Positions 1 through 64,000 of a DNA stretch of 64,000 bases are shown in pieces. The notes under the pieces are model-generated. The model searched no databases, had not been told where the DNA came from, and was given only the letters and a program-made list of their open reading frames with translations. The translations under genes and the position numbers were made by a program. The DNA is from Roseibium marinum (GTDB lineage: Bacteria; Pseudomonadota; Alphaproteobacteria; Rhizobiales; Stappiaceae): positions 62,001-126,000 of the forward strand of contig NZ_PPCN01000008.1 in NCBI RefSeq assembly GCF_002906165.1, read 5' to 3'. Each line of letters starts with the position of its first letter. Position 1 is the stretch's first letter.

Positions 1-1246
1 CCACGTCCGCCACGACGTAGTCATGAAAGCGCTTTTGCGTCGCCAGCAGCAGTTCGGCATAGGCCGGCTCCTGCCAGAAGTCCTTCACGTTATCCATGGC
101 CAGAAGGAAGTCCGACGCAAAGGGGGCGCTGTCCGCGAACCCCGGGTCGTTCAGGACGCTGACATGACAGGAATAACCGCCGAGATCCCACCATTTCTTC
201 TGAACGGAAGGCTGGGCGAACCATTTGACATATTCAAGCGCCGCTTCCTGCTTGTCGGAATAGGCGATCACGGAGATCCCCTGCCCGCCAAGCGTCGAGG
301 CTTCGACATTCTGACCAGGATTGACGAAGAAACCGATTTTCTCGCCGCCAACATCCGGATCCGCATAAAGTCCCGGGAAGAAGGCAAACCAGTTCATGGC
401 CATGGCCACCTGACCGGATTTGAACGCGTCCAGCGACTGTTCCATGTAACTGTCGGTATAGCCCGGAGGCGTCGCAGTCTTGTAGAGGTCCTTGTAGAAC
501 TCGAGACCCGCAACGGCTTCAGGCGAGTTCACCGCGCCTTCCATGTCGTATTTGCCCGGTGTCATCTCGTATTTGAAACCGAACGGATACATGGAGCTGG
601 TCGCGCCCATGGTGATGCCTTCCGAACCGCGTTCGGTGAAGATCGCCGCGCCATAGCGCGTCTGGCCGTCGATTTCACGCTCCTGAAAGAATTGCGCGAC
701 TTCCAGAAGCTCGGCCTGCGTTTTCGGCGGCGCAAGATCGCGGCCGTGCTTTTCCTTGAACGCGGCCTGGATTTCCGGCTTTTCAAACCAGTCCTTGCGG
801 TAGAACCAGCCGTTGGCATCGCCCATGGCCGGCAGGGCGTAATAATTCGGCGTGCCCTTCGGCCAGGTGGAATAGGCATAGACCGTCGCCGCGGCGAAAT
901 CGTCCATGCTGATGCCTTCCTGCTCGAAGAAATCGTTCAGCTTCACATAGTGGCCGTTCTCGGCGCCGCCGCCGATCCACTGGCTGTCGCCGATGAGCAG
1001 GTCGCACAGCTTGCCGCCGGAATTCAGCTCGTTCTGCATCCGGTCGGCGAAGTTCGGCCAGGGCACGAACTCGAAGTTCATCGTGTGCCCGAATTCGGCT
1101 TCGAATTCCTTGGAAAGTTCAACAAGTGCGTTGGCCGGATCCCAGGCCGCCCAGCACAGTGTCAGATCATCGGCCTGAGCCCTCGATACAGCCAGTCCGC
1201 TTGCCGCCAATAGAGCGGTCGCAGCGAGAAGTTTCGCAGATTTCAT
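1..1246 (-). CDS. Carbohydrate ABC transporter substrate-binding protein (3' end outside window)
   Basis: This is a periplasmic family-1 extracellular solute-binding protein that would deliver a sugar or similar solute to an ABC permease. The start at 1246 is an ATG preceded by GGAGG about 8 bases upstream. It opens with a signal peptide (MKSAKLLAATALLAASGLAV, then a cleavage region near SRAQA) followed by DDLTLCWAAWDPANALVELS, a typical N-lobe start. Tryptophan and aromatic-rich segments and 'NGWFYRKDWF' are typical of sugar binders. The reading frame runs off the left edge without a stop, so the C-terminus and any downstream permease genes lie outside. Two LacI-type operators lie 80-125 bases upstream and the divergent neighbour is a LacI regulator, so expression is probably inducer-controlled. 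The substrate cannot be read from sequence. Confidence 0.9.
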   Translation of the reverse strand, partial: MKSAKLLAATALLAASGLAVSRAQADDLTLCWAAWDPANALVELSKEFEAEFGHTMNFEFVPWPNFADRMQNELNSGGKLCDLLIGDSQWIGGGAENGHYVKLNDFFEQEGISMDDFAAATVYAYSTWPKGTPNYYALPAMGDANGWFYRKDWFEKPEIQAAFKEKHGRDLAPPKTQAELLEVAQFFQEREIDGQTRYGAAIFTERGSEGITMGATSSMYPFGFKYEMTPGKYDMEGAVNSPEAVAGLEFYKDLYKTATPPGYTDSYMEQSLDAFKSGQVAMAMNWFAFFPGLYADPDVGGEKIGFFVNPGQNVEASTLGGQGISVIAYSDKQEAALEYVKWFAQPSVQKKWWDLGGYSCHVSVLNDPGFADSAPFASDFLLAMDNVKDFWQEPAYAELLLATQKRFHDYVVADV

Positions 1247-1324
1247 GGATGATTTCCTCCCGAATTGGTCGCGCACCGGCTTCCGCCGGCAGCAGCACTC
1301 CTCCAAGTGCGCAACAATGGTATC

Positions 1325-1371
1325 TGACATACGTATGTCACGTCAATAAAATTTCTGACATACGTATTTCT
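1325..1371. promoter_or_regulatory. Tandem LacI-family operators
   Basis: Positions 1325-1340 read TGACATACGTATGTCA, a perfect 16-bp palindrome with the central CG typical of LacI/GalR operators. A second copy, TGACATACGTATTTCT, lies at 1356-1371 with two changes in the right half. The two are 31 bp apart, three helical turns. The left half TGACATACG recurs before the lacI-type gene at 2530. They sit in the promoter region of the solute-binding protein gene. Confidence 0.8.
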
Positions 1372-1465
1372 TTTTATCTCAAACCCGCTGGCACAAGTCC
1401 CGCGGAGACCTGTTTGTTATTGTTTTCTATCGGTTTTAAGGATGTCGCCGAAGTTCCGGCCTGCG

Positions 1466-2494
1466 CTAATAAAGATTCTCGCGGACGATGATTTCGATGC
1501 GGATTTGCTCCTGAGCCTCGAAAATCAGGGTCTTGTCGCATTTGGCCCGCAGGACCCTGAGAGCGCTGCGCACAAGGTGACCGACATTCTGGGCGATCAC
1601 CGCATCGATCTCGTCATCGAGCAGCGCCTGGCGCGTAACGGCGGTCAGATCGTGCGCGACCACGATGAGATGACTCAATTGCGCGTTTTCCCGCAGCGCG
1701 TCCAGCATCGCGGCATTGCCCGAGCCCATGGAATAAATCGCCTTCAGGTCGGCCTGGTCCGCAACCGCATGATCCAGGGTTACGCGGATCCTCTGCGGAT
1801 CGTCATGAAATTCGACGGTCGGCAACGCTTTAAGCCGCGGAAAATCGCGGGAAAGCACTTCATCCAGTCCGAAACGCCGCTCGATACTGTCGCGTGCAAC
1901 CATCGAATTGGTGACGACAAGAATGCTTCCGGCCTCGTTGCGCAGAAATCTGCCGAGCAGCGCCCCTGCCGTCTTGCCGGCGGAAAAGTTGTCGATCCCG
2001 ACGAAGTGGTCACATTTGCTGTTCGGAAGATCCGAGACAAACGCGACCACGTAGACACCCGCGCTCTTGATATGCGCGATGGCGTCTCGGACCTGCGGAG
2101 TTTCCGGCACCATGATCGCCACGCCGTCCAGAGTGGCAAGGTTCAGCTGTTTCAGCCGCTCGACAACCGCGTGCGGATCGGCGGCATTGACGAACATCAC
2201 CTCGACATCCACCCGGTCGGCAACCTGGGCGCTTGCGGCCTCGTGAACGGCCGCGGCAATCGTCTCGACAAAATGGTTCGGTCCTTCGGGCAGGACGAAG
2301 AGGAACCTGTAACGCCGCTGCTTGGCGAGATTGGCCGCATAGGTGTCGCGCACATAGCCGAGTTTTTCGACCGCCGCCCTCACCCGCTCGGCATTTTTCG
2401 GCCGCACATCGGTCCGGCCGTTCAGCACCCTGTCGACCGTCGACAGGCTGACGCCCGCCTCGCGCGCAATATCATGTACGGTGGGTTTGACCAT
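1466..2494 (-). CDS. LacI-family transcriptional regulator
   Basis: A 342-residue regulator that probably represses the neighbouring sugar ABC genes until a sugar ligand binds. The N-terminal helix-turn-helix reads VKPTVHDIAREAGVSLSTVD followed by RVLNG and the hinge helix region; the rest is a periplasmic-binding-protein-like effector domain (residues about 60-340). I chose the ATG at 2494, preceded by GGAGGT, over a longer frame starting at 2542, because the LacI family starts just before the HTH. The 1,029-nt length is normal. The operator half-site TGACATACG lies about 45 bases upstream, which suggests autoregulation. Confidence 0.93.
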   Translation of the reverse strand: MVKPTVHDIAREAGVSLSTVDRVLNGRTDVRPKNAERVRAAVEKLGYVRDTYAANLAKQRRYRFLFVLPEGPNHFVETIAAAVHEAASAQVADRVDVEVMFVNAADPHAVVERLKQLNLATLDGVAIMVPETPQVRDAIAHIKSAGVYVVAFVSDLPNSKCDHFVGIDNFSAGKTAGALLGRFLRNEAGSILVVTNSMVARDSIERRFGLDEVLSRDFPRLKALPTVEFHDDPQRIRVTLDHAVADQADLKAIYSMGSGNAAMLDALRENAQLSHLIVVAHDLTAVTRQALLDDEIDAVIAQNVGHLVRSALRVLRAKCDKTLIFEAQEQIRIEIIVRENLY

Positions 2495-2529
2495 TGCACC
2501 TCCAGAGACGGTAAAATTGCGCGGACAAC

Positions 2530-2545
2530 TGACATACGTCAATCA
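2530..2545. promoter_or_regulatory. Putative LacI operator at the regulator's own promoter
   Basis: TGACATACGTCAATCA shares the left half TGACATACG with the perfect palindrome at 1325. The right half is degenerate. It lies 36 bases before the start codon of the LacI-type gene, a usual place for autoregulation. Confidence 0.55.
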
Positions 2546-2823
2546 AAATTGGACGACCCACCACCGTCGGCCTGAATTTTCCCAAGGAAAATCAGATAAT
2601 TGACTGAGAAAGCTCGCCAACTGCCCCACAACTTTCCCGGCACTTGCGGCCAGCCTTGAAGTCTTGCCCGCAAAGATCGGCGTGCAGGCTTCGGTTGCTT
2701 GCCCCAGCAACACGACAGTCAAAGTTCCATCGTCCAGCCGGGGTACGAAGCGGCCCCGAAAACGAGACGTCTTGACTTAATCATAACTCACAAGCTATGG
2801 ATTAAATCGATAACCAAGGAGTT

Positions 2824-3156
2824 ATGAATGTGACGCAACAGCCGCACGAAATTCTGTTCAGGACCCTCGCGGACCCGACGCGGCGAGGGATTTTCGAGCG
2901 GCTTTGCCGGGAGGGCGAGCAGACGGTCGTCGCGTTGACGGCGCGCGCTGGCGTTTCGCAGCCGGCGGTCTCCAAACATCTCGGCGTCCTGAAGCAGGCC
3001 GGCCTGGTGCGCGACCGCCAGGAGGGCCGACGGACACATTACAGCGCACGGATCGACGCTCTTGCCCCCCTGACCGACTGGACGAAGCGGATGACCGGCT
3101 TCTGGCAAAGCCGCTTCGACGACCTGGAAGATCTGCTGAAAAGGATGGATCAATGA
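2824..3156 (+). CDS. ArsR/SmtB-family transcriptional regulator
   Basis: A 110-residue winged-helix repressor of the ArsR type that is commonly paired with an SRPBCC gene. The sequence 'ILFRTLADPTRRGIFERL' begins the domain, and 'VSQPAVSKHLGVLKQAGLV' is the recognition helix region, followed by the wing 'RDRQEGRRTHYSAR'. It has no cysteine cluster, so it is unlikely to be a metal sensor. The ATG follows AAGGAGTT. Its stop overlaps the start of the next gene (ATGA), indicating translational coupling. Confidence 0.92.
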   Translation: MNVTQQPHEILFRTLADPTRRGIFERLCREGEQTVVALTARAGVSQPAVSKHLGVLKQAGLVRDRQEGRRTHYSARIDALAPLTDWTKRMTGFWQSRFDDLEDLLKRMDQ

Positions 3157-3563
3157 CAGATACCGATGCCGGAACCCTTGCCGTTGTCGTCGAACGGGAA
3201 GTGGCCTTTCCACCTGAAAAGATCTGGCGCGCCCTCACCCAGCCGCAGCTGATCGAGGAATGGCTCATGAAGAACGAATTCAGGCCGGTTACCGGCCATC
3301 GGTTCGACCTCAGCGCTGACTGGGGCATCGTCAATTGCGAGGTCCGGACTGTCGAGACACACCGGACCCTTTCCTATTCCTGGAACACCAAGGATCTTCG
3401 AAGTGTGGTGACATGGACGCTCACACCCACGGAAACCGGAACGATCCTGCGGATGGAGCAACACGGTTTCCAGCAACATCAGCTTGCCTACCATCGTGGC
3501 GCGATGGCCGCCTGGCCGCGTTTCATCGATACAATGGAAGCACTGCTGGCAAAACTCGAATGA
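3153..3563 (+). CDS. SRPBCC (AHSA1/START-like) domain protein
   Basis: A 136-residue helix-grip protein of the SRPBCC superfamily, AHSA1-like subgroup. The start 'VVEREVAFPPEKIWRALTQP' and the C-terminal 'GWxxxxxxLE'-like tail (here AAWPRFIDTMEALLAKLE) are characteristic. These proteins bind hydrophobic ligands, and the ligand here is unknown. The ATG at 3153 overlaps the stop of the ArsR gene by four bases. The ArsR-SRPBCC pairing is widespread and suggests the regulator controls this two-gene unit. Confidence 0.9.
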   Translation: MTDTDAGTLAVVVEREVAFPPEKIWRALTQPQLIEEWLMKNEFRPVTGHRFDLSADWGIVNCEVRTVETHRTLSYSWNTKDLRSVVTWTLTPTETGTILRMEQHGFQQHQLAYHRGAMAAWPRFIDTMEALLAKLE

Positions 3564-3725
3564 TCTGTATCCGCCCGCGTTGAATCAAAATCTCAACAAT
3601 GCGGAAAAGCCAATATTTTTCCGAAAGTTGCAGCGATTTTCAAGCATTCACCTGAAGTCCGGATGCTCCGGCCGCCTTCCAGCTGAAGATCAGGAAGCTG
3701 CTTCGAGCACAAGGAAGAAACCGTC

Positions 3726-3944
3726 ATGAACTGGAATACATGGATACGGCAGATACATCGCTGGCTGTCGATTGCCTTCACCGCCGCCGTGATCGTCAAC
3801 ATCATCGCCATGTTCACGATCGAAAGCGAGCAGCCCGCCCTCTGGATCGGATTGCTGGCTCTGTTTCCGTTGATCCTGCTCCTGCTGTCCGGCCTCTATC
3901 TCTTCGCCCTGCCTTATGTGAACCGCCGGCGCAGCGCGGGGTAA
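3726..3944 (+). CDS. Small two-helix inner-membrane protein
   Basis: A 72-residue hypothetical protein. It begins MNWNTWIRQIHRWLSIAF and has two hydrophobic segments (about residues 13-31 and 39-64), then a basic tail NRRRSAG, which predicts both ends in the cytoplasm. 'IHRWLSIAFTAAVIVNI' resembles the first helix of PepSY/cytochrome-b561-like membrane proteins. It stands alone, with no clear partner nearby. The function is unknown. Confidence 0.65.
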   Translation: MNWNTWIRQIHRWLSIAFTAAVIVNIIAMFTIESEQPALWIGLLALFPLILLLLSGLYLFALPYVNRRRSAG

Positions 3945-4307
3945 ATCGTGTGACAGCAAAGGACGTTCCCGGCTCTTCAGCCCGAAACGGATCTCGAAGC
4001 TCGATTGACCGGGCCGGAGCAAACAGGTCCCCAACTCCGGAAATCCCTTTGTTCCTCCGCGCCTTTCCAGAAAACTGGGTATCTCCTTCTCGAACGGGTT
4101 CTCGAGGAATTAATTTGACGTTATCGTGACAATGAACTTGGATCAGACAGTATTGCCGCGCCTGGTAGCCGAATAAAGCGCGGGAGACAGAACACCTCAT
4201 ATCCATACCGATAGACGGTCGATCGGATAGGGTAGGAGCATCTGGGTTTTCTGACTCACGAAGATAGTTGCATTTCATGCGCGCCCCTCTCGACTATAAA
4301 GGGCCTG
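3945..4307. other. Intergenic stretch without a recognisable gene
   Basis: No frame in this 363-base stretch gives a convincing protein; the longer open frames use atypical residues and lack ribosome binding sites. It presumably carries the promoter of the metalloprotease gene that starts at 4308. I see no clear repeat or RNA. Confidence 0.5.
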
Positions 4308-5078
4308 ATGTTGAAGTCTGTGATTTCTTTTTTAATATTTGCGGGTTTGACCCTCAATGTCTGCTGCGCGGCGCAAGCGGCTGGAGGCAGGGGATTTTCT
4401 CCGCTCAAGCTTGACGGTCTTCTGGTGAAATGGGGGCAGGTGCGGCTCGGGACACCGGCGCATGTCACCTATGCCTTCGCCGACCGTCCTCTTGTTCAGA
4501 AAAATGCACGCAACTGCCGCGCCATGGACAGTCTGGACCGCCTTGCGCGGCTTTCCGGTTATGCCCCGGCGGACATACGCAAGGAAGCAGCAGAGGCCTT
4601 CCGGCTCTGGGAAGACGCGAGCGGCGTTTCCTTTGAGGAAATTGCCAGCGTCAGCGAGGCCAACATCGTTGTCGGCGCGCAGTCGCTGCCGCGCGGATAT
4701 GCCTTCACCAGCGTCCGTTACGCGAAGACGCTTCCCCTTTTGCCGGCAAGGTCCATGGGCGCCGGCCGGGGGCTCAACAGGCCAAGCCTGCAAGCTGCGG
4801 AGGAGAAAGACCTCTCGGGCGAGTTCAAGATCGCCGAAATCACCCGCTCCGCTGTTTGCCTGAATCCGGCGCACAAATGGAAAATCGGCTTCGACGGCGA
4901 TCTGAAATCCTATGATCTCAGATACACATTCGCCCACGAGATTGGCCACGCGATCGGTCTCGACCACTACCTGCGCGGAAGCTCAATCATGCATTTCAAA
5001 TACCGTGAGACGTTCCGCTCCCTCCAGCCAGGCGACATTGAGGGAGCGAGATGGCTTTACGGCCCGGGCGCCGACTGA
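4308..5078 (+). CDS. Secreted matrixin-like zinc metalloprotease
   Basis: A 256-residue exported protease of the metzincin group. An N-terminal hydrophobic signal (residues 1-25, ending CAAQAAG) precedes a propeptide-like region with 'CRAMDSLDRLARLSGY'. The zinc site HEIGHAIGLDH is complete (His210, His214, His220) and is followed by the Met-turn 'SSIMHF', then 'LQPGDIEGARWLYG', the usual end of a matrixin domain. An unpaired cysteine near residue 66 could act as a cysteine switch, but this is speculative. The substrate is unknown. It is monocistronic and convergent with the LysR gene. Confidence 0.88.
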   Translation: MLKSVISFLIFAGLTLNVCCAAQAAGGRGFSPLKLDGLLVKWGQVRLGTPAHVTYAFADRPLVQKNARNCRAMDSLDRLARLSGYAPADIRKEAAEAFRLWEDASGVSFEEIASVSEANIVVGAQSLPRGYAFTSVRYAKTLPLLPARSMGAGRGLNRPSLQAAEEKDLSGEFKIAEITRSAVCLNPAHKWKIGFDGDLKSYDLRYTFAHEIGHAIGLDHYLRGSSIMHFKYRETFRSLQPGDIEGARWLYGPGAD

Positions 5079-5159
5079 ACGAGCCCGTCTGGAGCACGAC
5101 AGCTCCGCATAAGCCGTCTGACTGAACCGCCGGAAGGTGGCCCGGGTAAGGCCATCCCC

Positions 5160-6038
5160 TCACGCGTAAATCGCCTCATGATGCGCGATCGCGATCTGCT
5201 GGGCGACCCTGGCCGCGCGCGTGATCAGCTCATTGCGCGGCTCGCCGATATAGGCCGCTGTGAAGCGAAGCGGCGACGGCAGCCAGCCCGGATCGAAGGT
5301 CGCGATACGTTCCTCCTCCACGAGCCGGCGGCCGAGTTCCTGCGGAAGGATGCCGACACCGATCCCCGACGCCACCATTTCAAAGCCCGTCGATAGCGAA
5401 TTCGTCGGAAAGATCTGCGCCGCGATACCGTGACGGTCGCGAAGCTGCTGCATCAATTCCCGGTAGGGGCGTGAATTGCGGTTATAGGTGATGACCGGTG
5501 TCACGCTGAGATCCGGGTCCGGAAGATCCACCGGCCGGTACCAGGCAAGCTCGAAGGGCGGCAGATCCAGATTGTCGACGCTGTATTCCGAGATCGGCCC
5601 CATCAGGATCGTCAGATCCAGGGACCGGTCCAGCAGCATCTCCCTCAGGTTGAGGGAGATATCGACCGAGACCTCGATCTTCAGCCGGGGAAAGTTTCGG
5701 TGCAGTTCGCGCAGGAATTCCGGCAGCCAGGTCTGTGCGACGGTCTCCGCGACGCCCAGCCTCAGGAGAGAGCTGATGCTGTCTTCCGACATCACATCCC
5801 CCTTGATCCGCTCCAGGATCGCCATCACCTGTTCGGCATGCTGCCGCAGCAGCATCCCTTTCCGGGTCAGCACCACACCGGTAGACACCCTGGCGAAGAG
5901 TTCAGTGCCAAGATAGCTCTCCAGGCTGGAAATACGCGCGGAAACAGCCGGTTGAGAGATATTCATCTGCTCGGCCGCGCGCCTGACACCTCCCATCCGC
6001 GCAACTGCCAGGAACGTCCTGAGCTGTTCAAGGGTCAT
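5160..6038 (-). CDS. LysR-family transcriptional regulator
   Basis: A 292-residue LTTR. The N-terminal HTH reads MTLEQLRTFLAVARMGGVRR then 'AAEQMNISQPAVSARISSLE'; the remainder is the two-lobed effector domain. It is divergent from the DUF1445 hydro-lyase and TRAP genes, with a perfect inverted repeat (6056-6080) between them. The usual reading is that it controls that catabolic operon in response to the transported substrate or an intermediate. Confidence 0.93.
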   Translation of the reverse strand: MTLEQLRTFLAVARMGGVRRAAEQMNISQPAVSARISSLESYLGTELFARVSTGVVLTRKGMLLRQHAEQVMAILERIKGDVMSEDSISSLLRLGVAETVAQTWLPEFLRELHRNFPRLKIEVSVDISLNLREMLLDRSLDLTILMGPISEYSVDNLDLPPFELAWYRPVDLPDPDLSVTPVITYNRNSRPYRELMQQLRDRHGIAAQIFPTNSLSTGFEMVASGIGVGILPQELGRRLVEEERIATFDPGWLPSPLRFTAAYIGEPRNELITRAARVAQQIAIAHHEAIYA

Positions 6039-6055
6039 GAAAACACACCTCTTTC

Positions 6056-6080
6056 AAGTGATCAGAAAACCTGATCACTT
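6056..6080. promoter_or_regulatory. Inverted repeat, probable LysR operator
   Basis: AAGTGATCAG and CTGATCACTT are perfect 10-bp arms separated by AAAAC. The element sits 17 bases upstream of the LysR start and about 70 bases before the hydro-lyase start, where an LTTR binds to regulate both directions. Confidence 0.7.
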
Positions 6081-6152
6081 TGGACAGAAATTCACGATTT
6101 GACTTGATAATAGATCCGGCCCAGCATTTTACCACCCATATTCGAGGTGGAC

Positions 6153-6980
6153 ATGACGACTGCGCTTGCAGACTTTTCCCAATTGGCCGACATGACCCCG
6201 TCCGACGTGCGCCGGGCGATCCGGCTCGGCCGCTACAGCGGCCACACGGCGGGTCTTGCCAAGGGCAGGCTTCAGTGCAATCTGGCAATCGTGCCGGCTG
6301 ATTTCGCAGCCGATTTTCACGCTTTCTGCCGCAACAATCCCAAATCCTGTCCCCTGGCGGGGATCTCCGCTCCGGGCGAAGCGTCAATCGCCCGGCTCGG
6401 AGCCGATGTCGACATCCGCACCGACGCGGCACGCTACAATATCTACCGTTTCGGCGGACTGGAAAAACAGGTCACCGATCTTTCGGGCCTGTGGCAGGAT
6501 GATCTGGTCGCCTTCGCCATCGGCTGCTCCTTCACCTTTGAAAACGCGCTGCGCCGGGCCGGTATCGCCATGCGCCATATCGACGATAATGTCACCGTCC
6601 CCATGTACCGGACGACGCTCGAAACTGTGCCGAGCGGCCCTTTCGGCGGCGGCACTGTGGTCTCCATGCGGCCGGTGCCCGAAGACCGGCTGGAGGAAGT
6701 CCGCAAGATCTGCCGCAACTACCCGCTGGCCCATGGCGCACCGGTTCATGCGGGTGACCCGCACGCCATCGGCATTTCCGATCTGAATGCCCCGGACTGG
6801 GGCGAGCCGGTCGAAATCCGCAAGGGCGAAGTCCCGGTTTTCTGGGCCTGTGGCGTGACCCCGCAGGCCGCCATAATGGCGGCGAAGCTGCCCCTGTCGA
6901 TCACCCATGCGCCCGGCGCCATGCTCATCTCCGATGTCGATGAACGGACCGACCCGCTCTACCCCTACAGTGATAACTGA
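6153..6980 (+). CDS. Putative hydro-lyase, DUF1445 (YcsI-like) family
   Basis: A 275-residue protein of the DUF1445/D-glutamate-cyclase-like family. Recognisable family segments are 'PSDVRRAIRLGRYSGHTAGL', 'VAFAIGCSFTFENAL', 'NVTVPMYRT' and 'VPVFWACGVTPQAAI', followed by 'THAPGAMLISDV' near the C-terminus. I took the ATG at 6153, behind GAGGTG, rather than the GTG two codons earlier. It heads an operon with TRAP transporter genes, which suggests it acts on the imported acid or an intermediate. Members are annotated as putative hydro-lyases; the reaction here is not established. Confidence 0.85.
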   Translation: MTTALADFSQLADMTPSDVRRAIRLGRYSGHTAGLAKGRLQCNLAIVPADFAADFHAFCRNNPKSCPLAGISAPGEASIARLGADVDIRTDAARYNIYRFGGLEKQVTDLSGLWQDDLVAFAIGCSFTFENALRRAGIAMRHIDDNVTVPMYRTTLETVPSGPFGGGTVVSMRPVPEDRLEEVRKICRNYPLAHGAPVHAGDPHAIGISDLNAPDWGEPVEIRKGEVPVFWACGVTPQAAIMAAKLPLSITHAPGAMLISDVDERTDPLYPYSDN

Positions 6981-7016
6981 TTGAAATACCAAAAAAAACA
7001 GAGGATGGAACTACAT

Positions 7017-8063
7017 ATGAAGACCCTATTGAAGCTCTCCGCGATCTCCGTGATCGCACTCTCCGCCGGCACAATTGCCCAGGCTGAGGAACTCGCCGTG
7101 GTCGGCAGCTGGAGCGGCCTGCCGCTGCACAAGCAATACGAAGCTCCGTTCTGGACAGAGAAACTTCCGGAACTCTCGGGCGGCGACCTGACCGCGACAC
7201 TCACCACCCACGACCAGATGGGCATCGGCGGCGGTGACGTGTTCCGCCTTCTCTCGCAGGGCGTCTTCGATGTCGGCATGACCGTTGCCGACTACGCCGT
7301 GTCCGACAGCGCCGCGCTCGAGGCCCTGGACGTGCCGCTGATCGCACCCGACGCCGCCACGGCGAAAAAGGCTGTCGATGCGGCAAGGCCCATGGTCGAC
7401 GACATCTACAAGGACGTCTTCAACGCCAAGGTCCTCGGCATTGCTCCCTACCCGCCGCAGGTGGTTTTCTGCAATGCCGATATCGCCTCGCTGGACGACC
7501 TGAAGGGCAAGAAAGTGCGTGCCTCCGGCCGCATGACCGCCAAGTTTCTCGAAGCTCTCGGTGCCGAAGGCGTTAATGTCGGCTTCGGTGAAGTTCCGGG
7601 CGCCCTGCAGCGCGGCGTCGTCGATTGCGCGATCACCGGCGCCGGGTCGGGCTACAATGCCGGCTGGTGGGAAGTCTCCACGCATCTGATGCCGATCCCG
7701 CTCGGCGGCTGGGATCCTGTCGTCACCGCGATCAATCTGGACAAGTGGAACACGCTCAGCGACGACCAGAAGGCCGTTCTTGAAAATGGCGTAAAAGAAT
7801 ATCTTGAGGCGCCCGCCTGGGAAAGCGCCCAGAACGCCCTGGAGAACGACATAGTCTGTTTGACCGGCAGCGGCGAATGTCCCTACGGTGAAGCCAGAAA
7901 TCTGGTGCTTGTCGAGGCGAGCGACGCCGACCTGGCGAAAGCCAGGGAAGTCCTGATCACCGAAGTTCTGCCGGACTGGGCGGAACGCGCGGGCGGAGAC
8001 TGGGCGAAGCGCTGGAGCGATACGGTCGGCGAAGTCACCGGCGTAAAACTTGACACGAACTGA
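7017..8063 (+). CDS. TRAP transporter solute-binding protein (DctP/TAXI-like family)
   Basis: A periplasmic TRAP receptor of 348 residues. The signal peptide (MKTLLKLSAISVIALSAGTI, then AQAEE) is followed by a binding-protein fold. The segment 'KGKKVRASGRMTAKFLEALG' with its Arg corresponds to the carboxylate-binding region of DctP proteins, and 'GVVDCAITGAGSGYNAGWW' to the ligand pocket. I chose the ATG at 7017, which begins the signal peptide; GAGGA lies about 11 bases upstream. The downstream DctQ and DctM genes complete the system. The substrate is probably an organic acid or amide related to the flanking hydrolases. Confidence 0.92.
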   Translation: MKTLLKLSAISVIALSAGTIAQAEELAVVGSWSGLPLHKQYEAPFWTEKLPELSGGDLTATLTTHDQMGIGGGDVFRLLSQGVFDVGMTVADYAVSDSAALEALDVPLIAPDAATAKKAVDAARPMVDDIYKDVFNAKVLGIAPYPPQVVFCNADIASLDDLKGKKVRASGRMTAKFLEALGAEGVNVGFGEVPGALQRGVVDCAITGAGSGYNAGWWEVSTHLMPIPLGGWDPVVTAINLDKWNTLSDDQKAVLENGVKEYLEAPAWESAQNALENDIVCLTGSGECPYGEARNLVLVEASDADLAKAREVLITEVLPDWAERAGGDWAKRWSDTVGEVTGVKLDTN

Positions 8064-8075
8064 GGCTCCACTCCG

Positions 8076-8609
8076 ATGATGTCCCTGGTATCCCTCATCC
8101 GGCGGTTGAATGACCGTCTCGCGATCGGTGTCGGCCTTGTGCTGATGGCATGCGTCGCATTCACCCTGGTGGAGATTGTCACCCGCCGGCTGGGGGCCTC
8201 ACTCGGGGGCGTCGACGAAATCTCCGGATACGTGATGGCCGTCACCACGAGCTGGGGCATAAGCTACGCCCTGACGGAGCAGGCGCATGTGCGCATCGAC
8301 CTGCTCCGTCAGCGTCTCGTCCCTTTCGGACGCGCGGTCTTCGACATCATTTCCCTCCTCTGCCTGGCGGCAACGGCCATCGTGGTCGCCTGGCGGGGCT
8401 GGGCCGTGCTGGAAAAGACCCTTTCCACCGGCGCGCGCGCCAACACGCCGCTTGAAACGCCTCTGTGGATACCCCAGTCGCTGTGGTGGGCGGGCTGGGT
8501 CTGGTTCGCCGTGTCGGCCAGCCTGCTGCTTGTTTCCGTCCTGGTGAAATTCACGAAGGCCGACTACCGGTCCGTTGACCAAATCGCCGGTGCGCGGGGG
8601 GAAGCATGA
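8076..8609 (+). CDS. TRAP transporter small permease (DctQ)
   Basis: A 177-residue four-helix membrane subunit. Hydrophobic stretches lie at about residues 15-38, 48-68, 88-112 and 133-158. 'GGVDEISGYVMAVTTSWGISYALTEQAHVRIDLL' carries the DctQ signature of a helix followed by a conserved H-x-R/I-D. It lies 12 bases after the receptor gene and overlaps the DctM start by four bases (ATGA). Confidence 0.92.
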   Translation: MMSLVSLIRRLNDRLAIGVGLVLMACVAFTLVEIVTRRLGASLGGVDEISGYVMAVTTSWGISYALTEQAHVRIDLLRQRLVPFGRAVFDIISLLCLAATAIVVAWRGWAVLEKTLSTGARANTPLETPLWIPQSLWWAGWVWFAVSASLLLVSVLVKFTKADYRSVDQIAGARGEA

Positions 8610-9886
8610 TTTCCTTCACATCCTTCGGTCTGCTCGGCCTGTTGACGCTGTCCATTCCGGTCGGCATCGTCCTGTTCCTGCTGGCCTTCGGCATCGACAC
8701 GTTCTTCAGCCCGTTTCCCCTGATGCGCGGGCTCGGCCAGGTGGTCTGGTCGTCTTCCAACAGCGCCACGCTCATCGCCATTCCGCTCTTCGTTCTGCTG
8801 GGTGAAATCCTGGTGCGCAGCGGCGTCGCCCGGCGGACCTATGCCGCGCTGGAAAAATGGGTGGCATGGATGCCGGGCGGACTGATTCACGCCAACATCG
8901 CCACCTCGACCATGTTTTCGGCGACCTCCGGCTCGTCCGTCGCCACGGCGGCAACGGTGGCGACCGTCGCCATGCCGCAGGCGCAGGAACTCGGCTACAA
9001 CCAGAAACTCTTCTCCGGCGCGATTGCCGCCGGCGGCACGCTCGGCATCATGATCCCGCCATCGATCAACCTGATCGTCTACGGCTTCCTGACCGAAAGC
9101 TCGATCCCGCAGCTCTTTCTCGCCGGGCTTGTCCCGGGCCTGCTTCTGGCCGGCCTGTTCATGGTGACCACCATCATCCTGTGTGTCATCTGGCCCTCCC
9201 TCGGCGGTCCCCGGCGCTCGAGCACGGCAGCGGAAAAGCTGGCGGGGCTTGCCGATCTTCTTCCGATATTCGGCCTCTTCGCCGCCATCGTCGGCTCGAT
9301 TTACGCCGGCTGGGCCACACCAACGGAGGCGGCAACCGTCGGCGTTGCCATCGCCCTGTTGATCGCCGCCCACCAGAAGGCGCTGACGTGGGAGATGCTT
9401 TCCGAAGCCATGCGCGGTTCGGTGAAGACGTCTTCCATGATCATGCTGGTGGTTATCGGCGCCTATGTCCTCAATTTCGCGCTGACGGCGGCCGGCGTCA
9501 GCCGGGCTTTGCAGGATCTTCTGGGCGGGCTCGGCCTCGGTCCCCTTGAGACGCTGCTGGTGATCGTCCTGATCTACATCGTCCTCGGCTTCTTCATCGA
9601 AACCCTGTCGCTGATGGTGGCGACAATCCCGATCGTCGTGCCGATCGTCGTCCAGCTCGGCTACGACAAGATCTGGTTCGGCATTTTGATGATCATCCTG
9701 GTGGAAATGGCACTGATCACTCCGCCGGTCGGGCTGAACCTCTATGTGGTCCAGGCGGCGCGCAAATCGGGAAGCTTCAGCGATGTGATGCTGGGCTGCA
9801 TTCCCTATGCGCTGGCGATGCTGGCGATGGTCGGGCTGCTGATCCTCATGCCGCAACTGGCCCTCTTCCTTCCCTCAACCCTCTGA
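8606..9886 (+). CDS. TRAP transporter large permease (DctM)
   Basis: A 426-residue, twelve-helix transport subunit that exchanges solute with Na+ in TRAP systems. Family landmarks are 'LIAIPLFVLLGEIL', 'MFSATSGSSVATAATVATVAMP', 'GAIAAGGTLGIMIPPS' and 'MALITPPVGLNLYVVQ'. A GGGGGAAG ribosome binding site precedes the overlapping ATG. It is in one operon with the receptor and DctQ. Confidence 0.95.
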   Translation: MISFTSFGLLGLLTLSIPVGIVLFLLAFGIDTFFSPFPLMRGLGQVVWSSSNSATLIAIPLFVLLGEILVRSGVARRTYAALEKWVAWMPGGLIHANIATSTMFSATSGSSVATAATVATVAMPQAQELGYNQKLFSGAIAAGGTLGIMIPPSINLIVYGFLTESSIPQLFLAGLVPGLLLAGLFMVTTIILCVIWPSLGGPRRSSTAAEKLAGLADLLPIFGLFAAIVGSIYAGWATPTEAATVGVAIALLIAAHQKALTWEMLSEAMRGSVKTSSMIMLVVIGAYVLNFALTAAGVSRALQDLLGGLGLGPLETLLVIVLIYIVLGFFIETLSLMVATIPIVVPIVVQLGYDKIWFGILMIILVEMALITPPVGLNLYVVQAARKSGSFSDVMLGCIPYALAMLAMVGLLILMPQLALFLPSTL

Positions 9887-9898
9887 GAGAGATTTCCC

Positions 9899-10552
9899 AT
9901 GCAATTCAAAACGGCGACAGGAGTGCTCTCCTGCACTCCGGACCGGCTCATCGTCGCCGGCTGGACCGGCCGCGATCGGGCCGCGGTGGACCACCATATC
10001 GAGGAACTTGCCGCCATCGGCGTCCCGGCGCCTTCCTCTGTCCCGCTCTATTACCAGTGCGCGCCGGCACTGCTGACACAGGAAGCTTCCATTCAGGTGC
10101 TGGGCGACCAATCCTCCGGCGAGGCGGAACCCTTTCTTCTGAAGCAGGACGGCCGGATCTGGCTGGGACTTGCCTCGGATCATACGGACCGGGCGCTGGA
10201 GACCTATTCGGTCGCCTGTTCCAAACAGGCCTGCGCCAAGCCCGTCGCGGACACGCTCTGGCTCCTCGAAGACGTCGCAGACCATCTCGATAGCCTGAAG
10301 CTTCAATCCTGGATCCGTGAAGGCGGTGACTGGGTCGCCTACCAGGACGGAACTCTGGCCTCGATCCTGCCGCTTCAGCAGCTGATCGCCGGGGCGGATC
10401 TTCGCGATGGCACGGCAATGCTGTGCGGCACCCTTCCGGCCATCGGCGGTGTCCGGGCTTCCGCCGAATTCAAGATGGCTCTGGAAGACCCGGTTTCCGG
10501 CCAGTCGATCGCATGGAGCTACACCAGCACTTTTCTTGAAATCGTTTCGTGA
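9899..10552 (+). CDS. DUF2848 family protein
   Basis: A 217-residue protein of the DUF2848 family, distantly related to fumarylacetoacetate-hydrolase-like folds. Landmarks are 'RLIVAGWTGRDRAAVDHHIEELAAIG', 'SSVPLYYQ' and 'LASDHTDRALE'. It lies 12 bases after dctM, and members often accompany amidases and transporters in catabolic loci. It probably acts on the imported compound, but the chemistry is not known. Confidence 0.8.
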   Translation: MQFKTATGVLSCTPDRLIVAGWTGRDRAAVDHHIEELAAIGVPAPSSVPLYYQCAPALLTQEASIQVLGDQSSGEAEPFLLKQDGRIWLGLASDHTDRALETYSVACSKQACAKPVADTLWLLEDVADHLDSLKLQSWIREGGDWVAYQDGTLASILPLQQLIAGADLRDGTAMLCGTLPAIGGVRASAEFKMALEDPVSGQSIAWSYTSTFLEIVS

Positions 10553-10627
10553 TATCCATCGGATGCGTCGAAGCGAGGTAAATCTGTTTGCTGCGATCCT
10601 GGCAGAAAGCCCTGCTGCATCCCTGGT

Positions 10628-10730
10628 GCTGTCCCGGACCTGATCCGGGACCTGCCACAAGGCCGCGGCTCAAAACCGGGACGACCGGGTGGTGATGGCA
10701 TCTTCCGGTTCCGGCCGAAACCGGCTTGAT
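10628..10730. repeat. Intergenic palindromic repeat, 'TCCCGG...CCGGGA' type
   Basis: The core TCCCGGACCTGATCCGGGAC is an imperfect palindrome, followed by CGCGGCTCAAAACCGGGAC. The same 'TCCCGGCTCAAGGCCGGGA' style hairpin occurs at 27338-27390 and, in fragment form, at 54352-54380. Such elements are common between genes in alphaproteobacteria. It may also end the upstream transcript. Confidence 0.6.
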
Positions 10731-10787
10731 GACGATGGTAAATCCGGGCCATTTCTGTTGGACCGATGTTTTCGAGGATTCTAGTTC

Positions 10788-12080
10788 ATGAGCGCACCGT
10801 TTCCCTGGGCAGTTGAAACCGCGGAGAGCCGTCTGGAGTCTGCTCTTCAGGCTGCTTCCGGCAACCCTGCGGCGAAGGCGGTTTTCACCGGACTGCTTGA
10901 AGACCGGGCTCGCGGCCAGGCAAAGGCGGCGGCAGGTCTGAAAACGCCGCTTTCCGGCGCTCTTGTCAGCGTCAAGGCGCTGTTCGATGTCGCGGGAGAG
11001 ATCACCACCTCCGGCACGAAGGTTCTGCGCAACGATCCTCCGGCACAAGCCGACGCGCCCGCGATTGCCCGGCTCGATGCGGCAGGCGGCGTCTTCGTCG
11101 GACTGACCAACATGTCGGAATTCGCCTATTCCGGCCTCGGCCTCAATCCACATCACGGCACCCCGCAGAACCCGGCCTATCCCGGCTGCGCACCCGGCGG
11201 CTCCACCAGCGGCGGCGCGGTCTCGGTCGCTCTCGGCCTCTGCGACGTGGCAATCGGCAGTGACACCGGCGGCTCGCTCCGCATCCCGGCGGCCTTCACC
11301 GGCATCACCGGATTCAAACCCACCCAGGCCTCCGTGCCACTGACAGGCGGCAAGCCGCTGTCGGACAGCCTCGACAGTTTCGGGCCGATGGCAAAATCCG
11401 TGGCGGTCTGTGAACTCGCCTGGCAGGTGATGGCCGGTCGTCCCACCGTCCCTTCTTCTCCCGCGTCCGCCCGTCTGGTCATTCCGGGCAATTTCGGGTT
11501 CGACGAGATCGAACCTCAGGTCGCCGAAGGCTTCGAGGCCGTTGTTCGGCACATGCAGGACAAGGGTTTCGATGTGATCCGCAAGGACCTGGACTCAATG
11601 AAACTCTATGGCGATGTACCGCCGTGGCATATGACGGCGGTGGAATCGCGCGCCCATTACGAGGATCATTTCCAGGGCTCGCCCGAATGCTTCGATCCGC
11701 GCGTCCATGCCCGCATGGCGCGGGCCGCTGAAATAACCGCGATTGACTACCGCCGGACCCTCAATCGACGCGCGGAATTCATCGCGGCCTTCCGCGAAGA
11801 ACTGGGTGGCGACATGCTCCTGCTGCCGACCACCCCGATCCTGCCCCCGAAAATAGACGATCTAGCCGACGACGACACCTTCAACCGCATGAACCTCCTG
11901 GCCCTGCGCAACCCGACCCTGGCCAACATCGCCGACGCCTGCAGCCTCGCCCTGCCCTATCGGCACGCGGGCAACGTCCTGAGCGCCATGCTCATTGCCT
12001 CGGGCGAACGGGACGACGCTTTGCTGGCGTGCGGGAAGGCGGTTGAAGAGGCACTCGCGGCGATGGATCGGAACAATTGA
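10788..12080 (+). CDS. Amidase-signature family hydrolase
   Basis: A 430-residue serine amidase. The Ser-cisSer-Lys triad is visible: Lys in 'SVKALFDVAG' (about residue 63), the first Ser in 'GGSTSGGAVS' (about 140) and the nucleophile in 'IGSDTGGSLRIPAAF' (about 164). The C-terminal half carries 'LLLPTTPILPPKI', typical of the family. It is downstream of the TRAP/DUF1445/DUF2848 operon, separated by a 235-base gap with a repeat, and probably belongs to the same pathway by releasing ammonia from an amide substrate. The specific substrate is not evident. Confidence 0.9.
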   Translation: MSAPFPWAVETAESRLESALQAASGNPAAKAVFTGLLEDRARGQAKAAAGLKTPLSGALVSVKALFDVAGEITTSGTKVLRNDPPAQADAPAIARLDAAGGVFVGLTNMSEFAYSGLGLNPHHGTPQNPAYPGCAPGGSTSGGAVSVALGLCDVAIGSDTGGSLRIPAAFTGITGFKPTQASVPLTGGKPLSDSLDSFGPMAKSVAVCELAWQVMAGRPTVPSSPASARLVIPGNFGFDEIEPQVAEGFEAVVRHMQDKGFDVIRKDLDSMKLYGDVPPWHMTAVESRAHYEDHFQGSPECFDPRVHARMARAAEITAIDYRRTLNRRAEFIAAFREELGGDMLLLPTTPILPPKIDDLADDDTFNRMNLLALRNPTLANIADACSLALPYRHAGNVLSAMLIASGERDDALLACGKAVEEALAAMDRNN

Positions 12081-12087
12081 AAAAGCG

Positions 12088-12121
12088 CCCGGCGTCAGGT
12101 GATTGATTTCCCGACGCCGGG
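12088..12121. terminator. Stem-loop between convergent genes
   Basis: CCCGGCGTC and GACGCCGGG form a perfect 9-bp stem with a 16-base loop just after the amidase stop. There is no strong T tract, so it may serve as a weak bidirectional terminator. Confidence 0.5.
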
Positions 12122-12145
12122 AACGACCGTTGCGGGGTGAGATTT

Positions 12146-12505
12146 TCAGAGCCTTTCCGCCAGCCTCTTCAGGACAACCCGGTTCCGGCTCGTCACCGTC
12201 GAGCGTTTCCAGCCGTATTTCCGGCAGACTGCGGAGAACTTCCCTCCCCCGGCCTTGCACATGACCTCGAACTGCAGCGCCCGGCGGGCGTCGGCATCCT
12301 CCACAAGGAAGAACCAGCCCAACGCTTCTTCCGCCCTGCTGACCTGCGCAGGGGAAAAGTGACGCCGCCGCTTGGCGATTTTGCCCTTGTATTCCGGCCA
12401 GGCCGCCAACACCGCCTGCGGCCCGTCTCCCTTCCCCGTCACGGCAATCACTTCGACTGCTTCGATCAGGCGTACCAGGACATCTTCAGGTGTAACATTC
12501 AGCAT
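12146..12505 (-). CDS. DUF6362-like, prophage-associated protein
   Basis: A 119-residue protein. The pattern 'AAWPEY', 'PAQVSRAEEALGWFF', a basic middle and 'KYGWKRSTVTSRNRVVLKRL' resembles DUF6362-type proteins, which end in a helix-turn-helix and are frequent in alphaproteobacterial prophages. The ATG at 12505 has only a weak ribosome site. It lies at the edge of a small phage-like patch. The assignment rests on motif resemblance and the function is unknown. Confidence 0.6.
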   Translation of the reverse strand: MLNVTPEDVLVRLIEAVEVIAVTGKGDGPQAVLAAWPEYKGKIAKRRRHFSPAQVSRAEEALGWFFLVEDADARRALQFEVMCKAGGGKFSAVCRKYGWKRSTVTSRNRVVLKRLAERL

Positions 12506-12600
12506 GGTTGGAAACCTTTATGTTGCACATCTCTATTGCGCGCCGAAGCTGTCTGGGCGTACTAAACAACCTTCGAAGAGAAGAAATTGGGGGGGACGGG

Positions 12601-12945
12601 ATGAACTTTAAGATTTCAACAGCTCTTGCCGTCACGTGTCTAACACTTGCAGCTTGTGCAAAGGGGCCGGACGCAATCAAACCTGCTGATATTCCGCTTG
12701 CTGCGTATACCGGCCAATCTTGCTCCAATTTAGAGAAAGAATTGCAACTGGAGAAAGATCGGCTTGAGACACTGGAAGACGCGCAGCGCAGTGCGCAAAC
12801 AGGTGACGCCATTGGTGTTTTCCTTGTTGGCATTCCGATCTCAAGTGCGACTGGCGGCGATAAAGAGGGCGACCTAGCTGTTTCGAAGGGCAAAGTGCAG
12901 TCCATTGAACTCGCAATGAAATCGAAGAACTGCCGCAGTTCGTAA
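12601..12945 (+). CDS. Hypothetical lipoprotein
   Basis: A 114-residue protein with a lipoprotein signal: MNFKISTALAVTCLTLAAC, lipobox LAAC with Cys19. The mature part has a helical 'SCSNLEKELQLEKDRLETLE' followed by 'GVFLVGIPISSATGGDKEGD' and a final helix ending KNCRSS. This two-helix plus glycine loop pattern is seen in many uncharacterised proteobacterial lipoproteins. A G-rich ribosome site lies just before the ATG. Base composition is lower in GC than its neighbours, hinting at separate origin. Confidence 0.72.
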   Translation: MNFKISTALAVTCLTLAACAKGPDAIKPADIPLAAYTGQSCSNLEKELQLEKDRLETLEDAQRSAQTGDAIGVFLVGIPISSATGGDKEGDLAVSKGKVQSIELAMKSKNCRSS

Positions 12946-12955
12946 TGCATCGCTG

Positions 12956-12984
12956 CTGGCCCGCCATGGGAACTGGCGGGCCAG
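12956..12984. terminator. Bidirectional stem-loop terminator
   Basis: CTGGCCCGCCA and TGGCGGGCCAG form a perfect 11-bp stem with a 7-base loop, placed exactly between the convergent lipoprotein gene and the gene ending at 12988. TCTTC follows on the plus strand. Confidence 0.7.
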
Positions 12985-12987
12985 TCT

Positions 12988-13407
12988 TCAAGCCGCTTTT
13001 ACCCGGCCTGCCTCAGCCGCCATCAGCCCGTCCAGCTCATAAGAGAGCAGGACCGACAGGGTGAGCGTCGGAGCGGAGGGGTTGATATGTTTGGCGCGCT
13101 TGAGCAGATCGTCCAGGTCGAGCTGGTCGAAGAGATCCAGAAATCCCCTGCGGTCGATCCATTCCGGTTTTCTCGTCACCAGCCAGGAGACCGCCGTCAG
13201 GCACGGCGCCGACCAGTTGCCGCGGTTCTGCTCCGTATTGATCAGACCGAAGACCAGACGCAGATGCTCCGGCCCATGCTTTTTCAGCAGCGTCTGACAC
13301 GTGCGCCGCGCCTTGGACTGGTGACGCCCCTCCGCACGCCTGGTGTGATTGACGAATTGCACGCCGTATTCGGCGGCGATCCTGTCCACATGCCCGCCCG
13401 ACGCCAT
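12988..13407 (-). CDS. Hypothetical phage-associated protein
   Basis: A 139-residue protein without a domain I recognise with certainty. It starts MASGGHVDRIAAEYGVQFVN and contains 'RGNWSAPCLTAVSWLVTRKP' and a leucine-rich acidic stretch 'LFDQLDLDDLLKRAKHINP'. Its start overlaps the stop of the upstream gene by one base (TGATG), so the two are co-translated. The pair is divergent from an S24-type repressor, which places it in the early region of a prophage remnant. Confidence 0.65.
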   Translation of the reverse strand: MASGGHVDRIAAEYGVQFVNHTRRAEGRHQSKARRTCQTLLKKHGPEHLRLVFGLINTEQNRGNWSAPCLTAVSWLVTRKPEWIDRRGFLDLFDQLDLDDLLKRAKHINPSAPTLTLSVLLSYELDGLMAAEAGRVKAA

Positions 13408-13736
13408 CAGTCATTGCCTTTCAATGCTTGGGAGGTGTTTAGACCTTTGGGCACCCGTTGCAGGGAGCCGAAGGCGGCTTCGGCCCTTTCCCGTGCCGTT
13501 GACACTTTTTGTTCTCGTTTTGTTCTAATGATCTTTCCATCGGATACCTTCGGATTGACCCCAGCGCGCTGGCCTTGCCCCAGCTTCAGAAGCCGGAGTT
13601 CCAGAGTGAGCAACCGGGTGCGCGCCTTTTCCAGCGCGAATTCGTCTTCCAGGCGGGCACTCGGCCGCTCCGCCCGGATCCGGCAATAGGCGACTTTCTC
13701 ACGCGCGGACTCGATCTGTTCCTTGAGTTCATTCAT
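13407..13736 (-). CDS. Hypothetical coiled-coil protein in phage-like operon
   Basis: A 109-residue, highly charged, mostly helical protein: MNELKEQIESAREKVAYCRI and 'LEDEFALEKARTRLLTLELR' predict a coiled coil over residues 1-60, with a basic C-terminus. I chose the ATG at 13736, preceded by GGAGGAGAGG, over a longer frame that reads through the promoter region. It is divergent from the repressor gene with an operator in between, so it is probably repressor-controlled. The function is unknown. Confidence 0.62.
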   Translation of the reverse strand: MNELKEQIESAREKVAYCRIRAERPSARLEDEFALEKARTRLLTLELRLLKLGQGQRAGVNPKVSDGKIIRTKREQKVSTARERAEAAFGSLQRVPKGLNTSQALKGND

Positions 13737-13858
13737 AAAGCCTCTCCTCCGCGCCGGCGTGAAATCATGTCCTTCACCGGCAGGTGGGCCGGACCCTCGG
13801 GACACATTCGCATTTCCATCATGTTTTCCAATCACCAAACTCATTGCTTGCAAATTCG

Positions 13859-13873
13859 TACGCTTTATGCGTA
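13859..13873. promoter_or_regulatory. Candidate phage-repressor operator O1
   Basis: TACGC-N5-GCGTA with right flank ATGCGTATAC. It lies in the divergent promoter between the coiled-coil gene (13736) and the repressor (13949) and matches the palindrome at 14847-14867 downstream of the repressor. Confidence 0.6.
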
Positions 13874-13948
13874 TACATGTCAACGTGGAATTCATACGAT
13901 TTCTACTGCTATCACGTACGCACCCCAATCGGCACGGCAGAGACGAAC

Positions 13949-14683
13949 ATGGAAGAGACCACCCAATCCGCCGTATCCAGGCAGCTTGCGGATCTGAAAA
14001 ACCGCAGCGGACTGTCCATCCGCGCCATCGCACGCGCGATGGGCTACCAGAACGCATCGTCCATCCAGCGCTATTTCAGTCAGGACTATTCCAAACCCGC
14101 CCTGCCCGCGGACTTTGTCGCCAAACTGCTGCCGGTTCTCACCGGCAAGGGCGAGCAGCCGGTGACAAGGGAGGAAGTTCTGGCGCTGGCCCCGGACTCC
14201 ATCACGGATCTGGAGGCCGCCCTCGCATCGCCGCAGGCGGCAAGGCCGCTGGAAATCAAGGGCCAGGTAGCCGCGGGCCTGTGGATGGAAGCAGGCCTGT
14301 TCGAGACGGACGCCACCAGAAAAGCGACGATGGCCGGCGACCTGCGCTACCCGAACGAATACCAGTATCTGTTGCAGATCAATGGTGAAAGCCTGAACCG
14401 GATCGCTCGCGACGGCGACTTCGTCCTTTGCCTCGACTATCTCGAGGCCGGCATTGATATCAGGTCAGGCGACCTGGCGGTTGTGGAGCGCTCAAGAGAT
14501 GGGGGACACACCATCGAACGCACGGCCAAGCGCATCATTCGCCGCGATGGCGGAATTGAATTGCGCCCGGAATCCGACGACCCGCGCTTCCAGGACCCGA
14601 TCATCTTCAACGAACTCGACGAAGAGGCAACGGAAGTCCGCATCATTGCCAAGATCCTGACCGTCATCCGCCAGATCGTTTGA
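13949..14683 (+). CDS. S24-family (LexA/CI-like) phage repressor
   Basis: A 244-residue repressor. The N-terminal HTH covers residues 8-60 ('LKNRSGLSIRAIARAMGY', 'NASSIQRYFSQDY'), then a linker and a C-terminal S24/LexA-like domain from about residue 105, including 'KGQVAAGLWMEAG', 'LLQINGESLNRIARDGDFVL' (the Ser region) and 'DLAVVERSRDGG'. The start at 13949 is chosen because the HTH begins soon after; the upstream frame runs through the promoter. 'GQVAAG' may represent the Ala-Gly cleavage region. It is flanked by TACGC-N5-GCGTA sites on both sides. Confidence 0.85.
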   Translation: MEETTQSAVSRQLADLKNRSGLSIRAIARAMGYQNASSIQRYFSQDYSKPALPADFVAKLLPVLTGKGEQPVTREEVLALAPDSITDLEAALASPQAARPLEIKGQVAAGLWMEAGLFETDATRKATMAGDLRYPNEYQYLLQINGESLNRIARDGDFVLCLDYLEAGIDIRSGDLAVVERSRDGGHTIERTAKRIIRRDGGIELRPESDDPRFQDPIIFNELDEEATEVRIIAKILTVIRQIV

Positions 14684-14808
14684 GCGCCAGCGGGAACCCA
14701 CTCAACAATCCCGACCAACCGAAGCGCGCCCCGCCACCGCTCTCCCGGTCCGAACGGCGCACCGCGCGTCAGCGCTTTCCCGACCCAGAACACCAGAAAA
14801 AGCCCGCG

Positions 14809-14867
14809 TATGCGCACAGCGTATAAATACATGCCATCCAATTGACTTATACGCATTATGCGTATAA
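14809..14867. promoter_or_regulatory. Candidate repressor operators O2 and O3
   Basis: Positions 14847-14867 form a perfect 21-bp palindrome: TTATACGCAT, a central T, then ATGCGTATAA. A degenerate site TATGC-N5-GCGTA lies at 14809-14823. The centres are 41 bp apart, close to four helical turns. They precede the gene at 14898 and share the TACGC-N5-GCGTA core with the site upstream of the repressor gene. Confidence 0.68.
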
Positions 14868-14897
14868 CTGTTGATTGTATCGGAAAGGAGTGTTTTG

Positions 14898-15227
14898 ATG
14901 TCTTTGAACCTGGACATGTCGTTCTTCTGGGTGATCTGCGAGCTGGAAGGGTCCCTCTATCTGCCGGAAACGGAATTCGAGGACATGTCCCTTCGCAGAA
15001 TTGTCGGCGACATCCGCGGCGGCCAGCTTGAAAATGTTCGGGCCATCCTGGAAACCAATCCGGCAGAGGGCTGGTGCAACGACATCACCGGCGACGTCCT
15101 GGCCGCCGCCTTCCCTGAACTCGAGCCGGAAGTCGAGGACGGGATCGCGGACGAAAACTGGTCGGACTACAGCGCGGAGCGCCTGAACGGCAGACTTGCC
15201 GGCATTCGGGTCCGGGTGGCGGCATGA
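14898..15227 (+). CDS. Hypothetical acidic protein under phage-type operators
   Basis: A 109-residue acidic protein, MSLNLDMSFFWVICELEGSL at the start, with 'GWCNDITGDVLAAAFPELEP' in the middle. I do not recognise a domain. The ATG at 14898 follows AAAGGAG at good spacing. The operators directly upstream suggest the neighbouring S24 repressor controls it. Confidence 0.65.
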   Translation: MSLNLDMSFFWVICELEGSLYLPETEFEDMSLRRIVGDIRGGQLENVRAILETNPAEGWCNDITGDVLAAAFPELEPEVEDGIADENWSDYSAERLNGRLAGIRVRVAA

Positions 15228-15248
15228 CCTCCCCTCAAGAACTTTCTC

Positions 15249-15430
15249 TGGTTGGACAAATAAAAGTTTTTACATCCTGCCTTTCATAAAACTGCACAAG
15301 CAGCAGCGTTATCGATTGATATTATAGCGATATTTCTGCCAATTTTAGGAATTGCATCGCAGCGTCCCGCAACCCAACCTCACCATTGACAGCCATAAAA
15401 ACTCTCATTAGGACTTTCTTGGTCCAACAA
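15249..15430. promoter_or_regulatory. Two FadR/GntR-type operator boxes
   Basis: TGGTTGGACAA at 15249-15259 and TGGTCCAACAA at 15420-15430 both fit the FadR-subfamily consensus TNGTNNNACNA. Both are preceded by ACTTTCT and followed by ATAA, so they are longer direct repeats 171 bp apart. They lie upstream of the FadR-type gene at 15480. Confidence 0.65.
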
Positions 15431-15479
15431 ATAAGAACTTGACCTTGCGAAACACTGAAAACGGATTTTGAGAACGGTA

Positions 15480-16208
15480 ATGAGTGCAGAATTGGGCGGC
15501 GAACCCGGAAAGGCGGGCCCTGCAGGCGAATCCGCGGTCGACGCGGTCGTGCAGCAAATTCGCAACCTGATCGCGAGCTCCAAGCTGAAGGTCGGCGACC
15601 ACCTGCCGACCGAGCGCGATCTGTGCGCGCAGTTCAATGCAAGCCGCAACACCGTCCGCGAGGCCATGCGTATCCTGAAGGCCTACGGACTGGTGGATGT
15701 ACGCCCCAAGATCGGCGCAACCATCACCGACAACCGCATGACACGGGCGTTCGAGCTGTTCTCGTTCAATACCATGGAGATCTCCCGCAAGACCTTCAGC
15801 GACGTCCAGGCCTTCCGCAGCCTCATCGAAGTCGGCTCGGCGGACCTCTTTTTCGACCGGCTGCGGCAGGAGGATCTGGACGATCTTTCCGAAATCAACG
15901 CCAGTCTGGCCGAGAACCACGACCTGAACGAGGCGTCGGAAATCGACTTCGCTTTCCATGTGCGCCTGGTCTCGATCCTGGACAACCACGCCGTTCTCGA
16001 TGTTTACGCGGTGATGAAACCCGTCATCCTGCGGATCATGCAGAAGGGCAAGACCCGCAGGACCTTCATGACCGAAACCTTCAGCGAGCATCAGGACGTC
16101 GTTGACGCGCTCGCGGCGCGCGACCGGCTGGCCTTTCAGTACCGTCTGCGCAGTCACCTGATGATTGGATTCCGGTTTTTCAGTGAGGAGATGGAGGAAT
16201 CCGCCTGA
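15480..16208 (+). CDS. GntR-family (FadR subfamily) transcriptional regulator
   Basis: A 242-residue regulator. The winged HTH ('AVVQQIRNLIASSKLKVGDH', 'LPTERDLCAQFNASRNTVRE', 'AMRILKAYGLVDVRP') is followed by an all-helical FCD effector domain with the metal/ligand histidines in 'DFAFHVRLV', 'FSEHQDVVDAL' and 'LRSHLMIGF'. Either the ATG at 15480 or a TTG four codons earlier could start it. It is directly upstream of a sugar ABC operon and a lactonase gene and probably regulates them. The two TNGTNNNACNA boxes indicate autoregulation. Confidence 0.92.
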   Translation: MSAELGGEPGKAGPAGESAVDAVVQQIRNLIASSKLKVGDHLPTERDLCAQFNASRNTVREAMRILKAYGLVDVRPKIGATITDNRMTRAFELFSFNTMEISRKTFSDVQAFRSLIEVGSADLFFDRLRQEDLDDLSEINASLAENHDLNEASEIDFAFHVRLVSILDNHAVLDVYAVMKPVILRIMQKGKTRRTFMTETFSEHQDVVDALAARDRLAFQYRLRSHLMIGFRFFSEEMEESA

Positions 16209-16331
16209 AAAACCGTATGCCCGGAACCGAATACGGCAGGCCGGAAGCGCCGACCGGCCACAAGGGCACAGCAGGATCAACGGATGACCGGTCGAATTCG
16301 GCTGCTCATCCAGAAGTTGGTCGTTTCTGGA

Positions 16332-16375
16332 ATGTTGGCGCATCCCGCGTTCGAATGAACGCAAGATGCTCTGGC
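16332..16375. repeat. Dispersed intergenic hairpin repeat, copy 1
   Basis: This copy reads TGTTGGCGCATCCCGCGTTC, GAAT, then GAACGCAAGATGCTCTGG, an imperfect hairpin. It shares the pattern TGTTGGAGCAYCYTGTC ... TGAACGCAGRATGCTCC with copies at 17724, 23232, 46594 and 58583. It lies between the regulator and the solute-binding gene. Confidence 0.6.
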
Positions 16376-16400
16376 AGGCGTATTAATGGGAGGAAGTGAA

Positions 16401-17537
16401 ATGAAAACCTTGCTGAAACTGACGACAGCCGTATCGGCGTTCGTTCTGTCTGCGAATATGGCTCTGGCCGGACCGGAAGTGGTGTCCGGACCGGGCGCCG
16501 ACCCGGAGTGCTTCGCACCCTGGTCCGAGACCACCAAGTTCTTCAAGTGGGACGCCAAACCGGCGCCTTACCGGATCGCGGTGGTCAACGGCTTCGTCGG
16601 CAATACCTGGCGCATCCAGATGATCAAGACGGCAAAGGCCTATGCCGAGGATCCCTCGATCAAGGACAAGATCAAGGAATTCAAGGTCGTCTCGACCGGC
16701 ACGGATGCGCCCGCCCAGCTCGGCGCCATCGAGGACTTCATCAACCAGGGCTATGACGCCATCATCACCATTGCCGTCTCCCCGGAGGGTTTCGACCGCG
16801 TGATCCGGCTGGCCGACAAGAACAATGTGGTGATCGTTCCCTTCGACAACGTGCTCGACACGGACAAGGTGATGCAGGTCAACGAAGACCAGCTCGCCAT
16901 GGGCCGTGCCTATTCCACGCATGTTCTGAAAGAGCTTGCGGCCATCGGCAAGACCTCCGGCAAGGTGCTTGAGGTCCGCGGGCTGGCCGGCAACTCCGTC
17001 GACCGCGACCGTTCGATCGGCATCAACGAGGTGCTTGATGAATCCGGCGGCAACTGGGAACGTGTTTCAGTGGTCGGCAACTGGGATGACGGAACCGCCC
17101 AGAAGGTGGTGGCCGATGCCATTGCCGTGCATGGCGAATTCGACGCCGTTCTGGCCCAGGGCGGCACCACCGGCGTGGTCCAGGCGCTGCTCGATGCGGA
17201 ACATCCGATGATCCCGGTGTCCGGGGAAGCTGAAAACGGCTTCCGCAAACTGATGGCCGAAAATTCGGATAAAGGCCTGAAGGGCATTTCCATCGGCCAG
17301 TCTCCGGGGCTCGTGGCGATCTCCATGAAGGCGGCCATTTCCGCGCTTGAAGGCAATGTCATGCCGCAGCTCATTTCCGTGCCGCTGCCGATGGCGACAT
17401 ATGACGAGCTGGAGGACGGCAAGAACTACTGGTCCGACCTGCCCGACAACTTCTTCACGGTCAACGAGTTCCCGCCCTGCGGCGTGAACATCTCCGGTCC
17501 TGCGATCATGTCGCAGTCGGAAGAAGACGTGAAATAA
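16401..17537 (+). CDS. Sugar ABC transporter substrate-binding protein (periplasmic binding protein type 1)
   Basis: A 378-residue periplasmic sugar-binding protein of the RbsB/XylF-like class. The signal peptide ends ANMALAG. The mature protein has 'IAVVNGFVGNTWRIQMIKTA', 'INQGYDAIITIAVSPEGFDR' and 'DAVLAQGGTTGVVQALLDAE', which are features of the family. The ATG at 16401 follows GGGAGGAAG. A strong terminator-like hairpin follows at 17556, so the binding protein can be made in excess over the membrane subunits. Confidence 0.93.
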   Translation: MKTLLKLTTAVSAFVLSANMALAGPEVVSGPGADPECFAPWSETTKFFKWDAKPAPYRIAVVNGFVGNTWRIQMIKTAKAYAEDPSIKDKIKEFKVVSTGTDAPAQLGAIEDFINQGYDAIITIAVSPEGFDRVIRLADKNNVVIVPFDNVLDTDKVMQVNEDQLAMGRAYSTHVLKELAAIGKTSGKVLEVRGLAGNSVDRDRSIGINEVLDESGGNWERVSVVGNWDDGTAQKVVADAIAVHGEFDAVLAQGGTTGVVQALLDAEHPMIPVSGEAENGFRKLMAENSDKGLKGISIGQSPGLVAISMKAAISALEGNVMPQLISVPLPMATYDELEDGKNYWSDLPDNFFTVNEFPPCGVNISGPAIMSQSEEDVK

Positions 17538-17555
17538 CACTCAGGCCATTGCTGG

Positions 17556-17590
17556 AGCAGTTCCGGTCTTGTCACCGGGACTGCTTTCTT
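17556..17590 (+). terminator. Terminator/attenuator after the binding-protein gene
   Basis: AGCAGTTCCGGT, loop CTTGTC, ACCGGGACTGCT, followed by TTCTT. The 12-bp stem has one G-T pair. It lies 18 bases after the stop, inside the transport operon. Confidence 0.75.
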
Positions 17591-17723
17591 AGGGTACGGA
17601 CCCATAAGATTATGGGACCGGCTCCCGGAACGGAACCGGTCACCTTTTCTGTCTTCATGCCGACGACATGAAAGCAGTTTGAACCAGATCTACGGATGCA
17701 AAGTCGAAACCGGTTGACCGTCC

Positions 17724-17793
17724 GGAAGTCGATCGTTTCAAAGTGTTAGAGCACCTTGTCCACGTTCACTTGAACGCAGGGCGCTCCAGACCC
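17724..17793. repeat. Dispersed intergenic hairpin repeat, copy 2
   Basis: It contains GTCGATCGTTTCAAAGTGTT, AGAGCACCTTGTC and TTGAACGCAGGGCGCTCC, matching the consensus of the other copies. It ends just before the ATPase start at 17809. Confidence 0.65.
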
Positions 17794-17808
17794 GGCGGGC
17801 CTAAACGC

Positions 17809-19332
17809 ATGACCGAAGCCATAGTCGAATACCGCGGCATTTCGAAGTTCTTTGCCGGGATCCGCGCCCTGGAAGGTGTTGATTTCAAATGCCGGCCCGG
17901 ATCCATTCACGCCATTCTGGGCGAAAACGGAGCCGGCAAGTCCACAATGATCAAGATCATGTCGGGTGTGCTGCAACCCGATGAGGGCACGATCCTGCTT
18001 GAGGGCGGACCGGTAACATTTCCCTCTCCGCAAGCCGCCAACGATGCCGGGATCGTCTGCATGTTCCAGGAACTCTCGTTGGTACCGGATCTTTCGGTGG
18101 CCGATAACATTTCCATCTCCCACCCGCCGCGCCGCTTCGGCCTGATCGACAGGCGGGCGCAGGTCCGGCGCGCCGAAGACCTTCTTGCCCGGGTCCGCTG
18201 CGAGGATATCGATCCGAACGCCCTTGTCCGCGAACTGTCTCTGTCCCGCCGGCAAATGGTGGAAATCGCCAAGGCACTGGGCCGCGACCCCAAGGTGCTC
18301 ATTCTCGACGAAGCGACGTCCGCCCTGACCACCCGTGACGTCCAGACCGTCTATGATCTCCTGGGCGATCTCCGGGACAAGGGCGTGGCCAGCCTCTTCA
18401 TCTCCCACCGGATGCATGAGGTGGACGCCCTTTGCGACACCCTGTCCGTTTTCCGCAACGGACAGCACATCGAGACCTTCGCCAAGGGCGAACGAAGCGA
18501 AGGCGAGATCGTGCGCCTGATGATCGGCCGGGACGTGGAGGCCCAATTCCCCCCCAAACCACCGCTGCCGCCCGCGGGGCTGCGCGAGCCCCCGCTTCTC
18601 AGCGTGAAGGGGCTGAAATGGGGCAAACGTCTCAACGGTGTCGATCTTGCCGTCGGACGCGGCGAAATTGTCGGCCTCGGCGGACTGGACGGCCAGGGAC
18701 AGAAGGAACTTCTGCTGGCGCTTTTCGGAGTGCTGCGCGATGTGGAAGGTGACGTCCTCATCGGAAACGCAAAGGGCATCCCCTCCTCGCCCGCCGCCGC
18801 CAAGTCCGCGGCAACGCGCCTGGCCCTCGTGCCGGAGGACCGCAAGACCGAGGGGCTGATGCTCGGCATGTCGATCGCGGACAATCTTCTGGCCGCCAGC
18901 TTTGCGAACATTTCCAGCGGTCCGTTCATCAACCCGAAAAAGGCTCGGGCGGAAATCAGCGCCGGAATTTCAAAACTGCAGATCAAGGCCGGATCTCCGG
19001 CGGATCCCGTCATGACGCTGTCCGGCGGCAACCAGCAGAAGGTGGTGATCGCCAAATGGCTGATGATCGATCCGGACGTCATCCTGCTCAACGACCCCAC
19101 GCGCGGCATCGATGTCGGCACCAAACAGGAGATCTACAAACTCATGCGCAGCCTCGCGAACGATGGCAAGGCGATCCTCTTCTACTCGTCGGACTACGCG
19201 GAACTGATCGGCTGTTGCGACCGGGTCTCGGTCCTTTACGCCGGCCGCGTCGTCAGCGAGCAGGAAGGTGACGCGATCTCCGAGGAAAGCCTGGTCGCGG
19301 CCTCGCTCAACATCGGGATCGAGGCAGCATGA
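17809..19332 (+). CDS. Sugar ABC transporter ATP-binding protein (duplicated ATPase)
   Basis: A 507-residue ATPase of the RbsA/XylG type with two nucleotide-binding domains. Domain 1 has Walker A 'GENGAGKSTM', signature 'ELSLSRRQMVEIAKAL' and Walker B 'VLILDEATSAL'. Domain 2 has a degenerate P-loop 'GLGGLDGQGQKELL', signature 'TLSGGNQQKVVIAKWL' and 'VILLNDPTRGIDVG', as usual for this family. The frame is open 22 codons further upstream, but that part is repeat DNA, so I start at the ATG 17809. It overlaps the permease start by four bases. Confidence 0.94.
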   Translation: MTEAIVEYRGISKFFAGIRALEGVDFKCRPGSIHAILGENGAGKSTMIKIMSGVLQPDEGTILLEGGPVTFPSPQAANDAGIVCMFQELSLVPDLSVADNISISHPPRRFGLIDRRAQVRRAEDLLARVRCEDIDPNALVRELSLSRRQMVEIAKALGRDPKVLILDEATSALTTRDVQTVYDLLGDLRDKGVASLFISHRMHEVDALCDTLSVFRNGQHIETFAKGERSEGEIVRLMIGRDVEAQFPPKPPLPPAGLREPPLLSVKGLKWGKRLNGVDLAVGRGEIVGLGGLDGQGQKELLLALFGVLRDVEGDVLIGNAKGIPSSPAAAKSAATRLALVPEDRKTEGLMLGMSIADNLLAASFANISSGPFINPKKARAEISAGISKLQIKAGSPADPVMTLSGGNQQKVVIAKWLMIDPDVILLNDPTRGIDVGTKQEIYKLMRSLANDGKAILFYSSDYAELIGCCDRVSVLYAGRVVSEQEGDAISEESLVAASLNIGIEAA

Positions 19333-20378
19333 TGCGAATGGTTTCCGTAAAACGCGGGGTGTCGCAGAACCTGGGATTTGCCATCGCGGTCCTGTTGTTG
19401 CTTGCCCTCTATCTCACCTACAACATGATGCACCCGCGCGGCTTTTCCTCCGCCGTGGCCATACAGAATTCCAACGAGACCGTCGCCATAGCCTTCGTCG
19501 CGATGGCGCAGACCCTGCCGGTTCTGCTTGGCGGGCTGGATCTTTCCGTCGGCGCGGTGATGACCCTGACCAACTGCGTCGCCTCTGAATTCCTGCACGG
19601 CTCGCCGGCACAGATCCTGCTCGGCATGGGCCTCACTCTGCTCACGGGCACGTTGTTCGGGCTGATGAACGGCTGCATCGTCGTCTATGGCCGCATCCAG
19701 CCGATCATCGCGACGCTCGCGACAGGCGCCATCGCCATAGGTCTTGCGCTGTTGATCAGGCCGGAACCCGGCGGTAACGTGGATGGCGACCTGGGCTGGG
19801 CACTCACCAATTCGGTCTGGGATTTTGCCGACACCTACGGGCTCGCACAGGGTGGCGATGCCTGGTGGCTGCGCCCCTTCGCCGACATCCCGGTACCCTT
19901 CCTGCTGGTGGTCTTCGTCGCGATTGTCGTCTGGGTGCCATTCCGCCGCTCGGTCACCGGACGCACGGTCTACGCCATCGGTTCGGCGGAAGGAGCGGCC
20001 TATATGTCCGGTCTGCCTATCAACCGGGCCAAGATCGCCGCCTTCACGCTGGGCGGTTTTCTCGCGGCCTGCGGCGGCCTTTACCTTGCCATCCAGACCT
20101 CGTCCGGCAACGCGGATATCCAGCAGGCGGGCGCCTACACGCTGAATTCCATCGCCGCCGTGGTTCTGGGCGGCACGTCCCTGCTGGGCGGCACGGGCGG
20201 TGCCATCGGCAGCCTCGTGGGCGCGATGATCCTGCGCGTGATTTCGTTCTACTTCCGGATTCTCGACATCGACCCGCTGCTGCAGCCGCTGATCGAGGGT
20301 CTCGTCCTTCTCGCAGCCGTGTCCTTCGGAGCGTTCCGCACACTGAGGGTGAAGAACCAGCTCGATCTCTTCAGGTAG
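19329..20378 (+). CDS. Sugar ABC transporter permease 1
   Basis: A 349-residue RbsC/XylH-family permease with about ten membrane helices. The family motif around 'LLGGLDLSVGAVMTLTNCVA' and the EAA-like loop 'GSAEGAAYMSGLPINRAKIAAFTLGGFLAA' are present, with 'VVLGGTSLLGGTGGAIGSLVGA' near the end. It overlaps the ATPase gene (ATGA) and is followed by a second permease, which suggests a heterodimeric membrane channel. Confidence 0.93.
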   Translation: MMRMVSVKRGVSQNLGFAIAVLLLLALYLTYNMMHPRGFSSAVAIQNSNETVAIAFVAMAQTLPVLLGGLDLSVGAVMTLTNCVASEFLHGSPAQILLGMGLTLLTGTLFGLMNGCIVVYGRIQPIIATLATGAIAIGLALLIRPEPGGNVDGDLGWALTNSVWDFADTYGLAQGGDAWWLRPFADIPVPFLLVVFVAIVVWVPFRRSVTGRTVYAIGSAEGAAYMSGLPINRAKIAAFTLGGFLAACGGLYLAIQTSSGNADIQQAGAYTLNSIAAVVLGGTSLLGGTGGAIGSLVGAMILRVISFYFRILDIDPLLQPLIEGLVLLAAVSFGAFRTLRVKNQLDLFR

Positions 20379-20403
20379 CCTGTTCATGAGGAAATGACCC
20401 AGA

Positions 20404-21354
20404 ATGCGCATGTCTATTTCTACTGAAAACCGGCCGATCGTCATCGCCTCGCTCTTCATCGTGGTCATCCTGATCGCCGGAACGGCCTATACACTTTCGA
20501 CCACCGGAACCGCGCCGCTTCTGTCCGCGAATTATCTTCTGCAGCAATTGCAGACCGGGTCGTTTCTCGGCATCTGCGCCGCGGGCATGATGATGGTCAT
20601 CCTGCTGGGGCATATCGACCTTTCCATTCCCTGGACGCTGACCGCCGCGGCCATGACGGCAACGGCGGTCGGCGGCGACCTTGCCCTGCCGACCGCTCTT
20701 GCCGTCGGGGTCGCGGTCGGACTGCTGAACGGCTTCGGCGTCGCCTATCTGCGCATTCCCTCGATGATCTTCACTCTGGGCGTAGACACGGTTCTGCGCG
20801 GCCTGATGGTCGCCCAGACCGGTGGCTTTGCGCCGCAGGACAAGGCAACGCCGCTGATGCTGTTTCTCGCCAAGGACAAGATTGTCGGCATCCCGGCCGC
20901 GATCGTCGTCTGGGGCGTGGTTTCGCTCATCATCATGCTCGTGCTGGCACGAACCGGCTTCGGCCGCTCGATCTACGCCACCGGGTCGCGCGAGCGCGCG
21001 GCCTATCTTTCCGGCATCCGCACCCGTTCGGTCATCATCGGTGCCTTCGTGGCCTCCAGCCTGTGCGCCGCTACCGCCGGCGTGCTACTGGCCGGATATT
21101 CCGCCAAGGCCTACCAGGGCATGGGCAACGCCTTCCTTCTGCCCTCCATCGCCGCTGTCGTCCTCGGCGGCACGCATATTCTCGGCGGCAAGGGCCGCTA
21201 CATCGGTACGCTGATCGGCGTCATTCTTATCGTGCTGCTCAATTCCGTGCTGTCGATCATGCAGATGCCGGAAGCGGGGCGGCAGATCATTTACGGCAGC
21301 GTGATCATCGGTATGCTGCTGGTCTACGGACGCAATCAGCGCGTCACGTCTTGA
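20404..21354 (+). CDS. Sugar ABC transporter permease 2
   Basis: A 316-residue permease of the same family as the preceding one. 'MMMVILLGHIDLSIPWTLTA' and 'GSRERAAYLSGIRTRSVIIGAFV' correspond to the family motifs, followed by 'AAVVLGGTHILGGKGRYIGTLIG'. It probably pairs with the permease encoded just upstream. It is 25 bases downstream of that gene and 10 bases before the lactonase gene. Confidence 0.93.
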   Translation: MRMSISTENRPIVIASLFIVVILIAGTAYTLSTTGTAPLLSANYLLQQLQTGSFLGICAAGMMMVILLGHIDLSIPWTLTAAAMTATAVGGDLALPTALAVGVAVGLLNGFGVAYLRIPSMIFTLGVDTVLRGLMVAQTGGFAPQDKATPLMLFLAKDKIVGIPAAIVVWGVVSLIIMLVLARTGFGRSIYATGSRERAAYLSGIRTRSVIIGAFVASSLCAATAGVLLAGYSAKAYQGMGNAFLLPSIAAVVLGGTHILGGKGRYIGTLIGVILIVLLNSVLSIMQMPEAGRQIIYGSVIIGMLLVYGRNQRVTS

Positions 21355-21364
21355 GGGAGGCATC

Positions 21365-22276
21365 ATGAGCGGCGACAACTACGACATCCGCGACGACCGG
21401 TTTGCCGGATTGATTCACAAGAACGCCGGGCTGGATACGCTCTGGACAGGCGGCCGCTGGACGGAAGGTCCCGCCTATTTAGCGGCCGGTCGATATCTTG
21501 TCTGGTCGGACATTCCCAACGACCGGATCATGCGCTGGGACGAGATGAACGGCGCCATCGCCACCTTCGAACAGCCCTGCCGCAATCACAACGGTCACTG
21601 CGTCGACGGTCTCGGCCGGCTGGTCGCCTGCGAGCACCGGGGCCGCTGTGTCAGCCGCTACGAGGTCGACGGCTCGAAGACGGTCCTTGCCGACAGCTTC
21701 AACGGCAAGCGCTTCAATTCCCCGAACGACGTCGTCGTGAAATCGGACGGCTCGGTCTGGTTCACCGACCCCTCCTACGGCATCGACAGCGACTATGAAG
21801 GCGATGCCGCGCCAATGGAGCAGGACGGACGGCACGTCTACCGCATCGGCCTCGACGGACACATCAGCCGGGTCATCGACGACCTGAAACAGCCCAACGG
21901 TCTGGCCTTCACCCCGGAAGAGGATTTCCTCTATGTCTCCGACACCGGCCGGACCCATTTCCCCGGCTGCGCGCCGAAGATACGCCGCTATCCGGTCGGC
22001 CCCAACGGCACCGTGGTGGGCGAAGGCGAGGATTTTGTATTCTGCGACAGCGGTCTTTTCGACGGCTTCCGCGTCGATACAAGCGGCAATATCTGGTCCT
22101 CCGCCGGCGACGGCGTCCACTGCTTCGCGCCCGACGGCACCTTGCTCGGCAAGATCCCGATCGACGAGGTCGTCGCCAACCTCTGCTTCGGCGGCCCGAA
22201 ACGCAACCGCCTCTTCATCTGCGCAACGACCTCGATCCGGGCGATTTACGTCAGGGCGCGAGGGGCGACGCTATGA
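21365..22276 (+). CDS. SMP-30/gluconolactonase family sugar lactonase
   Basis: A 303-residue six-bladed propeller hydrolase. Conserved segments are 'TEGPAYLAAGRYLVWSDIPN' (metal-binding Glu), 'FNSPNDVVVKSDGSVWFTDP' (Asn and Asp ligands) and 'LKQPNGLAFTPEEDFLYVSD'. It probably opens an aldonolactone formed from the sugar imported by the upstream ABC system. GGGAGGCATC precedes the ATG. The operon ends here, facing a GntR gene on the other strand. Confidence 0.92.
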   Translation: MSGDNYDIRDDRFAGLIHKNAGLDTLWTGGRWTEGPAYLAAGRYLVWSDIPNDRIMRWDEMNGAIATFEQPCRNHNGHCVDGLGRLVACEHRGRCVSRYEVDGSKTVLADSFNGKRFNSPNDVVVKSDGSVWFTDPSYGIDSDYEGDAAPMEQDGRHVYRIGLDGHISRVIDDLKQPNGLAFTPEEDFLYVSDTGRTHFPGCAPKIRRYPVGPNGTVVGEGEDFVFCDSGLFDGFRVDTSGNIWSSAGDGVHCFAPDGTLLGKIPIDEVVANLCFGGPKRNRLFICATTSIRAIYVRARGATL

Positions 22277-22384
22277 GTTTCTTTTTATGAACACGGTCTT
22301 CACTGTGCTGCGCAACGATGTCGAAGAAATTCAGAAGGTTGCAGGCAACGGAGATTGAACGGCCGGCTGGTCTGAAGCTTCACG

Positions 22385-23167
22385 TCACGATGGGCTGCTT
22401 TGCTGCCTTCCTCCCCGGGTGCGCATTGCCGCCCGTTCCAGCATGTATTTTTCCGCCTCGAACATGTGACCGCGCATGATCATGCGGCTGAGTTCCGCAT
22501 CGCCCGCCTTGATCGCCCTCAGAAGGCGGACCTGATAATGCAGGCCGGTTTCCCTGAGCCCCGGGTTCGGCTCCTTGTAGATCGACCGGCACACGGTCAT
22601 GTCGCGCAGCAGGCTGAGCAGGAAAGAACAGGTGAAAGCCAGGATCGGATTGGAGCAGTGCCGGGCAAGTTCCTCGTGGAAATCGAGTTCCGCGAGCCGC
22701 TGGGCGTATTCTTCCTCTGCCGTTTTCGGCTCGTCCTCGTAAAGGCGGATACAGGTCTGCAGCGACTGGAATGCCGGCTCCGTCAGATTGCCCGCCACGC
22801 ATGCGGCCAACTCCGGTTCCAGTTGCTTGCGCAGCGTATAGATGTCGGTGATCGACGGCTGATCGAACAGGAAGAGATTATCCAGCAGCCGGATCGCTTC
22901 CCCCGGTTCCACCGAAGCCACAAAGACCCCGCCGCCCGGTCCGCTCTTGGTCGAGATCAGCCCCTGGTATTCCAGCACCTTCAGCGCCTCGCGCAAGGTG
23001 CCGCGCGAAACCTTGACGGCCTCCGGCGACAGCCATTCCTGTGGTACCCGGTCTCCCGGCTGAAGACCCTCCTCGACGATCTGCTCGCGGATCTGCAGGG
23101 CGGTGAGATCAGTCCGCCGCAGACGTTTCCTGGTTTTCGGGTCGCTGGCGCCCTCTGGAATTCTCAT
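22385..23167 (-). CDS. GntR-family (FadR subfamily) transcriptional regulator
   Basis: A 260-residue regulator: HTH 'ALQIREQIVEEGLQPGDRVP', 'VSRGTLREALKVLEYQGLIS', wing 'TKSGPGGGVFV', then an FCD domain with 'ELDFHEELARH' and 'LHYQVRLLRAIKAGD'. It follows the peptide ABC operon on the same strand after 132 bases that contain a repeat, and it likely regulates the operon and the divergent hydrolase. The AT-rich palindrome at 29141 is a candidate target. Confidence 0.9.
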   Translation of the reverse strand: MRIPEGASDPKTRKRLRRTDLTALQIREQIVEEGLQPGDRVPQEWLSPEAVKVSRGTLREALKVLEYQGLISTKSGPGGGVFVASVEPGEAIRLLDNLFLFDQPSITDIYTLRKQLEPELAACVAGNLTEPAFQSLQTCIRLYEDEPKTAEEEYAQRLAELDFHEELARHCSNPILAFTCSFLLSLLRDMTVCRSIYKEPNPGLRETGLHYQVRLLRAIKAGDAELSRMIMRGHMFEAEKYMLERAAMRTRGGRQQSSPS

Positions 23168-23231
23168 GGCCGGATAAACTGCTAATCCTTTTAAAGGTCA
23201 TGCGGCGTTCAATCGGAACCGATTGCGCGCC

Positions 23232-23296
23232 CGAAAGTTGATCGATCTTAAAGTGTTGGAGCATCCTGTCTTCAATTGAACGCAGAATGTTCCAAA
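23232..23296. repeat. Dispersed intergenic hairpin repeat, copy 3
   Basis: It contains GTTGATCGATCTTAAAGTGTT, split as GTTGATCG and CTTAAAGTGTT, then GGAGCATCCTGTC and TTGAACGCAGAATGTTCC. It belongs to the same family as the copies at 16332, 17724, 46594 and 58583. Confidence 0.65.
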
Positions 23297-23299
23297 TGC

Positions 23300-24310
23300 C
23301 TATGCCCGTGGCAACGGATGATGGCAAGCCGCGAAGTGGTTCGCGCCCTCCCCCCGCGCCTCGTCCGGCGCCGGCCTCACGGAATGACAGAGTTCCGTTT
23401 TTCGCGCACATCTTGCCGCGAAGGCGCAGCCGGGAGGCGGATTGTAGGGATCGGGCAATTCCGCCGCCGCATCCTCGGACAGGAGATCGTGCCGGCCGGG
23501 CGCCGGCGCGGAACGCATAAGAAGGTCCGTATAGGGATGCAGCGGATGTCTGAAGATTTCCTTCGCCGGGCCAAGTTCCGCCATGCGTCCGAAATACATC
23601 ACCGCCACCCGGTCGCTGACGCTTTCGACCACCGACAGGTCGTGGCTGATGAAGATGTAGGTCAACCCGAACTGTTCCTTCAGGGCATCCAGAAGGTTCA
23701 ACACCTGCGCCTGAACGGATACGTCCAGGGCGGAGACCGGCTCGTCCAGCACGATCAGTTCGGGCCCTGCCGCCAGCGCCCGGGCAATGCCGATGCGCTG
23801 CGCCTGACCGCCGGAAAACTCGTGCGGATAGCGCTCCAGGAATTCCGGTGCCAGGTTGACCGCCTCCAGTAGTTCCTGAAGACGCTTTTCCCGTCCCCGC
23901 GCATCGAGACCGCTCAAATGTTTCAGCGGCGCTTCCAGGATCGTACGGATCGTCTTGCGCGGATTGAGCGAGGCGACCGGGTCCTGAAAGACATATTGAA
24001 CCTTGCGGGCAAGCGCCTTGCGGTTCCTTTTGGCAAGGCCGGCAAGATCCTCGCCGTCAAAGGTTATCGTCCCGGATGTCGGCAGATCGAGCCCGACCAC
24101 CAGCCGTGCGAGCGTGGACTTGCCACAGCCGGATTCCCCGACCACGCCAAGGGTCTCCCCCCTGCGCACATTCAGCGTCAGCCCCTGAACGGCATGGACC
24201 GCAGGCTTGTCCCCGCCGAACAGTTTGCGTCCGCCGCCGAATACCCGCTCGACATCTTCAATGCCCAGCAAGGTGTCGCCTTCGGACTGTCTTGCACTCA
24301 CCACGCTCAT
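23300..24310 (-). CDS. Peptide ABC transporter ATP-binding protein (DppF/OppF-like)
   Basis: A 336-residue ATPase. Walker A 'GESGCGKSTLARLVVGL', signature 'FSGGQAQRIGIARAL', Walker B 'LIVLDEPVSALDVSVQAQVL' and the oligopeptide/dipeptide C-terminal extension 'PHPYTDLLMRSAP...CAFAARC' are all present; the extension's cysteines are typical of Dpp/Opp ATPases. I start at the ATG 24310 behind GGAGGG. It overlaps the end of the upstream fusion gene by four bases. Confidence 0.93.
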   Translation of the reverse strand: MSVVSARQSEGDTLLGIEDVERVFGGGRKLFGGDKPAVHAVQGLTLNVRRGETLGVVGESGCGKSTLARLVVGLDLPTSGTITFDGEDLAGLAKRNRKALARKVQYVFQDPVASLNPRKTIRTILEAPLKHLSGLDARGREKRLQELLEAVNLAPEFLERYPHEFSGGQAQRIGIARALAAGPELIVLDEPVSALDVSVQAQVLNLLDALKEQFGLTYIFISHDLSVVESVSDRVAVMYFGRMAELGPAKEIFRHPLHPYTDLLMRSAPAPGRHDLLSEDAAAELPDPYNPPPGCAFAARCARKTELCHSVRPAPDEARGEGANHFAACHHPLPRA

Positions 24311-26244
24311 GCGGTTCCCTCCGTATTGAGCGGATAAAGGCAGCGCACGCCGCGTTCTTCGGACGACATGACCAGCGCGATATCGCCGGATCGGCACTCG
24401 GGTTTGACGCGCTGGCAACGGTCGGCGAAGGCGCATCCGTCGGGCAGGTTGTTGACGACGGGAGGCCGCCCCTCGATCGCGTCCAGCCGCCTCTCGGGCT
24501 CGCCCAGCACGGGAACGCATTCGATCAGCTTTGCCGTATAGGGATGTTGCGGTCTGGCGAGCACCTCACCCGTCCTGCCGGTCTCCACGATCCGCCCGGC
24601 ATACATCACCGCCACCCGGTCGCAGAGCGCGGAAACGACGCCGAAATCGTGGGTGATGAACAGGATTGCCGCATTGCGTTCGCGGCGCAGGCCGTTCATC
24701 AGCGTCAGGATCTGCGATTGCACGGTGACATCCAGCGCCGTGGTCGGCTCGTCGGCAATCAGCACCTTCGCGTCATTGGCGAGCGCCATGGCGATACAGA
24801 CACGCTGGCGCATGCCCCCGGACAACTCGTGAGGATAGGCGGACAGCCGCTCCTTCGCATTGGGAATGCGCACCAGCGACAACAGCTCGATGGCCCTCTT
24901 TTTCACCTCGGCCGAAGACAAGGGCTGATGCGTGCCGATCGCCTCCTTGATCTGCTCCCCGACGGTGAACAGCGGATGCAGGGTCGAGAGCGGGTCCTGA
25001 AACACATAGGCGACCGCGCCGCCGCGCAGCTTGCGGATACGCCTGTCGCTGACCGCGAACAGATCCTCACCGTCGAGATAGGCCGCCCCGCCCGCGATCC
25101 TCCCCGGCGGGGTCGGCACCAGTCCCATGATCGACATGGCGGTGACGGATTTGCCCGATCCGGATTCGCCGACAATCCCCAGACACTCGCCCTCAGCGAG
25201 ATTGAGATCGACGCCACCGACGGCCTTGTAGACCGAGCCGCCGATCTCAAACTCCGTCCTCATGTCCCTGACATCCAGCACGCCGCCCTTTTCGGAAGGG
25301 GGCGGAACGGGCGTATCACCGCGTTCCACCGCCGTGCGGGAAACCGGGCGGGTCAGGGAGCCTGCGCGCAGGCGCGGATCGAGAACATCGCGCACCCCGT
25401 CGCCGAAGAGATTGATGCTCATCACCAGCGCGAAGATCATCAGGCCGGGAATGACCGAAACATGCGGCGCGGTGAACAGGATCTTGCGCCCTTCCCCCAG
25501 CATCGAGCCGAGATCGGCCTGCGGCGGCTGGGCACCCAACCCCAGAAAGGACAGACCGGCCGTTTCCAGGATCATCCAGCCGACGGTGGTCGACATGGTG
25601 ATCACGATGACCGGCAGGACATTGGGCAGGACTTCGATGAACAGGATCTGCGCGGGCGACTTGCCCGACAGCCGGGCCGCGTCGACGAATTCCCGGCGCG
25701 ACAGGCCGAGCGTGATGCCGCGGATGTTACGGGCAAAGAACGGAATGTTGACCAGCGCGATGGCGTAAAGCGCGTTGAGCAGCCCCGGCCCGAGCACGGC
25801 AACGATGGCCAGCGCCAGCAGGATATAGGGAAAGGCCATGACCATATCGATGCCGCGCATGATCAAGGTATCCACCCGCCCGCCGGCATATCCGGCGATC
25901 AGCCCCAGCAGCGACCCGAAAAAGGCGGCGATGAAGGTCGCCGACAGGCCGACCGCCAACGAAACCCGCGTCCCCCAGATCAGCCGGGAGAGGAGATCCC
26001 GGCCGAGATGATCGGTGCCCAGAAGGTGGCCGTCGCTGAAGACCGGCAGCAGCCGGTCCACCGGGGCCGTCACGTCCGGATTGGCCAGCGGCAGCAAGGG
26101 CGCGGCGAGCGCGATCAGGCAGATCGCGGCGAGCACGACCAACCCGCCCGTCGCCAGGGTGTTGTTCAAGAGAAGAGCCAGCGTTCCCGGCCGGGCGGAT
26201 GACCGTTTGGATTTCGCGGCCGCCGATTGAGCCGTGTCCGTCAT
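24307..26244 (-). CDS. Peptide ABC transporter permease-ATPase fusion (DppC-DppD)
   Basis: One 645-residue protein combines a DppC-type permease (residues 1-290) and a DppD-type ATPase (about 320-645). The permease part has '[17 protein letters not shown]' and '[20 protein letters not shown]', the EAA loop, and ends '[15 protein letters not shown]'. The ATPase part has '[17 protein letters not shown]', '[15 protein letters not shown]', '[18 protein letters not shown]' and the cysteine-bearing tail '[16 protein letters not shown]'. No stop or start separates the halves; the linker holds '[10 protein letters not shown]'. Fusions of this kind occur in some alphaproteobacteria. It overlaps DppB by one base (TGATG). 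Confidence 0.93.
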
Positions 26245-27188
26245 CAGCGCAGCCTCGGGTCGAGAAGGGTCTGCACCACATCGGCAAGCAGATTGAAGAG
26301 CACATAGGTGGCGGCGACGACCAGCACTCCGCCCTGCACCAGAAGCAGATCGCGCGTGGAAATGGCGGTCACCAGCATCGAACCGATGCCCGGCCACTGG
26401 AAAACCGTCTCGATATAGACCGCCCCGCCGATCACGAAACCGGCCTGAATGCCGATCACGGGCACCACGCCGACCAGCGCCGACTTGAAGGCGTGCTTGT
26501 AGATCACCTTGCGCTCGGAGAGCCCCTTGGCGCGCGCCGTGCGGATATAGTCCTGCCGCAGCACCTCCAGCATGGCGGTGCGGGTCAGGCGCGCGATCAC
26601 GCCGGTCGCGACCACCGACAGGGTCAGCGCGGGCAGCGTCAGGTGATGAATGAGATCCGGCAGATCGCCGCCGCCATAAATTGCATACATGCCGGAGGCG
26701 GGAAACAGGCGCAGGTTGACCGCGAAGATCAGGATCAGGATCAGGCCGAGCCAGAAAGACGGCGTCGAAATGCCGATCAGCACCAGCAGTGTGATGACCT
26801 TGTCCGCCCAGCCATATTGGCGTACGGCCGAAACGATCCCGGCGAGCAATCCGAAAATCGAACACAGGACAAGCGAGGTCCCGGCGAGGATGAGCGTTGC
26901 CGAAAAGCGCTCCAGAACCTCGTCCAGCACCGGCCGGTTGAGCGTATAGGAGCGGCCGAGGTCGCCCTGGAAGAGGTTGCCGATCCAGATGACATATTGC
27001 TCGAACAGGGTCTTGTCGAGACCGAGATCCCTGTTCAGCTTGGCGACATTCTCGGGCGTCGCATAGGAGCCGAGAATGGCGGTCGCCGGATCGCCCGGGA
27101 TCATCGCCATGATCAGGAAGACGATGATGGTCAGGCCGAACAGCACCGGAATGGCGGCCAGCAGGCGCCTGGCGATATAGCCAGCCAT
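26244..27188 (-). CDS. Peptide ABC transporter permease (DppB-like)
   Basis: A 314-residue permease with six helices. The N-terminal 'RLLAAIPVLFGLTIIVFLIM' and 'PGDPATAIL' are the standard DppB start, and 'RLTRTAMLEVLRQDYIRTAR' followed by AKGLSE is the EAA loop. It comes after the binding-protein gene with a stem-loop in between, and overlaps the fusion gene. Confidence 0.94.
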   Translation of the reverse strand: MAGYIARRLLAAIPVLFGLTIIVFLIMAMIPGDPATAILGSYATPENVAKLNRDLGLDKTLFEQYVIWIGNLFQGDLGRSYTLNRPVLDEVLERFSATLILAGTSLVLCSIFGLLAGIVSAVRQYGWADKVITLLVLIGISTPSFWLGLILILIFAVNLRLFPASGMYAIYGGGDLPDLIHHLTLPALTLSVVATGVIARLTRTAMLEVLRQDYIRTARAKGLSERKVIYKHAFKSALVGVVPVIGIQAGFVIGGAVYIETVFQWPGIGSMLVTAISTRDLLLVQGGVLVVAATYVLFNLLADVVQTLLDPRLR

Positions 27189-27337
27189 TGGTCTCTCCCT
27201 CTTTCACGCAGAGCTGCCCCAAAGGACTTCGAACCGAGGTTCATGCTCCGCTCGCCTCTCCCGAGGAGGATCATTACAGCACCTGCAACGGCATCATCGC
27301 CGTGTCAGGCCCGTGTGAGGCTTTCGCCCCTTACGCT

Positions 27338-27390
27338 TCCCCGGCCTTGAGCCGGGGTCTCGTGGCAGGTCCCGGCTCAAGGCCGGGACG
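27338..27390. repeat. Intergenic palindromic repeat, 'TCCCGG...CCGGGA' type
   Basis: Two adjacent hairpins, CCCCGGCCTTGAGCCGGGG and TCCCGGCTCAAGGCCGGGA, lie in the 362-base gap between the binding-protein gene and dppB. Related elements are at 10628 and 54352. The rest of the gap shows no gene. Confidence 0.65.
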
Positions 27391-27511
27391 GCGCGGAATA
27401 TGGAGTTCTCGATCGCTCCATGAACCGCAATATGAGCAGGACCAGGACCATTCCCGAAGGAGAATCCGCTTGCGCCGAACTCGCCCTGCGTGCCCGGCGC
27501 AAATTCCAGTA

Positions 27512-27537
27512 TCCCGGCGGACCCAAATCCGCCGGGA
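27512..27537 (-). terminator. Stem-loop after the peptide-binding protein gene
   Basis: TCCCGGCGGA, loop of six, TCCGCCGGGA form a perfect 10-bp stem 14 bases downstream of the binding-protein stop. It probably limits read-through into dppB or protects the upstream mRNA. Confidence 0.65.
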
Positions 27538-27550
27538 CCGTGTTTTCAGC

Positions 27551-29110
27551 CTACTGGGGCTTCTTGACGTCCTGGAGCATCAGGAAGAAGGAGGGCTGCA
27601 GTTTGAAACCTTCGACAGAGGCCTTGGTGACGGCATTCTGTTTCCAGTTGGCAACGAACACCCACGGGGCGTCTTCCTGCACGATTTCCTGCATTTCCTT
27701 GTAGAGCGCGGCACGTTCGTCCTGGTCGGTGACCTGACGGGCCTTTTCCAGAAGCTCATCCACCTTGGCGTTGGAGTAATAGCCGGAGTTGAACCCGCCC
27801 TTGTCGGGCATCGCTTCGGTGCGCAGCGCCAGGAACGGCAGCGTGTCCGGATCGTTGGTCATCCAGGCCATTTCCGCCATAGCTGCCTTGCCTTCCAGAC
27901 CCGGGTTCACCTTGCCGAGGAAAGTGTTCCACTCGTAGGTCTCGATCTTGACGTTCATGCCGACCGCCTGAAGATCGGCCTGAATGGCCGTTCCCATGGC
28001 AACCGGATCGAGCATGCCGGAGCCGCCTTCGGTCACGTAGAAGGTGATTTCCTCACCGTTGTAACCGGCTTCCTTGAGCAGTTCCTTGGCCTTTTCCGGA
28101 TCATAGGGATAAGGCTCCAGGCCTTCGTTATAGGCCCAGGCGAACGCCGGAGGTGTGGGGCCTGCTGCAACTTCAGCCGTGCCCTGCAGGATGTTTTCCA
28201 CCAGCGCCTTCTTGTTGATGGCGTAGTTGGCGGCCTGACGGGCGGCCTTGTTGTTGAAGGGCGCTTCCTTGGCATTTAGGATCAGGAACCAGACGTGAGG
28301 TCCGGCCTGCTCCAGCACCGTGAAGCTTTCGTCCGACTTGAACTGCTGCAGGCTGTCGGGCGGCACCTCGACCATGACATCCAGACCACCGGACAGCATT
28401 TCGGCAATCCGCGTATTGGCATCGGTGATCGGCCGGAAGATCAGCGCTTCCAGATCCGGAGCCCCGTCCCAGTAGTCCTCGTTCCTGACGGCAACCATCT
28501 TGGCATTCGCGTCCCATTCGCCGAACTTGTAGGCGCCCGTGCCGGACGGATTACGGCCGAAATCCTTGCCGTGCTGTTTGACCGCTTCCGGCGAGACGAT
28601 CAGGCCGGTCGGATAGGCAAGGTTGGACAGGAACGGCGCGTAAGGCGCGCTGAGCTTGAAGGTTACCGTCGTCTCGTCATCCGCGACGACCTCCTCGACC
28701 GTGGAGAAGAAGAAGGACAGCGGGAAGGGTCCCGTATCGTGGTAGGGATGATCCTCTTTCAACATGCGGTCGAAGTTGAATTTGACCGCCTCGGCGTTGA
28801 ACGGCGACCCGTCGTGGAAAGTCACGCCTTCGCGCAACTTGAATGTATAGGACTTGCCGTCGTCGGAGATCGTCCAGCTCTCGGCGAGCGACGGTTCGAC
28901 TTCCAGCGTACCGTCCTTGTAGCGGACCAGCCCGTCGTAAAGATTCACCAGAATGCGGAAATCGTTCACGGCGGTTACCGCCTGCGGATCGAGCGACTTC
29001 GGCTCCGCGATCTGGCCGATGACCAGCACATTGGGCGGAGTTTGCGCCTGCGCCTGGGGCGCGAAGGCGAGAAAGACCGCAGCGAACGCCGCGGCTAGGA
29101 CTTTTTTCAT
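27551..29110 (-). CDS. Peptide/nickel ABC transporter substrate-binding protein (family 5)
   Basis: A periplasmic family-5 binding protein of about 519 residues. The signal peptide (KKVLAAAFAAVFLAFAPQ, then AQAQ) is followed by 'GQIAEPKSLDPQAVTAVND', 'LAESWTISDDGKSYTFKLRE' and 'GVTFHDGSPFNAEAVKFNFD', the family landmarks. The ATG at 29110 has GAGGGG at better spacing than the one two codons earlier. It leads the dppABCDF-like operon. The divergent amidohydrolase suggests the cargo is an N-acylated or carbamoylated amino compound rather than ordinary peptide, but this is inference. Confidence 0.93.
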   Translation of the reverse strand: MKKVLAAAFAAVFLAFAPQAQAQTPPNVLVIGQIAEPKSLDPQAVTAVNDFRILVNLYDGLVRYKDGTLEVEPSLAESWTISDDGKSYTFKLREGVTFHDGSPFNAEAVKFNFDRMLKEDHPYHDTGPFPLSFFFSTVEEVVADDETTVTFKLSAPYAPFLSNLAYPTGLIVSPEAVKQHGKDFGRNPSGTGAYKFGEWDANAKMVAVRNEDYWDGAPDLEALIFRPITDANTRIAEMLSGGLDVMVEVPPDSLQQFKSDESFTVLEQAGPHVWFLILNAKEAPFNNKAARQAANYAINKKALVENILQGTAEVAAGPTPPAFAWAYNEGLEPYPYDPEKAKELLKEAGYNGEEITFYVTEGGSGMLDPVAMGTAIQADLQAVGMNVKIETYEWNTFLGKVNPGLEGKAAMAEMAWMTNDPDTLPFLALRTEAMPDKGGFNSGYYSNAKVDELLEKARQVTDQDERAALYKEMQEIVQEDAPWVFVANWKQNAVTKASVEGFKLQPSFFLMLQDVKKPQ

Positions 29111-29140
29111 GACCATTCCCCTCGTTGTGTTCTGCGAACT

Positions 29141-29158
29141 AATTAATCATGATTAATT
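29141..29158. promoter_or_regulatory. Perfect AT-rich palindrome in divergent promoter
   Basis: AATTAATCATGATTAATT is an 18-bp perfect palindrome, 31 bases upstream of the binding-protein gene and 100 bases upstream of the divergent amidohydrolase. It is a likely operator, most simply for the GntR regulator at 22385. Confidence 0.6.
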
Positions 29159-29257
29159 GCGAAGCCGCAATAATTATTTAATACTAATTTCAGCCTGAGG
29201 GTGGCGACCCCAGTGCCAGAAAAACGCTTAAGCGCTGAATCAACGGGAGGAATCCGG

Positions 29258-30511
29258 ATGCCACTGCCTCGAGTCCGCATCGATCTGGAGCGGCTGAAAT
29301 CGCTCCTGGAAGGGGTCAACCGCTTCGGCTTCGCCCCTCGGACAGGCGGCTATAACCGGCCCGGCTTCTCGCGCGAAGACACAGACTGCCGGTCCTGGTT
29401 CGCGGCCAGGATGCGTGAAGAGGGCCTGACCGTCTGGACCGACGGCGCGCTCAACGTGTTCGGCCGGTTCGGCCCTGAAGACGGTCCCTGCATCATGGCT
29501 GGATCTCACCTGGACACGGTCGTCAACGGCGGGGCGTATGACGGCTCCCTCGGGGCCTGCGTGGCGCTGGAATGTGTTCTCGCCATGAAGGACGCCGGGA
29601 TCGAGCCTGCCACCGCTGTCGAAATCGCCGCCACTTCCGAAGAAGAAGGCCGCTTCGGCGGCATGCTCGGCTCCCAGGCGATCACCGGACAGGTCACACG
29701 GGAATGGATTGCCCGGGCCGTGGACGCGGAAGGCAATCGCCTGAGCGAGGTCCTTGAAACCCATGACCTCGATGCCGGCACCGTTCTAGCCGCCGCCCGG
29801 CGGCCTGGCTCGATCGCAGCCTTTCTCGAACTTCATATCGAGCAGGGCCCAATTCTGGAACAGGAACAGGTCCCGATCGGTATCGCCGACCGGGTCTCCG
29901 GCATCTGCTACCTGGAACTGGACTTCAAGGGCACGGCGAACCATTCCGGCACCACACCCATGAACCTGCGCGCCGACGCCTTTGCCGGCCTTGCGGACGT
30001 GGCGCATTCGATCCCGCACCTGATCGAGGCCCACGGCACCGATCAGAGCCGGATCACCATCGGCCATGTTGCCCTCACCCCCAACCAGCCCCACACCATT
30101 CCCGGCCGGGCCGTCTTTTCGGTAATCATTCGCGACACCTCCGAAGAGGTGATGCGTATCCTGTGCAAAAATATGACACTGAATGCCGAAGCCACTGCAA
30201 AAAAGCACAAGCTTGAATTGACCGCCACCGAACGGAGCTGGATCTCCCCTGCCCTGCTCGATCCGCATGTTGCCGATCTTCTCGAAGTTGTTGCCGCTCG
30301 GCATGGACTGCCCGCCAGGCGCATGCCGTCCGGTGCCGGACACGATGCCCAGACGATGCAGGCATTTTGCCCGTCCGGCCTGATCTTCGTCCCGAGCCGC
30401 GGCGGCATCAGCCACGCACCGGAAGAACACAGCAACTGGCAGGACATCGAAAAAGGCGCCAACCTGATGCTCCAGGCCCTGATCGAACTTTGCCGGGCGA
30501 AACCGGATTGA
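29258..30511 (+). CDS. M20-type Zn-dependent amidohydrolase (N-carbamoyl-amino-acid/allantoate hydrolase family)
   Basis: A 417-residue metal-dependent hydrolase. Metal and catalytic residues are seen in 'MAGSHLDTVVNGGAYDGSLG' (His, Asp), 'ATSEEEGRFGGMLGSQAITG' (Glu-Glu), 'LELHIEQGPILEQ' (His) and near the C-terminus 'PSGAGHDAQTM' and 'SRGGISHAPEEHS'. The bridging-domain segment 'FKGTANHSGTTPMNLRADAF' is typical of hydantoinase/ureidopropionase-like members. I start at the ATG 29258 behind GGGAGG. It is divergent from the peptide ABC operon and probably processes its cargo. Confidence 0.92.
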   Translation: MPLPRVRIDLERLKSLLEGVNRFGFAPRTGGYNRPGFSREDTDCRSWFAARMREEGLTVWTDGALNVFGRFGPEDGPCIMAGSHLDTVVNGGAYDGSLGACVALECVLAMKDAGIEPATAVEIAATSEEEGRFGGMLGSQAITGQVTREWIARAVDAEGNRLSEVLETHDLDAGTVLAAARRPGSIAAFLELHIEQGPILEQEQVPIGIADRVSGICYLELDFKGTANHSGTTPMNLRADAFAGLADVAHSIPHLIEAHGTDQSRITIGHVALTPNQPHTIPGRAVFSVIIRDTSEEVMRILCKNMTLNAEATAKKHKLELTATERSWISPALLDPHVADLLEVVAARHGLPARRMPSGAGHDAQTMQAFCPSGLIFVPSRGGISHAPEEHSNWQDIEKGANLMLQALIELCRAKPD

Positions 30512-30774
30512 AAACACCGCGTGAGAAGTTCTAGGCGGCTCCTGGGTTTTTCGCGCCCCTCAGAGCGTGGTTCGAGGCATTCGCTGTCGGCAATTCTGCC
30601 GCGCAGGCCTGCCGGTACGGGGCGCACGAAAACGCGGAAGCGCAAGTCCCTCCCGACTGGTCTCAACCTGCTTGTTGTTTTTGAGCTTTTTCCGTCTTAT
30701 GCAGGTTTCTCAAGGTTGTTGTCCTGTTCAGGCAGTTCCGAACCGCATTTCAGACCATATTCCGGAGGTGTCGT

Positions 30775-31947
30775 TTGTCGCAGGCGAAGCGAATTTGTTT
30801 GATCTTTTTCCTCCAGCCAATCGCCTTTGGAGCCTGGTTTCCGCATATTCCCGGCATTCAGACCAGCCTCGGCCTCTCGAACGGCGCCCTGGCGATCGCC
30901 CTCGCCGGTATGCCGGTGGGGACGCTCACCGCGCTTCTCTTCGCGGGCCGGCTGGCCGACTGGCTCGGCGCCCGGCGGCTCACGCTTCTGGTCTACCCGC
31001 TTTTCCTCACGGCAATGCTGCTGCCCTTTCTGGCGCCTTCGCAGTTGGTTCTGATGGCTTCGCTTGCTCTGGTCGGCGGGTCGATGTCCATACTTGAACT
31101 CGGCCTGAACGTGCTTGCCGACGACTACGAGACCCGCACCCGCCACAAGATCATGAGCAAGGCGCATGGCCTTTGGAGTTTCGGGTTGCTGGCCGGCACG
31201 CTGATCGGCTCCCTCGTCGCGGGATACGCGCTGGAGCCGTTTTACGTCGGCCTCGGCATTGCTATCCTCGTGCAGGCAGCCGCGGCAACCGTCATTTTGC
31301 CCTTGCCGGCTTCCGTGGCGGAAAAACCCGCAACGGCGCGGCGAAGCGGCTTCAGGCTGCCGCATCCCGTATTGCTCGGCGTCTGCTTCTTCACCTTCGG
31401 CACGACACTCGTCGAAGGGGCTGTCGCGGACTGGGCCGCCATTTTCCTGCGCGACGCCTTCACCGCCACCCCCGGCATCGCGGGCCTCGGCGTCTCCGTC
31501 TTCATCCTGACCGCCGCTGTGACGCGGCTTTCCGGAGACCGCCTGCGCCAGAAAATATCCGCCGGCCGGCTGGCCCAATGCCTCGCCCTCATCGGTCTCC
31601 TCGGCCTTGCCGTCGTCTGGATGGCCCCAGCCATACCGGCTGCCATGGCGGGCCTGTCGGTCCTCGGCATCGGCGCCGCCCTCGCCTTCCCGCTCGGCGT
31701 CACCGCCGCCTCGGCCGCCCCGGGAACCAGCCCGGCCTCGAATGTCGCGATCCTGTCCTTCATCGCTCTCATGGGCTTCCTCGCCGGACCGCTGGCAATC
31801 GGCGCGCTCGCCGATCTCACCGACATCAGAACCGGCCTCATGCTCCTTGCGCCGATGCTGTGTCTCAGCTTCCTGCTGGCGCCGTTTCTGACCAGGGCGG
31901 GCGAGCGTGCGACGGCAGCAACAATTGCAGCTGCAGGGACACGGTAG
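30775..31947 (+). CDS. MFS transporter
   Basis: A 390-residue major facilitator with about twelve helices. The start is TTG at 30775, preceded by CGGAGGTG at good spacing, giving (M)SQAKRICLIFFLQPIAFGAW. The A-loop 'AGRLADWLGARRLTLL' is the MFS signature. 'DWAAIFLRDAF' in the second half and the general pattern resemble the YbjJ/inner-membrane protein subgroup. The substrate is unknown and no operon partner is evident. Confidence 0.88.
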   Translation: MSQAKRICLIFFLQPIAFGAWFPHIPGIQTSLGLSNGALAIALAGMPVGTLTALLFAGRLADWLGARRLTLLVYPLFLTAMLLPFLAPSQLVLMASLALVGGSMSILELGLNVLADDYETRTRHKIMSKAHGLWSFGLLAGTLIGSLVAGYALEPFYVGLGIAILVQAAAATVILPLPASVAEKPATARRSGFRLPHPVLLGVCFFTFGTTLVEGAVADWAAIFLRDAFTATPGIAGLGVSVFILTAAVTRLSGDRLRQKISAGRLAQCLALIGLLGLAVVWMAPAIPAAMAGLSVLGIGAALAFPLGVTAASAAPGTSPASNVAILSFIALMGFLAGPLAIGALADLTDIRTGLMLLAPMLCLSFLLAPFLTRAGERATAATIAAAGTR

Positions 31948-32069
31948 AATAATCGACAGACGGAGGAATTGGCCGGCTTGGAGGGAACGCCCACCACCAC
32001 CGAAAGCCTTGAAAACCGGGCATCCGTAGTGAGAGGTCAAGTACCCCAAAAGAACGGAGATAACTTAAA
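31948..32069. other. Intergenic sequence before the microsatellite
   Basis: No gene is supported here; together with the repeat it forms the 308-base gap between convergent MFS and chemoreceptor genes. Confidence 0.5.
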
Positions 32070-32158
32070 GACAGAGACAGAGACAGAGACAGAGACAGAG
32101 ACAGAGACAGAGACAGAGACAGAGACAGAGACAGAGACAGAGACAGAGACAGAGACAG
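32070..32158. repeat. Hexanucleotide microsatellite (ACAGAG)n, about 15 copies
   Basis: About 88 bases of uninterrupted ACAGAG repeats, with no visible variation between units. Bacterial arrays of this length are uncommon and usually prone to slippage. The period is a multiple of three, so any frame crossing it stays open: (Thr-Glu)n on the plus strand, (Ser-Leu)n on the minus strand. Neither frame has other signs of being a gene. Confidence 0.95.
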
Positions 32159-32255
32159 GCAGCTCAAATGGCTTCTTGAAAAGAACAAGAAGTCGTTTGC
32201 CTAAATTTCGCCGTCCAACACAATTTCATCTATTGTTGGCATTCCGTTTTGTTCA

Positions 32256-33614
32256 CTAAACTACTCGGATCAAATTGATGAATTCTCCCAGCTCGCTCTT
32301 GATCGCATCCGCTTGCTCAGCCAATTGGCTTGCTGACGCAAGCACCAGGGTCGATGTCTTTCCGGTCTCTTCTGTTGCCTGTTTGACGCCGAATATGTTG
32401 CTGGAAACATCCTGCGTACCCACGGCAGCTTCGGCAACATTACGAGCGATTTCCTGTGTCGCTACGTCCTGCTCCTCGACGGAAGAAGCAATGGCCGTCG
32501 AGATTTGATTCATTTTTCCGATCGTCTCGCTGATCCGTTGGATCGCACCGACCGCATCATCGGTGACATTCTGAATAGCCGATATCTGAGCTGAAATATC
32601 CGACGTCGCATTCGCGGTTTGAGTTGCCAGCTGTTTCACCTCAGAGGCTACAACCGCAAAGCCTTTACCAGCCTCACCGGCTCTAGCCGCTTCAATGGTC
32701 GCGTTGAGCGCCAGGAGGTTGGTCTGTTCGGCGATGTCACTGATCAGCTTGACCACTTCACCAACCGTTTGCGCTGCAGAAGACAGCGACTGAACCTTGG
32801 TGTTCATCTGCTCGGCTTCGTCAACAGCACCTAGGCTGATTTGGGTAGAGTCAGAAACCTGCCGGGCAATCTCCTGTACTGAGATAGCAAGCTGTTCCGC
32901 GGCTGTAGCTACAGTTTGCACGTTGGTGGTGGTTTCTTCCGATGCCGCAGACACAGCCATCGACTGAGCAGAGGCCTCTTCTGCGACCGCCGACAGGGTT
33001 TGTGAAGCCGATTGCATATCTGTTGCCGATACGGCAAACGAGTCGACGATGCCAACGACCCGCTGATCAAATTCAGAAGCAAGCCGTGCCAGGGTCTCGT
33101 CGCGATCACGACGGCCTGCTTCGAGATAAACTGAAATTGCGATATCCATATCCAGCATGGCGGCGCGAGTAATCGCCGTTTGAAGACGCGCGGCCCGATC
33201 TCGATTTCGAGAGGAAGGCATGGTGCCGAAACCGCATCTGAGAATATTCCTGAGAATATGTTCGTTCAGTGCCGTCACGAGAAAACCGTAACCGCCGATA
33301 TACCAGCTTGGATCCAACCCAATTCGGTTGTGTACTTCGCCGATTGTGCGAACAGAATTCTCGTAGTCTTCATCGAATTTTGCCGCTGTAATGAGTGACC
33401 AATGGTGGACCTGAGCGGCTTTTGCCTTGTCCATGTGGGCATCGTCGCTAAAAAACTTCCGTGTTTGCGGAAACTTTCGAACGTGATCGTAGAAGTCGTC
33501 AAGCGCGCGGGAAAGAACATCCAGCACGAGTTTACTCTCCGAACGAAGGCTTTCCACCGTGATTTCATCGAGTCTATGAAATGTCAGGCGGTCCTGAAGT
33601 GTAATTTTTGTCAT
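32256..33614 (-). CDS. Globin-coupled methyl-accepting chemotaxis protein (soluble aerotaxis sensor)
   Basis: A 452-residue cytoplasmic chemoreceptor, HemAT-like. Residues 1-175 form a globin-coupled-sensor domain; His95 in 'IGEVHNRIGLDPSWYIGGY' is the likely proximal haem ligand. Residues about 190-450 are the signalling domain with the hairpin tip '[20 protein letters not shown]' and '[20 protein letters not shown]'. There are no membrane segments. It is 9 bases downstream of the PAS-GGDEF-EAL gene, so the two may form an operon linking oxygen sensing with cyclic-di-GMP. Confidence 0.93.
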   Translation of the reverse strand: MTKITLQDRLTFHRLDEITVESLRSESKLVLDVLSRALDDFYDHVRKFPQTRKFFSDDAHMDKAKAAQVHHWSLITAAKFDEDYENSVRTIGEVHNRIGLDPSWYIGGYGFLVTALNEHILRNILRCGFGTMPSSRNRDRAARLQTAITRAAMLDMDIAISVYLEAGRRDRDETLARLASEFDQRVVGIVDSFAVSATDMQSASQTLSAVAEEASAQSMAVSAASEETTTNVQTVATAAEQLAISVQEIARQVSDSTQISLGAVDEAEQMNTKVQSLSSAAQTVGEVVKLISDIAEQTNLLALNATIEAARAGEAGKGFAVVASEVKQLATQTANATSDISAQISAIQNVTDDAVGAIQRISETIGKMNQISTAIASSVEEQDVATQEIARNVAEAAVGTQDVSSNIFGVKQATEETGKTSTLVLASASQLAEQADAIKSELGEFINLIRVV

Positions 33615-33623
33615 AATAACCCT

Positions 33624-36203
33624 CTATATTGTGCATGTAATCGGTGACACACTGCTGTAGGGCGATGCAGGCTCCGCTGGCAGGCCAGTTACTGAGCACG
33701 AAACATTCTTGCGTAGAAAGCGCTCCGCTTTTTGAGGAGCCAAGGGCACGCTCAGTAAATATCCCTGGCCGATATCGCACCCCAGGTTTCTAAGGAAGTT
33801 CAATTGATCTCGTGTCTCGACACCTTCTGCGACAACTGACTTTCCAAGGCTTTGGGCAAGATTGAGAATGGTGCGTACAATCACTTCATCGCCGGCATTG
33901 ATACCGATCCCACACACGAAAGAGCGGTCCAGTTTAAGCCGGTCGACCGGTATTCGTTTAAGGTGCGATAGGGACGCATGGCCCGTACCGAAATCGTCAA
34001 GCGCGATTTGAATACCTATTTCGTGAATTGCCTGAAGTGACTGCCCGATCCGCCTGCTCGACCGATCGAGCAATACATTCTCGGTGATTTCAATTTCCAA
34101 TGCTTCCGGTGGCAGCCCGTATCGGCGCAGCAATGTTTCGATAGTTTCTGGAAAATTATCGAGTTTAAGTTGAGAAGCAGCAACATTAACCGCGACAATA
34201 CCAGGAGTCAGGCTCAACTTCTTGAGACGACTGGCCTCCGCTAGAGTACGTTCGAGAACATACTGACCGAGCGGGATAATCAACCCCGTTTCCTCGGCGA
34301 CTGGTATGAACTGACCAGGCGGCATCTCGCCTTCGCGATGGCGCCAGCGGGCTAGCGCCTCAAACCCCGCATGCGCACCGTCAGCGATTTTGAACTGCGG
34401 TTGCAGCGCAATGTCGATCTCGCCATTCTCAAGTGCAAGGCGCAATGCATCCGCGACTGCCTCCCTGCGCTCGAGACCCTCGCGCAACTTCTCACTAAAA
34501 AAGCAATAGCGTCCACGATTGTGCGCTTTCGCCTGATAGAGTGCTATATCGGAGAACTTCAACAATTCGGCCGGATCGACGCTATCGTGCGGGAAAGTAC
34601 AGATGCCCATGGTCGCGCTTGGCCGGATGGATCTCCCGGCGAGTTCGATCGGCGCGGCAATCTTCTTGATGAGTTTCTGCATCAGGCGGTCGATCTGGTC
34701 GACACGCTTGACATTCGGTAGAATAATCGCGAATTCGTCGCCACCCAGCCGCACCACGGTATCGGATACGCGGACTGTTTCATTGATGCGTCGGGCGATC
34801 TGCACAAGCAGCTCATCCCCGCAATCATGCCCCAATGTATCATTTACATCTTTAAAATTGTCGAGGTCGGCAACCACCAACGCACCCTGAGCACCAGAAT
34901 TTACGCTTCGTTCCACAGGCCCTGTCAGGCGATCCAACAGTATCGAACGGTTGAAAAGACCGGTAAGCGGATCACGCTCGGCCTGGCTCTTGATCAGGCT
35001 TTCGGCTTCCTTGAGTGCTGTGATGTCAGTTCTGACCCCAACGATACAACCCGACTGCGAACGCTGTTCTCGAACCTGTAACCAACGACCATTGGAAAGC
35101 TGCTGAATTGATACATTGCCGGGGGCGCGATGTTCACGCAATCGCCGGGCGATCCACATCTCCCGGCCTTCCGGACTATCGTTTGGAAGTACGAATTGGC
35201 CACTTGAAACGCTGTGGCGCAAGATGCTTTCAAAATCAGCACCCACCTGAATTACAGCGGCTGAATCGGTATAGAAGTCGCGATAGGCCGAGTTGAAAAT
35301 CAAAAGCCTGTCGTTTTGATCAAAGGCACCGACTGCGTCGGGGATACTTTCGATAACATCCAGGAGAAGCGCTTCCGCCTCACGCCGACGAGTAACTTCT
35401 GCGTGCAGGGCGGCTTCGGCAATCTTTTTTTCGGTAATATCATAGCGAATTGAAAGGTAGTTGGTTATCTGCCCGGCGGGATTTCGAAGCGGTGCAACTG
35501 TGGTGTCGACCCAGTATTCACTTGCGTCCTTGGCCCGATTGCAGATTTCCCCATGCCTGGGATCGCCACCGGAAATGGTTCTCCACATGTCGGCAAAAAA
35601 GGCTTTTGGGTGATGACCTGAATTCAGAAGACTGTGCTTCTGCCCTATCAATTCGGCTGCGCTGTACCCGCTAATCTCGCAAAATTTCTGATTGGCATAG
35701 GTGATACGCCCCGTACGATCCGTTACTCCGACAATTGCGTGCCGCTCTAAGGCCGCTTTATAAGCACTTAATTCTGCTTGTGTCTTTTCCACCCAGTCTT
35801 TGGCTGCCACAAGGCTCTTGCACTGAGCCCACTCCTTGGTCACATCGACCAGACTTGCAAGCTGCCACGAGGCCTCTCCGTTGTCCGCAATCATCGGCTG
35901 GGAATCGATTTTTAATGCCTTGACCTTTCCCCCGACAAGCAATTCCACCACATGCCCCGCTGTACCCTGCGAGCTCTCTAAAATCAGTTTTAAAACATCT
36001 GCAATTTCATCCAGGGGCGGGTGCCCGTCGGCGTTCGATAGCGTCTGATTGACACCACAACCGAGCAATTGACCCAATGAAAGCTCCAACTGCCTCAGAG
36101 CTTCAGGATTGGCATCAACAACTGTACCGTGCTGATCGAACACGATCAGGCCAACGGGTGCATTGGAGAAAATTGCACCGGCGAAGGAGGATGTGTTTGG
36201 CAT
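33624..36203 (-). CDS. PAS-PAS-PAS-GGDEF-EAL cyclic-di-GMP protein
   Basis: An 859-residue cytoplasmic protein. Three PAS-like segments occupy roughly residues 5-130, 150-265 and 285-400; the second is the best ('VGVTDRTGRITYANQKFCEI'). The GGDEF domain (about 420-580) keeps the intact motif 'VVRLGGDEFAIIL'. The EAL domain (about 595-840) keeps 'FEALARWRH', 'ITENVLL' and 'ALDDFGTGHASLSHLKRIPV', so both activities are possible. The ATG at 36203 follows GAGGAAC. No transmembrane helix is seen. Confidence 0.93.
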   Translation of the reverse strand: MPNTSSFAGAIFSNAPVGLIVFDQHGTVVDANPEALRQLELSLGQLLGCGVNQTLSNADGHPPLDEIADVLKLILESSQGTAGHVVELLVGGKVKALKIDSQPMIADNGEASWQLASLVDVTKEWAQCKSLVAAKDWVEKTQAELSAYKAALERHAIVGVTDRTGRITYANQKFCEISGYSAAELIGQKHSLLNSGHHPKAFFADMWRTISGGDPRHGEICNRAKDASEYWVDTTVAPLRNPAGQITNYLSIRYDITEKKIAEAALHAEVTRRREAEALLLDVIESIPDAVGAFDQNDRLLIFNSAYRDFYTDSAAVIQVGADFESILRHSVSSGQFVLPNDSPEGREMWIARRLREHRAPGNVSIQQLSNGRWLQVREQRSQSGCIVGVRTDITALKEAESLIKSQAERDPLTGLFNRSILLDRLTGPVERSVNSGAQGALVVADLDNFKDVNDTLGHDCGDELLVQIARRINETVRVSDTVVRLGGDEFAIILPNVKRVDQIDRLMQKLIKKIAAPIELAGRSIRPSATMGICTFPHDSVDPAELLKFSDIALYQAKAHNRGRYCFFSEKLREGLERREAVADALRLALENGEIDIALQPQFKIADGAHAGFEALARWRHREGEMPPGQFIPVAEETGLIIPLGQYVLERTLAEASRLKKLSLTPGIVAVNVAASQLKLDNFPETIETLLRRYGLPPEALEIEITENVLLDRSSRRIGQSLQAIHEIGIQIALDDFGTGHASLSHLKRIPVDRLKLDRSFVCGIGINAGDEVIVRTILNLAQSLGKSVVAEGVETRDQLNFLRNLGCDIGQGYLLSVPLAPQKAERFLRKNVSCSVTGLPAEPASPYSSVSPITCTI

Positions 36204-36428
36204 CACTGTTCCTCATTTCATAAGCTCGGCGCCTCATGCCAGGCCAGTTTCATGGACAAGCCTGAAAGTTATTTGAAACTGCGCCGCATAGAGCCACCTG
36301 TACTTAATTAGTTAAGTATATTTCTTATAAGTACGGTAACGTACATATAATTGGTTAACTGTGGATTAACAAAATTTAACAATATCCGTGCTCTATATTA
36401 ATTGACCCGGGCAATACTATAAGCCGGT

Positions 36429-37133
36429 ATGACTGACCGTTTAGAACGACTTACTAAGAACCGTATTGTTTGCGCTACCCGACCAGAGGCGCAAGCCTTC
36501 CTTGCAAGCCGTATGGATACACGGCCTCTGGAAGCGGGAAGTGTGCTTTACGAAAAGTCCCAAAATTTCACCCACGCTATTTTTCCGCACACGGGCATCA
36601 TTTCCCTGATGGCCGAGATGAGCGACGGTCGCAGCGTCGAAAAGGCGTCTATCGGAAATGAGGGCTTTCTTGGCTTCACCTATCTAATGGGCGGAACCGA
36701 TTCGATCAGCAGGACCATCGTACAAGTTCCCGGTATTGCCTCATGGCTCACAATGTCGGATTTGGACGAAGCCATGCAACGCTTTGTATGTGTTCGCGAG
36801 GTAATGCTCCGGTACTCGAAAGCCTTGATTATTCAACTTATGGAAAGCGTGGCTTGTAACACCCTGCATACCGCAGAGCAGCGTGTCAGTCGGTGGCTCC
36901 TTCATGCGGATGACCGCCTGGGCGGAGCAGACTTTCAGCTTACGCAAAAGGCAATGTCCGAAGTTCTCGGAGTGCGCCGGGCAACAATTAGCCAGGTTTG
37001 TTCGGATCTCCTCGAGTTCGAAGCAATAATCTATTCTCGAGGCATCATATCTATTTTAAACAGGGATATTCTGAGGAACCATGCTTGCAGTTGTTATGAC
37101 AGAGTTACCGAAGCAAGCATTTCTACAGATTAA
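36429..37133 (+). CDS. Crp/Fnr-family transcriptional regulator
   Basis: A 234-residue regulator with an N-terminal cyclic-nucleotide-binding-like domain ('RPLEAGSVLYEKSQNFTHAI', 'MAEMSDGRSVEKASIGNEGF') and a C-terminal HTH ('QLTQKAMSEVLGVRRATISQ'). There is no N-terminal cysteine cluster, so it is not a classic FNR oxygen sensor. Similar short Crp-like proteins respond to stress or oxygen signals. It is divergent from the GGDEF-EAL gene across an AT-rich promoter region (36204-36428) and may regulate it. Confidence 0.9.
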   Translation: MTDRLERLTKNRIVCATRPEAQAFLASRMDTRPLEAGSVLYEKSQNFTHAIFPHTGIISLMAEMSDGRSVEKASIGNEGFLGFTYLMGGTDSISRTIVQVPGIASWLTMSDLDEAMQRFVCVREVMLRYSKALIIQLMESVACNTLHTAEQRVSRWLLHADDRLGGADFQLTQKAMSEVLGVRRATISQVCSDLLEFEAIIYSRGIISILNRDILRNHACSCYDRVTEASISTD

Positions 37134-37359
37134 CGGAACATACTTACATACTAAAATCTGACGTTAAGGGACAGAAATTCGGTACTGGCCGCGATTATCT
37201 GCTACCGCAGCTTTCGGTTTTTATTACCAGCCATTCACTCTCGCTGGTGTCCGCCATGCATCCAGTATTCCACCAGCAAGAATTAAGCCGGCAGCGATTT
37301 CTCCAGGTATCCGGATGTTCATGAGATCAGGAAGCGCAGTTCCAATCCGAGAAACGGAA

Positions 37360-37986
37360 TTATCTGGCAGGCGGGCGCTTCCACAAAAAGCATAGATCCG
37401 TTTTTTGCGCCTCTTCAAACTGTTGAATCTCCGGAGCAAAGGCGAGAGTTTGTTCTATGTGGTCCGCTCCATCCATCAGGAGCTGTTTTCTTGCAGGATT
37501 AATTTCGAAAAAAACACTTATCTCGTCACTCGTCAAAATCGTTTGTTTTCCAAGATCGATTGTCAGGTTGGTACGATCCACCTGCAATACTTTTTGAATG
37601 AGCGCATCGACTTCTTTTTCAGGGAGCGTTATCGCAAGCAATCCGTTTTTCTCGCATTTCCCGAAAAAGATCCCCGCGAAGCTGCGTGCAATAATAGCAC
37701 GGATACCGATCTGCATCAGGTCCCAGACCGCATATTCCCGGCTGGACCCGCATCCGAAATTCGAAGCGCAGACGGGGAAACGTGCAATGTCATACGAAGC
37801 CTGATTGAGAACGAAGCCTGTTCGCTTTCCGCCCGTTGCATCAAACCGGAGATCGTGGAAAGCACCGCCTGCCAATCCTTCGCGGTCGATGCGCTTGAGA
37901 ATTTGCTTCGGCATTATCCCATCGGTATCGACATTCGGCTGGGGCAGCGGGGCCGCTACGTCCGTTTCGACAAGAAACGGTTTCAT
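37360..37986 (-). CDS. leuD: LeuD-like isopropylmalate dehydratase small subunit (orphan)
   Basis: A 208-residue small subunit of the aconitase-superfamily enzyme that isomerises isopropylmalate in leucine synthesis. 'PNVDTDGIMPKQILK', 'FPVCASNFGCGSSREYAVWD', then 'GIRAIIARSFAGIFFGKCEKNG' are the LeuD motifs. I start at 37986, ten bases after GGAGG, rather than three codons earlier. No leuC is nearby; directly upstream lies a truncated ABC permease remnant. It may be a second copy working with a distant large subunit, possibly on another hydroxy-acid. The C-terminal part is divergent from standard LeuD. Confidence 0.85.
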   Translation of the reverse strand: MKPFLVETDVAAPLPQPNVDTDGIMPKQILKRIDREGLAGGAFHDLRFDATGGKRTGFVLNQASYDIARFPVCASNFGCGSSREYAVWDLMQIGIRAIIARSFAGIFFGKCEKNGLLAITLPEKEVDALIQKVLQVDRTNLTIDLGKQTILTSDEISVFFEINPARKQLLMDGADHIEQTLAFAPEIQQFEEAQKTDLCFLWKRPPAR

Positions 37987-38038
37987 TGATCGCATTCCTC
38001 CATCAGCCCGCGTACATCAATGAGGTAGCCTGCCACTG

Positions 38039-38617
38039 CAGCGGCTCGGAACCGACCAGATCGGCCGTGATTACCTGTCCCGGCTGATGTCGGGAGGGCG
38101 CGTCGCCCTGCTGGTCGCACTGACCGGCGTCAGCGTCTCCATTCTCGCCGGCACCCTGCTCGGACTGGTCGCCGGCTATGTCGGAGGCTGGCTCGACGAC
38201 GCGATCATGCGCCTGACGGATGCACTGATGGCGATCCCGGAACTCCTCCTGATCGCAATTCTCGTGCTCACCTTCGGCAAGGAGATCCTTTCCCTGTCGC
38301 TGATCGTCGGGATTGTCTGCACGCTTGGCGTGGTGCGCGTGGTGCGCGCCAAGACAATCGCCATTGCCGCGCTCGATTTCGTGCGCGCGGCGGAACTTCG
38401 CGGTGAACGACCCGGTTTCATCCTGCTGAGCGAAATTGCTCCCAACCTGCTCGGGCTTCTCGCCGTCGAATTCGCCATCCGCTGCTCTTCCGCAATTCTG
38501 AAAATTTCGGCCCTGTCCTTCCTCGAACTCGGCATCAGTCAGCCGACGCCCAAATGGCCCCGGTTCCGGCACCGCAATCCCTTTCCGCCTGAGGCCGGAT
38601 TTCTCCCGCACAAGTAA
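38039..38617 (+). pseudogene. Truncated DppC-type ABC permease remnant
   Basis: The frame encodes the middle of a peptide/nickel ABC permease: 'LGTDQIGRDYLSRL', helices, an EAA-loop-like 'LDFVRAAELRGERPGFILLS' and 'SFLELGISQPTPKW'. The first 90 or so residues and the C-terminal third of a normal DppC (about 290 residues) are missing; after 'PTPKW' the sequence becomes unrelated (RFRHRNPFPPEAG). The homology begins right behind the leuD start region, without a promoter or start, so this looks like a fragment left by rearrangement. Confidence 0.85.
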
Positions 38618-38802
38618 AACGGCCCCGAGAGGCGTTTCAACAAAGCCCCACCGGTTGAACTCAGAAATTGAGTTGAATTTCCTTGCAACCGGAATATAGT
38701 AAAAATGTCGCAATACCCGCTTTGATGGCGCGGAGAATTCCTTTTGTGTTCGCCGCGCTCGACATGACCACAGCCAACATGAAAGGGGGTGAACAAGAGC
38801 GT

Positions 38803-39030
38803 ATGGACAACAACGAGTTGACTCAAACGGAGTTGCTGAAACGGCTTGGCGAGAGGGTTGCTCTGCTGGCCAGGATGCAAAGCGAGGCAGCGAGGCTGCT
38901 CTCTGAGAGGGCAGCGGGCTTCTTCGGTCTTCAAGAAAGGCTGGCGAAGGAATTTAATCGCGCGTCCGATTTGACCCAAAAGCTCGCCGAAAGGCTGGAT
39001 GCCAGGCTTAAGGCCAGGATGGCAAACTAG
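38803..39030 (+). CDS. Hypothetical small coiled-coil protein
   Basis: A 75-residue, almost wholly helical protein: MDNNELTQTELLKRLGERVA, 'ARLLSERAAGFFGLQERLAK' and 'LTQKLAERLDARLKARMAN'. The heptad-like pattern suggests a coiled coil. A GGGGG stretch lies about 11 bases upstream of the ATG. I do not recognise a family, and the coding status is uncertain. It lies between the permease remnant and the AT-rich block. Confidence 0.4.
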   Translation: MDNNELTQTELLKRLGERVALLARMQSEAARLLSERAAGFFGLQERLAKEFNRASDLTQKLAERLDARLKARMAN

Positions 39031-39512
39031 CATTCCGCGAGCGCTGAGCCCGATCATTCCCCAGCATCAGTCGCCTCTCGATTGTCCGTCCCCAGCAAGA
39101 TCCCCGGCAACAATCCGGCTTTTCCCCAGACCGGATTGTCAGGACATCGCACGACAGGGCTTGAACGCGAAAGAAACGGCACGGCACACCCTGAGATTAC
39201 AGCCGCCGCACGTTTCCGAACCCTTGGCGGAACATGACACAGCCGAACCGCCAAGGGCAGAGAACCGATAGAATATTCTCTATCTTTACTTTATACATAA
39301 AGTAAAGATAGACATCTATTGCAAAAATTGTTTCACAAAGCGTGTTAAAAATAATCTTATTATAAATTTATTATTGAACAATAATCAAAAAATGCTACCA
39401 TCTTAAAAATATCCAAAAATACACAGATAAAATAATATAGATTGTAATAAATTCAAAAATAACGGCCTTTCCGTACACTGAAAATTTGATTGCAGTGATC
39501 GGACACTTGTTT
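39031..39512. other. AT-rich intergenic block at the accessory segment edge
   Basis: No gene is supported. From about 39271 to 39480 the DNA is strikingly AT-rich compared with the rest of the window, with runs such as AAAAATAATCTTATTATAAA. This is a usual sign of foreign or promoter DNA. A perfect hairpin lies inside (39280-39311). Confidence 0.6.
39280..39311. repeat. Perfect 14-bp inverted repeat (hairpin)
   Basis: CTATCTTTACTTTA, loop TACA, TAAAGTAAAGATAG. Both arms match without mismatch. It sits at the boundary between GC-rich DNA and the AT-rich block. It could be a transcription terminator, an operator or part of a mobile-element end. Confidence 0.75.
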
Positions 39513-39785
39513 GCGCCCGTAGCTCAATGGCAAAAGGAAGGAATGGAGACCGTTTTGCTTCTAGACACCTCTAAATTGAGCATGTTGCTTGCAGGCTTTG
39601 CTATGTCAGCTGGGGAGCGCGAGTAAGGTTTGCGTCATGCCCGTTCTCTCGACTCCTTCGATTGAAGATGCATCTGGTAGGGAGTTTGGACATGACGTTT
39701 AGCGGCAAAAACGGCTTGATTTCATCCCAAGAGCACCGGACTCCTAACCCGGAGGTTGCGGGTTCGAATCCCGTCGGGCGTACCA
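39513..39785 (+). pseudogene. tRNA-Arg(CCU) gene split by a 199-bp insertion in the D loop
   Basis: The 5' part (39513-39530) gives the acceptor strand GCGCCCG, TA, D-stem GCTC and AATGG. The 3' part (39730-39785) gives D-stem GAGC, the anticodon arm with loop CTCCTAA (anticodon CCU at 39743-39745), the T arm GCGGG-TTCGAAT-CCCGT, acceptor strand CGGGCGT, A and an encoded CCA. The acceptor strands pair fully across the gap (one G-U). Between them are 199 bases with no tRNA-like structure. The anticodon stem has one A-C mismatch (31-39). Unless the insert is removed from the RNA, this gene is non-functional. Confidence 0.75.
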
Positions 39786-39933
39786 GAACGCGAAAGACTT
39801 TCGCACGAGCGGCAAACGCCGCGCAGCAGGCTTCAGAGTGGGTTTGCGACATCAACGCCAAATCCGGTCCGCGATTGTGAGTGATTTGCGGGGGGAAGCT
39901 TGGCACCATTCTGAGGGAAAGTAGGAGAAACCA

Positions 39934-40101
39934 ATGGAGTCCTCAATTCAAGACACAGCGGTGACAAAAAACGAAGTGGCCGAGCGTGACGGCGACACGC
40001 CTGCCTACGAGCCGCCGAAAGTGAAATCGCTGGCCCAGGGCGATTTATTGAGCGCCGTGAAAAAAGGGTCGAAGTTCCCCGCACGCGGCTTCTCTGGCTG
40101 A
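39934..40101 (+). CDS. Putative RiPP precursor peptide (55 aa)
   Basis: A 55-residue peptide starting MESSIQDTAVTKNEVAERDG, with AGGAG nine bases before the ATG. The middle 'YEPPKVKSLAQGDLLSAV' (residues 25-42) has the YxxPx-hydrophobic pattern that PqqD-like recognition domains bind in lasso-type leaders. The C-terminal end KKGSKFPARGFSG would be the core. It is followed by a strong stem-loop and then by a PqqD-like gene and radical SAM genes, the standard order for a peptide modification cluster. It has no cysteines, so a thioether product is excluded. The precursor role is inference from size, motif and position. Confidence 0.72.
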   Translation: MESSIQDTAVTKNEVAERDGDTPAYEPPKVKSLAQGDLLSAVKKGSKFPARGFSG

Positions 40102-40120
40102 CCTGCCGGAGAAGAACACC

Positions 40121-40145
40121 GGAGGCCCGGTTCCCCCGGGCCTCC
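40121..40145 (+). terminator. Stem-loop between precursor and modification genes
   Basis: GGAGGCCCGG, loop TTCCC, CCGGGCCTCC form a perfect 10-bp GC-rich stem, 19 bases after the precursor stop. There is no T tract, so partial termination or mRNA protection is likely. It would give more precursor than enzyme. Confidence 0.7.
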
Positions 40146-40195
40146 ATCTCCCTGTATCGCTGCTCGATGGAATTCAGAAAATGGAGGTCGGTATC

Positions 40196-40486
40196 ATGTC
40201 AGGCGAACAAGGTACCTGGTATCCATGCCGCAGTCAGGTTACGGAATGGCGCAATGTGGGACAGGACACCTTGGTCTTGCACCTCACACTGAAGCAATAC
40301 CACATTCTCAATCATGTCGCCGGCCGGATCTGGAGCCTTTGTGACGGAACAAGGTCCAGCCGCGATATAGCAGAGGAACTGGCCCGAAACTTCAGCACTG
40401 ACGCCGACGCCGTTCTAAGCGACGTCACGGACACGCTGAAGGGTTTCGGCACGATGGGCATTCTAGACGCGGGGAGCTCATCATGA
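40196..40486 (+). CDS. PqqD-like RiPP recognition element protein
   Basis: A 96-residue PqqD-family protein that would bind the precursor leader and present it to the radical SAM enzymes. 'HLTLKQYHILNHVAGRIWSL' followed by 'CDGTRSSRDIAEELARNF' is the PqqD pattern of strand, helix and helix. I start at the ATG 40196, eight bases after GGAGG, rather than five codons earlier. It overlaps the next gene by four bases (ATGA). Confidence 0.85.
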   Translation: MSGEQGTWYPCRSQVTEWRNVGQDTLVLHLTLKQYHILNHVAGRIWSLCDGTRSSRDIAEELARNFSTDADAVLSDVTDTLKGFGTMGILDAGSSS

Positions 40487-41844
40487 CCGGCCACGGTTAT
40501 GTCACCCCGCCCCTGGCATGGCTCGAACACGGCGGCGACACGCTCGCCCTCAGCCGCGTCAACCGGAGATGGGCAGTCCTGAATCCGGCCGCGGCGGCGA
40601 TTATCCAGTCTTGCGGCCGGCCTGGTGCAACCGCGCAAGCCATCCATTCGCGCTTCGAGGCACGTTTCGGCCCGGTTCCGGGTGACCGCTTCGTGGCCTG
40701 GCTGGATGATCTGGAGGCGACCGGATTGCTGGTTCGCAACGGCCAGGTTTCAAAAACCGCTCAAGAACCGTCACCGGCATCGTACAGTGTCGTGCATGCC
40801 TATATCGAGATGCTGGCGCGCTGCAACCTGCGCTGCGTTCATTGCTTCATGGGCGGTGCGCCGGAGCGGACTGAAATTCTGACCGTTCGGGAAATCAAGT
40901 CGATCATCGATGACCTGCAGGCGGCAGGCGGCCGCTTCGTCACCCTTTCCGGCGGCGAACCCGTTCTTCATCCCGATTTTCCAGAGATCGCCCGTTACGT
41001 CACCGATCAGGGGCTTTCGGGAACCGTGATCAGCAACGGCACCACCCTCCGGCCCGCCCTGCTGAAGCTCATAGACACGCTTGGCTTTAATCTTGCCATA
41101 AGCCTTGACGGCGTGTCGGACGCGGTAAACAAAAAAATCCGGGGCACAACGGCGCGGCGGATCATTCGGGTCATCGATCAGGCACTCGAGACGCTCGGCC
41201 CGGACCGGTTCACGCTGTCCTTCACACCGGTCAAATCCAATCTGAATGAGATTGAACCGCTGTTGGAATTTGTCGAGGCACGCGGCATTCGCAGGGTGAA
41301 CATTTCCGTCTATGAGGAAGTCGGACGGGCAAGCGCGCATGCAAGCGAGTTGAGTTTATCGGAGGAAGACCGGGTCCAGTTGATGGAGGTCCTGTTCAGG
41401 CGCGCGATCGATCTCATCGGCAAGACCGAGATCGACCTGAACGACACCCGAAACATCCTCAGCCAATTCATTCCCGATCTGTGCGACGACAGCGTTCACC
41501 CCTTGTGGCGCAGCGTGCGGATCACATCGTCAGGAGAGGTTTTTCCGGGTTCGTTCGGTGCCGTTGAGCATTTTCGGCTTGGCAATATCCGGGAGACACC
41601 CTTTTCAGATCTGCTGAAGAGCAAGAGACTGAGCGAACTTCGCGCAATGCTGGGAAGACGTGTCGAAAGGACACCCGAATGCAAGAATTGCGAATGGCGT
41701 CAGATTTGCCGGGGGGGCAGTGTGGCGGCCGCCTTTTGCGCGACCGGTGAGATCAATGCGCCCGATCCGCATTGCCGCGGATATCGGGCGGTCTTTCCCA
41801 AGGTGGCCGTTGCGCTTGCCAACCGGGCACCGGGGCCGGTGTAA
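40483..41844 (+). CDS. Radical SAM/SPASM peptide-modifying enzyme with N-terminal PqqD-like domain
   Basis: A 453-residue enzyme. Residues 1-85 form a second PqqD-like domain ('LSRVNRRWAVLNPAAAAIIQ'). The radical SAM core has the cluster motif CNLRCVHC (Cys114, 118, 121), 'VTLSGGEPVLHPDF' (SAM-binding GGE) and 'NLAISLDGVSD'. The C-terminal SPASM domain has 'TPECKNCEWRQICRGGS' and a final 'DPHCRGY', supplying ligands for auxiliary clusters. This is the layout of PqqE-like enzymes that form C-C or C-X links in peptides. Its start overlaps the PqqD gene, and its stop overlaps the kinase-like gene (TAATG). The modification made is not predictable. Confidence 0.92.
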   Translation: MTGHGYVTPPLAWLEHGGDTLALSRVNRRWAVLNPAAAAIIQSCGRPGATAQAIHSRFEARFGPVPGDRFVAWLDDLEATGLLVRNGQVSKTAQEPSPASYSVVHAYIEMLARCNLRCVHCFMGGAPERTEILTVREIKSIIDDLQAAGGRFVTLSGGEPVLHPDFPEIARYVTDQGLSGTVISNGTTLRPALLKLIDTLGFNLAISLDGVSDAVNKKIRGTTARRIIRVIDQALETLGPDRFTLSFTPVKSNLNEIEPLLEFVEARGIRRVNISVYEEVGRASAHASELSLSEEDRVQLMEVLFRRAIDLIGKTEIDLNDTRNILSQFIPDLCDDSVHPLWRSVRITSSGEVFPGSFGAVEHFRLGNIRETPFSDLLKSKRLSELRAMLGRRVERTPECKNCEWRQICRGGSVAAAFCATGEINAPDPHCRGYRAVFPKVAVALANRAPGPV

Positions 41845-42839
41845 TGCGCGGCGTCGTCCAGATCAAGGATCCCGGTCGACTTGCCGCTGACCTCTTCCGG
41901 CGGCTTCCGGAAAGGCTCGATCTGGACATCTACGGGACAAGGATCGTTGTCAAGGCAACCTCAAGCCGGGCACTGCGGCGCCTTCGTCTCGTCTACGGTG
42001 CATTCCTCGCCAGGGATCAAGGACCGGCGGACGCCCGTCTGGCACTCGTCGAACTGGACCATGCGCCGCATGGCTGGCTTGCAGAAGCTCTGCGGCCGGA
42101 CGACCCCCTCCGGATCGGCGGCGGCCATTTCCTCGTCGCGGACTGGCTCCCGTTCGCACTGTCGTTGCGCGACGAAACCCTATTGCATTACTACGCCTCC
42201 AAATTCCTCAGATTGCATCTGGTCGCCTGCCATCAGCCTGATCACCTGACGCTCCACGCCGCCTCGCTGGACGTGGGCGGCGGACACGGCATCCTGCTTG
42301 TGGGAGAGGCCGCCAGCGGCAAGACAACCCTGACGCTGCAATTGCTGGACAGGGGTATGTCCTTCTGCTCCGATGACACCACGGTGATCCGCCGCCGGGA
42401 CCGCAAATGCGTGCCGTTCCCGCTGGCGTTCATCCTGCGGGGAGGCCCGGACGGCGAAGCCCCGGACATACCCGGAGTAAGAGAGCGAAAACCGGATCTG
42501 GAGCTGCTCGACGAGCCTCGGTGGCTGGTTCAGCGCAACGGGGACGCCGGCAAGGCCTTCACTCCGGTTGCCATCTTCTTTCTGCATTCCAGAGCTGACC
42601 GGCAGCCCGGGTGTCCTGTTCCCATGAACTCGGCGGAAGCCGCCATGGAACTGCTGCGCAACAAGGTGGTCCCCATGGGCCTCGTGCATGAGGACGTGGC
42701 TGTCATGACCGCCGACTTCCATCTGGTCTGCGATCTCGCCAACAGCGCACAATGTCTTTCCGTCAATTCGACCGATCTTGCCCGCACACGCGACAGTTTG
42801 CTGTCGCATATTTCAGGTTTTGCCGCGGTACCGGCCTGA
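41844..42839 (+). CDS. HPr-kinase-like P-loop protein of the peptide cluster
   Basis: A 331-residue protein related to the HPr Ser kinase/phosphorylase C-terminal domain. 'HLTLHAASLDVGGGHGILLV' leads into the P-loop GEAASGKTT (residues 154-162), followed by 'LLDRGMSFCSDDTTVIRRRD', the characteristic Asp-Asp of HPrK. The N-terminal 140 residues are specific to this subfamily. Such proteins occur in lasso and other RiPP clusters, where some phosphorylate a C-terminal serine of the precursor; here the candidate precursor has Ser at its next-to-last position. Start ATG 41844 overlaps the upstream stop. Confidence 0.85.
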   Translation: MRGVVQIKDPGRLAADLFRRLPERLDLDIYGTRIVVKATSSRALRRLRLVYGAFLARDQGPADARLALVELDHAPHGWLAEALRPDDPLRIGGGHFLVADWLPFALSLRDETLLHYYASKFLRLHLVACHQPDHLTLHAASLDVGGGHGILLVGEAASGKTTLTLQLLDRGMSFCSDDTTVIRRRDRKCVPFPLAFILRGGPDGEAPDIPGVRERKPDLELLDEPRWLVQRNGDAGKAFTPVAIFFLHSRADRQPGCPVPMNSAEAAMELLRNKVVPMGLVHEDVAVMTADFHLVCDLANSAQCLSVNSTDLARTRDSLLSHISGFAAVPA

Positions 42840-42849
42840 GGAGATAAGC

Positions 42850-44256
42850 ATGGCTCATATTACCCTCGTCAACGCCGTGCTCCCCAGCGCCGTGAATGTG
42901 CCTCCCCAGGGTCTTCTCTACCTGACGGCGGCACTTGAAGCCGCGGGCTTCGAGGTGGAAATCCGTGACTATCAGCTCTGCGGCGACCCCGAGCCGTGGA
43001 CCCCGGAAACCCTCGCGCATTTCGTCCGGGGCTCGGCTCCGATCATCGGATTCAGCTGTATGAGCTATATTCTGCCGCTGATCTGCCGGGCCAGCGCACT
43101 GATCAAAAGCGAACGGCCGGACGTCCGGATCGTTCTGGGCGGCATCGGCCCCGCCGGCGCGGGCGCAACCCTGCTTGACTACTGCCCCGACATTGACGCC
43201 ACCGTTATCGGCGAGGGTGAACGCACGATCGTGGACCTGGTCCAGCGATGGTCCGATGCTCCAAGGGACACTTCCGCCTTAAAGGACGTCAACGGTCTGC
43301 ATGTCCGTCTTGGCCGCCAGGTGGTCACCACGCCCGCGCGCGAGCGCATCCGGTCCATGACGGATCTGGATCCACCGGCGTATCACCGGGTCGATTTCTC
43401 CCGCTACCGGCTGGTCGACAGCCAGTTTGGGCGCGGCTGCCCCTTTGAATGCACATTCTGTGACATCGCTCCCTATTGGAACCGGCGCAACGTGCACAGG
43501 CCCATGGAACATTATCTGGACGAGCTCGAATGGCTGGTGAAGGAGATGGGCGCGAAGGACATCTTCATTATCGACGACACTTTCGTCCTGTCGCGCAAAA
43601 TGATCATGGGCTTTTGCCATGGGATCATCAGCCGGGGCATGAAGTTCGAGTGGGGATGTTATGCGCGCGTCGACCTCATAGACGCTGAACTTATGGAGAC
43701 GATGGCCGCCGCCGGCTGCCGGAAAGTCTTTTTCGGTATCGAAACAGGATCTGACCGGGTGCTGGAAACCATCGTCAAGTCAACCACCGTGGATCAGTGC
43801 AGCCGAATGGTGAAAATGGCGCTCGATCATGTGCCGTTCGTCACGGCATCGTTTGTCTGGGGGTTTCCGGACGAGACGTATGAGGAGCTGAAAGACACGG
43901 CCTTTTTCCTCCTCTATATGGCGGCGCTGGGCGCCTCGCCCCAGTTGAACCTGGCCTTGCCCTATGCGCTCAGCCCTCTTTACCGAAACTATCGCGATCG
44001 CATCAGGTTCGATCCGGACCGATCGTCCCAGCTTCAGTTTTACGAGGGCGACAAGACATGGCTCTGTGAGATGATCGCCGCAAGGCCGGACCTGTTCTCT
44101 GTCTTCTATCATTTCCCCACACCCGAGCTGCAAAGGAAATGGGATTACCTGGAGAAGATAGGCCTCTCGCCACACGAGCTGCAACGCGCCTATGACCATC
44201 CTCTTTCCGAACCGGCGACGGTGCCCGCAACACCGGAGGCGAGCCTTGCCATGTGA
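42850..44256 (+). CDS. B12-binding-type (class B) radical SAM enzyme
   Basis: A 468-residue enzyme. Residues 1-140 resemble a cobalamin-binding Rossmann domain ('PPQGLLYLTAALEAAGFEVE', 'IVLGGIGPAGAGATLL'). The radical SAM core has 'GRGCPFECTFCDI' (Cys197, 201, 204), 'DIFIIDDTFVLSRKMIMGFC' and 'VFFGIETGSDRVLETI'. Enzymes of this class methylate unactivated carbons or do other radical chemistry. GAGGAG precedes the ATG. It ends 11 bases inside the next gene. It probably carries out the second modification of the peptide. Confidence 0.9.
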   Translation: MAHITLVNAVLPSAVNVPPQGLLYLTAALEAAGFEVEIRDYQLCGDPEPWTPETLAHFVRGSAPIIGFSCMSYILPLICRASALIKSERPDVRIVLGGIGPAGAGATLLDYCPDIDATVIGEGERTIVDLVQRWSDAPRDTSALKDVNGLHVRLGRQVVTTPARERIRSMTDLDPPAYHRVDFSRYRLVDSQFGRGCPFECTFCDIAPYWNRRNVHRPMEHYLDELEWLVKEMGAKDIFIIDDTFVLSRKMIMGFCHGIISRGMKFEWGCYARVDLIDAELMETMAAAGCRKVFFGIETGSDRVLETIVKSTTVDQCSRMVKMALDHVPFVTASFVWGFPDETYEELKDTAFFLLYMAALGASPQLNLALPYALSPLYRNYRDRIRFDPDRSSQLQFYEGDKTWLCEMIAARPDLFSVFYHFPTPELQRKWDYLEKIGLSPHELQRAYDHPLSEPATVPATPEASLAM

Positions 44257-46387
44257 GGAACCGCCCGTCGCCGATCCATTCGCTGATTTCGCCGGGCTGG
44301 AAGCCAAGTGGCAGAAGCGCTGGCAACTCAGCGGCTGTTTCAAGGCACGGCAAGGAGACAAGAAAGACAAGTTCTACAATTTCGACGGCGGTCCTTTCCC
44401 CAATGGCGCATTGCACATGGGACATGTGCGCACATTCGTGCTGGGCGATGTCATGGCGCGTTATCAGCGCATGCGCGGAAAAAATGTCCTGTACTGTTTC
44501 GAATTCGACGCGTTCGGGCTGCCCAACGAACTGGCGGCCGAAAAGCAGGGTGCCGCCCCCCGTGACTTGACCGCGGCGAACATCGAACGCATGCGCGGTC
44601 AGATGGTGGCACTGGGCCTGAGCTACGATTGGGACCATGTCCATAGCACTTGCGATCCGCGCTACTACAAGTGGACACAGTGGCTGTTTCTCAAACTCCG
44701 GGAAGCCGGCCTGGTTTACCGCGCCGAGGCCGATCTCAACTGGTGCAAAAGCTGCCGGACGACACTGGCGCATATCCAGGTTGAAGACGGAAATTGCTGG
44801 CGATGCGAAACGCCCGTGGAAACACGGTCTCTGACGCAGTGGTATGTGAAGCTGTCCAGATACTCCCGGCAACTGCACGACAGCCTGGGGGGCGTCTCCG
44901 GGTTCGGACCGCAGGTCAGAAATACGCTTGCGGGTTTCATGGGAGCGGTCGAAGGATATGAAATCGACCTGCCGGTCGTCGACGAGCCTGATACGGTGAT
45001 AACCGCTTTTGTGGCCGCCGACCGGGTGCGGCATCCGGCCTCTTACGTCGCCATCGCGCCGGGGCATCCGGCGGCCGGCGGAAACACCGCGCCCGGTTCT
45101 ACTGAAGACCGGTTGAAGCGGCCCCACAGCCGCGCGTCGCCACATGAGGATCATCGCACCCACGGCCATGATACCGGACGCCGCGTTCTTGACCCGCGGA
45201 CCGGGCGGACACTTCCGGTCTACGCGGCCAAGTATGTCGAAGCCGGGTTCGCCCACGGCGCAACGCTCGGTTTTCCGGATATGGATCAGCGCGACCGGAT
45301 GTTCGCCCGCACCCGAGGTATAATCGAAAGCGGCGAAACCTGCCCGGTCGAAACCGGAATGACACGGCCCGCGACCCATTTTCGCGTTCGCGACTGGCTG
45401 GTTTCTCGCCAGCGCGCCTGGGGAACGCCAATCCCGATCGTTCACTGCGAACACTGCGGAACCGTCCCCGTGCCCGACGCTGAACTTCCCGTCCTGCTGC
45501 CCGACATTCCCGCTGGCGGCCTGCGGAACGGTCTCGCCGATCTGCGGGACTTCATTTGCGTCCCGTGCCCGCGATGCGGCAATGAAGCCCGCCGCGAAAC
45601 AGATACGCTCGACTGCTATTTCGATGTCATCTGGTGCTTTTTGGCCTGCACGGGCCTCCTGGACGAGAATTTCGAGTTCCAAGCCGGGTCGTTCACCCAA
45701 TGGATGCAGGTCGACTGGTTCCACAACGGACTGGATTCGTTTTTTTACATGCATCTTTACCGGTTTCTCGGCCATGCGCTTTACGACATGGGTCTTCTTC
45801 AGGACCCGGAGCCCTTCGCCAATTATGCCGGGCACAATGTGGTTACGTTGAACGGCCGCAAGATGAGCAAGCATCACGGCAATGTCATAAGCCCGGAAAA
45901 AGTGCTCAGGTCCGCCGGTGCGGACGTCTTGCGGGTTCACGTCCTGTGGTCCGCCAATCCGAACAAGGGGTTCGAATGGTCCGATGACGGCCTTGATCGC
46001 GCCCGGGCCCTGCTGAAAACAGTATGGTCGCTGAACGAGACAGCGGTCAGAATCGGTGCACAGGCAAATGAGCCCGTTGCCGGGCAGGAGCAAACGCGCG
46101 CGTCCGGGGCGGTCCGCGCGAAGATCCGCCGCGCCGTGCGCCGGTCAACCGGTTTTCTGGAAAAATACCAGTACAGCGGTGTTCTTAACGAAATCCACGG
46201 CTTGACCCGCATCTTGAAAGCTGCCCTTGCAGAGCGGCATCCGGCCACGGACGAGGCATTCAAGGACGGCTGCGATAGCCTCATACGGTTGATCGCGCCC
46301 TTTGCCCCCCATCTGGCCGAAGAAGCCTGGAGCCGGCACGGCCGAACCACGCTGCTCGCCGCGACCACGGCCTGGCCACAAGCCTGA
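44246..46387 (+). CDS. Divergent leucyl-tRNA synthetase paralog lacking C-terminal domain
   Basis: A 713-residue class I synthetase-like protein; housekeeping bacterial LeuRS has about 860. I start at TTG 44246, six bases after GGAGG. ATP-site motifs are intact: HMGH (57-60) and KMSKH (539-543). The Zn module 'WCKSC...CWRC' and 'DAFGLPNE' mark it as LeuRS family. Differences are marked. The editing domain is about 50 residues short, and its Thr-rich catalytic peptide (TTRPDT in LeuRS) is replaced by 'TAFVAADR'. The amino-acid pocket segments (normally GGIEHAVLHLLY and DSSWYFLR) read 'FHNGLDSFFYMHLY' and 'FDVIWCFLAC'. The protein ends right after the anticodon-binding domain ('PHLAEEAW'), with no C-terminal tRNA-binding domain. 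It may activate an amino acid other than leucine, or serve as an immune copy. Confidence 0.9.
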   Translation: MPCEEPPVADPFADFAGLEAKWQKRWQLSGCFKARQGDKKDKFYNFDGGPFPNGALHMGHVRTFVLGDVMARYQRMRGKNVLYCFEFDAFGLPNELAAEKQGAAPRDLTAANIERMRGQMVALGLSYDWDHVHSTCDPRYYKWTQWLFLKLREAGLVYRAEADLNWCKSCRTTLAHIQVEDGNCWRCETPVETRSLTQWYVKLSRYSRQLHDSLGGVSGFGPQVRNTLAGFMGAVEGYEIDLPVVDEPDTVITAFVAADRVRHPASYVAIAPGHPAAGGNTAPGSTEDRLKRPHSRASPHEDHRTHGHDTGRRVLDPRTGRTLPVYAAKYVEAGFAHGATLGFPDMDQRDRMFARTRGIIESGETCPVETGMTRPATHFRVRDWLVSRQRAWGTPIPIVHCEHCGTVPVPDAELPVLLPDIPAGGLRNGLADLRDFICVPCPRCGNEARRETDTLDCYFDVIWCFLACTGLLDENFEFQAGSFTQWMQVDWFHNGLDSFFYMHLYRFLGHALYDMGLLQDPEPFANYAGHNVVTLNGRKMSKHHGNVISPEKVLRSAGADVLRVHVLWSANPNKGFEWSDDGLDRARALLKTVWSLNETAVRIGAQANEPVAGQEQTRASGAVRAKIRRAVRRSTGFLEKYQYSGVLNEIHGLTRILKAALAERHPATDEAFKDGCDSLIRLIAPFAPHLAEEAWSRHGRTTLLAATTAWPQA

Positions 46388-46479
46388 ATCCCGCCGGCTA
46401 GCATGTCGCAAAAGCCAAGGCCGCAAGACACGGCCAAACTTAAATGCCCGCCGCTCCAACGCTTTGATTCTAAAGGAAA

Positions 46480-46556
46480 TGGTGGGCCCGGAGGGACTCG
46501 AACCCCCAACCAATCCGTTATGAGCGGACGGCTCTAACCAGTTGAGCTACAGGCCC
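46480..46556 (-). tRNA. tRNA with CAU anticodon, probably tRNA-Ile2
   Basis: A complete 77-base cloverleaf on the minus strand with encoded CCA: acceptor GGGCCTG/CGGGCCC, D arm GCTC/GAGC, anticodon arm GTCCG-CTCATAA-CGGAT, T arm GGGGG-TTCGAGT-CCCTC. The anticodon CAT is at 46520-46522. The acceptor and 'TTGGT' variable region look more like the lysidine-modified Ile2 tRNA than elongator Met. It lies 92 bases after the synthetase-like gene, in opposite orientation. Confidence 0.9.
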
Positions 46557-46593
46557 CTGGATCAACCCGCTTCATATGCTGCCATATGAAAAC

Positions 46594-46665
46594 GCAAGGG
46601 CCGATCGATCTTCAGGTGCCGGAGCGCCTTGTCTGCATTCATGCGAAGACAGGATGCTCCGGAAC
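46594..46665. repeat. Dispersed intergenic hairpin repeat, copy 4
   Basis: It contains CCGATCGATCTTCAGGTGCC, GGAGCGCCTTGTC and GAAGACAGGATGCTCCGG, again an imperfect hairpin of the same family. The rest of 46557-46852 shows no supportable gene. Confidence 0.6.
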
Positions 46666-46852
46666 GCTGCGCCGCCGGAAGCGGCGGTTTGCGCGTCAGG
46701 TTTCCCTATACCACGGCAGTTTTCCCGAGCAAGAGCTTTGCGGCCTGAGAGGAAAAAAGTCCGGGAAAGTGACATGCGTGCCCCCGGGCGGACGCGCGCG
46801 CCTGTGCCTGCGGCCAGAAACCGGTTCCGTTCGCCGGCACTTTCCGTTCTAA

Positions 46853-47965
46853 ATGGCACTGAAAGCAATGCCTGAATCACCTGCCGGAGCCTTCATGCGA
46901 TCACCGCTTCTTTCCGTTACCTTGAGTGTCCTGCTCGTATGCATGATCGGCTGGCTGCTGGTCGTCGGCCGCTCCCTGCTGCTGCCTTTCGTCATCGCCC
47001 TCATCGTCTGGTACATGATCAACGCGCTGTCGCACGTGTTCGGGCGCATCGCCATCGGCCGCTGGCGCCTGCCCGGCTTCATCGCCTTTCCGCTGGCCCT
47101 TTTGAGCATATTCGCGATCGGCACCTTCGTGCTCGATATCGTCACCGTCAATCTCACCCAGCTCGCCCAGGACGCTCCCACCTATCAGCGCCGGCTTGAG
47201 GATCTCTTCAATCAGGCCTCCAACCACTTCAAGCTCAACGATCCGATAGAACTCAAGGACCTGTTCCCGGATTCCCTCGTCCCGCGCATGGTGACGGCCG
47301 GCGCCGGTCTGGTGACCGCTCTTGCGGGTTCCGCCAGCCTCGTCTTCATCTATGTGCTGTTCCTGCTTTTCGAGCAGTCCACATTCGACAGCAAGTTCGA
47401 AAAACTGTTCCCGAACTCGGACCGGGCCCGGTCGGCCTTCGCGATGCGGGCCGAAATCAACCGCTCGATCATGCATTATTTCTCCATCAAGACGACGGTC
47501 TCCATCGCGACCGGCCTCCTGACCAGCCTCGTGCTGATCGTCATCGGCCTGCCCTACGCCGCCCTGTTCGGCTTCATTGCCTTTCTGCTCAACTACATCC
47601 CGACCATCGGCTCGCTCATCGGGGTGATTTTCCCGAGCCTGCTGGCAATCGTCTATTACGACACGCTCGGCCCCTTTATCGCCATTGCGACCGGGCTCGG
47701 CCTCATCCAGTTCTCGATCGGCAACTTTGTCGAGCCTCGGCTGATGGGTTCCAACCTCAATCTGTCTGGCCTGGTGATCATGCTGTCGCTGGCCTTCTGG
47801 GGCGCTATCTGGGGCGTGGTCGGCATGGTCCTGTGCGTGCCGCTCACCGTCATGATCGTCATCGTCTGCGCCCGCTTCGAAGCGTCCCGGCCGATTGCCG
47901 TGCTCCTGTCTCAGACGGGAGATATCGGTCTGAAGAGCGCCCCGCCGCCATCGACCGCGGAGTGA
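46853..47965 (+). CDS. AI-2E family (PerM-like) membrane transporter
   Basis: A membrane protein of about 370 residues with eight predicted helices. 'LLLPFVIALIVWYMINALSH', 'LPYAALFGFIAFLLNYIPTI' followed by GSLIG, and 'IGNFVEPRLMGSNLNLSGLV' are the defining AI-2E/PerM motifs. Members act as exporters or Na+/H+ antiporters; the substrate is unknown. Three ATGs (46853, 46868, 46895) are possible starts and none has a strong ribosome site. No operon partner is seen. Confidence 0.9.
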   Translation: MALKAMPESPAGAFMRSPLLSVTLSVLLVCMIGWLLVVGRSLLLPFVIALIVWYMINALSHVFGRIAIGRWRLPGFIAFPLALLSIFAIGTFVLDIVTVNLTQLAQDAPTYQRRLEDLFNQASNHFKLNDPIELKDLFPDSLVPRMVTAGAGLVTALAGSASLVFIYVLFLLFEQSTFDSKFEKLFPNSDRARSAFAMRAEINRSIMHYFSIKTTVSIATGLLTSLVLIVIGLPYAALFGFIAFLLNYIPTIGSLIGVIFPSLLAIVYYDTLGPFIAIATGLGLIQFSIGNFVEPRLMGSNLNLSGLVIMLSLAFWGAIWGVVGMVLCVPLTVMIVIVCARFEASRPIAVLLSQTGDIGLKSAPPPSTAE

Positions 47966-48075
47966 TCCGGCGCACCTTGCAAACATGAACGCAGGCTGAA
48001 CTGGCAAGCCTTGACCCTGCCGCAAAGCAGGACAATGTTTCCGCCCGATATGGCTTTCTGGAAAAGGAAATTATC

Positions 48076-48849
48076 ATGACCGTTTCGCGCTCACGCCTGC
48101 CGCGGCGCAGCCTGTCTTTTGCTCGCCGGGTCGCGCTCGCCGCCAGTCTTGCCACTGGTCTTGCCGCCGCGCTTGCCGTCCATACCCCGGCCATTGCCCA
48201 GGAAACGGCCTCAGCCGCGGGCAGCATCACCATGGAAGGCCAGGGAACCGTCTCCGTGGCGCCGGACATGGCCGTCATCAGCACCAATGTGATCACCGGC
48301 GCAGACACCGCGGCCGAGGCTCTTTCGCAGAACTCGGCGGCCATTGCCAAGGTCATAGCGGCGATCAAGGGCGATGGCATCGAGGCCAAGGATATCCAGA
48401 CGCGCGGTTTCTCCATCCAGCCGCGCTATGAGCGGTTCGACACACCTTCCGACCGTCAGCCGAAGATCGTCGGCTATGAGGTCCGTAACGGCGTCGAGGT
48501 CAATGTGCGCGAACTGCCCAGGCTCGGTAGCCTCCTGACCCTCGTCGTGGAGAACGGCGCCAACTCGGTGGACAATATCCGCTTCGAAGTCAGTGACCCG
48601 CAGGACAAACTCGATGAAGCCCGCAAAAAAGCCGTCGAAGCCGCACGCCACAAGGCGGAGATCTTCGCCGCTGCCGCCGGTGTCGAACTCGGGCAGATCG
48701 CTTCAATTGCCGAAACCGGCATCCAGATGCCACAGCCGCTGGTGATGCGCGCGGAAAGCATGCTGATGTCGAAGGCCGGGCCGGTGCCGGTCGAGGCCGG
48801 CGAGGAAACCATCGGCGCCAATGTCACCATTCGCTGGTTGCTGAAATAA
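48076..48849 (+). CDS. SIMPL-domain (DUF541) periplasmic protein
   Basis: A 257-residue exported protein. The long basic signal peptide ends HTPAIAQ. The mature protein is a SIMPL domain: 'ITMEGQGTVSVAPDMAVIST', 'GDGIEAKDIQTRGFSIQPRY', 'VGYEVRNGVEVNVREL' and 'ARKKAVEAARHKAEIFAAAA'. Related proteins such as BP26/YggE have roles in oxidative stress or as outer-membrane-associated antigens. A GGAAATTATC region precedes the ATG, and a stem-loop follows. Confidence 0.9.
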   Translation: MTVSRSRLPRRSLSFARRVALAASLATGLAAALAVHTPAIAQETASAAGSITMEGQGTVSVAPDMAVISTNVITGADTAAEALSQNSAAIAKVIAAIKGDGIEAKDIQTRGFSIQPRYERFDTPSDRQPKIVGYEVRNGVEVNVRELPRLGSLLTLVVENGANSVDNIRFEVSDPQDKLDEARKKAVEAARHKAEIFAAAAGVELGQIASIAETGIQMPQPLVMRAESMLMSKAGPVPVEAGEETIGANVTIRWLLK

Positions 48850-48855
48850 ACGCAG

Positions 48856-48881
48856 GCGGATGCGGCACCGCCCGCATCCGC
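48856..48881 (+). terminator. Stem-loop terminator after the SIMPL gene
   Basis: GCGGATGCGG, loop of six, CCGCATCCGC. The perfect 10-bp stem starts 6 bases after the stop codon; no T tract follows. Confidence 0.65.
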
Positions 48882-49209
48882 TCCACCGGACCAGGCGGAA
48901 TCCTTGAACCGGATCATGTCGAAAGCTCGCGCTTCACATAACGAAACAACCATTCAGTTATTACGGACCAGTCAAATATTAGCTGGGCACTTCCAGCTCA
49001 AATTGTGAATCCCGTCGCTTTCATTGGTAATTTTTTACAATAATACCTTCGACTTGCTTACACCAGTGGGAATTATTTCAACTTCTAGTATCTTAACGAG
49101 ATATGCACTTTTAATTACGTAACTGCACTTATGTTCTCATGAGATTTTTATTTACTTTTTTGGTTTTATTTATCTGTAGAGAAATTTTTGCGGCGACCGG
49201 AGAGAACGC
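48882..49209. other. AT-rich promoter region of the PAS chemoreceptor
   Basis: A 328-base stretch without a gene. From about 48970 it is AT-rich with T runs (for example TTTATTTACTTTTTTGG) just before the chemoreceptor start, consistent with a promoter and 5' untranslated region. No repeat or RNA family is recognised. Confidence 0.5.
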
Positions 49210-50688
49210 ATGCCGATTTTTAAGACCAACTCCTGGAAAGCGATTGTTGAAGCCTTCAGCCGTTCGCAGGCAATGATCGAGTTCACACCGGACGGGACGA
49301 TTCTGACCGCGAACGAAAACTTCCTGAATGCCCTCGGCTATACCCTGAAGGAAGTCCAGGGTCAGCATCACCGGATGTTCGTCGACCCCGGTCTCGCCAA
49401 CAGCCCGGACTACAAGAATTTCTGGAGCGCTCTTGGGCGCGGCGAATTCAAGGCCGCGGAATATCTGCGCTTCGGCAAGGGAGGCCGGGAGGTCTGGATC
49501 CAGGCGTCTTACAATCCTGTTCTGAACGCCGGCGGAAAGGTCGTCAAAGTCGTCAAGATCGCCTCCGACATCACGGAACAAAAGAAACGCAACGCGGATT
49601 TCGAAGGTCAGGTGAACGCAATCAACCGCTCCCAGGCGGTTATCCATTTCGAGCTGGACGGCACCATTCTGGACGCCAATGAAAATTTCCTCGCCACTAT
49701 CGGCTATTCGCTGGACGAAATCAGGGGCCAGAATCACAGCATGTTTGTGGAACCCGGGTATCGGGCCAGCAGCGAGTACCGCCAGTTCTGGGAAAATCTT
49801 GCGGCAGGCAAATTCCAGGCGGATGAATTCAAGCGCATTGGAAAGAACGGCAAGGAAATCTGGATCCAGGCAACCTACAACCCGATCCTTGACGCCTCCG
49901 GCCGGCCGTTCAAGGTGGTGAAGTTCGCGAGCGACATCACCGATCGGGTGCTAGAAAGCCGCCGACGCAAGGGCATTCGGGAAGGCATAGATCAGGACCT
50001 GTCGGAAATCTCCCAGTCGATTTCCGCCGCCGCAGAGCAGGCTACCAACTCCGCGTCCGCCTCCGAGCAGACCTCCTCGAGCGTACAGACCGTCGCCGCG
50101 GCGGCCGAAGAGCTGGTCGCCTCCATTTCGGAAATCAGTCGCCAGGTTCAAACGGCGATGGAAGTGTCCCGCAACGCGATCGGCGAGGCGGAGCGTTCCA
50201 GCGAAATCATGTCCGGCCTCTCGGAAGATGCCAGAACCATCGGTTCCGTGATCGAACTGATCGACGGCATTGCCGACCAGACAAATCTTCTGGCTCTCAA
50301 CGCGACCATAGAGGCGGCAAGGGCAGGAGAGGCGGGAAAAGGCTTCGCGGTCGTCGCATCGGAAGTCAAGAGCCTCGCCTCCCAGACCAGCAAGGCAACC
50401 GAAGAGATCTCCGCGCAGGTCAATTCGGTTCAGGAAACGACCGAACATGCCGTCGAGGCCATTCAGTCCATCCTGTCGGTCATCACGAATATCGGTGAAA
50501 TTGCGACCAGCATCTCCACGGCGGTCGAACAGCAGTCCGCGGTCACCACCGAAATTTCCTCCAACATGCAGTCCGCCGCCCAGGGCGTGGACCTGATCAC
50601 GACGAATATGCAGACGATCTCCACGGCAACCGCCCAGATCGACGCTGCGACCCGCAATGTCAGGGAAGCTTCTCAGTCGCTGATGTAA
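49210..50688 (+). CDS. Soluble PAS-PAS methyl-accepting chemotaxis protein
   Basis: A 492-residue cytoplasmic chemoreceptor, BdlA/Aer2-like in layout. Two tandem PAS domains (residues 10-130 and 132-255) are closely similar to each other: '[20 protein letters not shown]' versus '[20 protein letters not shown]'. The signalling domain has the tip '[20 protein letters not shown]' then [20 protein letters not shown]. There are no membrane segments. A GGAGAGAACGC site precedes the ATG. It may sense redox or a small ligand inside the cell. Confidence 0.93.
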
Positions 50689-50776
50689 TACATAGGGTCA
50701 TTGCGGCGGCCACGTCGCGTTCATCTGTCGGCGGCTCTCTGAAAAACCGGCGTGAAGAACCATTCCGCCTTCATGG

Positions 50777-51388
50777 TCACCCCCGTGCAGGCGGATCGCT
50801 TTGCAGGGACCGGGTCCAGACCTGCATCGGCTTTTCCGTTTCCAGCCTGTCGCCGATATCGATCCAGGGAAACCGGACGATCACACCATCCAGTTTCCCG
50901 TAGCCGCGCTTGCGCCAGAACGCGTCTAACGGCCGGTATTGCGCCGGCTTCATGGGGTGATCACCCGGGCGGATGACGGCACAGAATACGGCCTGGGTGA
51001 AACCGAGGCGTTTGGCGTGCGCCTCGCGTTCGTCAAAGAACCGGTGGCCGATCCCCATACCGCGATAGACGGGATCGAGCACGGATTCAGCCAGGTAAAA
51101 AATATTCGCGGGCGCATAGCCGCGTGCTTCCAGCGGCGTCCGGAAAGCCGCCAGCTCGCCGCCGAGCGGTTCGCCCGTCGCGGCCCCGACCAGCTTCCCC
51201 CCGTCATAGGCGCCGACGATCACGGCGTTTTCGCTGCGCGCATAGCGCTCGAGATAACCGGCCTCGTAGTCGAGCGAGCCTTCATAAAGATAGGGCCAGT
51301 CCCGGAAGACGGATATCCTCAGGCGGGCGAGATCATCCAGTGTCTCCTTAAGGTCATCGCCCGTCAGGCTTCTGATCTCGACCGCCAT
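50777..51388 (-). CDS. GNAT-family N-acetyltransferase
   Basis: A 203-residue acetyltransferase. The acetyl-CoA loop corresponds to 'DPVYRGMGIGHRFFDEREAH' (R-G-x-G-x-G/H type), followed by 'AKRLGFTQAVFCAVIRP' and 'FWRKRGYGKLDG'. 'YLAESVLDP' precedes it. I start at ATG 51388 behind AAAGGA; a TTG lies two codons earlier. The substrate is unknown. Confidence 0.88.
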   Translation of the reverse strand: MAVEIRSLTGDDLKETLDDLARLRISVFRDWPYLYEGSLDYEAGYLERYARSENAVIVGAYDGGKLVGAATGEPLGGELAAFRTPLEARGYAPANIFYLAESVLDPVYRGMGIGHRFFDEREAHAKRLGFTQAVFCAVIRPGDHPMKPAQYRPLDAFWRKRGYGKLDGVIVRFPWIDIGDRLETEKPMQVWTRSLQSDPPARG

Positions 51389-51736
51389 TGCCAATCCTTT
51401 TTATTGTCAGAGAAGATCTGCTTCATCTGCTCATCATCCGCTGAACATTCATGGCGAAATTGCAGTTTTGGCAGAAAAACTCCTGAAGTGGGGATCACCG
51501 GGTTGCTCCTGGAATACGGATGAAGAAGGCCGGGCAAAGACTTGAAGCCGTAAAGTCAAATTTCGCTTCCTGACAAATTGCATGAACCATCGCCGCGCCC
51601 GGAAGACCCGGTGCGCTACCGGATACGTGCTGTTACTGAGTGACACAGTTTCGCGTTAACACCTGCCGGAAGAATATGGCAGAACGAACTGGCGTTCAAA
51701 CTGGACCTGTCCCAACCCAAGGAGGCCGAGCCCGCC
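51389..51736. other. Intergenic region with no recognised feature
   Basis: A 348-base gap between divergent GNAT and cytochrome genes. The open frames in it lack coding character. It must hold both promoters, but I see no clear operator or repeat. Confidence 0.5.
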
Positions 51737-52237
51737 ATGTCAAAGACACAGCCAGCTGCCTACAGTCCTGTTCATATTCTTATTCACTGGGCGATTGCCG
51801 CTCTTATTCTCTTCCAGCTCGTTTTCGGCGAAAGCATGAAGGACCTCGAACGCGCCCTGCGCGGTGACGGCACACCGGACGCCGTGACGGCCTTCATGGG
51901 CAATGCGCATATCTGGGTCGGCATCGCCGTGCTGGTGCTTACCGTTCTTCGCCTGGTTGTCCGGGCCAGATTTGGCGTTCCCGCGCCCGTTCCCGCTTCC
52001 AGGCTTCAGGAACTCGCCGCAAGGGCGGTTCACGGCCTGCTTTATCTGCTGATGATCGTTGTGCCGCTCACCGGTCTGGCCGCCTGGTTTGGCGGCATCC
52101 GCGAGGCCGGAGAAATCCACGAACTAGGCAAGCCGCTCTTCATCATCCTGATCGCGCTGCATGTGGCGGGTGCGCTTTATCACCATTTCGCCCTGAAGGA
52201 CCGCAGCCTGATGAGAATGATCTCAAGCCGCGCCTGA
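51737..52237 (+). CDS. Cytochrome b561 family protein
   Basis: A 166-residue, four-helix di-haem membrane protein. Haem-ligand histidines are seen in 'YSPVHILIHWAIAALILFQL', 'FMGNAHIWVGIAVLVLTVLR', 'AARAVHGLLYLLMIVVPLTG' and 'ILIALHVAGALYHHFALKD'. Such proteins move electrons between quinols and periplasmic acceptors, or scavenge superoxide. AAGGAGG precedes the ATG at a distance of about 10 bases. Confidence 0.92.
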   Translation: MSKTQPAAYSPVHILIHWAIAALILFQLVFGESMKDLERALRGDGTPDAVTAFMGNAHIWVGIAVLVLTVLRLVVRARFGVPAPVPASRLQELAARAVHGLLYLLMIVVPLTGLAAWFGGIREAGEIHELGKPLFIILIALHVAGALYHHFALKDRSLMRMISSRA

Positions 52238-52256
52238 AGGAGCCTGACATGATAAA

Positions 52257-52286
52257 ACCTCCCGCGTTCAGCTGAACGCGGGAGGT
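52257..52286. terminator. Perfect 30-bp palindrome, bidirectional terminator
   Basis: ACCTCCCGCGTTCAG is followed directly by its exact reverse complement. It lies between the convergent cytochrome b561 and flavin oxidase genes and touches the stop codon of the latter. AAAA precedes it on the plus strand, giving a T run for minus-strand transcripts. Confidence 0.8.
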
Positions 52287-53383
52287 CAGTCCCGCGCTTC
52301 CAGCCAGAGCCGCGCGCTGTCCATATCCTTCGCGATCAACCCTTCCGCCAGTTTCTGGCCGACCACGGCGCCGAACTTGTAGCCATGACCGGAACAGGCC
52401 GAGACGATGGTTGTCCTGTCCCCGGTTTTGACGAAGAAATGCTCGTCAGCCGTGAAGGTATAGGCGCAGGTCACCACGTCGTCGACGCGGTACTCCCCGA
52501 TCCGCGCGAAGGGCGGCGAGAAGTAATCGCGCAGGATCTCGCCCTCACCCGGCTTCGCCACCCGGTCCTGATCCGGCAAGGCCTTGTATTTGTGAATGCC
52601 CGCGCCGAATTTCAGACCCGTTCCGGGCACCGGCGGCAGCACATAGCCGTCAATCGGTCCACCCGGATCCAGAATGCATGGACTGCGCTCCCAGGCCTCC
52701 CTCAGATCCTCAGGCGGCGTCAGATAAACGACGGCCGTCCGATAGGTGGCCAGGTTTGCCGAAAGATCCGGAAACAGGCCCAGCATCCAGGCGCCTGCCG
52801 TGACGATGACATGGTCGCCGCTCAGGACGGACCCGTCGGCAAGGGTGACGGAGCCTGCCGCGGCATCGACAGCCGTCACCTTGCAGTTCTCCCGGATTGT
52901 CGCGCCGTTTGCGCTCAGCCAGTCCCGCAGACCGCGGGCTATCTTCTGGCACAGCAACACGCCGCCTTCCTCGCTGACCGCGCCGTAGCGGATGGTCGCC
53001 GGATCGACAAACGGGTAGCGCGCGGCGGTCTCTTCGGGCGACAGCGCCTCGAACGGGTAGCCGCCTTCGATGAGGCCGTCCCGGTAGATGTCCGCGCCAT
53101 CGCCTTCCTGTTGGCAAAGCAGCATGAAGCCGGTTTCCACCAGATGCTTTTCTCCAAGGTCCGACCACATTTCGTCCCAGGCGTCATAGGCCGCGCCGAT
53201 GCGGCGCTGATATCCGCCCTGACCTCCATAGGCCCGGCGGATGATGCGGTGCTGATCGCCGGAAGCCGACAAGGGATTGGGGATCGGCCCCTGCTCCAGA
53301 AGCGTGACGGGCACGCCCCGCTTCGTCAGGGCCCAGGCCGTGGAAAGTCCGGAAATTCCGGCTCCGGCAACAAGTACTGTCAT
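52286..53383 (-). CDS. FAD-dependent amine oxidase (sarcosine oxidase / N-methyltryptophan oxidase-like)
   Basis: A 365-residue flavoprotein of the DAO family. The dinucleotide motif 'VLVAGAGISGLSTAWALTKR' opens it, 'QHRIIRRAYG' resembles the MSOX/MTOX region next to the flavin, and 'VSACSGHGYKFGAVVGQKLA' is the conserved C-terminal FAD-contact segment of monomeric sarcosine oxidases. It likely oxidises a secondary amine, giving H2O2. The substrate is uncertain. Confidence 0.87.
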   Translation of the reverse strand: MTVLVAGAGISGLSTAWALTKRGVPVTLLEQGPIPNPLSASGDQHRIIRRAYGGQGGYQRRIGAAYDAWDEMWSDLGEKHLVETGFMLLCQQEGDGADIYRDGLIEGGYPFEALSPEETAARYPFVDPATIRYGAVSEEGGVLLCQKIARGLRDWLSANGATIRENCKVTAVDAAAGSVTLADGSVLSGDHVIVTAGAWMLGLFPDLSANLATYRTAVVYLTPPEDLREAWERSPCILDPGGPIDGYVLPPVPGTGLKFGAGIHKYKALPDQDRVAKPGEGEILRDYFSPPFARIGEYRVDDVVTCAYTFTADEHFFVKTGDRTTIVSACSGHGYKFGAVVGQKLAEGLIAKDMDSARLWLEARD

Positions 53384-53577
53384 GCGAAAACCATCCTGCG
53401 ATGCGATCCGGCGGATCGGGAAACGGGGCCGAGATTCATGATTTCATGGACAAGACCGGACCCTGTAACCTCTACATGCCGGTTATGCATTTGCCGACGC
53501 CGGAAAAAAAGGTGCCCCGGAGCTTCAGGCGGATTATTTCAGGGGAAAATCTCTCAGGTCCGGGAGGACGGAACGTG

Positions 53578-54264
53578 ATGGAACCAGACAACGAGACGGA
53601 AGAAACCCTGGCGCAGCGGCGCTTGTCGGATTATCCGGACTGGGGCTACCTGTTGCGGGAATTTTACGAGGCCTACCGGTTTCTTTCCTCCGGCGGCAGC
53701 GAGAAGATCCGCGCGCATCAACGCACCGTCCGCGAGGCCATCAGCAGGGTCAGCAAATCCAATTCGGAAATCCGCTTTGACGCACCGGCGCAAAAGCCGG
53801 TCACGGCGCATCTGAAGCGTGCCCTGGACGAAGGGCGGCAGGAGCGCACCGCGCCTCTCATCCGCGCGGTGGAAAGCATTCAGGGTCATCTGATCTGGCA
53901 ATACGGGTACGAGAAGGTGCCGCGCGGCCTCGACAGGACCTATGCCTATGCCGAAATCTGCGGCCCCAACGGCCCTGTCCTGACGACGGAGGTGATCCTC
54001 GGGCTGGTTCTGTTCGCGCCGGGCTGCACCTATCCGGCCCATTCCCACAGCGAGATTTCGGAAAGCTATATCTGCCTTTCCGGCGCGGTCTCGGAAAATC
54101 ATCAGGGCGTTTACGCCCCCGGATCGATGATCTTCAACCCGCCGGAACACACACACCGCATTACCGTTTCCAAACTCGAACCGGCCCTTCTGGCCTATGC
54201 CTGGACCGGCCCGAAGGAGCGGCTCGCCAACCAGAAAATGGTTTTCAGCCGCAAACGGGGGTGA
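53578..54264 (+). CDS. dddL: DMSP lyase, DddL-type cupin
   Basis: A 228-residue cupin enzyme that would cleave dimethylsulfoniopropionate to dimethyl sulfide and acrylate. The C-terminal cupin motif fits G-X5-HXH-X4-E-X6-G exactly: HSHSEISESY with His155, His157 and Glu162, and Tyr164, as in DddL/DddQ-type lyases; motif 2 is 'GSMIFNPPEHTHRI'. The N-terminal helical part 'WGYLLREFYEAYRFLSSGGS' fits DddL. I start at the ATG 53578 behind GGGAGG; the frame is open further upstream but lacks coding character. The length matches known DddL. Assigned by motif and length, not by alignment. Confidence 0.8.
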   Translation: MEPDNETEETLAQRRLSDYPDWGYLLREFYEAYRFLSSGGSEKIRAHQRTVREAISRVSKSNSEIRFDAPAQKPVTAHLKRALDEGRQERTAPLIRAVESIQGHLIWQYGYEKVPRGLDRTYAYAEICGPNGPVLTTEVILGLVLFAPGCTYPAHSHSEISESYICLSGAVSENHQGVYAPGSMIFNPPEHTHRITVSKLEPALLAYAWTGPKERLANQKMVFSRKRG

Positions 54265-54351
54265 ACACATGGTCCCCGATCTCCGCGTCGCTCCGTCCGG
54301 AAAGACCCGAGAGCGGCCCGAAAGCAGAACGGGAACGACTGAAACACTACG

Positions 54352-54380
54352 CTGTCCCGGCCCTGAGCCGGAACTTCATC
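54352..54380. repeat. Fragment of the 'TCCCGG' intergenic repeat
   Basis: TGTCCCGGCCCTGAGCCGGAAC resembles the hairpins at 10628 and 27338, listed here in part: TCCCGGCCCTGAGCCGGAA. It lies between the convergent DddL and transglutaminase-like genes. Confidence 0.45.
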
Positions 54381-54394
54381 GCTCCCGAGCCCCC

Positions 54395-55243
54395 TTACGC
54401 GGCAGCGGCCTTGCCGACAATCTCGCGCCGGATGGTGACTTCGGCCTTTTCCAGCCGCCCGTCACCGCTCACCCAGGCCGGCTCGTTGATCAGCTTTTCG
54501 CAGGCGATGCCAAGCTCGGGAAAAGCCAGGCCCATGGAATGGGCCACCGCCACCCGGTCACCGGGCTTGGGATTGAGACCGCAGCAGATTTCGCGTGTGC
54601 CCATCTTCAGGTGGTGGGCAATATCCCATTCCAGAACAACGCCGTCGTGGCGGGTCGCCACCCAGCAGTGACCGTCCACGCAGCAGCCGTTCTTCTCCCG
54701 CGGAAAGAAATAGCCGGTAAGGTATCCCGCCTCGTATCCGGCGGCACGCAGGCTCGCGATCAGATAGGTGTTGATGTCGACGCAGGACCCCTCCGTCAAG
54801 CCGCACGAAAGATAGGGAACCTCGTCGCAGCCCTCGTTGAAGCGCACATCGGGATGAGCGTAGCGGAACTTCTCTGCGGCGGCATTGACCAGCGCCTGGA
54901 TGGCGGCATGGCCGTCTGCTTGCGCTTCGGCGATTGCGATCGCGTCGGACACCAGCTCCTTCGCCGCCTGCGTATAGCGGTTCAGGCGTGGGACGAAGAT
55001 CGCATCAGGATAACCGGGCCCGCGCTCCAGGTAACTGTAACGCACCTCCACAGGCTCCCCGCCTGCCGGAGTGATGAGCGCCGCCATCTGCCCGGTCGTG
55101 CTTTCACCGGTCAGGGCAACGCTCCCGCCCGTGACCTCGAAGCCGGCCGGCATCTGGTGCGGCGTCGGCAGGCCGACCGGAACCAGAAGCCGGCGCGAGC
55201 GCTCCCCATGGGGGGCAACGGTAACGGTGACACTGGTGCGCAT
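54395..55243 (-). CDS. Transglutaminase-like cysteine protease family protein
   Basis: A 282-residue protein with the transglutaminase-core triad: Cys in 'GLTEGSCVDINTYLIASLRA', His in 'CCVDGHCWVATRHDG' and Asp in 'VVLEWDIAHHLKMG'. The N-terminal 110 residues form a beta-rich domain. Such bacterial proteins are mostly cysteine proteases or amidases of unknown substrate; there is no signal peptide. The start ATG 55243 lies behind GAGGAG. It is 11 bases after the permease gene, so the two are probably co-transcribed. Confidence 0.85.
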   Translation of the reverse strand: MRTSVTVTVAPHGERSRRLLVPVGLPTPHQMPAGFEVTGGSVALTGESTTGQMAALITPAGGEPVEVRYSYLERGPGYPDAIFVPRLNRYTQAAKELVSDAIAIAEAQADGHAAIQALVNAAAEKFRYAHPDVRFNEGCDEVPYLSCGLTEGSCVDINTYLIASLRAAGYEAGYLTGYFFPREKNGCCVDGHCWVATRHDGVVLEWDIAHHLKMGTREICCGLNPKPGDRVAVAHSMGLAFPELGIACEKLINEPAWVSGDGRLEKAEVTIRREIVGKAAAA

Positions 55244-55253
55244 GGCCTGCTCC

Positions 55254-56369
55254 TCAAACAACCAGCTGAAAGATCACGCCGGACAGAACGGCGCCCGCGA
55301 AACCGAGGCCAAGATAGGTGGCAAAGACCGATGGCTTGACCAGCGACCAGACCGCCGCCATTGCCGGAATGGAGCTGACGGCGCCCGCGATCATGAACGC
55401 CATGGCGGCACCTGTCCCCATGCCCTGATCCATCAGGCCCGCGAGCAGCGGTGGAGCGACATAGCTGTTGAGATAGGCGGGCATACCCACGAGCGCTGAA
55501 ATCACGATTGATCCGAAGCCACCGCCACCGACCGCGCTTGCGATCAGATCCGCCGGAACATAGGTCACAAGCGCGGCCTCCAGGACGTAAGCGAGCGCCA
55601 GCCACTTGATCAGGAAGCCTGCATTGGCTTTCAGCTCGGCGCCGAATTTGGCTGTCCGCACGCTTTCCCGCCAGAACATCCAGACCGGGCGGCCCGTCTG
55701 AGGTGACGCCCCGCAGCCGCATCCGCTCGCCACCGAACCGCTCCTGACCGGATTGGCGAAAATCCCTGCCCTCATGGCAAGCGCAACCGCCGCTCCGCCG
55801 AACAGACCCAGAGAGACCGCGAAGACGGCCTTGCCGATCGCAAAGGGCCAGCCGAGTGCGCCGGCGGTGATCAGCAGGGTCGGCGGATCGATCAGCGGCG
55901 AGGACAGCCAGAAGGCCATGATGGCCGAAAGCGGCGCGCCCACGGCCAGAAGCCCGGCGATAAAGGGAATGACCTCGCAGGAGCAGAACGGGGCAAGACC
56001 GCCGAAGAGCGCCGCGAGACAGATGGCCACCGTTTCTCTTCCCTCAAACGCCTTGCCCACATAGGCCTCCGCGCCCGCGGCCTTGAGCCAGGCGATCAGC
56101 GCCACGGCGAAGGCGATATAGGGCAGCGTTCCCAGAAAAGCCCTGACAGCGAAACTGACGAAGGAGACGAATTGCGGTTGATCGAGGATCAGCACCAGCA
56201 ACGGCACCCCCAGCACGATGGCCCAGGTCGAGAACAGATATTTCTGTCCGGGAATAGCCTTCCACGACCATTTCGGCGCCGGCGTGCTGCAGCAGGCCGT
56301 TTTGGGTGCGCAGCAACTCGCGGCTCCCGAGCTCTCGGCCAGTCCGGGCGTTTCCAGAGTATCAGTCAT
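55254..56369 (-). CDS. YraQ/DUF318-type permease (SO_0444-like metal/arsenic efflux candidate)
   Basis: A 371-residue permease with about ten helices in two repeats. 'LFGGLAPFCSCEVIPFIAGL' with the Cys-Ser-Cys motif and 'SPLIDPPTLLITAGALGWPF' are the DUF318 hallmarks, repeated as 'VGMPAYLNSYVAPPLLAGLM'. Cysteine-rich patches at the N-terminus (CCAPKTACC) and in the middle loop (CGCGASP) suggest soft-metal or arsenical handling, as in ArsP-like permeases. It overlaps its ArsR regulator by eight bases. Confidence 0.87.
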   Translation of the reverse strand: MTDTLETPGLAESSGAASCCAPKTACCSTPAPKWSWKAIPGQKYLFSTWAIVLGVPLLVLILDQPQFVSFVSFAVRAFLGTLPYIAFAVALIAWLKAAGAEAYVGKAFEGRETVAICLAALFGGLAPFCSCEVIPFIAGLLAVGAPLSAIMAFWLSSPLIDPPTLLITAGALGWPFAIGKAVFAVSLGLFGGAAVALAMRAGIFANPVRSGSVASGCGCGASPQTGRPVWMFWRESVRTAKFGAELKANAGFLIKWLALAYVLEAALVTYVPADLIASAVGGGGFGSIVISALVGMPAYLNSYVAPPLLAGLMDQGMGTGAAMAFMIAGAVSSIPAMAAVWSLVKPSVFATYLGLGFAGAVLSGVIFQLVV

Positions 56370-56712
56370 TCAAGATCTCCAATTCCGCGTCGGGCGCACC
56401 GCAGCCGCCGTCGTCCGCACATCCGTTTTCTTCTGCACAGCATTCCTTGAGGAGGTATCCGGCCAGGCTGTCCAGATGATCGAAGGCCGCCCGGCTGATC
56501 ACCGAGCGGCCGTCCTTTTCCTGCAGCACGAGCCCGGCAGAGGACAGGAAGCGCAGGTGATGGGCAAGGGTCGAGGCCGCCATCCCGGTCCGGGACTGGA
56601 TATCCCCCACCGTCAGACCTTTCCCGCCGGCCTTGACCAGCGCCAGCACCACCTGCAGCCGGGCTTCCGAGCCCAGCGCGGCAAATCCTTGAGCGGCTTC
56701 TTCCAGATCCAT
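56362..56712 (-). CDS. ArsR-family metalloregulator
   Basis: A 116-residue winged-helix repressor: 'LGSEARLQVVLALVKAGGKG', 'MAASTLAHHLRFLSSAGLVL'. The C-terminal tail has six clustered cysteines in 'ECCAEENGCADDGGCG' plus acidic residues, a likely metal or metalloid sensor. It is the first gene of an operon with the DUF318 permease and the transglutaminase-like protein. A perfect inverted repeat lies just upstream. Confidence 0.9.
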   Translation of the reverse strand: MDLEEAAQGFAALGSEARLQVVLALVKAGGKGLTVGDIQSRTGMAASTLAHHLRFLSSAGLVLQEKDGRSVISRAAFDHLDSLAGYLLKECCAEENGCADDGGCGAPDAELEILND

Positions 56713-56725
56713 TCCTGCCTCGCCA

Positions 56726-56749
56726 ATATAACTATATTTCTAGTTATAT
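56726..56749. promoter_or_regulatory. ArsR operator candidate
   Basis: ATATAACTA, six bases, TAGTTATAT: perfect 9-bp arms 14 bases before the arsR-type start. ArsR/SmtB repressors typically bind AT-rich inverted repeats here. Confidence 0.75.
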
Positions 56750-56824
56750 GGTTATCTTAATTCTGTCAACGGCTGTACCGGCCAGGGCAAGACAGGCGGC
56801 AGAGGATCCGAGAAACGTTACGGG

Positions 56825-57490
56825 TCAGGCGGCCACAAACCGCAGCACAGTCTCCGAGACATCCCCTTTCAGGGCGGTCTGTCCGGCTGCGGAGAGCAGT
56901 TCCTGGCCGAACAGCATGGAGAATGTCGTCGCGTTTGAGACGTTGAAGAAGCTCATCGCGGAAATCAGCCAGTGAATTCTCAACGGCGCCAGTCCTTCCC
57001 GGAACACGCCAGTGGCGGCGCCCTTGGAATAGACCCGTTCGATCTGGGAGATGGCGGCTTCGTTGAGACTCTTGATCTCGGCCGACTGCTCCAGATACCG
57101 GCCGTGGTGGATATTCTCGATCATGACCAGGCGGATGAAAGCCGGATTGTTGCGATGGTGTTCAAAGGTGAACTCCACAAGCCTCGTCAGCGCCTCGCGC
57201 GGGCCAAGATGCTCGAGATCCAGCTGCTCCTCACCCTGACGGACTTTCTTGTAGGCCGCCTCGAGCGCTTTCAGGTACAGCGTCTCCTTGTCCCCGAAAT
57301 AATAGTAGATCATGCGCTTGGACGATCGTGTCTTGGCGGCAATCTCATCCATTCGGGCACCCGAAAGGCCGTTGGCGGCGAATTCCTCAAGCGCAACGGC
57401 GAGGATATTGGCCCGCACACCTTCAGGATCCTGCTTCCAGCGGGCGCGCGCGGAACTTTTTTCAGAAGCCACTGTCTCGTTGATCGACAT
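56825..57490 (-). CDS. TetR-family regulator of the quinate/shikimate locus
   Basis: A 221-residue repressor. HTH: 'ILAVALEEFAANGLSGARMD', 'EIAAKTRSSKRMIYYYFGDK'; the rest is a helical ligand domain with a TetR_C-like 'VMIENIHHGRYLEQSAEIKS'. I start at ATG 57490 behind AAAAGG. It is divergent from the AroE-like gene, with tandem 21-bp repeats between them, so it probably controls the quinate/shikimate operon. Confidence 0.9.
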   Translation of the reverse strand: MSINETVASEKSSARARWKQDPEGVRANILAVALEEFAANGLSGARMDEIAAKTRSSKRMIYYYFGDKETLYLKALEAAYKKVRQGEEQLDLEHLGPREALTRLVEFTFEHHRNNPAFIRLVMIENIHHGRYLEQSAEIKSLNEAAISQIERVYSKGAATGVFREGLAPLRIHWLISAMSFFNVSNATTFSMLFGQELLSAAGQTALKGDVSETVLRFVAA

Positions 57491-57529
57491 GCCTTTTTCT
57501 AGCCCAGCGCGCCACATCGCGCCAGCTCT

Positions 57530-57581
57530 AATTAACCGTCCGGTACATTTCTCTTGACTGAATTAACTGGTTAGTACATTT
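57530..57581. promoter_or_regulatory. Tandem TetR operator candidates
   Basis: Two 21-bp direct repeats, AATTAAC-N6-GTACATTT, at 57530-57550 and 57561-57581. The fixed parts are identical and the N6 differs (CGTCCG, TGGTTA). They are 31 bp apart, three helical turns, in the divergent promoter. Confidence 0.75.
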
Positions 57582-57667
57582 TGCGATCCGAACGAAGCCG
57601 CCGCCGGAGGAAAAGCCCCTCGAAAAGGATGCGCCGGTCAAAGGCTGTGTTTGCGGGAGGAAGCTGG

Positions 57668-58552
57668 GTGAGCAGCGCGAGTGACATTTTGCTGGCCGGA
57701 CTGATCGGGCGCGGTATCGCGCGATCGAGGACCCCGGAAATGCATATGTCGGAAGCGGTGGCCCAGCACATGCGCGGCGTCTATCGTATCCTCGATGTCG
57801 ATCTGCTTCCCACTGACGAACAAAACATAAAAGATATTGTGCACGCGGCGGAGATGACCGGCTTCAACGGTCTCAACGTCACCTACCCGTTCAAGATGGA
57901 AGTAATAGCGCTTCTCGATGAACTCTCGCCAAACGCTGCGGCCGTCGGGTCGGTCAACACCATCGTGTTCCGGGACGGCAAACGCATCGGCCACAACACC
58001 GATCTCTGGGGGTTTGCGGAAAGTTTCCGGCAAAACATGCCGGACGCGCCCCTGGAGACGGTGCTTCTCATCGGCGCGGGGGGAGCGGGCGTTGCCGTTG
58101 CCCACGCATTGGCGGATTGCGGCGTCCGGCACCTGAAGATCTTCGACCTTGATCCTTCCCGTGCCGGACAACTGGCCAGGCTGGTTCAGGCAAACCGTCC
58201 GGGCCTGACGGTCGAGCCGGTCACCAGCATTGGCGAGGCTGTCAGCCTGGATCTGTCCGGCCTTGTCAATGCCAGCCCCGTCGGCATGGCCAAGTCACCT
58301 GGAACACCGTTTCCGCTCCATTTGCTGCGGCCCGGAATGTGGGTCGCCGACATTGTCTATTTCCCTCTGGAAACGGAACTTCTGGCCGCGGCGGCAAAGA
58401 TGGGATGCCGCGTCCTGCCTGGGTCCGGCATGGCGGTCTTTCAGGCCGTCCGGGCCTTCACGCTCTTCACCGGCCGGCGCGCCGATCCGGTTCGTATGAA
58501 GGCGGCCTTCGACGCCTTCGACATAATACCGCGGGCAACCGCGGATGCTTAG
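57668..58552 (+). CDS. Shikimate/quinate dehydrogenase (AroE/YdiB family)
   Basis: A 294-residue NAD(P)-dependent dehydrogenase. The substrate site is seen in 'GIARSRTPEMHMSEA', 'GLNVTYPFKMEVI' (catalytic Lys) and 'RIGHNTDLWGFAESF' (catalytic Asp); the cofactor loop is 'VLLIGAGGAGVAVAHAL', and 'NASPVGMAKSPG' is the next landmark. The start is GTG 57668 behind GGGAGGAAG; the frame upstream encodes only basic junk. Linked to TRAP and QuiC genes, it is more likely a catabolic enzyme oxidising quinate or shikimate than the biosynthetic AroE. Confidence 0.9.
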   Translation: MSSASDILLAGLIGRGIARSRTPEMHMSEAVAQHMRGVYRILDVDLLPTDEQNIKDIVHAAEMTGFNGLNVTYPFKMEVIALLDELSPNAAAVGSVNTIVFRDGKRIGHNTDLWGFAESFRQNMPDAPLETVLLIGAGGAGVAVAHALADCGVRHLKIFDLDPSRAGQLARLVQANRPGLTVEPVTSIGEAVSLDLSGLVNASPVGMAKSPGTPFPLHLLRPGMWVADIVYFPLETELLAAAAKMGCRVLPGSGMAVFQAVRAFTLFTGRRADPVRMKAAFDAFDIIPRATADA

Positions 58553-58582
58553 ATCAGCCCGCTCTCATCGGATTCTTGAGCG

Positions 58583-58642
58583 GGTTGATCGTATTTAATG
58601 TGTTGGACGACCTTGCCCCCATCGGGAGGCAAGCTCTTCCAG
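58583..58642. repeat. Dispersed intergenic hairpin repeat, copy 5 (degenerate)
   Basis: GGTTGATCGTATTTAATGTG, TTGGACGACCTTGCC and CAAGCTCTTCCAGAACGC follow the same order as the other copies but with more changes. It lies between the dehydrogenase and TRAP receptor genes. Confidence 0.5.
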
Positions 58643-58662
58643 AACGCAATTGGGAGGAAGTC

Positions 58663-59682
58663 ATGCGTTTCAAATTCTCAACCCTGGCAGCAACAGCCCT
58701 GCTCACGCTGGGTCTTGCCGCCACCGCCACCAGCACAGCCGGGGCTCAGACCATCCGCGTCGCCCATGTGGACCCGGACGAGTGGACGGCTTCAAAGAAG
58801 GGTGCCGCCGCGCACATCTTCAAGAATATCGTCGAAGGGGAAACCGACCTGACCGTCGAGTTGTTCCCGGCCGGCGCGCTCGGCAATGAGGACGAACTCG
58901 TCGCCCAGGCGCAGGATAACGTGACACAGGTGGTTCTGGTTTCAGGTGCCATGTCCAAGGCCTGCCCGGCCGCCTCCGTTCTCGACATTCCCTACACCTT
59001 CTCCTCGGCGACCGTCGCCTGGGACGTTCTGGACGGCGAATTCGGCGAAGCACTGGCCGAGCATTGCCTGGCCCAGACCGGCCTCAGAACGCTGGCTTTT
59101 GGAGAGACCGGTTTCCGCAACTTCACCAACGGCACGCGTGAAATCCGCACCCCGGCGGACATGGAGGGCCTGAAGTTCCGTGTTCAGCCGATCCCGCTCT
59201 ACGTGGAAATGGTCAAGGGCCTCGGCGGCGAACCGACACCGATCGCCTGGACCGAACTTCCGAACGCCCTGTCGACCGGCGTGGTCGACGGCCAGGAAAA
59301 CCCGGTCGGCGTGATCTACAACAACGGTCTGCACAAGCTGCAGAAGTTCATGACCCTCGACGGCCATGTCTACGCCGCCGACTTCATTCTGATTTCGGAC
59401 GAGTTCTTCCAGTCCCTTTCCCCGGCCGAGCAGGCCGTGGTCGCGCGTGCCGCACGGGTTGCCGGCAACATGGGCCGCTCCATTCAGCAATGGGGCACGG
59501 CGGAAGGCGTGAACAAGGTTCAGGCTGAAGGCATGCAGGTCTATTCCCCGACGGCTGAGGAAATCGCGGCTTTCGCCGAAAAGGCCCAGCCGGCCGTTGT
59601 GGAATATCTGCGCGGCGAACTGGGTGAGGATGCGGTCTGGATCGACCGCCTCCAGGAAGCCGTCGCGTCGACCAACCAGTAA
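58663..59682 (+). CDS. TRAP transporter solute-binding protein (DctP), probable quinate/shikimate receptor
   Basis: A 339-residue DctP-family receptor with signal peptide MRFKFSTLAATALLTLGLAA ending STAGAQ. The family signature is 'EIRTPADMEGLKFRVQPIPL' (Arg contacts the carboxylate), followed by 'LGGEPTPIAWTELPNALSTG' and 'VVDGQENPVGVIYNNGLHKL'. The ATG at 58663 is behind TGGGAGGAAG. The neighbours (dehydrogenase and QuiC-type dehydratase) point to quinate, shikimate or dehydroshikimate as ligand. Confidence 0.93.
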   Translation: MRFKFSTLAATALLTLGLAATATSTAGAQTIRVAHVDPDEWTASKKGAAAHIFKNIVEGETDLTVELFPAGALGNEDELVAQAQDNVTQVVLVSGAMSKACPAASVLDIPYTFSSATVAWDVLDGEFGEALAEHCLAQTGLRTLAFGETGFRNFTNGTREIRTPADMEGLKFRVQPIPLYVEMVKGLGGEPTPIAWTELPNALSTGVVDGQENPVGVIYNNGLHKLQKFMTLDGHVYAADFILISDEFFQSLSPAEQAVVARAARVAGNMGRSIQQWGTAEGVNKVQAEGMQVYSPTAEEIAAFAEKAQPAVVEYLRGELGEDAVWIDRLQEAVASTNQ

Positions 59683-59696
59683 CACAAAACCCGGAA

Positions 59697-59721
59697 CCCC
59701 GGACCCTCAAGCGGTCCGGGG
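59697..59721 (+). terminator. Stem-loop between TRAP receptor and DctQ
   Basis: CCCCGGACC, loop CTCAAGC, GGTCCGGGG: a perfect 9-bp stem 14 bases after the receptor stop. It would favour receptor over membrane subunits. Confidence 0.7.
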
Positions 59722-59740
59722 CGCCACCAGGGCCAGAGAC

Positions 59741-60274
59741 ATGAAAACGCTCAATGCAATTGCCCGAAGCTTTTTTGGCGCAGGAGCAGGACTCTCGATG
59801 GCACTGGTCTTTGCCATCATCTTCGTCAACTCGCTCCGCCGCTATACGGTCGGCCAGTCGGTCTCCTGGGGTGAGGAGTTGCCCATCTACCTGACCATCT
59901 ACGGCGTCATGTTCGGTCTGGCGCTCGCCTATATGCAGGACCGGCATATCCGCTTCACCGTCATCACCGACTTCCTGCCTGACGCCGCCCGGCAAAAACT
60001 CTTTGCCGCCGTCGATCTGGCCAGTTGCGTAACCGGCATTGCGCTGGCGTATTCCGGACACGCCTTCACGGTTCGCCGCGGCCACCTCGATGCCTCCGGT
60101 CTCAAGTCCACCGGCAACTGGCTCGCCGAAACCACTGGCATTGAAGGTCTTGTCTGGATCGCGAAGGTCGGCACCTGGCAATACGCCATCGCGATCGGTG
60201 GCGCGATGCTGGCTGTTGCGGCCTTCCTGAAGTTCATTGAGCGTATCTCGTCTTTCAAGGCGGTGCCTGCATGA
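59741..60274 (+). CDS. TRAP transporter small permease (DctQ)
   Basis: A 177-residue, four-helix protein. 'VSWGEELPIYLTIYGVMFGL' and 'ALAYMQDRHIRFTVITDFLP' carry the DctQ signature. The ATG at 59741 begins MKTLNAIARSFFGAGAGLSM. It overlaps the DctM gene by four bases. Confidence 0.92.
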   Translation: MKTLNAIARSFFGAGAGLSMALVFAIIFVNSLRRYTVGQSVSWGEELPIYLTIYGVMFGLALAYMQDRHIRFTVITDFLPDAARQKLFAAVDLASCVTGIALAYSGHAFTVRRGHLDASGLKSTGNWLAETTGIEGLVWIAKVGTWQYAIAIGGAMLAVAAFLKFIERISSFKAVPA

Positions 60275-61545
60275 TCTACGCAATCCTCCTGATCGGCCTG
60301 GCCACCGGCGTTCCGATTGCCCTTGCCATCATTGCGGCGCTTCTGGTCTTCATGGGAACCGGTGAAGCACCCTATTCCCTGCGCCTTGTCGCAACCGAGA
60401 TGTTCAAGGGGATGAATTCCTTTCCCCTGCTCGCCATTCCGCTGTTCGTACTGGCCGGCGAAGTCATGAACGAAAGCGGCATCACCGGCCGGATCATCGC
60501 CTTCGCCAATGTTGTCGTCGGCCGCCTGCGCGCCGGTCTTGCCCTCGTCAACATCTGGGCCTCGGTGATCTTCGCCGGTCTGTCCGGTTCGGCCGTCGCC
60601 GACACCTCGGCCATCGGCCGCGTCTTCATTCCGGAGATGGAAAAGCACGGCTATTCGCGCCCCTTCGCGGCGGCACTGACGGCGGCCTCTTCCGTCATCG
60701 GCCCGATTATTCCGCCATCGATCCCGGTGATCATCTACGCGCTGATCGTCTCCGGCGTCTCTGTACCGGCCTTGTTTCTGGCAGGCATCGTTCCGGGTAT
60801 CCTGCTGGCGATCTTCTTGTCCGTCTTCGTGATGCTGACGGTCAAGGTGGATCGGGGCAATCAGAGCGAAGGGCTGACCGCCGAGCCCGTGGGCAGGGCG
60901 CTGCTCGGTGGCATCCTGCCTTTGCTCATGCCGGTATTCGTGGTCGGTTCGATCCTGCTCGGCATCGTCACGCCGACGGAAGCCGCCAGCTTTGCTGTCG
61001 CCTATGCGCTCTTTCTCGGGATCTTCGTTTATCGCAACATCGCGCTATCCGCCCTGCCGCGGCTCTTCTCCGAAGCCATGCGCGACAGCGCGGTCATCCT
61101 GATCATCATTTCAGCCGTATCCGCCGCCAACTGGGTGCTCACCTACAACCGCGTACCCAACATGCTGACCGACTGGGTGCTGACCAATGTCGACAGCAGA
61201 ACCACCTTCCTCATCGCAACCATCCTCCTGTTCCTGTTCGTCGGCCTGTTCCTGGAAGGCATTGCCGCCATGCTCGTGCTGGTGCCGATCCTGCATCCCA
61301 TGGCGGTCGGCTTCGGTATCGATCCGGTCCATTTCGGCATTCTGGTCATCTTCAACCTGATGATCGGCCTGATCACGCCGCCGCTGGGCCTGTGTCTCTT
61401 CGTCGCCGAAGGCATCGCGCAGGTGGGCATGGCGCGGCTGACCCGGGCCATCCTGCCGTTCTTCCTGGTCGAGGTGCTGGTCCTCCTGCTCCTCACCTTT
61501 GTTCCGGAAACAGTTATCTGGCTGCCACGGGCGATGGGCTACTAG
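60271..61545 (+). CDS. TRAP transporter large permease (DctM)
   Basis: A 424-residue DctM permease. 'FPLLAIPLFVLAGEVMNESG', 'FAGLSGSAVADTSAIGRVFI', 'GPIIPPSIPVIIYALIVSGV' and 'LITPPLGLCLFVAEGIAQV' are the family landmarks. It belongs to the quinate/shikimate operon, between dctQ and the QuiC-type gene. Confidence 0.94.
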   Translation: MIYAILLIGLATGVPIALAIIAALLVFMGTGEAPYSLRLVATEMFKGMNSFPLLAIPLFVLAGEVMNESGITGRIIAFANVVVGRLRAGLALVNIWASVIFAGLSGSAVADTSAIGRVFIPEMEKHGYSRPFAAALTAASSVIGPIIPPSIPVIIYALIVSGVSVPALFLAGIVPGILLAIFLSVFVMLTVKVDRGNQSEGLTAEPVGRALLGGILPLLMPVFVVGSILLGIVTPTEAASFAVAYALFLGIFVYRNIALSALPRLFSEAMRDSAVILIIISAVSAANWVLTYNRVPNMLTDWVLTNVDSRTTFLIATILLFLFVGLFLEGIAAMLVLVPILHPMAVGFGIDPVHFGILVIFNLMIGLITPPLGLCLFVAEGIAQVGMARLTRAILPFFLVEVLVLLLLTFVPETVIWLPRAMGY

Positions 61546-61561
61546 CCAAAAAGAGAAGCCG

Positions 61562-63454
61562 ATGAAAACCGCCATTGCCACCGTCTCCATAGCGGGAGAC
61601 TTCTCCGAAAAGCTGTCCGCCATCGCCGCGGCCGGGTTCGATGGTATCGAGATCTTCGAAAATGACTTTCTCGCCTTCGACCGCAGCCCGAAGGATGTCG
61701 GCCGGATGGTGCACGACCACGGCCTGGAAATATCCCTGTTCCAGCCCTTCCGCGATTTCGAGGGCATGCCGGAGCCGCAACGCAGCCGCACTTTCGCGCG
61801 TGCGGAACGCAAATTCGACCTGATGCAGGAGATGGGCGCCGATCTCGTGCTGATCTGCTCGAATGTCTCACCGCTTGCGCAGGGCGGTATCGACCGGGCC
61901 GCCGAGGATCTGCGCGAACTGGGCGACCTGGCCGCCCGGTGCGGCATCCGGGTTGGTTATGAGGCGCTGGCCTGGGGCCGCTTCATCAATGATCACCGCG
62001 ATGCCTGGGAAATCGTCCGCCGGGCGGATCACCCCAATATCGGCCTGATCCTGGATTCGTTCCACACCCTGGCGCGCAAGACCGACCCGGACACGATCCG
62101 CGCGATCCCCGGCGACAAGATCTTCTTCGTCCAACTGGCCGACGCACCGAATTTCGACATGGACCTGCTCTACTGGAGCCGCCATTTCCGCAACATGCCC
62201 GGCGAAGGCGACCTGGATGTCACCGGCTTCATGCGGGCGGTGGCCGCAACCGGCTATGACGGCGTTCTGTCCCTCGAAATCTTCAACGACCAGTTCCGTG
62301 GCGGGTCGCCGAAATCCATCGCGGTCGACGGCTACCGGTCACTGCTTTTCCTGATGGATCAGGTCCGCCGGACCGAATCCAGCGGCAGGATCATCGTGCC
62401 GGAGATGCCCGACCGTGTGCCGGTCGCGGGCATCGAATTCGTCGAATTCGCCGCCGACCGCAAAGAAGCCGAGGAGCTCGTGACAATGCTCGCCAGCCTC
62501 GGCTTCCGGAAAACCGGCAGGCACATGTCCAAGGATGTCGAACTCTGGCGCCAGGGCGGCATCAACATCGTCATCAACACGGACCCGCATGGCTTCGCCC
62601 ACGCCTCCTACATCAGCCACGGCACCAATGTATGCGACATAGGTCTGAAGGTCGCCGATGCGAAAGCCACCGTGAGCCGGGCGGAAACGCTTGGCGCCAA
62701 GACCTTTGAACAGCCGGTCGGACCGGGTGAACTGAAAATCCCCGCCATTCGCGGCCTCGGCGGCAGCGTCATCCACTTCATCGACGACAGCAAGGATCTG
62801 TCGCAGGTCTGGGAGACCGAGTTTGAGCGGGTCGAGGACGGCCTCAAGCCCGGCGATGCCGGACTGACCCGCATCGACCATATCGCCGAGACCATGAACT
62901 ACGATGAGATGCTGACCTGGCTTTTGTTCTACCGCTCCATCTTCGACACGGAAAAGACGGCCATGGTGGATGTCATCGATCCCGCCGGTCTGGTGCGCAG
63001 CCAGGCGATCGAAAACGCGGACGGAAGCCTGCGGGTCACGCTCAATGGCGCTGAAAATCGCAAGACCCTGGCCGGACATTTCATTTCCGAAGGCTTCGGG
63101 TCCGGCATCCAGCACATTGCCTTTGAAACCGGAGATATCTTCCAGACCGTCAAAGCGCTCACGCGCAACGGATTCACCCCACTCGAGATCTCGCCCAACT
63201 ACTACGATGATCTCGACGCCCGTTTTGGTCTGGAGGAAGATTTTCTCAATGCGCTGAAATCATCCGGCATCCTCTATGACCGGGACGGCAGCGGAGAATA
63301 TTTCCAGCTTTACAGCCCGACTTATGGCGAGGGTTTCTTCTTCGAGGTGGTCGAGCGCCGTGGCGGCTACAAGGGGTACGGCGCCGCCAACGCCCAGTTC
63401 CGCATCGCCGCCCAGAAACGCCGGTTCCGCGCCAAAGGCACACCCGCGCGCTGA
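61562..63454 (+). CDS. quiC: Two-domain 3-dehydroshikimate dehydratase (QuiC-like) with HPPD-like domain
   Basis: A 630-residue bifunctional-type protein. Residues 1-285 form an AP-endonuclease-2-type TIM barrel ('ATVSIAGDFSEKLSAIAAAG', 'YEALAWGRFINDHRDAWEIV', 'LILDSFHTLARKTDPDTIRA', 'GVLSLEIFNDQFRGGSPKSI'), which catalyses dehydration of 3-dehydroshikimate to protocatechuate in QuiC-like enzymes. Residues about 300-630 form a VOC/4-hydroxyphenylpyruvate-dioxygenase-like domain with the metal triad His440, His518 and Glu595 conserved. The start is the ATG 61562. It is the last gene of the operon, consistent with channelling quinate and shikimate to protocatechuate. Confidence 0.9.
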   Translation: MKTAIATVSIAGDFSEKLSAIAAAGFDGIEIFENDFLAFDRSPKDVGRMVHDHGLEISLFQPFRDFEGMPEPQRSRTFARAERKFDLMQEMGADLVLICSNVSPLAQGGIDRAAEDLRELGDLAARCGIRVGYEALAWGRFINDHRDAWEIVRRADHPNIGLILDSFHTLARKTDPDTIRAIPGDKIFFVQLADAPNFDMDLLYWSRHFRNMPGEGDLDVTGFMRAVAATGYDGVLSLEIFNDQFRGGSPKSIAVDGYRSLLFLMDQVRRTESSGRIIVPEMPDRVPVAGIEFVEFAADRKEAEELVTMLASLGFRKTGRHMSKDVELWRQGGINIVINTDPHGFAHASYISHGTNVCDIGLKVADAKATVSRAETLGAKTFEQPVGPGELKIPAIRGLGGSVIHFIDDSKDLSQVWETEFERVEDGLKPGDAGLTRIDHIAETMNYDEMLTWLLFYRSIFDTEKTAMVDVIDPAGLVRSQAIENADGSLRVTLNGAENRKTLAGHFISEGFGSGIQHIAFETGDIFQTVKALTRNGFTPLEISPNYYDDLDARFGLEEDFLNALKSSGILYDRDGSGEYFQLYSPTYGEGFFFEVVERRGGYKGYGAANAQFRIAAQKRRFRAKGTPAR

Positions 63455-63518
63455 ACGGTTAACCTGACGACCAACGCAACGCCTCGAAGAAAACCAGTGG
63501 CCGCGTCTTTGCCTGCTG

Positions 63519-64000
63519 TCACGCGCGTTGAGACGCCCTCCCGACAGCCCCTGCAACCAGCACTCTTGCCGCCTCCCCGGCGGCTTCGGCGTAAGCCGCG
63601 TCCCGGTGCACCAGGATCGTCGAGAAGGCGCCATCCAGCAACAGCACGACGTGGCGGGCGAGATCGCAAGCCATATCCGGGGCCATTTCAGCCCCCTCGG
63701 CTTGAAACTCCTCCGCCATCCAGGCCTCGAATTTCTTCTTGTGGGCCGCGCCGACCTTCATCGCCGGATGGCCGGGCATGTTGGCGAGCTCGGCAGCCGT
63801 GCGCAGGAAGCCGCAGCCTTTCCATTTCGGATGCCGGGCGGAAGCCGCGATGTTCTGGAAGATGACCTGGACCTTGTCCGGCAATGCCCCGTCGGCCGCC
63901 TCGAACCAGGTTCGGAACAATTCCAGATTGGGCTGGTCCCGGGAGACCAGATAGGCCTCGATCAGGTCGTCCTTGCTCTTGAAATGATAATAGACGGTCT
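63519..64000 (-). CDS. TetR-family regulator (5' end outside window)
   Basis: The C-terminal 160 residues of a TetR repressor. The visible part begins in the recognition helix, 'TVYYHFKSKDDLIEAYLVSR', and continues with 'CGFLRTAAELANMPGHPAMK' and 'LARHVVLLLDGAFSTILVH', which resemble the YxaF/TetR_C subgroup linked to small-molecule stress. The start lies beyond the right edge. It is convergent with the QuiC-type gene. Confidence 0.88.
   Translation of the reverse strand, partial: TVYYHFKSKDDLIEAYLVSRDQPNLELFRTWFEAADGALPDKVQVIFQNIAASARHPKWKGCGFLRTAAELANMPGHPAMKVGAAHKKKFEAWMAEEFQAEGAEMAPDMACDLARHVVLLLDGAFSTILVHRDAAYAEAAGEAARVLVAGAVGRASQRA

Follow-up and report, generated by a model that had tools for sequence, protein, structure and literature searches.

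RRE recognition motifs have been described as mostly class-specific in a 2025 survey, which distinguishes 13 of them and assigns YxxP to lasso peptides (PMC12710340). In two further reports, the lasso leader consensus is given as Y/W-x-x-P-x-[LVIFA] (PMC13381572), and a YxxPxL lasso leader is acted on by a kinase together with a B1 RRE, the penultimate leader threonine serves as a processing determinant and the ring joins Gly1 to Asp8 (PMC10368454). The first of these two reports is concerned with linear polyphosphorylated peptides (LPPs), in which YxxP is combined with an RRE and an HprK-like kinase, is essential for RRE binding and operates without the use of lasso enzymes; LPP clusters are described there as widespread in Bacillota (PMC13381572). 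YxxP is best known from lasso leaders, yet it is not confined to lasso systems, and it should not serve on its own as a lasso marker.

Other described systems resemble further parts of the locus reported here. PQQ and mycofactocin biosynthesis (PqqD/PqqE and MftB/MftC) likewise place a small PqqD-type RRE beside a radical SAM/SPASM maturase, and SynChlorMet (ScmC-F in NCBIfam) gathers PqqD-like, HprK-like and radical SAM/SPASM proteins in one cassette, as our locus does; to our knowledge, SynChlorMet has neither a B12 enzyme nor an aminoacyl-tRNA synthetase (aaRS). The RRE-guided RiPP cluster of aminopyruvatide, like our locus, includes a B12 radical SAM enzyme, ApyD, which makes beta-methyltyrosine (PMC10635010). 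The locus lies in a window (the whole stretch of 64,000 nucleotides that we analysed) from Roseibium marinum, whose genome comprises 6.06 Mb in 29 contigs, and consists of six genes on one strand, headed by an ORF for a 55-residue peptide (Table 1). It is probably a variant of the RRE-guided radical SAM RiPPs, with a paralogue of leucyl-tRNA synthetase (LeuRS) as the unusual addition. A peptide with such a motif is in itself ordinary for RRE-guided RiPPs and of moderate interest, and because LPPs without lasso enzymes are already in print, the combination of YxxP, RRE and HprK-like kinase is not new in itself. What is out of the ordinary is that a single peptide of 55 amino acids is accompanied by two radical SAM enzymes, by an HprK-like kinase and by a LeuRS paralogue whose pocket has been rebuilt.

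Table 1. Features of the cassette and of the site that holds it, in window positions
Feature	Position	Strand	Basis or remark
Variable stretch holding the cassette	38610..46479		Homology breaks versus G012 and G362
tRNA gene remnant (3' part; CCT anticodon read by eye)	39711..39782	+	Rfam tRNA 28.5 bits, threshold 29
Candidate RiPP precursor, 55 aa, MESSIQDTAVTKNEVAERDGDTPAYEPPKVKSLAQGDLLSAVKKGSKFPARGFSG	39934..40101	+	ORF, Shine-Dalgarno sequence, codon score, sister-cassette leader
Leader of the candidate precursor, with RRE-docking motif Y25-E-P-P28-K-V30	about residues 1-42		Predicted
Stem-loop GGAGGCCCGG-loop-CCGGGCCTCC	40121..40145		Between precursor and PqqD-like gene
PqqD-like discrete RRE, 96 aa	40196..40486	+	Pfam PqqD 42.7 bits, cut-off 23.4
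Radical SAM/SPASM enzyme, 453 aa	40483..41844	+	Pfam Radical_SAM 85 bits, SPASM 33 bits
HprK-like kinase, about 331 aa	41844..42839	+	Pfam Hpr_kinase_C 31.1 bits, just under cut-off 33.3, E 2e-7
B12-binding radical SAM enzyme, 468 aa	42850..44256	+	Pfam B12-binding 63.8 bits, Radical_SAM 66.3 bits
LeuRS paralogue, about 706 aa	44267..46387 (GTG 44267; longer ORF from ATG 44192)	+	TIGR00396, PDB alignment, 8 LeuRS
tRNA-Met	46480-46556	-	Its 3' end is the right edge of the variable stretch

The peptide ORF looks like a real gene. A Shine-Dalgarno sequence (AGGAG) stands 6 nt upstream of its ATG, its codons are coding-like and it comes first in a tight operon of six genes, the first five of which start with a Shine-Dalgarno sequence or in overlap with the previous stop: the ATG of the PqqD-like gene (40196) follows GGAGGT, that of the radical SAM/SPASM gene (40483) overlaps the PqqD-like stop, that of the HprK-like gene (41844) has one base in common with the preceding stop and that of the B12 radical SAM gene (42850) is again preceded by a Shine-Dalgarno sequence. 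The codon log-odds of the peptide ORF is 0.115 per codon. When the four larger cassette genes are cut into 55-codon pieces, these average 0.174 (sd 0.083), and the 231 window ORFs of 45-80 amino acids average -0.149 (sd 0.153); ten of the 231, the peptide ORF itself included, score at least as high as the peptide ORF. Its codon usage is nearer to that of the four larger cassette genes than to that of other ORFs of its size. The peptide matched no Pfam or NCBIfam family at E <= 1, which sets it apart from the PQQ and mycofactocin systems, and used as a query it returned five records with a best E value of 0.7, which is not meaningful.

Translation of the ORF placed Tyr25, Pro28, Val30 and Ser40 where the first-pass annotation had put them in describing a lasso-like leader. 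The sequence YEPPKV at residues 25-30 does fit the lasso consensus Y/W-x-x-P-x-[LVIFA], and to that extent the description stands; what it implies about lasso peptides is weakened by the presence of the same motif in LPPs, which do without lasso enzymes (PMC13381572). The associated idea of a recognition mode shared with lasso peptides can be kept in the same limited form, in that the 2025 survey gives YxxP to them (PMC12710340) but the LPP report shows that the motif is not theirs alone (PMC13381572). Within the window, the relaxed pattern Y..P.[LIVM].{9}[TS] occurs in just one of 511 ORFs of 30-120 amino acids, the precursor ORF, whereas the bare Y..P.[LIV] occurs in four and the strict lasso form Y..P.L.{9}T in none. 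In 200,000 shuffles of the peptide's own letters, the relaxed pattern arose in 0.17% and the bare one in 1.0%. At Tyr+15, where lasso leaders have Thr (rarely Ile or Val), the peptide has Ser40; treating this serine as the counterpart of the lasso threonine has little basis, as that threonine is a processing determinant (PMC10368454) and the protease is absent.

The tail of the peptide, KKGSKFPARGFSG, contains no Cys, as had been observed before, and no Asp, Glu or Tyr. Closure of a lasso ring needs an Asp or Glu, and because the peptide has neither after residue 37, and so none at core position 7-9, no lasso ring can close. The B2 protease family (Transglut_core3, PF13471) had no member in the one genome concerned (0 of 1), in a search that gave matches in 2 of 14 control genomes, above the cut-off in one, and none of the six operon proteins matched an Asn-synthetase-like cyclase in Pfam at E <= 1. 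Both enzymes had been called absent on first reading, and these searches agree; the earlier view that the chemistry must differ from that of a lasso peptide is likewise borne out by the genome without the B2 family and the tail without Asp or Glu, on which grounds we ruled out a lasso peptide. The motif and its spacing are what would speak for a lasso precursor served by B2 and C enzymes from elsewhere; against a genome lacking any Transglut_core3 match, a peptide lacking a ring-closing residue and an operon lacking an Asn-synthetase match, we give that explanation practically no credence. A sactipeptide or other Cys thioether was also ruled out, the peptide having no Cys.

We read the ORF as a probable RiPP precursor, the leader of which would bind the PqqD-like protein. 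Precursor, RRE and radical SAM/SPASM enzyme are adjacent, as they are in RRE-guided radical SAM RiPPs. The Pfam families found above cut-off in the operon were PqqD, Radical_SAM, SPASM, B12-binding and tRNA-synt_1; the radical SAM/SPASM enzyme also has a weak N-terminal PqqD-like segment (16.1 bits, below the cut-off of 23.4). Among the best 25 NCBIfam families for each operon protein, none reached its own cut-off. This separates the cassette from PQQ and mycofactocin (PqqD 29.5 versus 46; mycofactocin maturase 123 versus 265) and from SynChlorMet (15.3 versus 100, 17.9 versus 125, 74.6 versus 400 and 71.6 versus 400). For the B12 radical SAM enzyme, the best models were those of ApyD (NF050148, the highest, at 177.7 bits with a cut-off of 750) and BchE, both under cut-off. 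In contrast to the ApyD cluster, the operon has no Pfam match to an MNIO, a P450 or a methyltransferase, and the tail offers no Tyr. A predicted fold of the PqqD-like protein was a poor model (mean pLDDT 57) and was set aside. Because no leader protease or exporter was seen among the six operon proteins, these functions would come from the host, or the product would stay inside the cell. Between the first two genes, the 97-nt stretch with the stem-loop gave a z-score of -2.21, with 3 of 200 shuffles folding equally well, and a terminator scan found the hairpin terminator-like on the minus strand only; it is possibly an attenuator or an mRNA-processing hairpin.

Taken as a whole, we consider it probable that an acquired cassette encodes an RRE-docked RiPP precursor that is modified by the radical SAM enzymes, the kinase and the LeuRS paralogue; the individual reactions we infer from gene content, the motif and alignments. 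The PqqD-like RRE would hold the leader through Y25xxP28xV30, as suggested by the motif, the gene order and the sister cassette described below, and, in the way PqqD serves PqqE, would offer the basic tail without Cys to the radical SAM/SPASM enzyme. The B12 enzyme would C-methylate or otherwise alter a residue, perhaps Phe48 or Phe53 if we may guess by analogy with ApyD. The HprK-like kinase would phosphorylate serine, most likely Ser46 or Ser54, and the LeuRS paralogue would supply an activated amino acid other than leucine.

A different weighting of the same genes would make this an LPP-like phosphopeptide pathway, in which the kinase acting on the RRE-bound peptide is primary and the radical SAM enzymes are decorations. 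A discrete RRE, an HprK-like kinase and a YxxP leader form part of the LPP core set (PMC13381572); all three are in the window, the kinase with its Pfam match just under cut-off, and LPP systems likewise use no lasso cyclase. We nevertheless think this unlikely: a SpI-like peptidase, an NTP transferase and an MsbA-like exporter are all missing from the six operon proteins; YEPPKVKSLAQGDLLSAVK does not match the LPP leader consensus YxxPxVLxHQxIxFETxxS, with Lys at position 43 in place of Ser at Tyr+18; and LPP clusters are reported to be widespread in Bacillota. The cassette also differs from LPP systems in its two radical SAM enzymes and its LeuRS paralogue, and in the leader beyond YxxP.

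The LeuRS paralogue, which the first-pass annotation did not mention and which has a class I aaRS core, is the most unusual part of the cassette. It scores 516.3 bits with the bacterial LeuRS model TIGR00396, below the cut-off of 548.4, and a full-length LeuRS is encoded on another contig of the same genome. We compared it with eight LeuRS (from its own genome, L047 and L049-L054), two of which adjoin lptE and holA genes and the remainder of which are taken for housekeeping enzymes. The paralogue is 32-36% identical to the eight, compared with 42-67% between the other seven and the own-genome LeuRS (67% for Rhizobium, 64% for Methylobacterium and 61% for Cereibacter), and of the 181 columns invariant in the eight it retains 114, the other 67 being changed or lost. 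Like bacterial LeuRS, it has the fold, the HMGH and KMSK(H) motifs, an equivalent of Asp80, zinc Cys pairs (by eye) and an anticodon-binding domain. In contrast to them, it has lost the editing motif TTRPDT and ends at the start of the C-terminal domain, which is absent, as is an insert before KMSK found in some of the eight. Aligned with the Thermus thermophilus enzyme (1h3n), it carries M40G, F41G, Y43F, S504V, Y507C, H541S and H545M, with D80 kept. In LeuRS, these seven positions line the leucine pocket and Asp80 holds the amino group. This pattern in the alignments fits best with an enzyme that would still make an adenylate and no longer select leucine, and most likely it activates a non-leucine amino acid for the pathway rather than for protein synthesis.

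More tentatively, this retired LeuRS may have become a dedicated amino-acid-activating RiPP enzyme, whose non-leucine adenylate would be joined to the RRE-bound, radical-SAM-modified peptide, with a Lys within KKGSKFPARGFSG or one end of the peptide as the acceptor, either directly, by analogy with EpmA and EF-P, or via tRNA; we regard this as doubtful but worth stating. No aaRS paralogue is known to us to tailor a RiPP, and this one would then be the first. EpmA, MshC, VlmL and PEARL employ aaRS relatives or aminoacyl-tRNA outside translation, and none among them is known to be a LeuRS paralogue that shares its operon with the radical SAM enzymes of a RiPP. No lantibiotic-dehydratase-like ligase of the PEARL type was found by Pfam among the six operon proteins. 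A literature search, judged by titles and the starts of abstracts and with most subscription papers outside its reach, turned up no paper describing a RiPP or radical SAM cluster with an aaRS gene. If the paralogue does work on the peptide, peptide tailoring would be joined to aminoacyl-adenylate chemistry, and an engineerable class I ligase would be at hand. Self-resistance offers another role for such a gene, in which the product or a fragment of it inhibits the host LeuRS and the paralogue replaces it; aaRS copies that confer self-resistance are known for aaRS inhibitors such as albomycin and agrocin 84. An immunity copy must charge tRNA-Leu with leucine, yet here the seven pocket residues are changed and the C-terminal domain is missing, and we judge this role quite unlikely.

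The sister cassette lies in genome G019, the only other one among 45 genus genomes with a radical SAM/SPASM match at E <= 1e-25 (27% identical to the window's enzyme, E 5.6e-48). Its PqqD-like protein is 28% identical to the window's (E 1e-14) and its HprK-like protein 25% (BLASTP E 7e-16). In order and on one strand, it has a precursor-like gene with MEKDTANYTPPRIEPMSEDEL, PqqD, radical SAM/SPASM, an ORF of MRxxx repeats and the HprK-like gene; a second HprK-like gene lies farther away on the opposite strand. The Hpr_kinase_C matches of both HprK-like proteins are under cut-off, and so, here too, is the N-terminal RRE match. An 18-residue stretch of the leaders (DTPAYEPPKVKSLAQGDL versus DTANYTPPRIEPMSEDEL) aligned without gaps at a score of 43, which none of 2,000 shuffles of the window peptide reached, by a narrow margin, the best shuffle scoring 42. 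The precursor-like protein of G019 is 190-193 amino acids long, and a segment of it weakly resembles HSP20 (18.1 bits, under the cut-off of 20.8); its tail does not match that of the window peptide. Looking for conservation of Y25, P28 and the tail in related loci, as had been proposed, therefore gave a divided answer in this one divergent cassette, with the leader kept and the tail not; from a single divergent pair, the leader rather than the tail appears to be what is kept.

The repeat ORF of G019 (L020 8504-9067, minus strand), between the radical SAM and HprK-like genes, has the Shine-Dalgarno sequence AGGAGG and encodes 187 amino acids of MRxxx pentapeptide repeats, with 33 MR and 13 P-x-R-G; one PARG is present in the tail of the window peptide. 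The repeat protein is possibly a multi-core substrate. As an in-operon ORF that could be the true substrate, it would suit the view that the window ORF has a regulatory, leader-only role or arose by chance, with the real substrate elsewhere, a view for which the lack of any homologue found also speaks. Set against the Shine-Dalgarno sequence, the codon score, the place directly before PqqD and the leader match to a G019 gene in the same position, we find it very unlikely, and we keep to the reading as a precursor held by the PqqD-like RRE.

The window's PqqD-like protein, used as a query against 199 order genomes, gave 20 loci besides its own, 15 of them PQQ operons (14 assigned by a pqqE/pqqC motif, and L037, with a variant PqqC, added by eye) and five others (L033, L034, L040, L043 and L045). 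In three of these five (L033, L034 and L045), an ORF for a Y..P.[LIVM] peptide lies ahead of PqqD in the same orientation; the peptides of L034 and L045 are near-identical, come from one genus and are not independent. No such YxxP peptide was found within the stretch covered at L040 or L043. The motif SGG[LIV]DS occurs in L034, L043 and L045, which would fit lasso-type clusters. At the 15 PQQ loci, YxxP matches fall inside PqqC, inside PqqD (L030) or in a 30-amino-acid ORF before PqqD (L039), near a contig end, which is taken for the end of PqqC.

No close homologue of the peptide or the cassette was found in the genomes, samples and plasmids searched, the cassette of G019 being divergent; the genus, order, class and phylum sets overlap, and the last three are samples. 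At E <= 1e-100 the LeuRS paralogue was present in 1 of 385 class genomes and at 1e-95 in 1 of 398 phylum genomes, its own genome each time. The radical SAM/SPASM enzyme at E <= 1e-25 was confined to its own genome and G019, both in the 45 genus genomes and in the 297 order genomes, and the B12 enzyme at E <= 1e-60 to its own genome and G124 (2 of 397). The G124 protein (L019 8004-11574, minus strand) is the closest relative of the B12 radical SAM enzyme that we found, at 36% identity; it has YcaO and TfuA genes for neighbours, which suggests another kind of cluster, for a RiPP of the thioamide type with B12 chemistry. A contig scan with the radical SAM protein gave two weak matches, its patterns reaching close relatives only. 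Plasmid records gave 196 matches for the B12 enzyme, 499 for the LeuRS paralogue and 258 for the radical SAM protein, all under 60% identity at their best place. Eight of the LeuRS matches were examined for the LeuRS comparison, and one of the radical SAM matches, a Rhizobium acidisoli plasmid that the G019 enzyme also reached. The kinase and the RRE, as queries for sister cassettes, gave no match; among phages the radical SAM protein met one record, at 24%, and a viral scan with the LeuRS paralogue gave none that was confirmed. The radical SAM protein of G019, searched in 184 order genomes, found its own genome, G073 and G070. At the G073 and G070 loci and in the Rhizobium acidisoli plasmid, neither a discrete PqqD nor a YxxP peptide was found in front of the radical SAM gene, and the YxxP matches at other places there did not fit. 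The plasmid stretch (L082 3165-9056) encodes three radical SAM proteins, one of which begins, by eye, like a B12-binding protein, alongside an aldo/keto reductase; no PqqD is annotated there.

We also compared the site of the cassette across the genus. The tRNA-Met and the transporter segment are present in 45 of 45 genus genomes, three of which were compared on the left side. Homology with G012 stops near 38609 and resumes at 46480; with G362 it stops near 38550 and resumes at 46468. In both genomes, tRNA-Met is preceded by genes for an ABC permease and an ABC ATPase and by one further gene (by eye), and in G011 unrelated genes, the first integrase-like by eye, extend from the same tRNA end. 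The homology breaks and the different genes that G011 carries next to this tRNA mark the site of the cassette as variable. The cassette was probably acquired horizontally. The 3' end of tRNA-Met has three gene contents (those of the window, of G012 and G362, and of G011) and looks like a hotspot.

The tRNA remnant inside the variable stretch lies 150 bp before the peptide. It lacks the 5' strand of the acceptor stem, ARAGORN called no tRNA there, and no intact copy was found in its own genome. With the acceptor stem broken and the score just under threshold, a functional cassette tRNA was rejected, as was an att repeat shared with a tRNA elsewhere in the genome, where the only match besides itself covers 42 bases at 81% in a tRNA-Trp region. 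Beside the island, a LeuD-like ORF (by eye) occupies 37360-37995 on the minus strand in a stretch of lower G+C (0.48). A fragment of an ABC permease gene follows at 38043-38609 on the plus strand; the gene is longer in G012, and between the two matching pieces the window lacks about 1.8 kb that G012 has.
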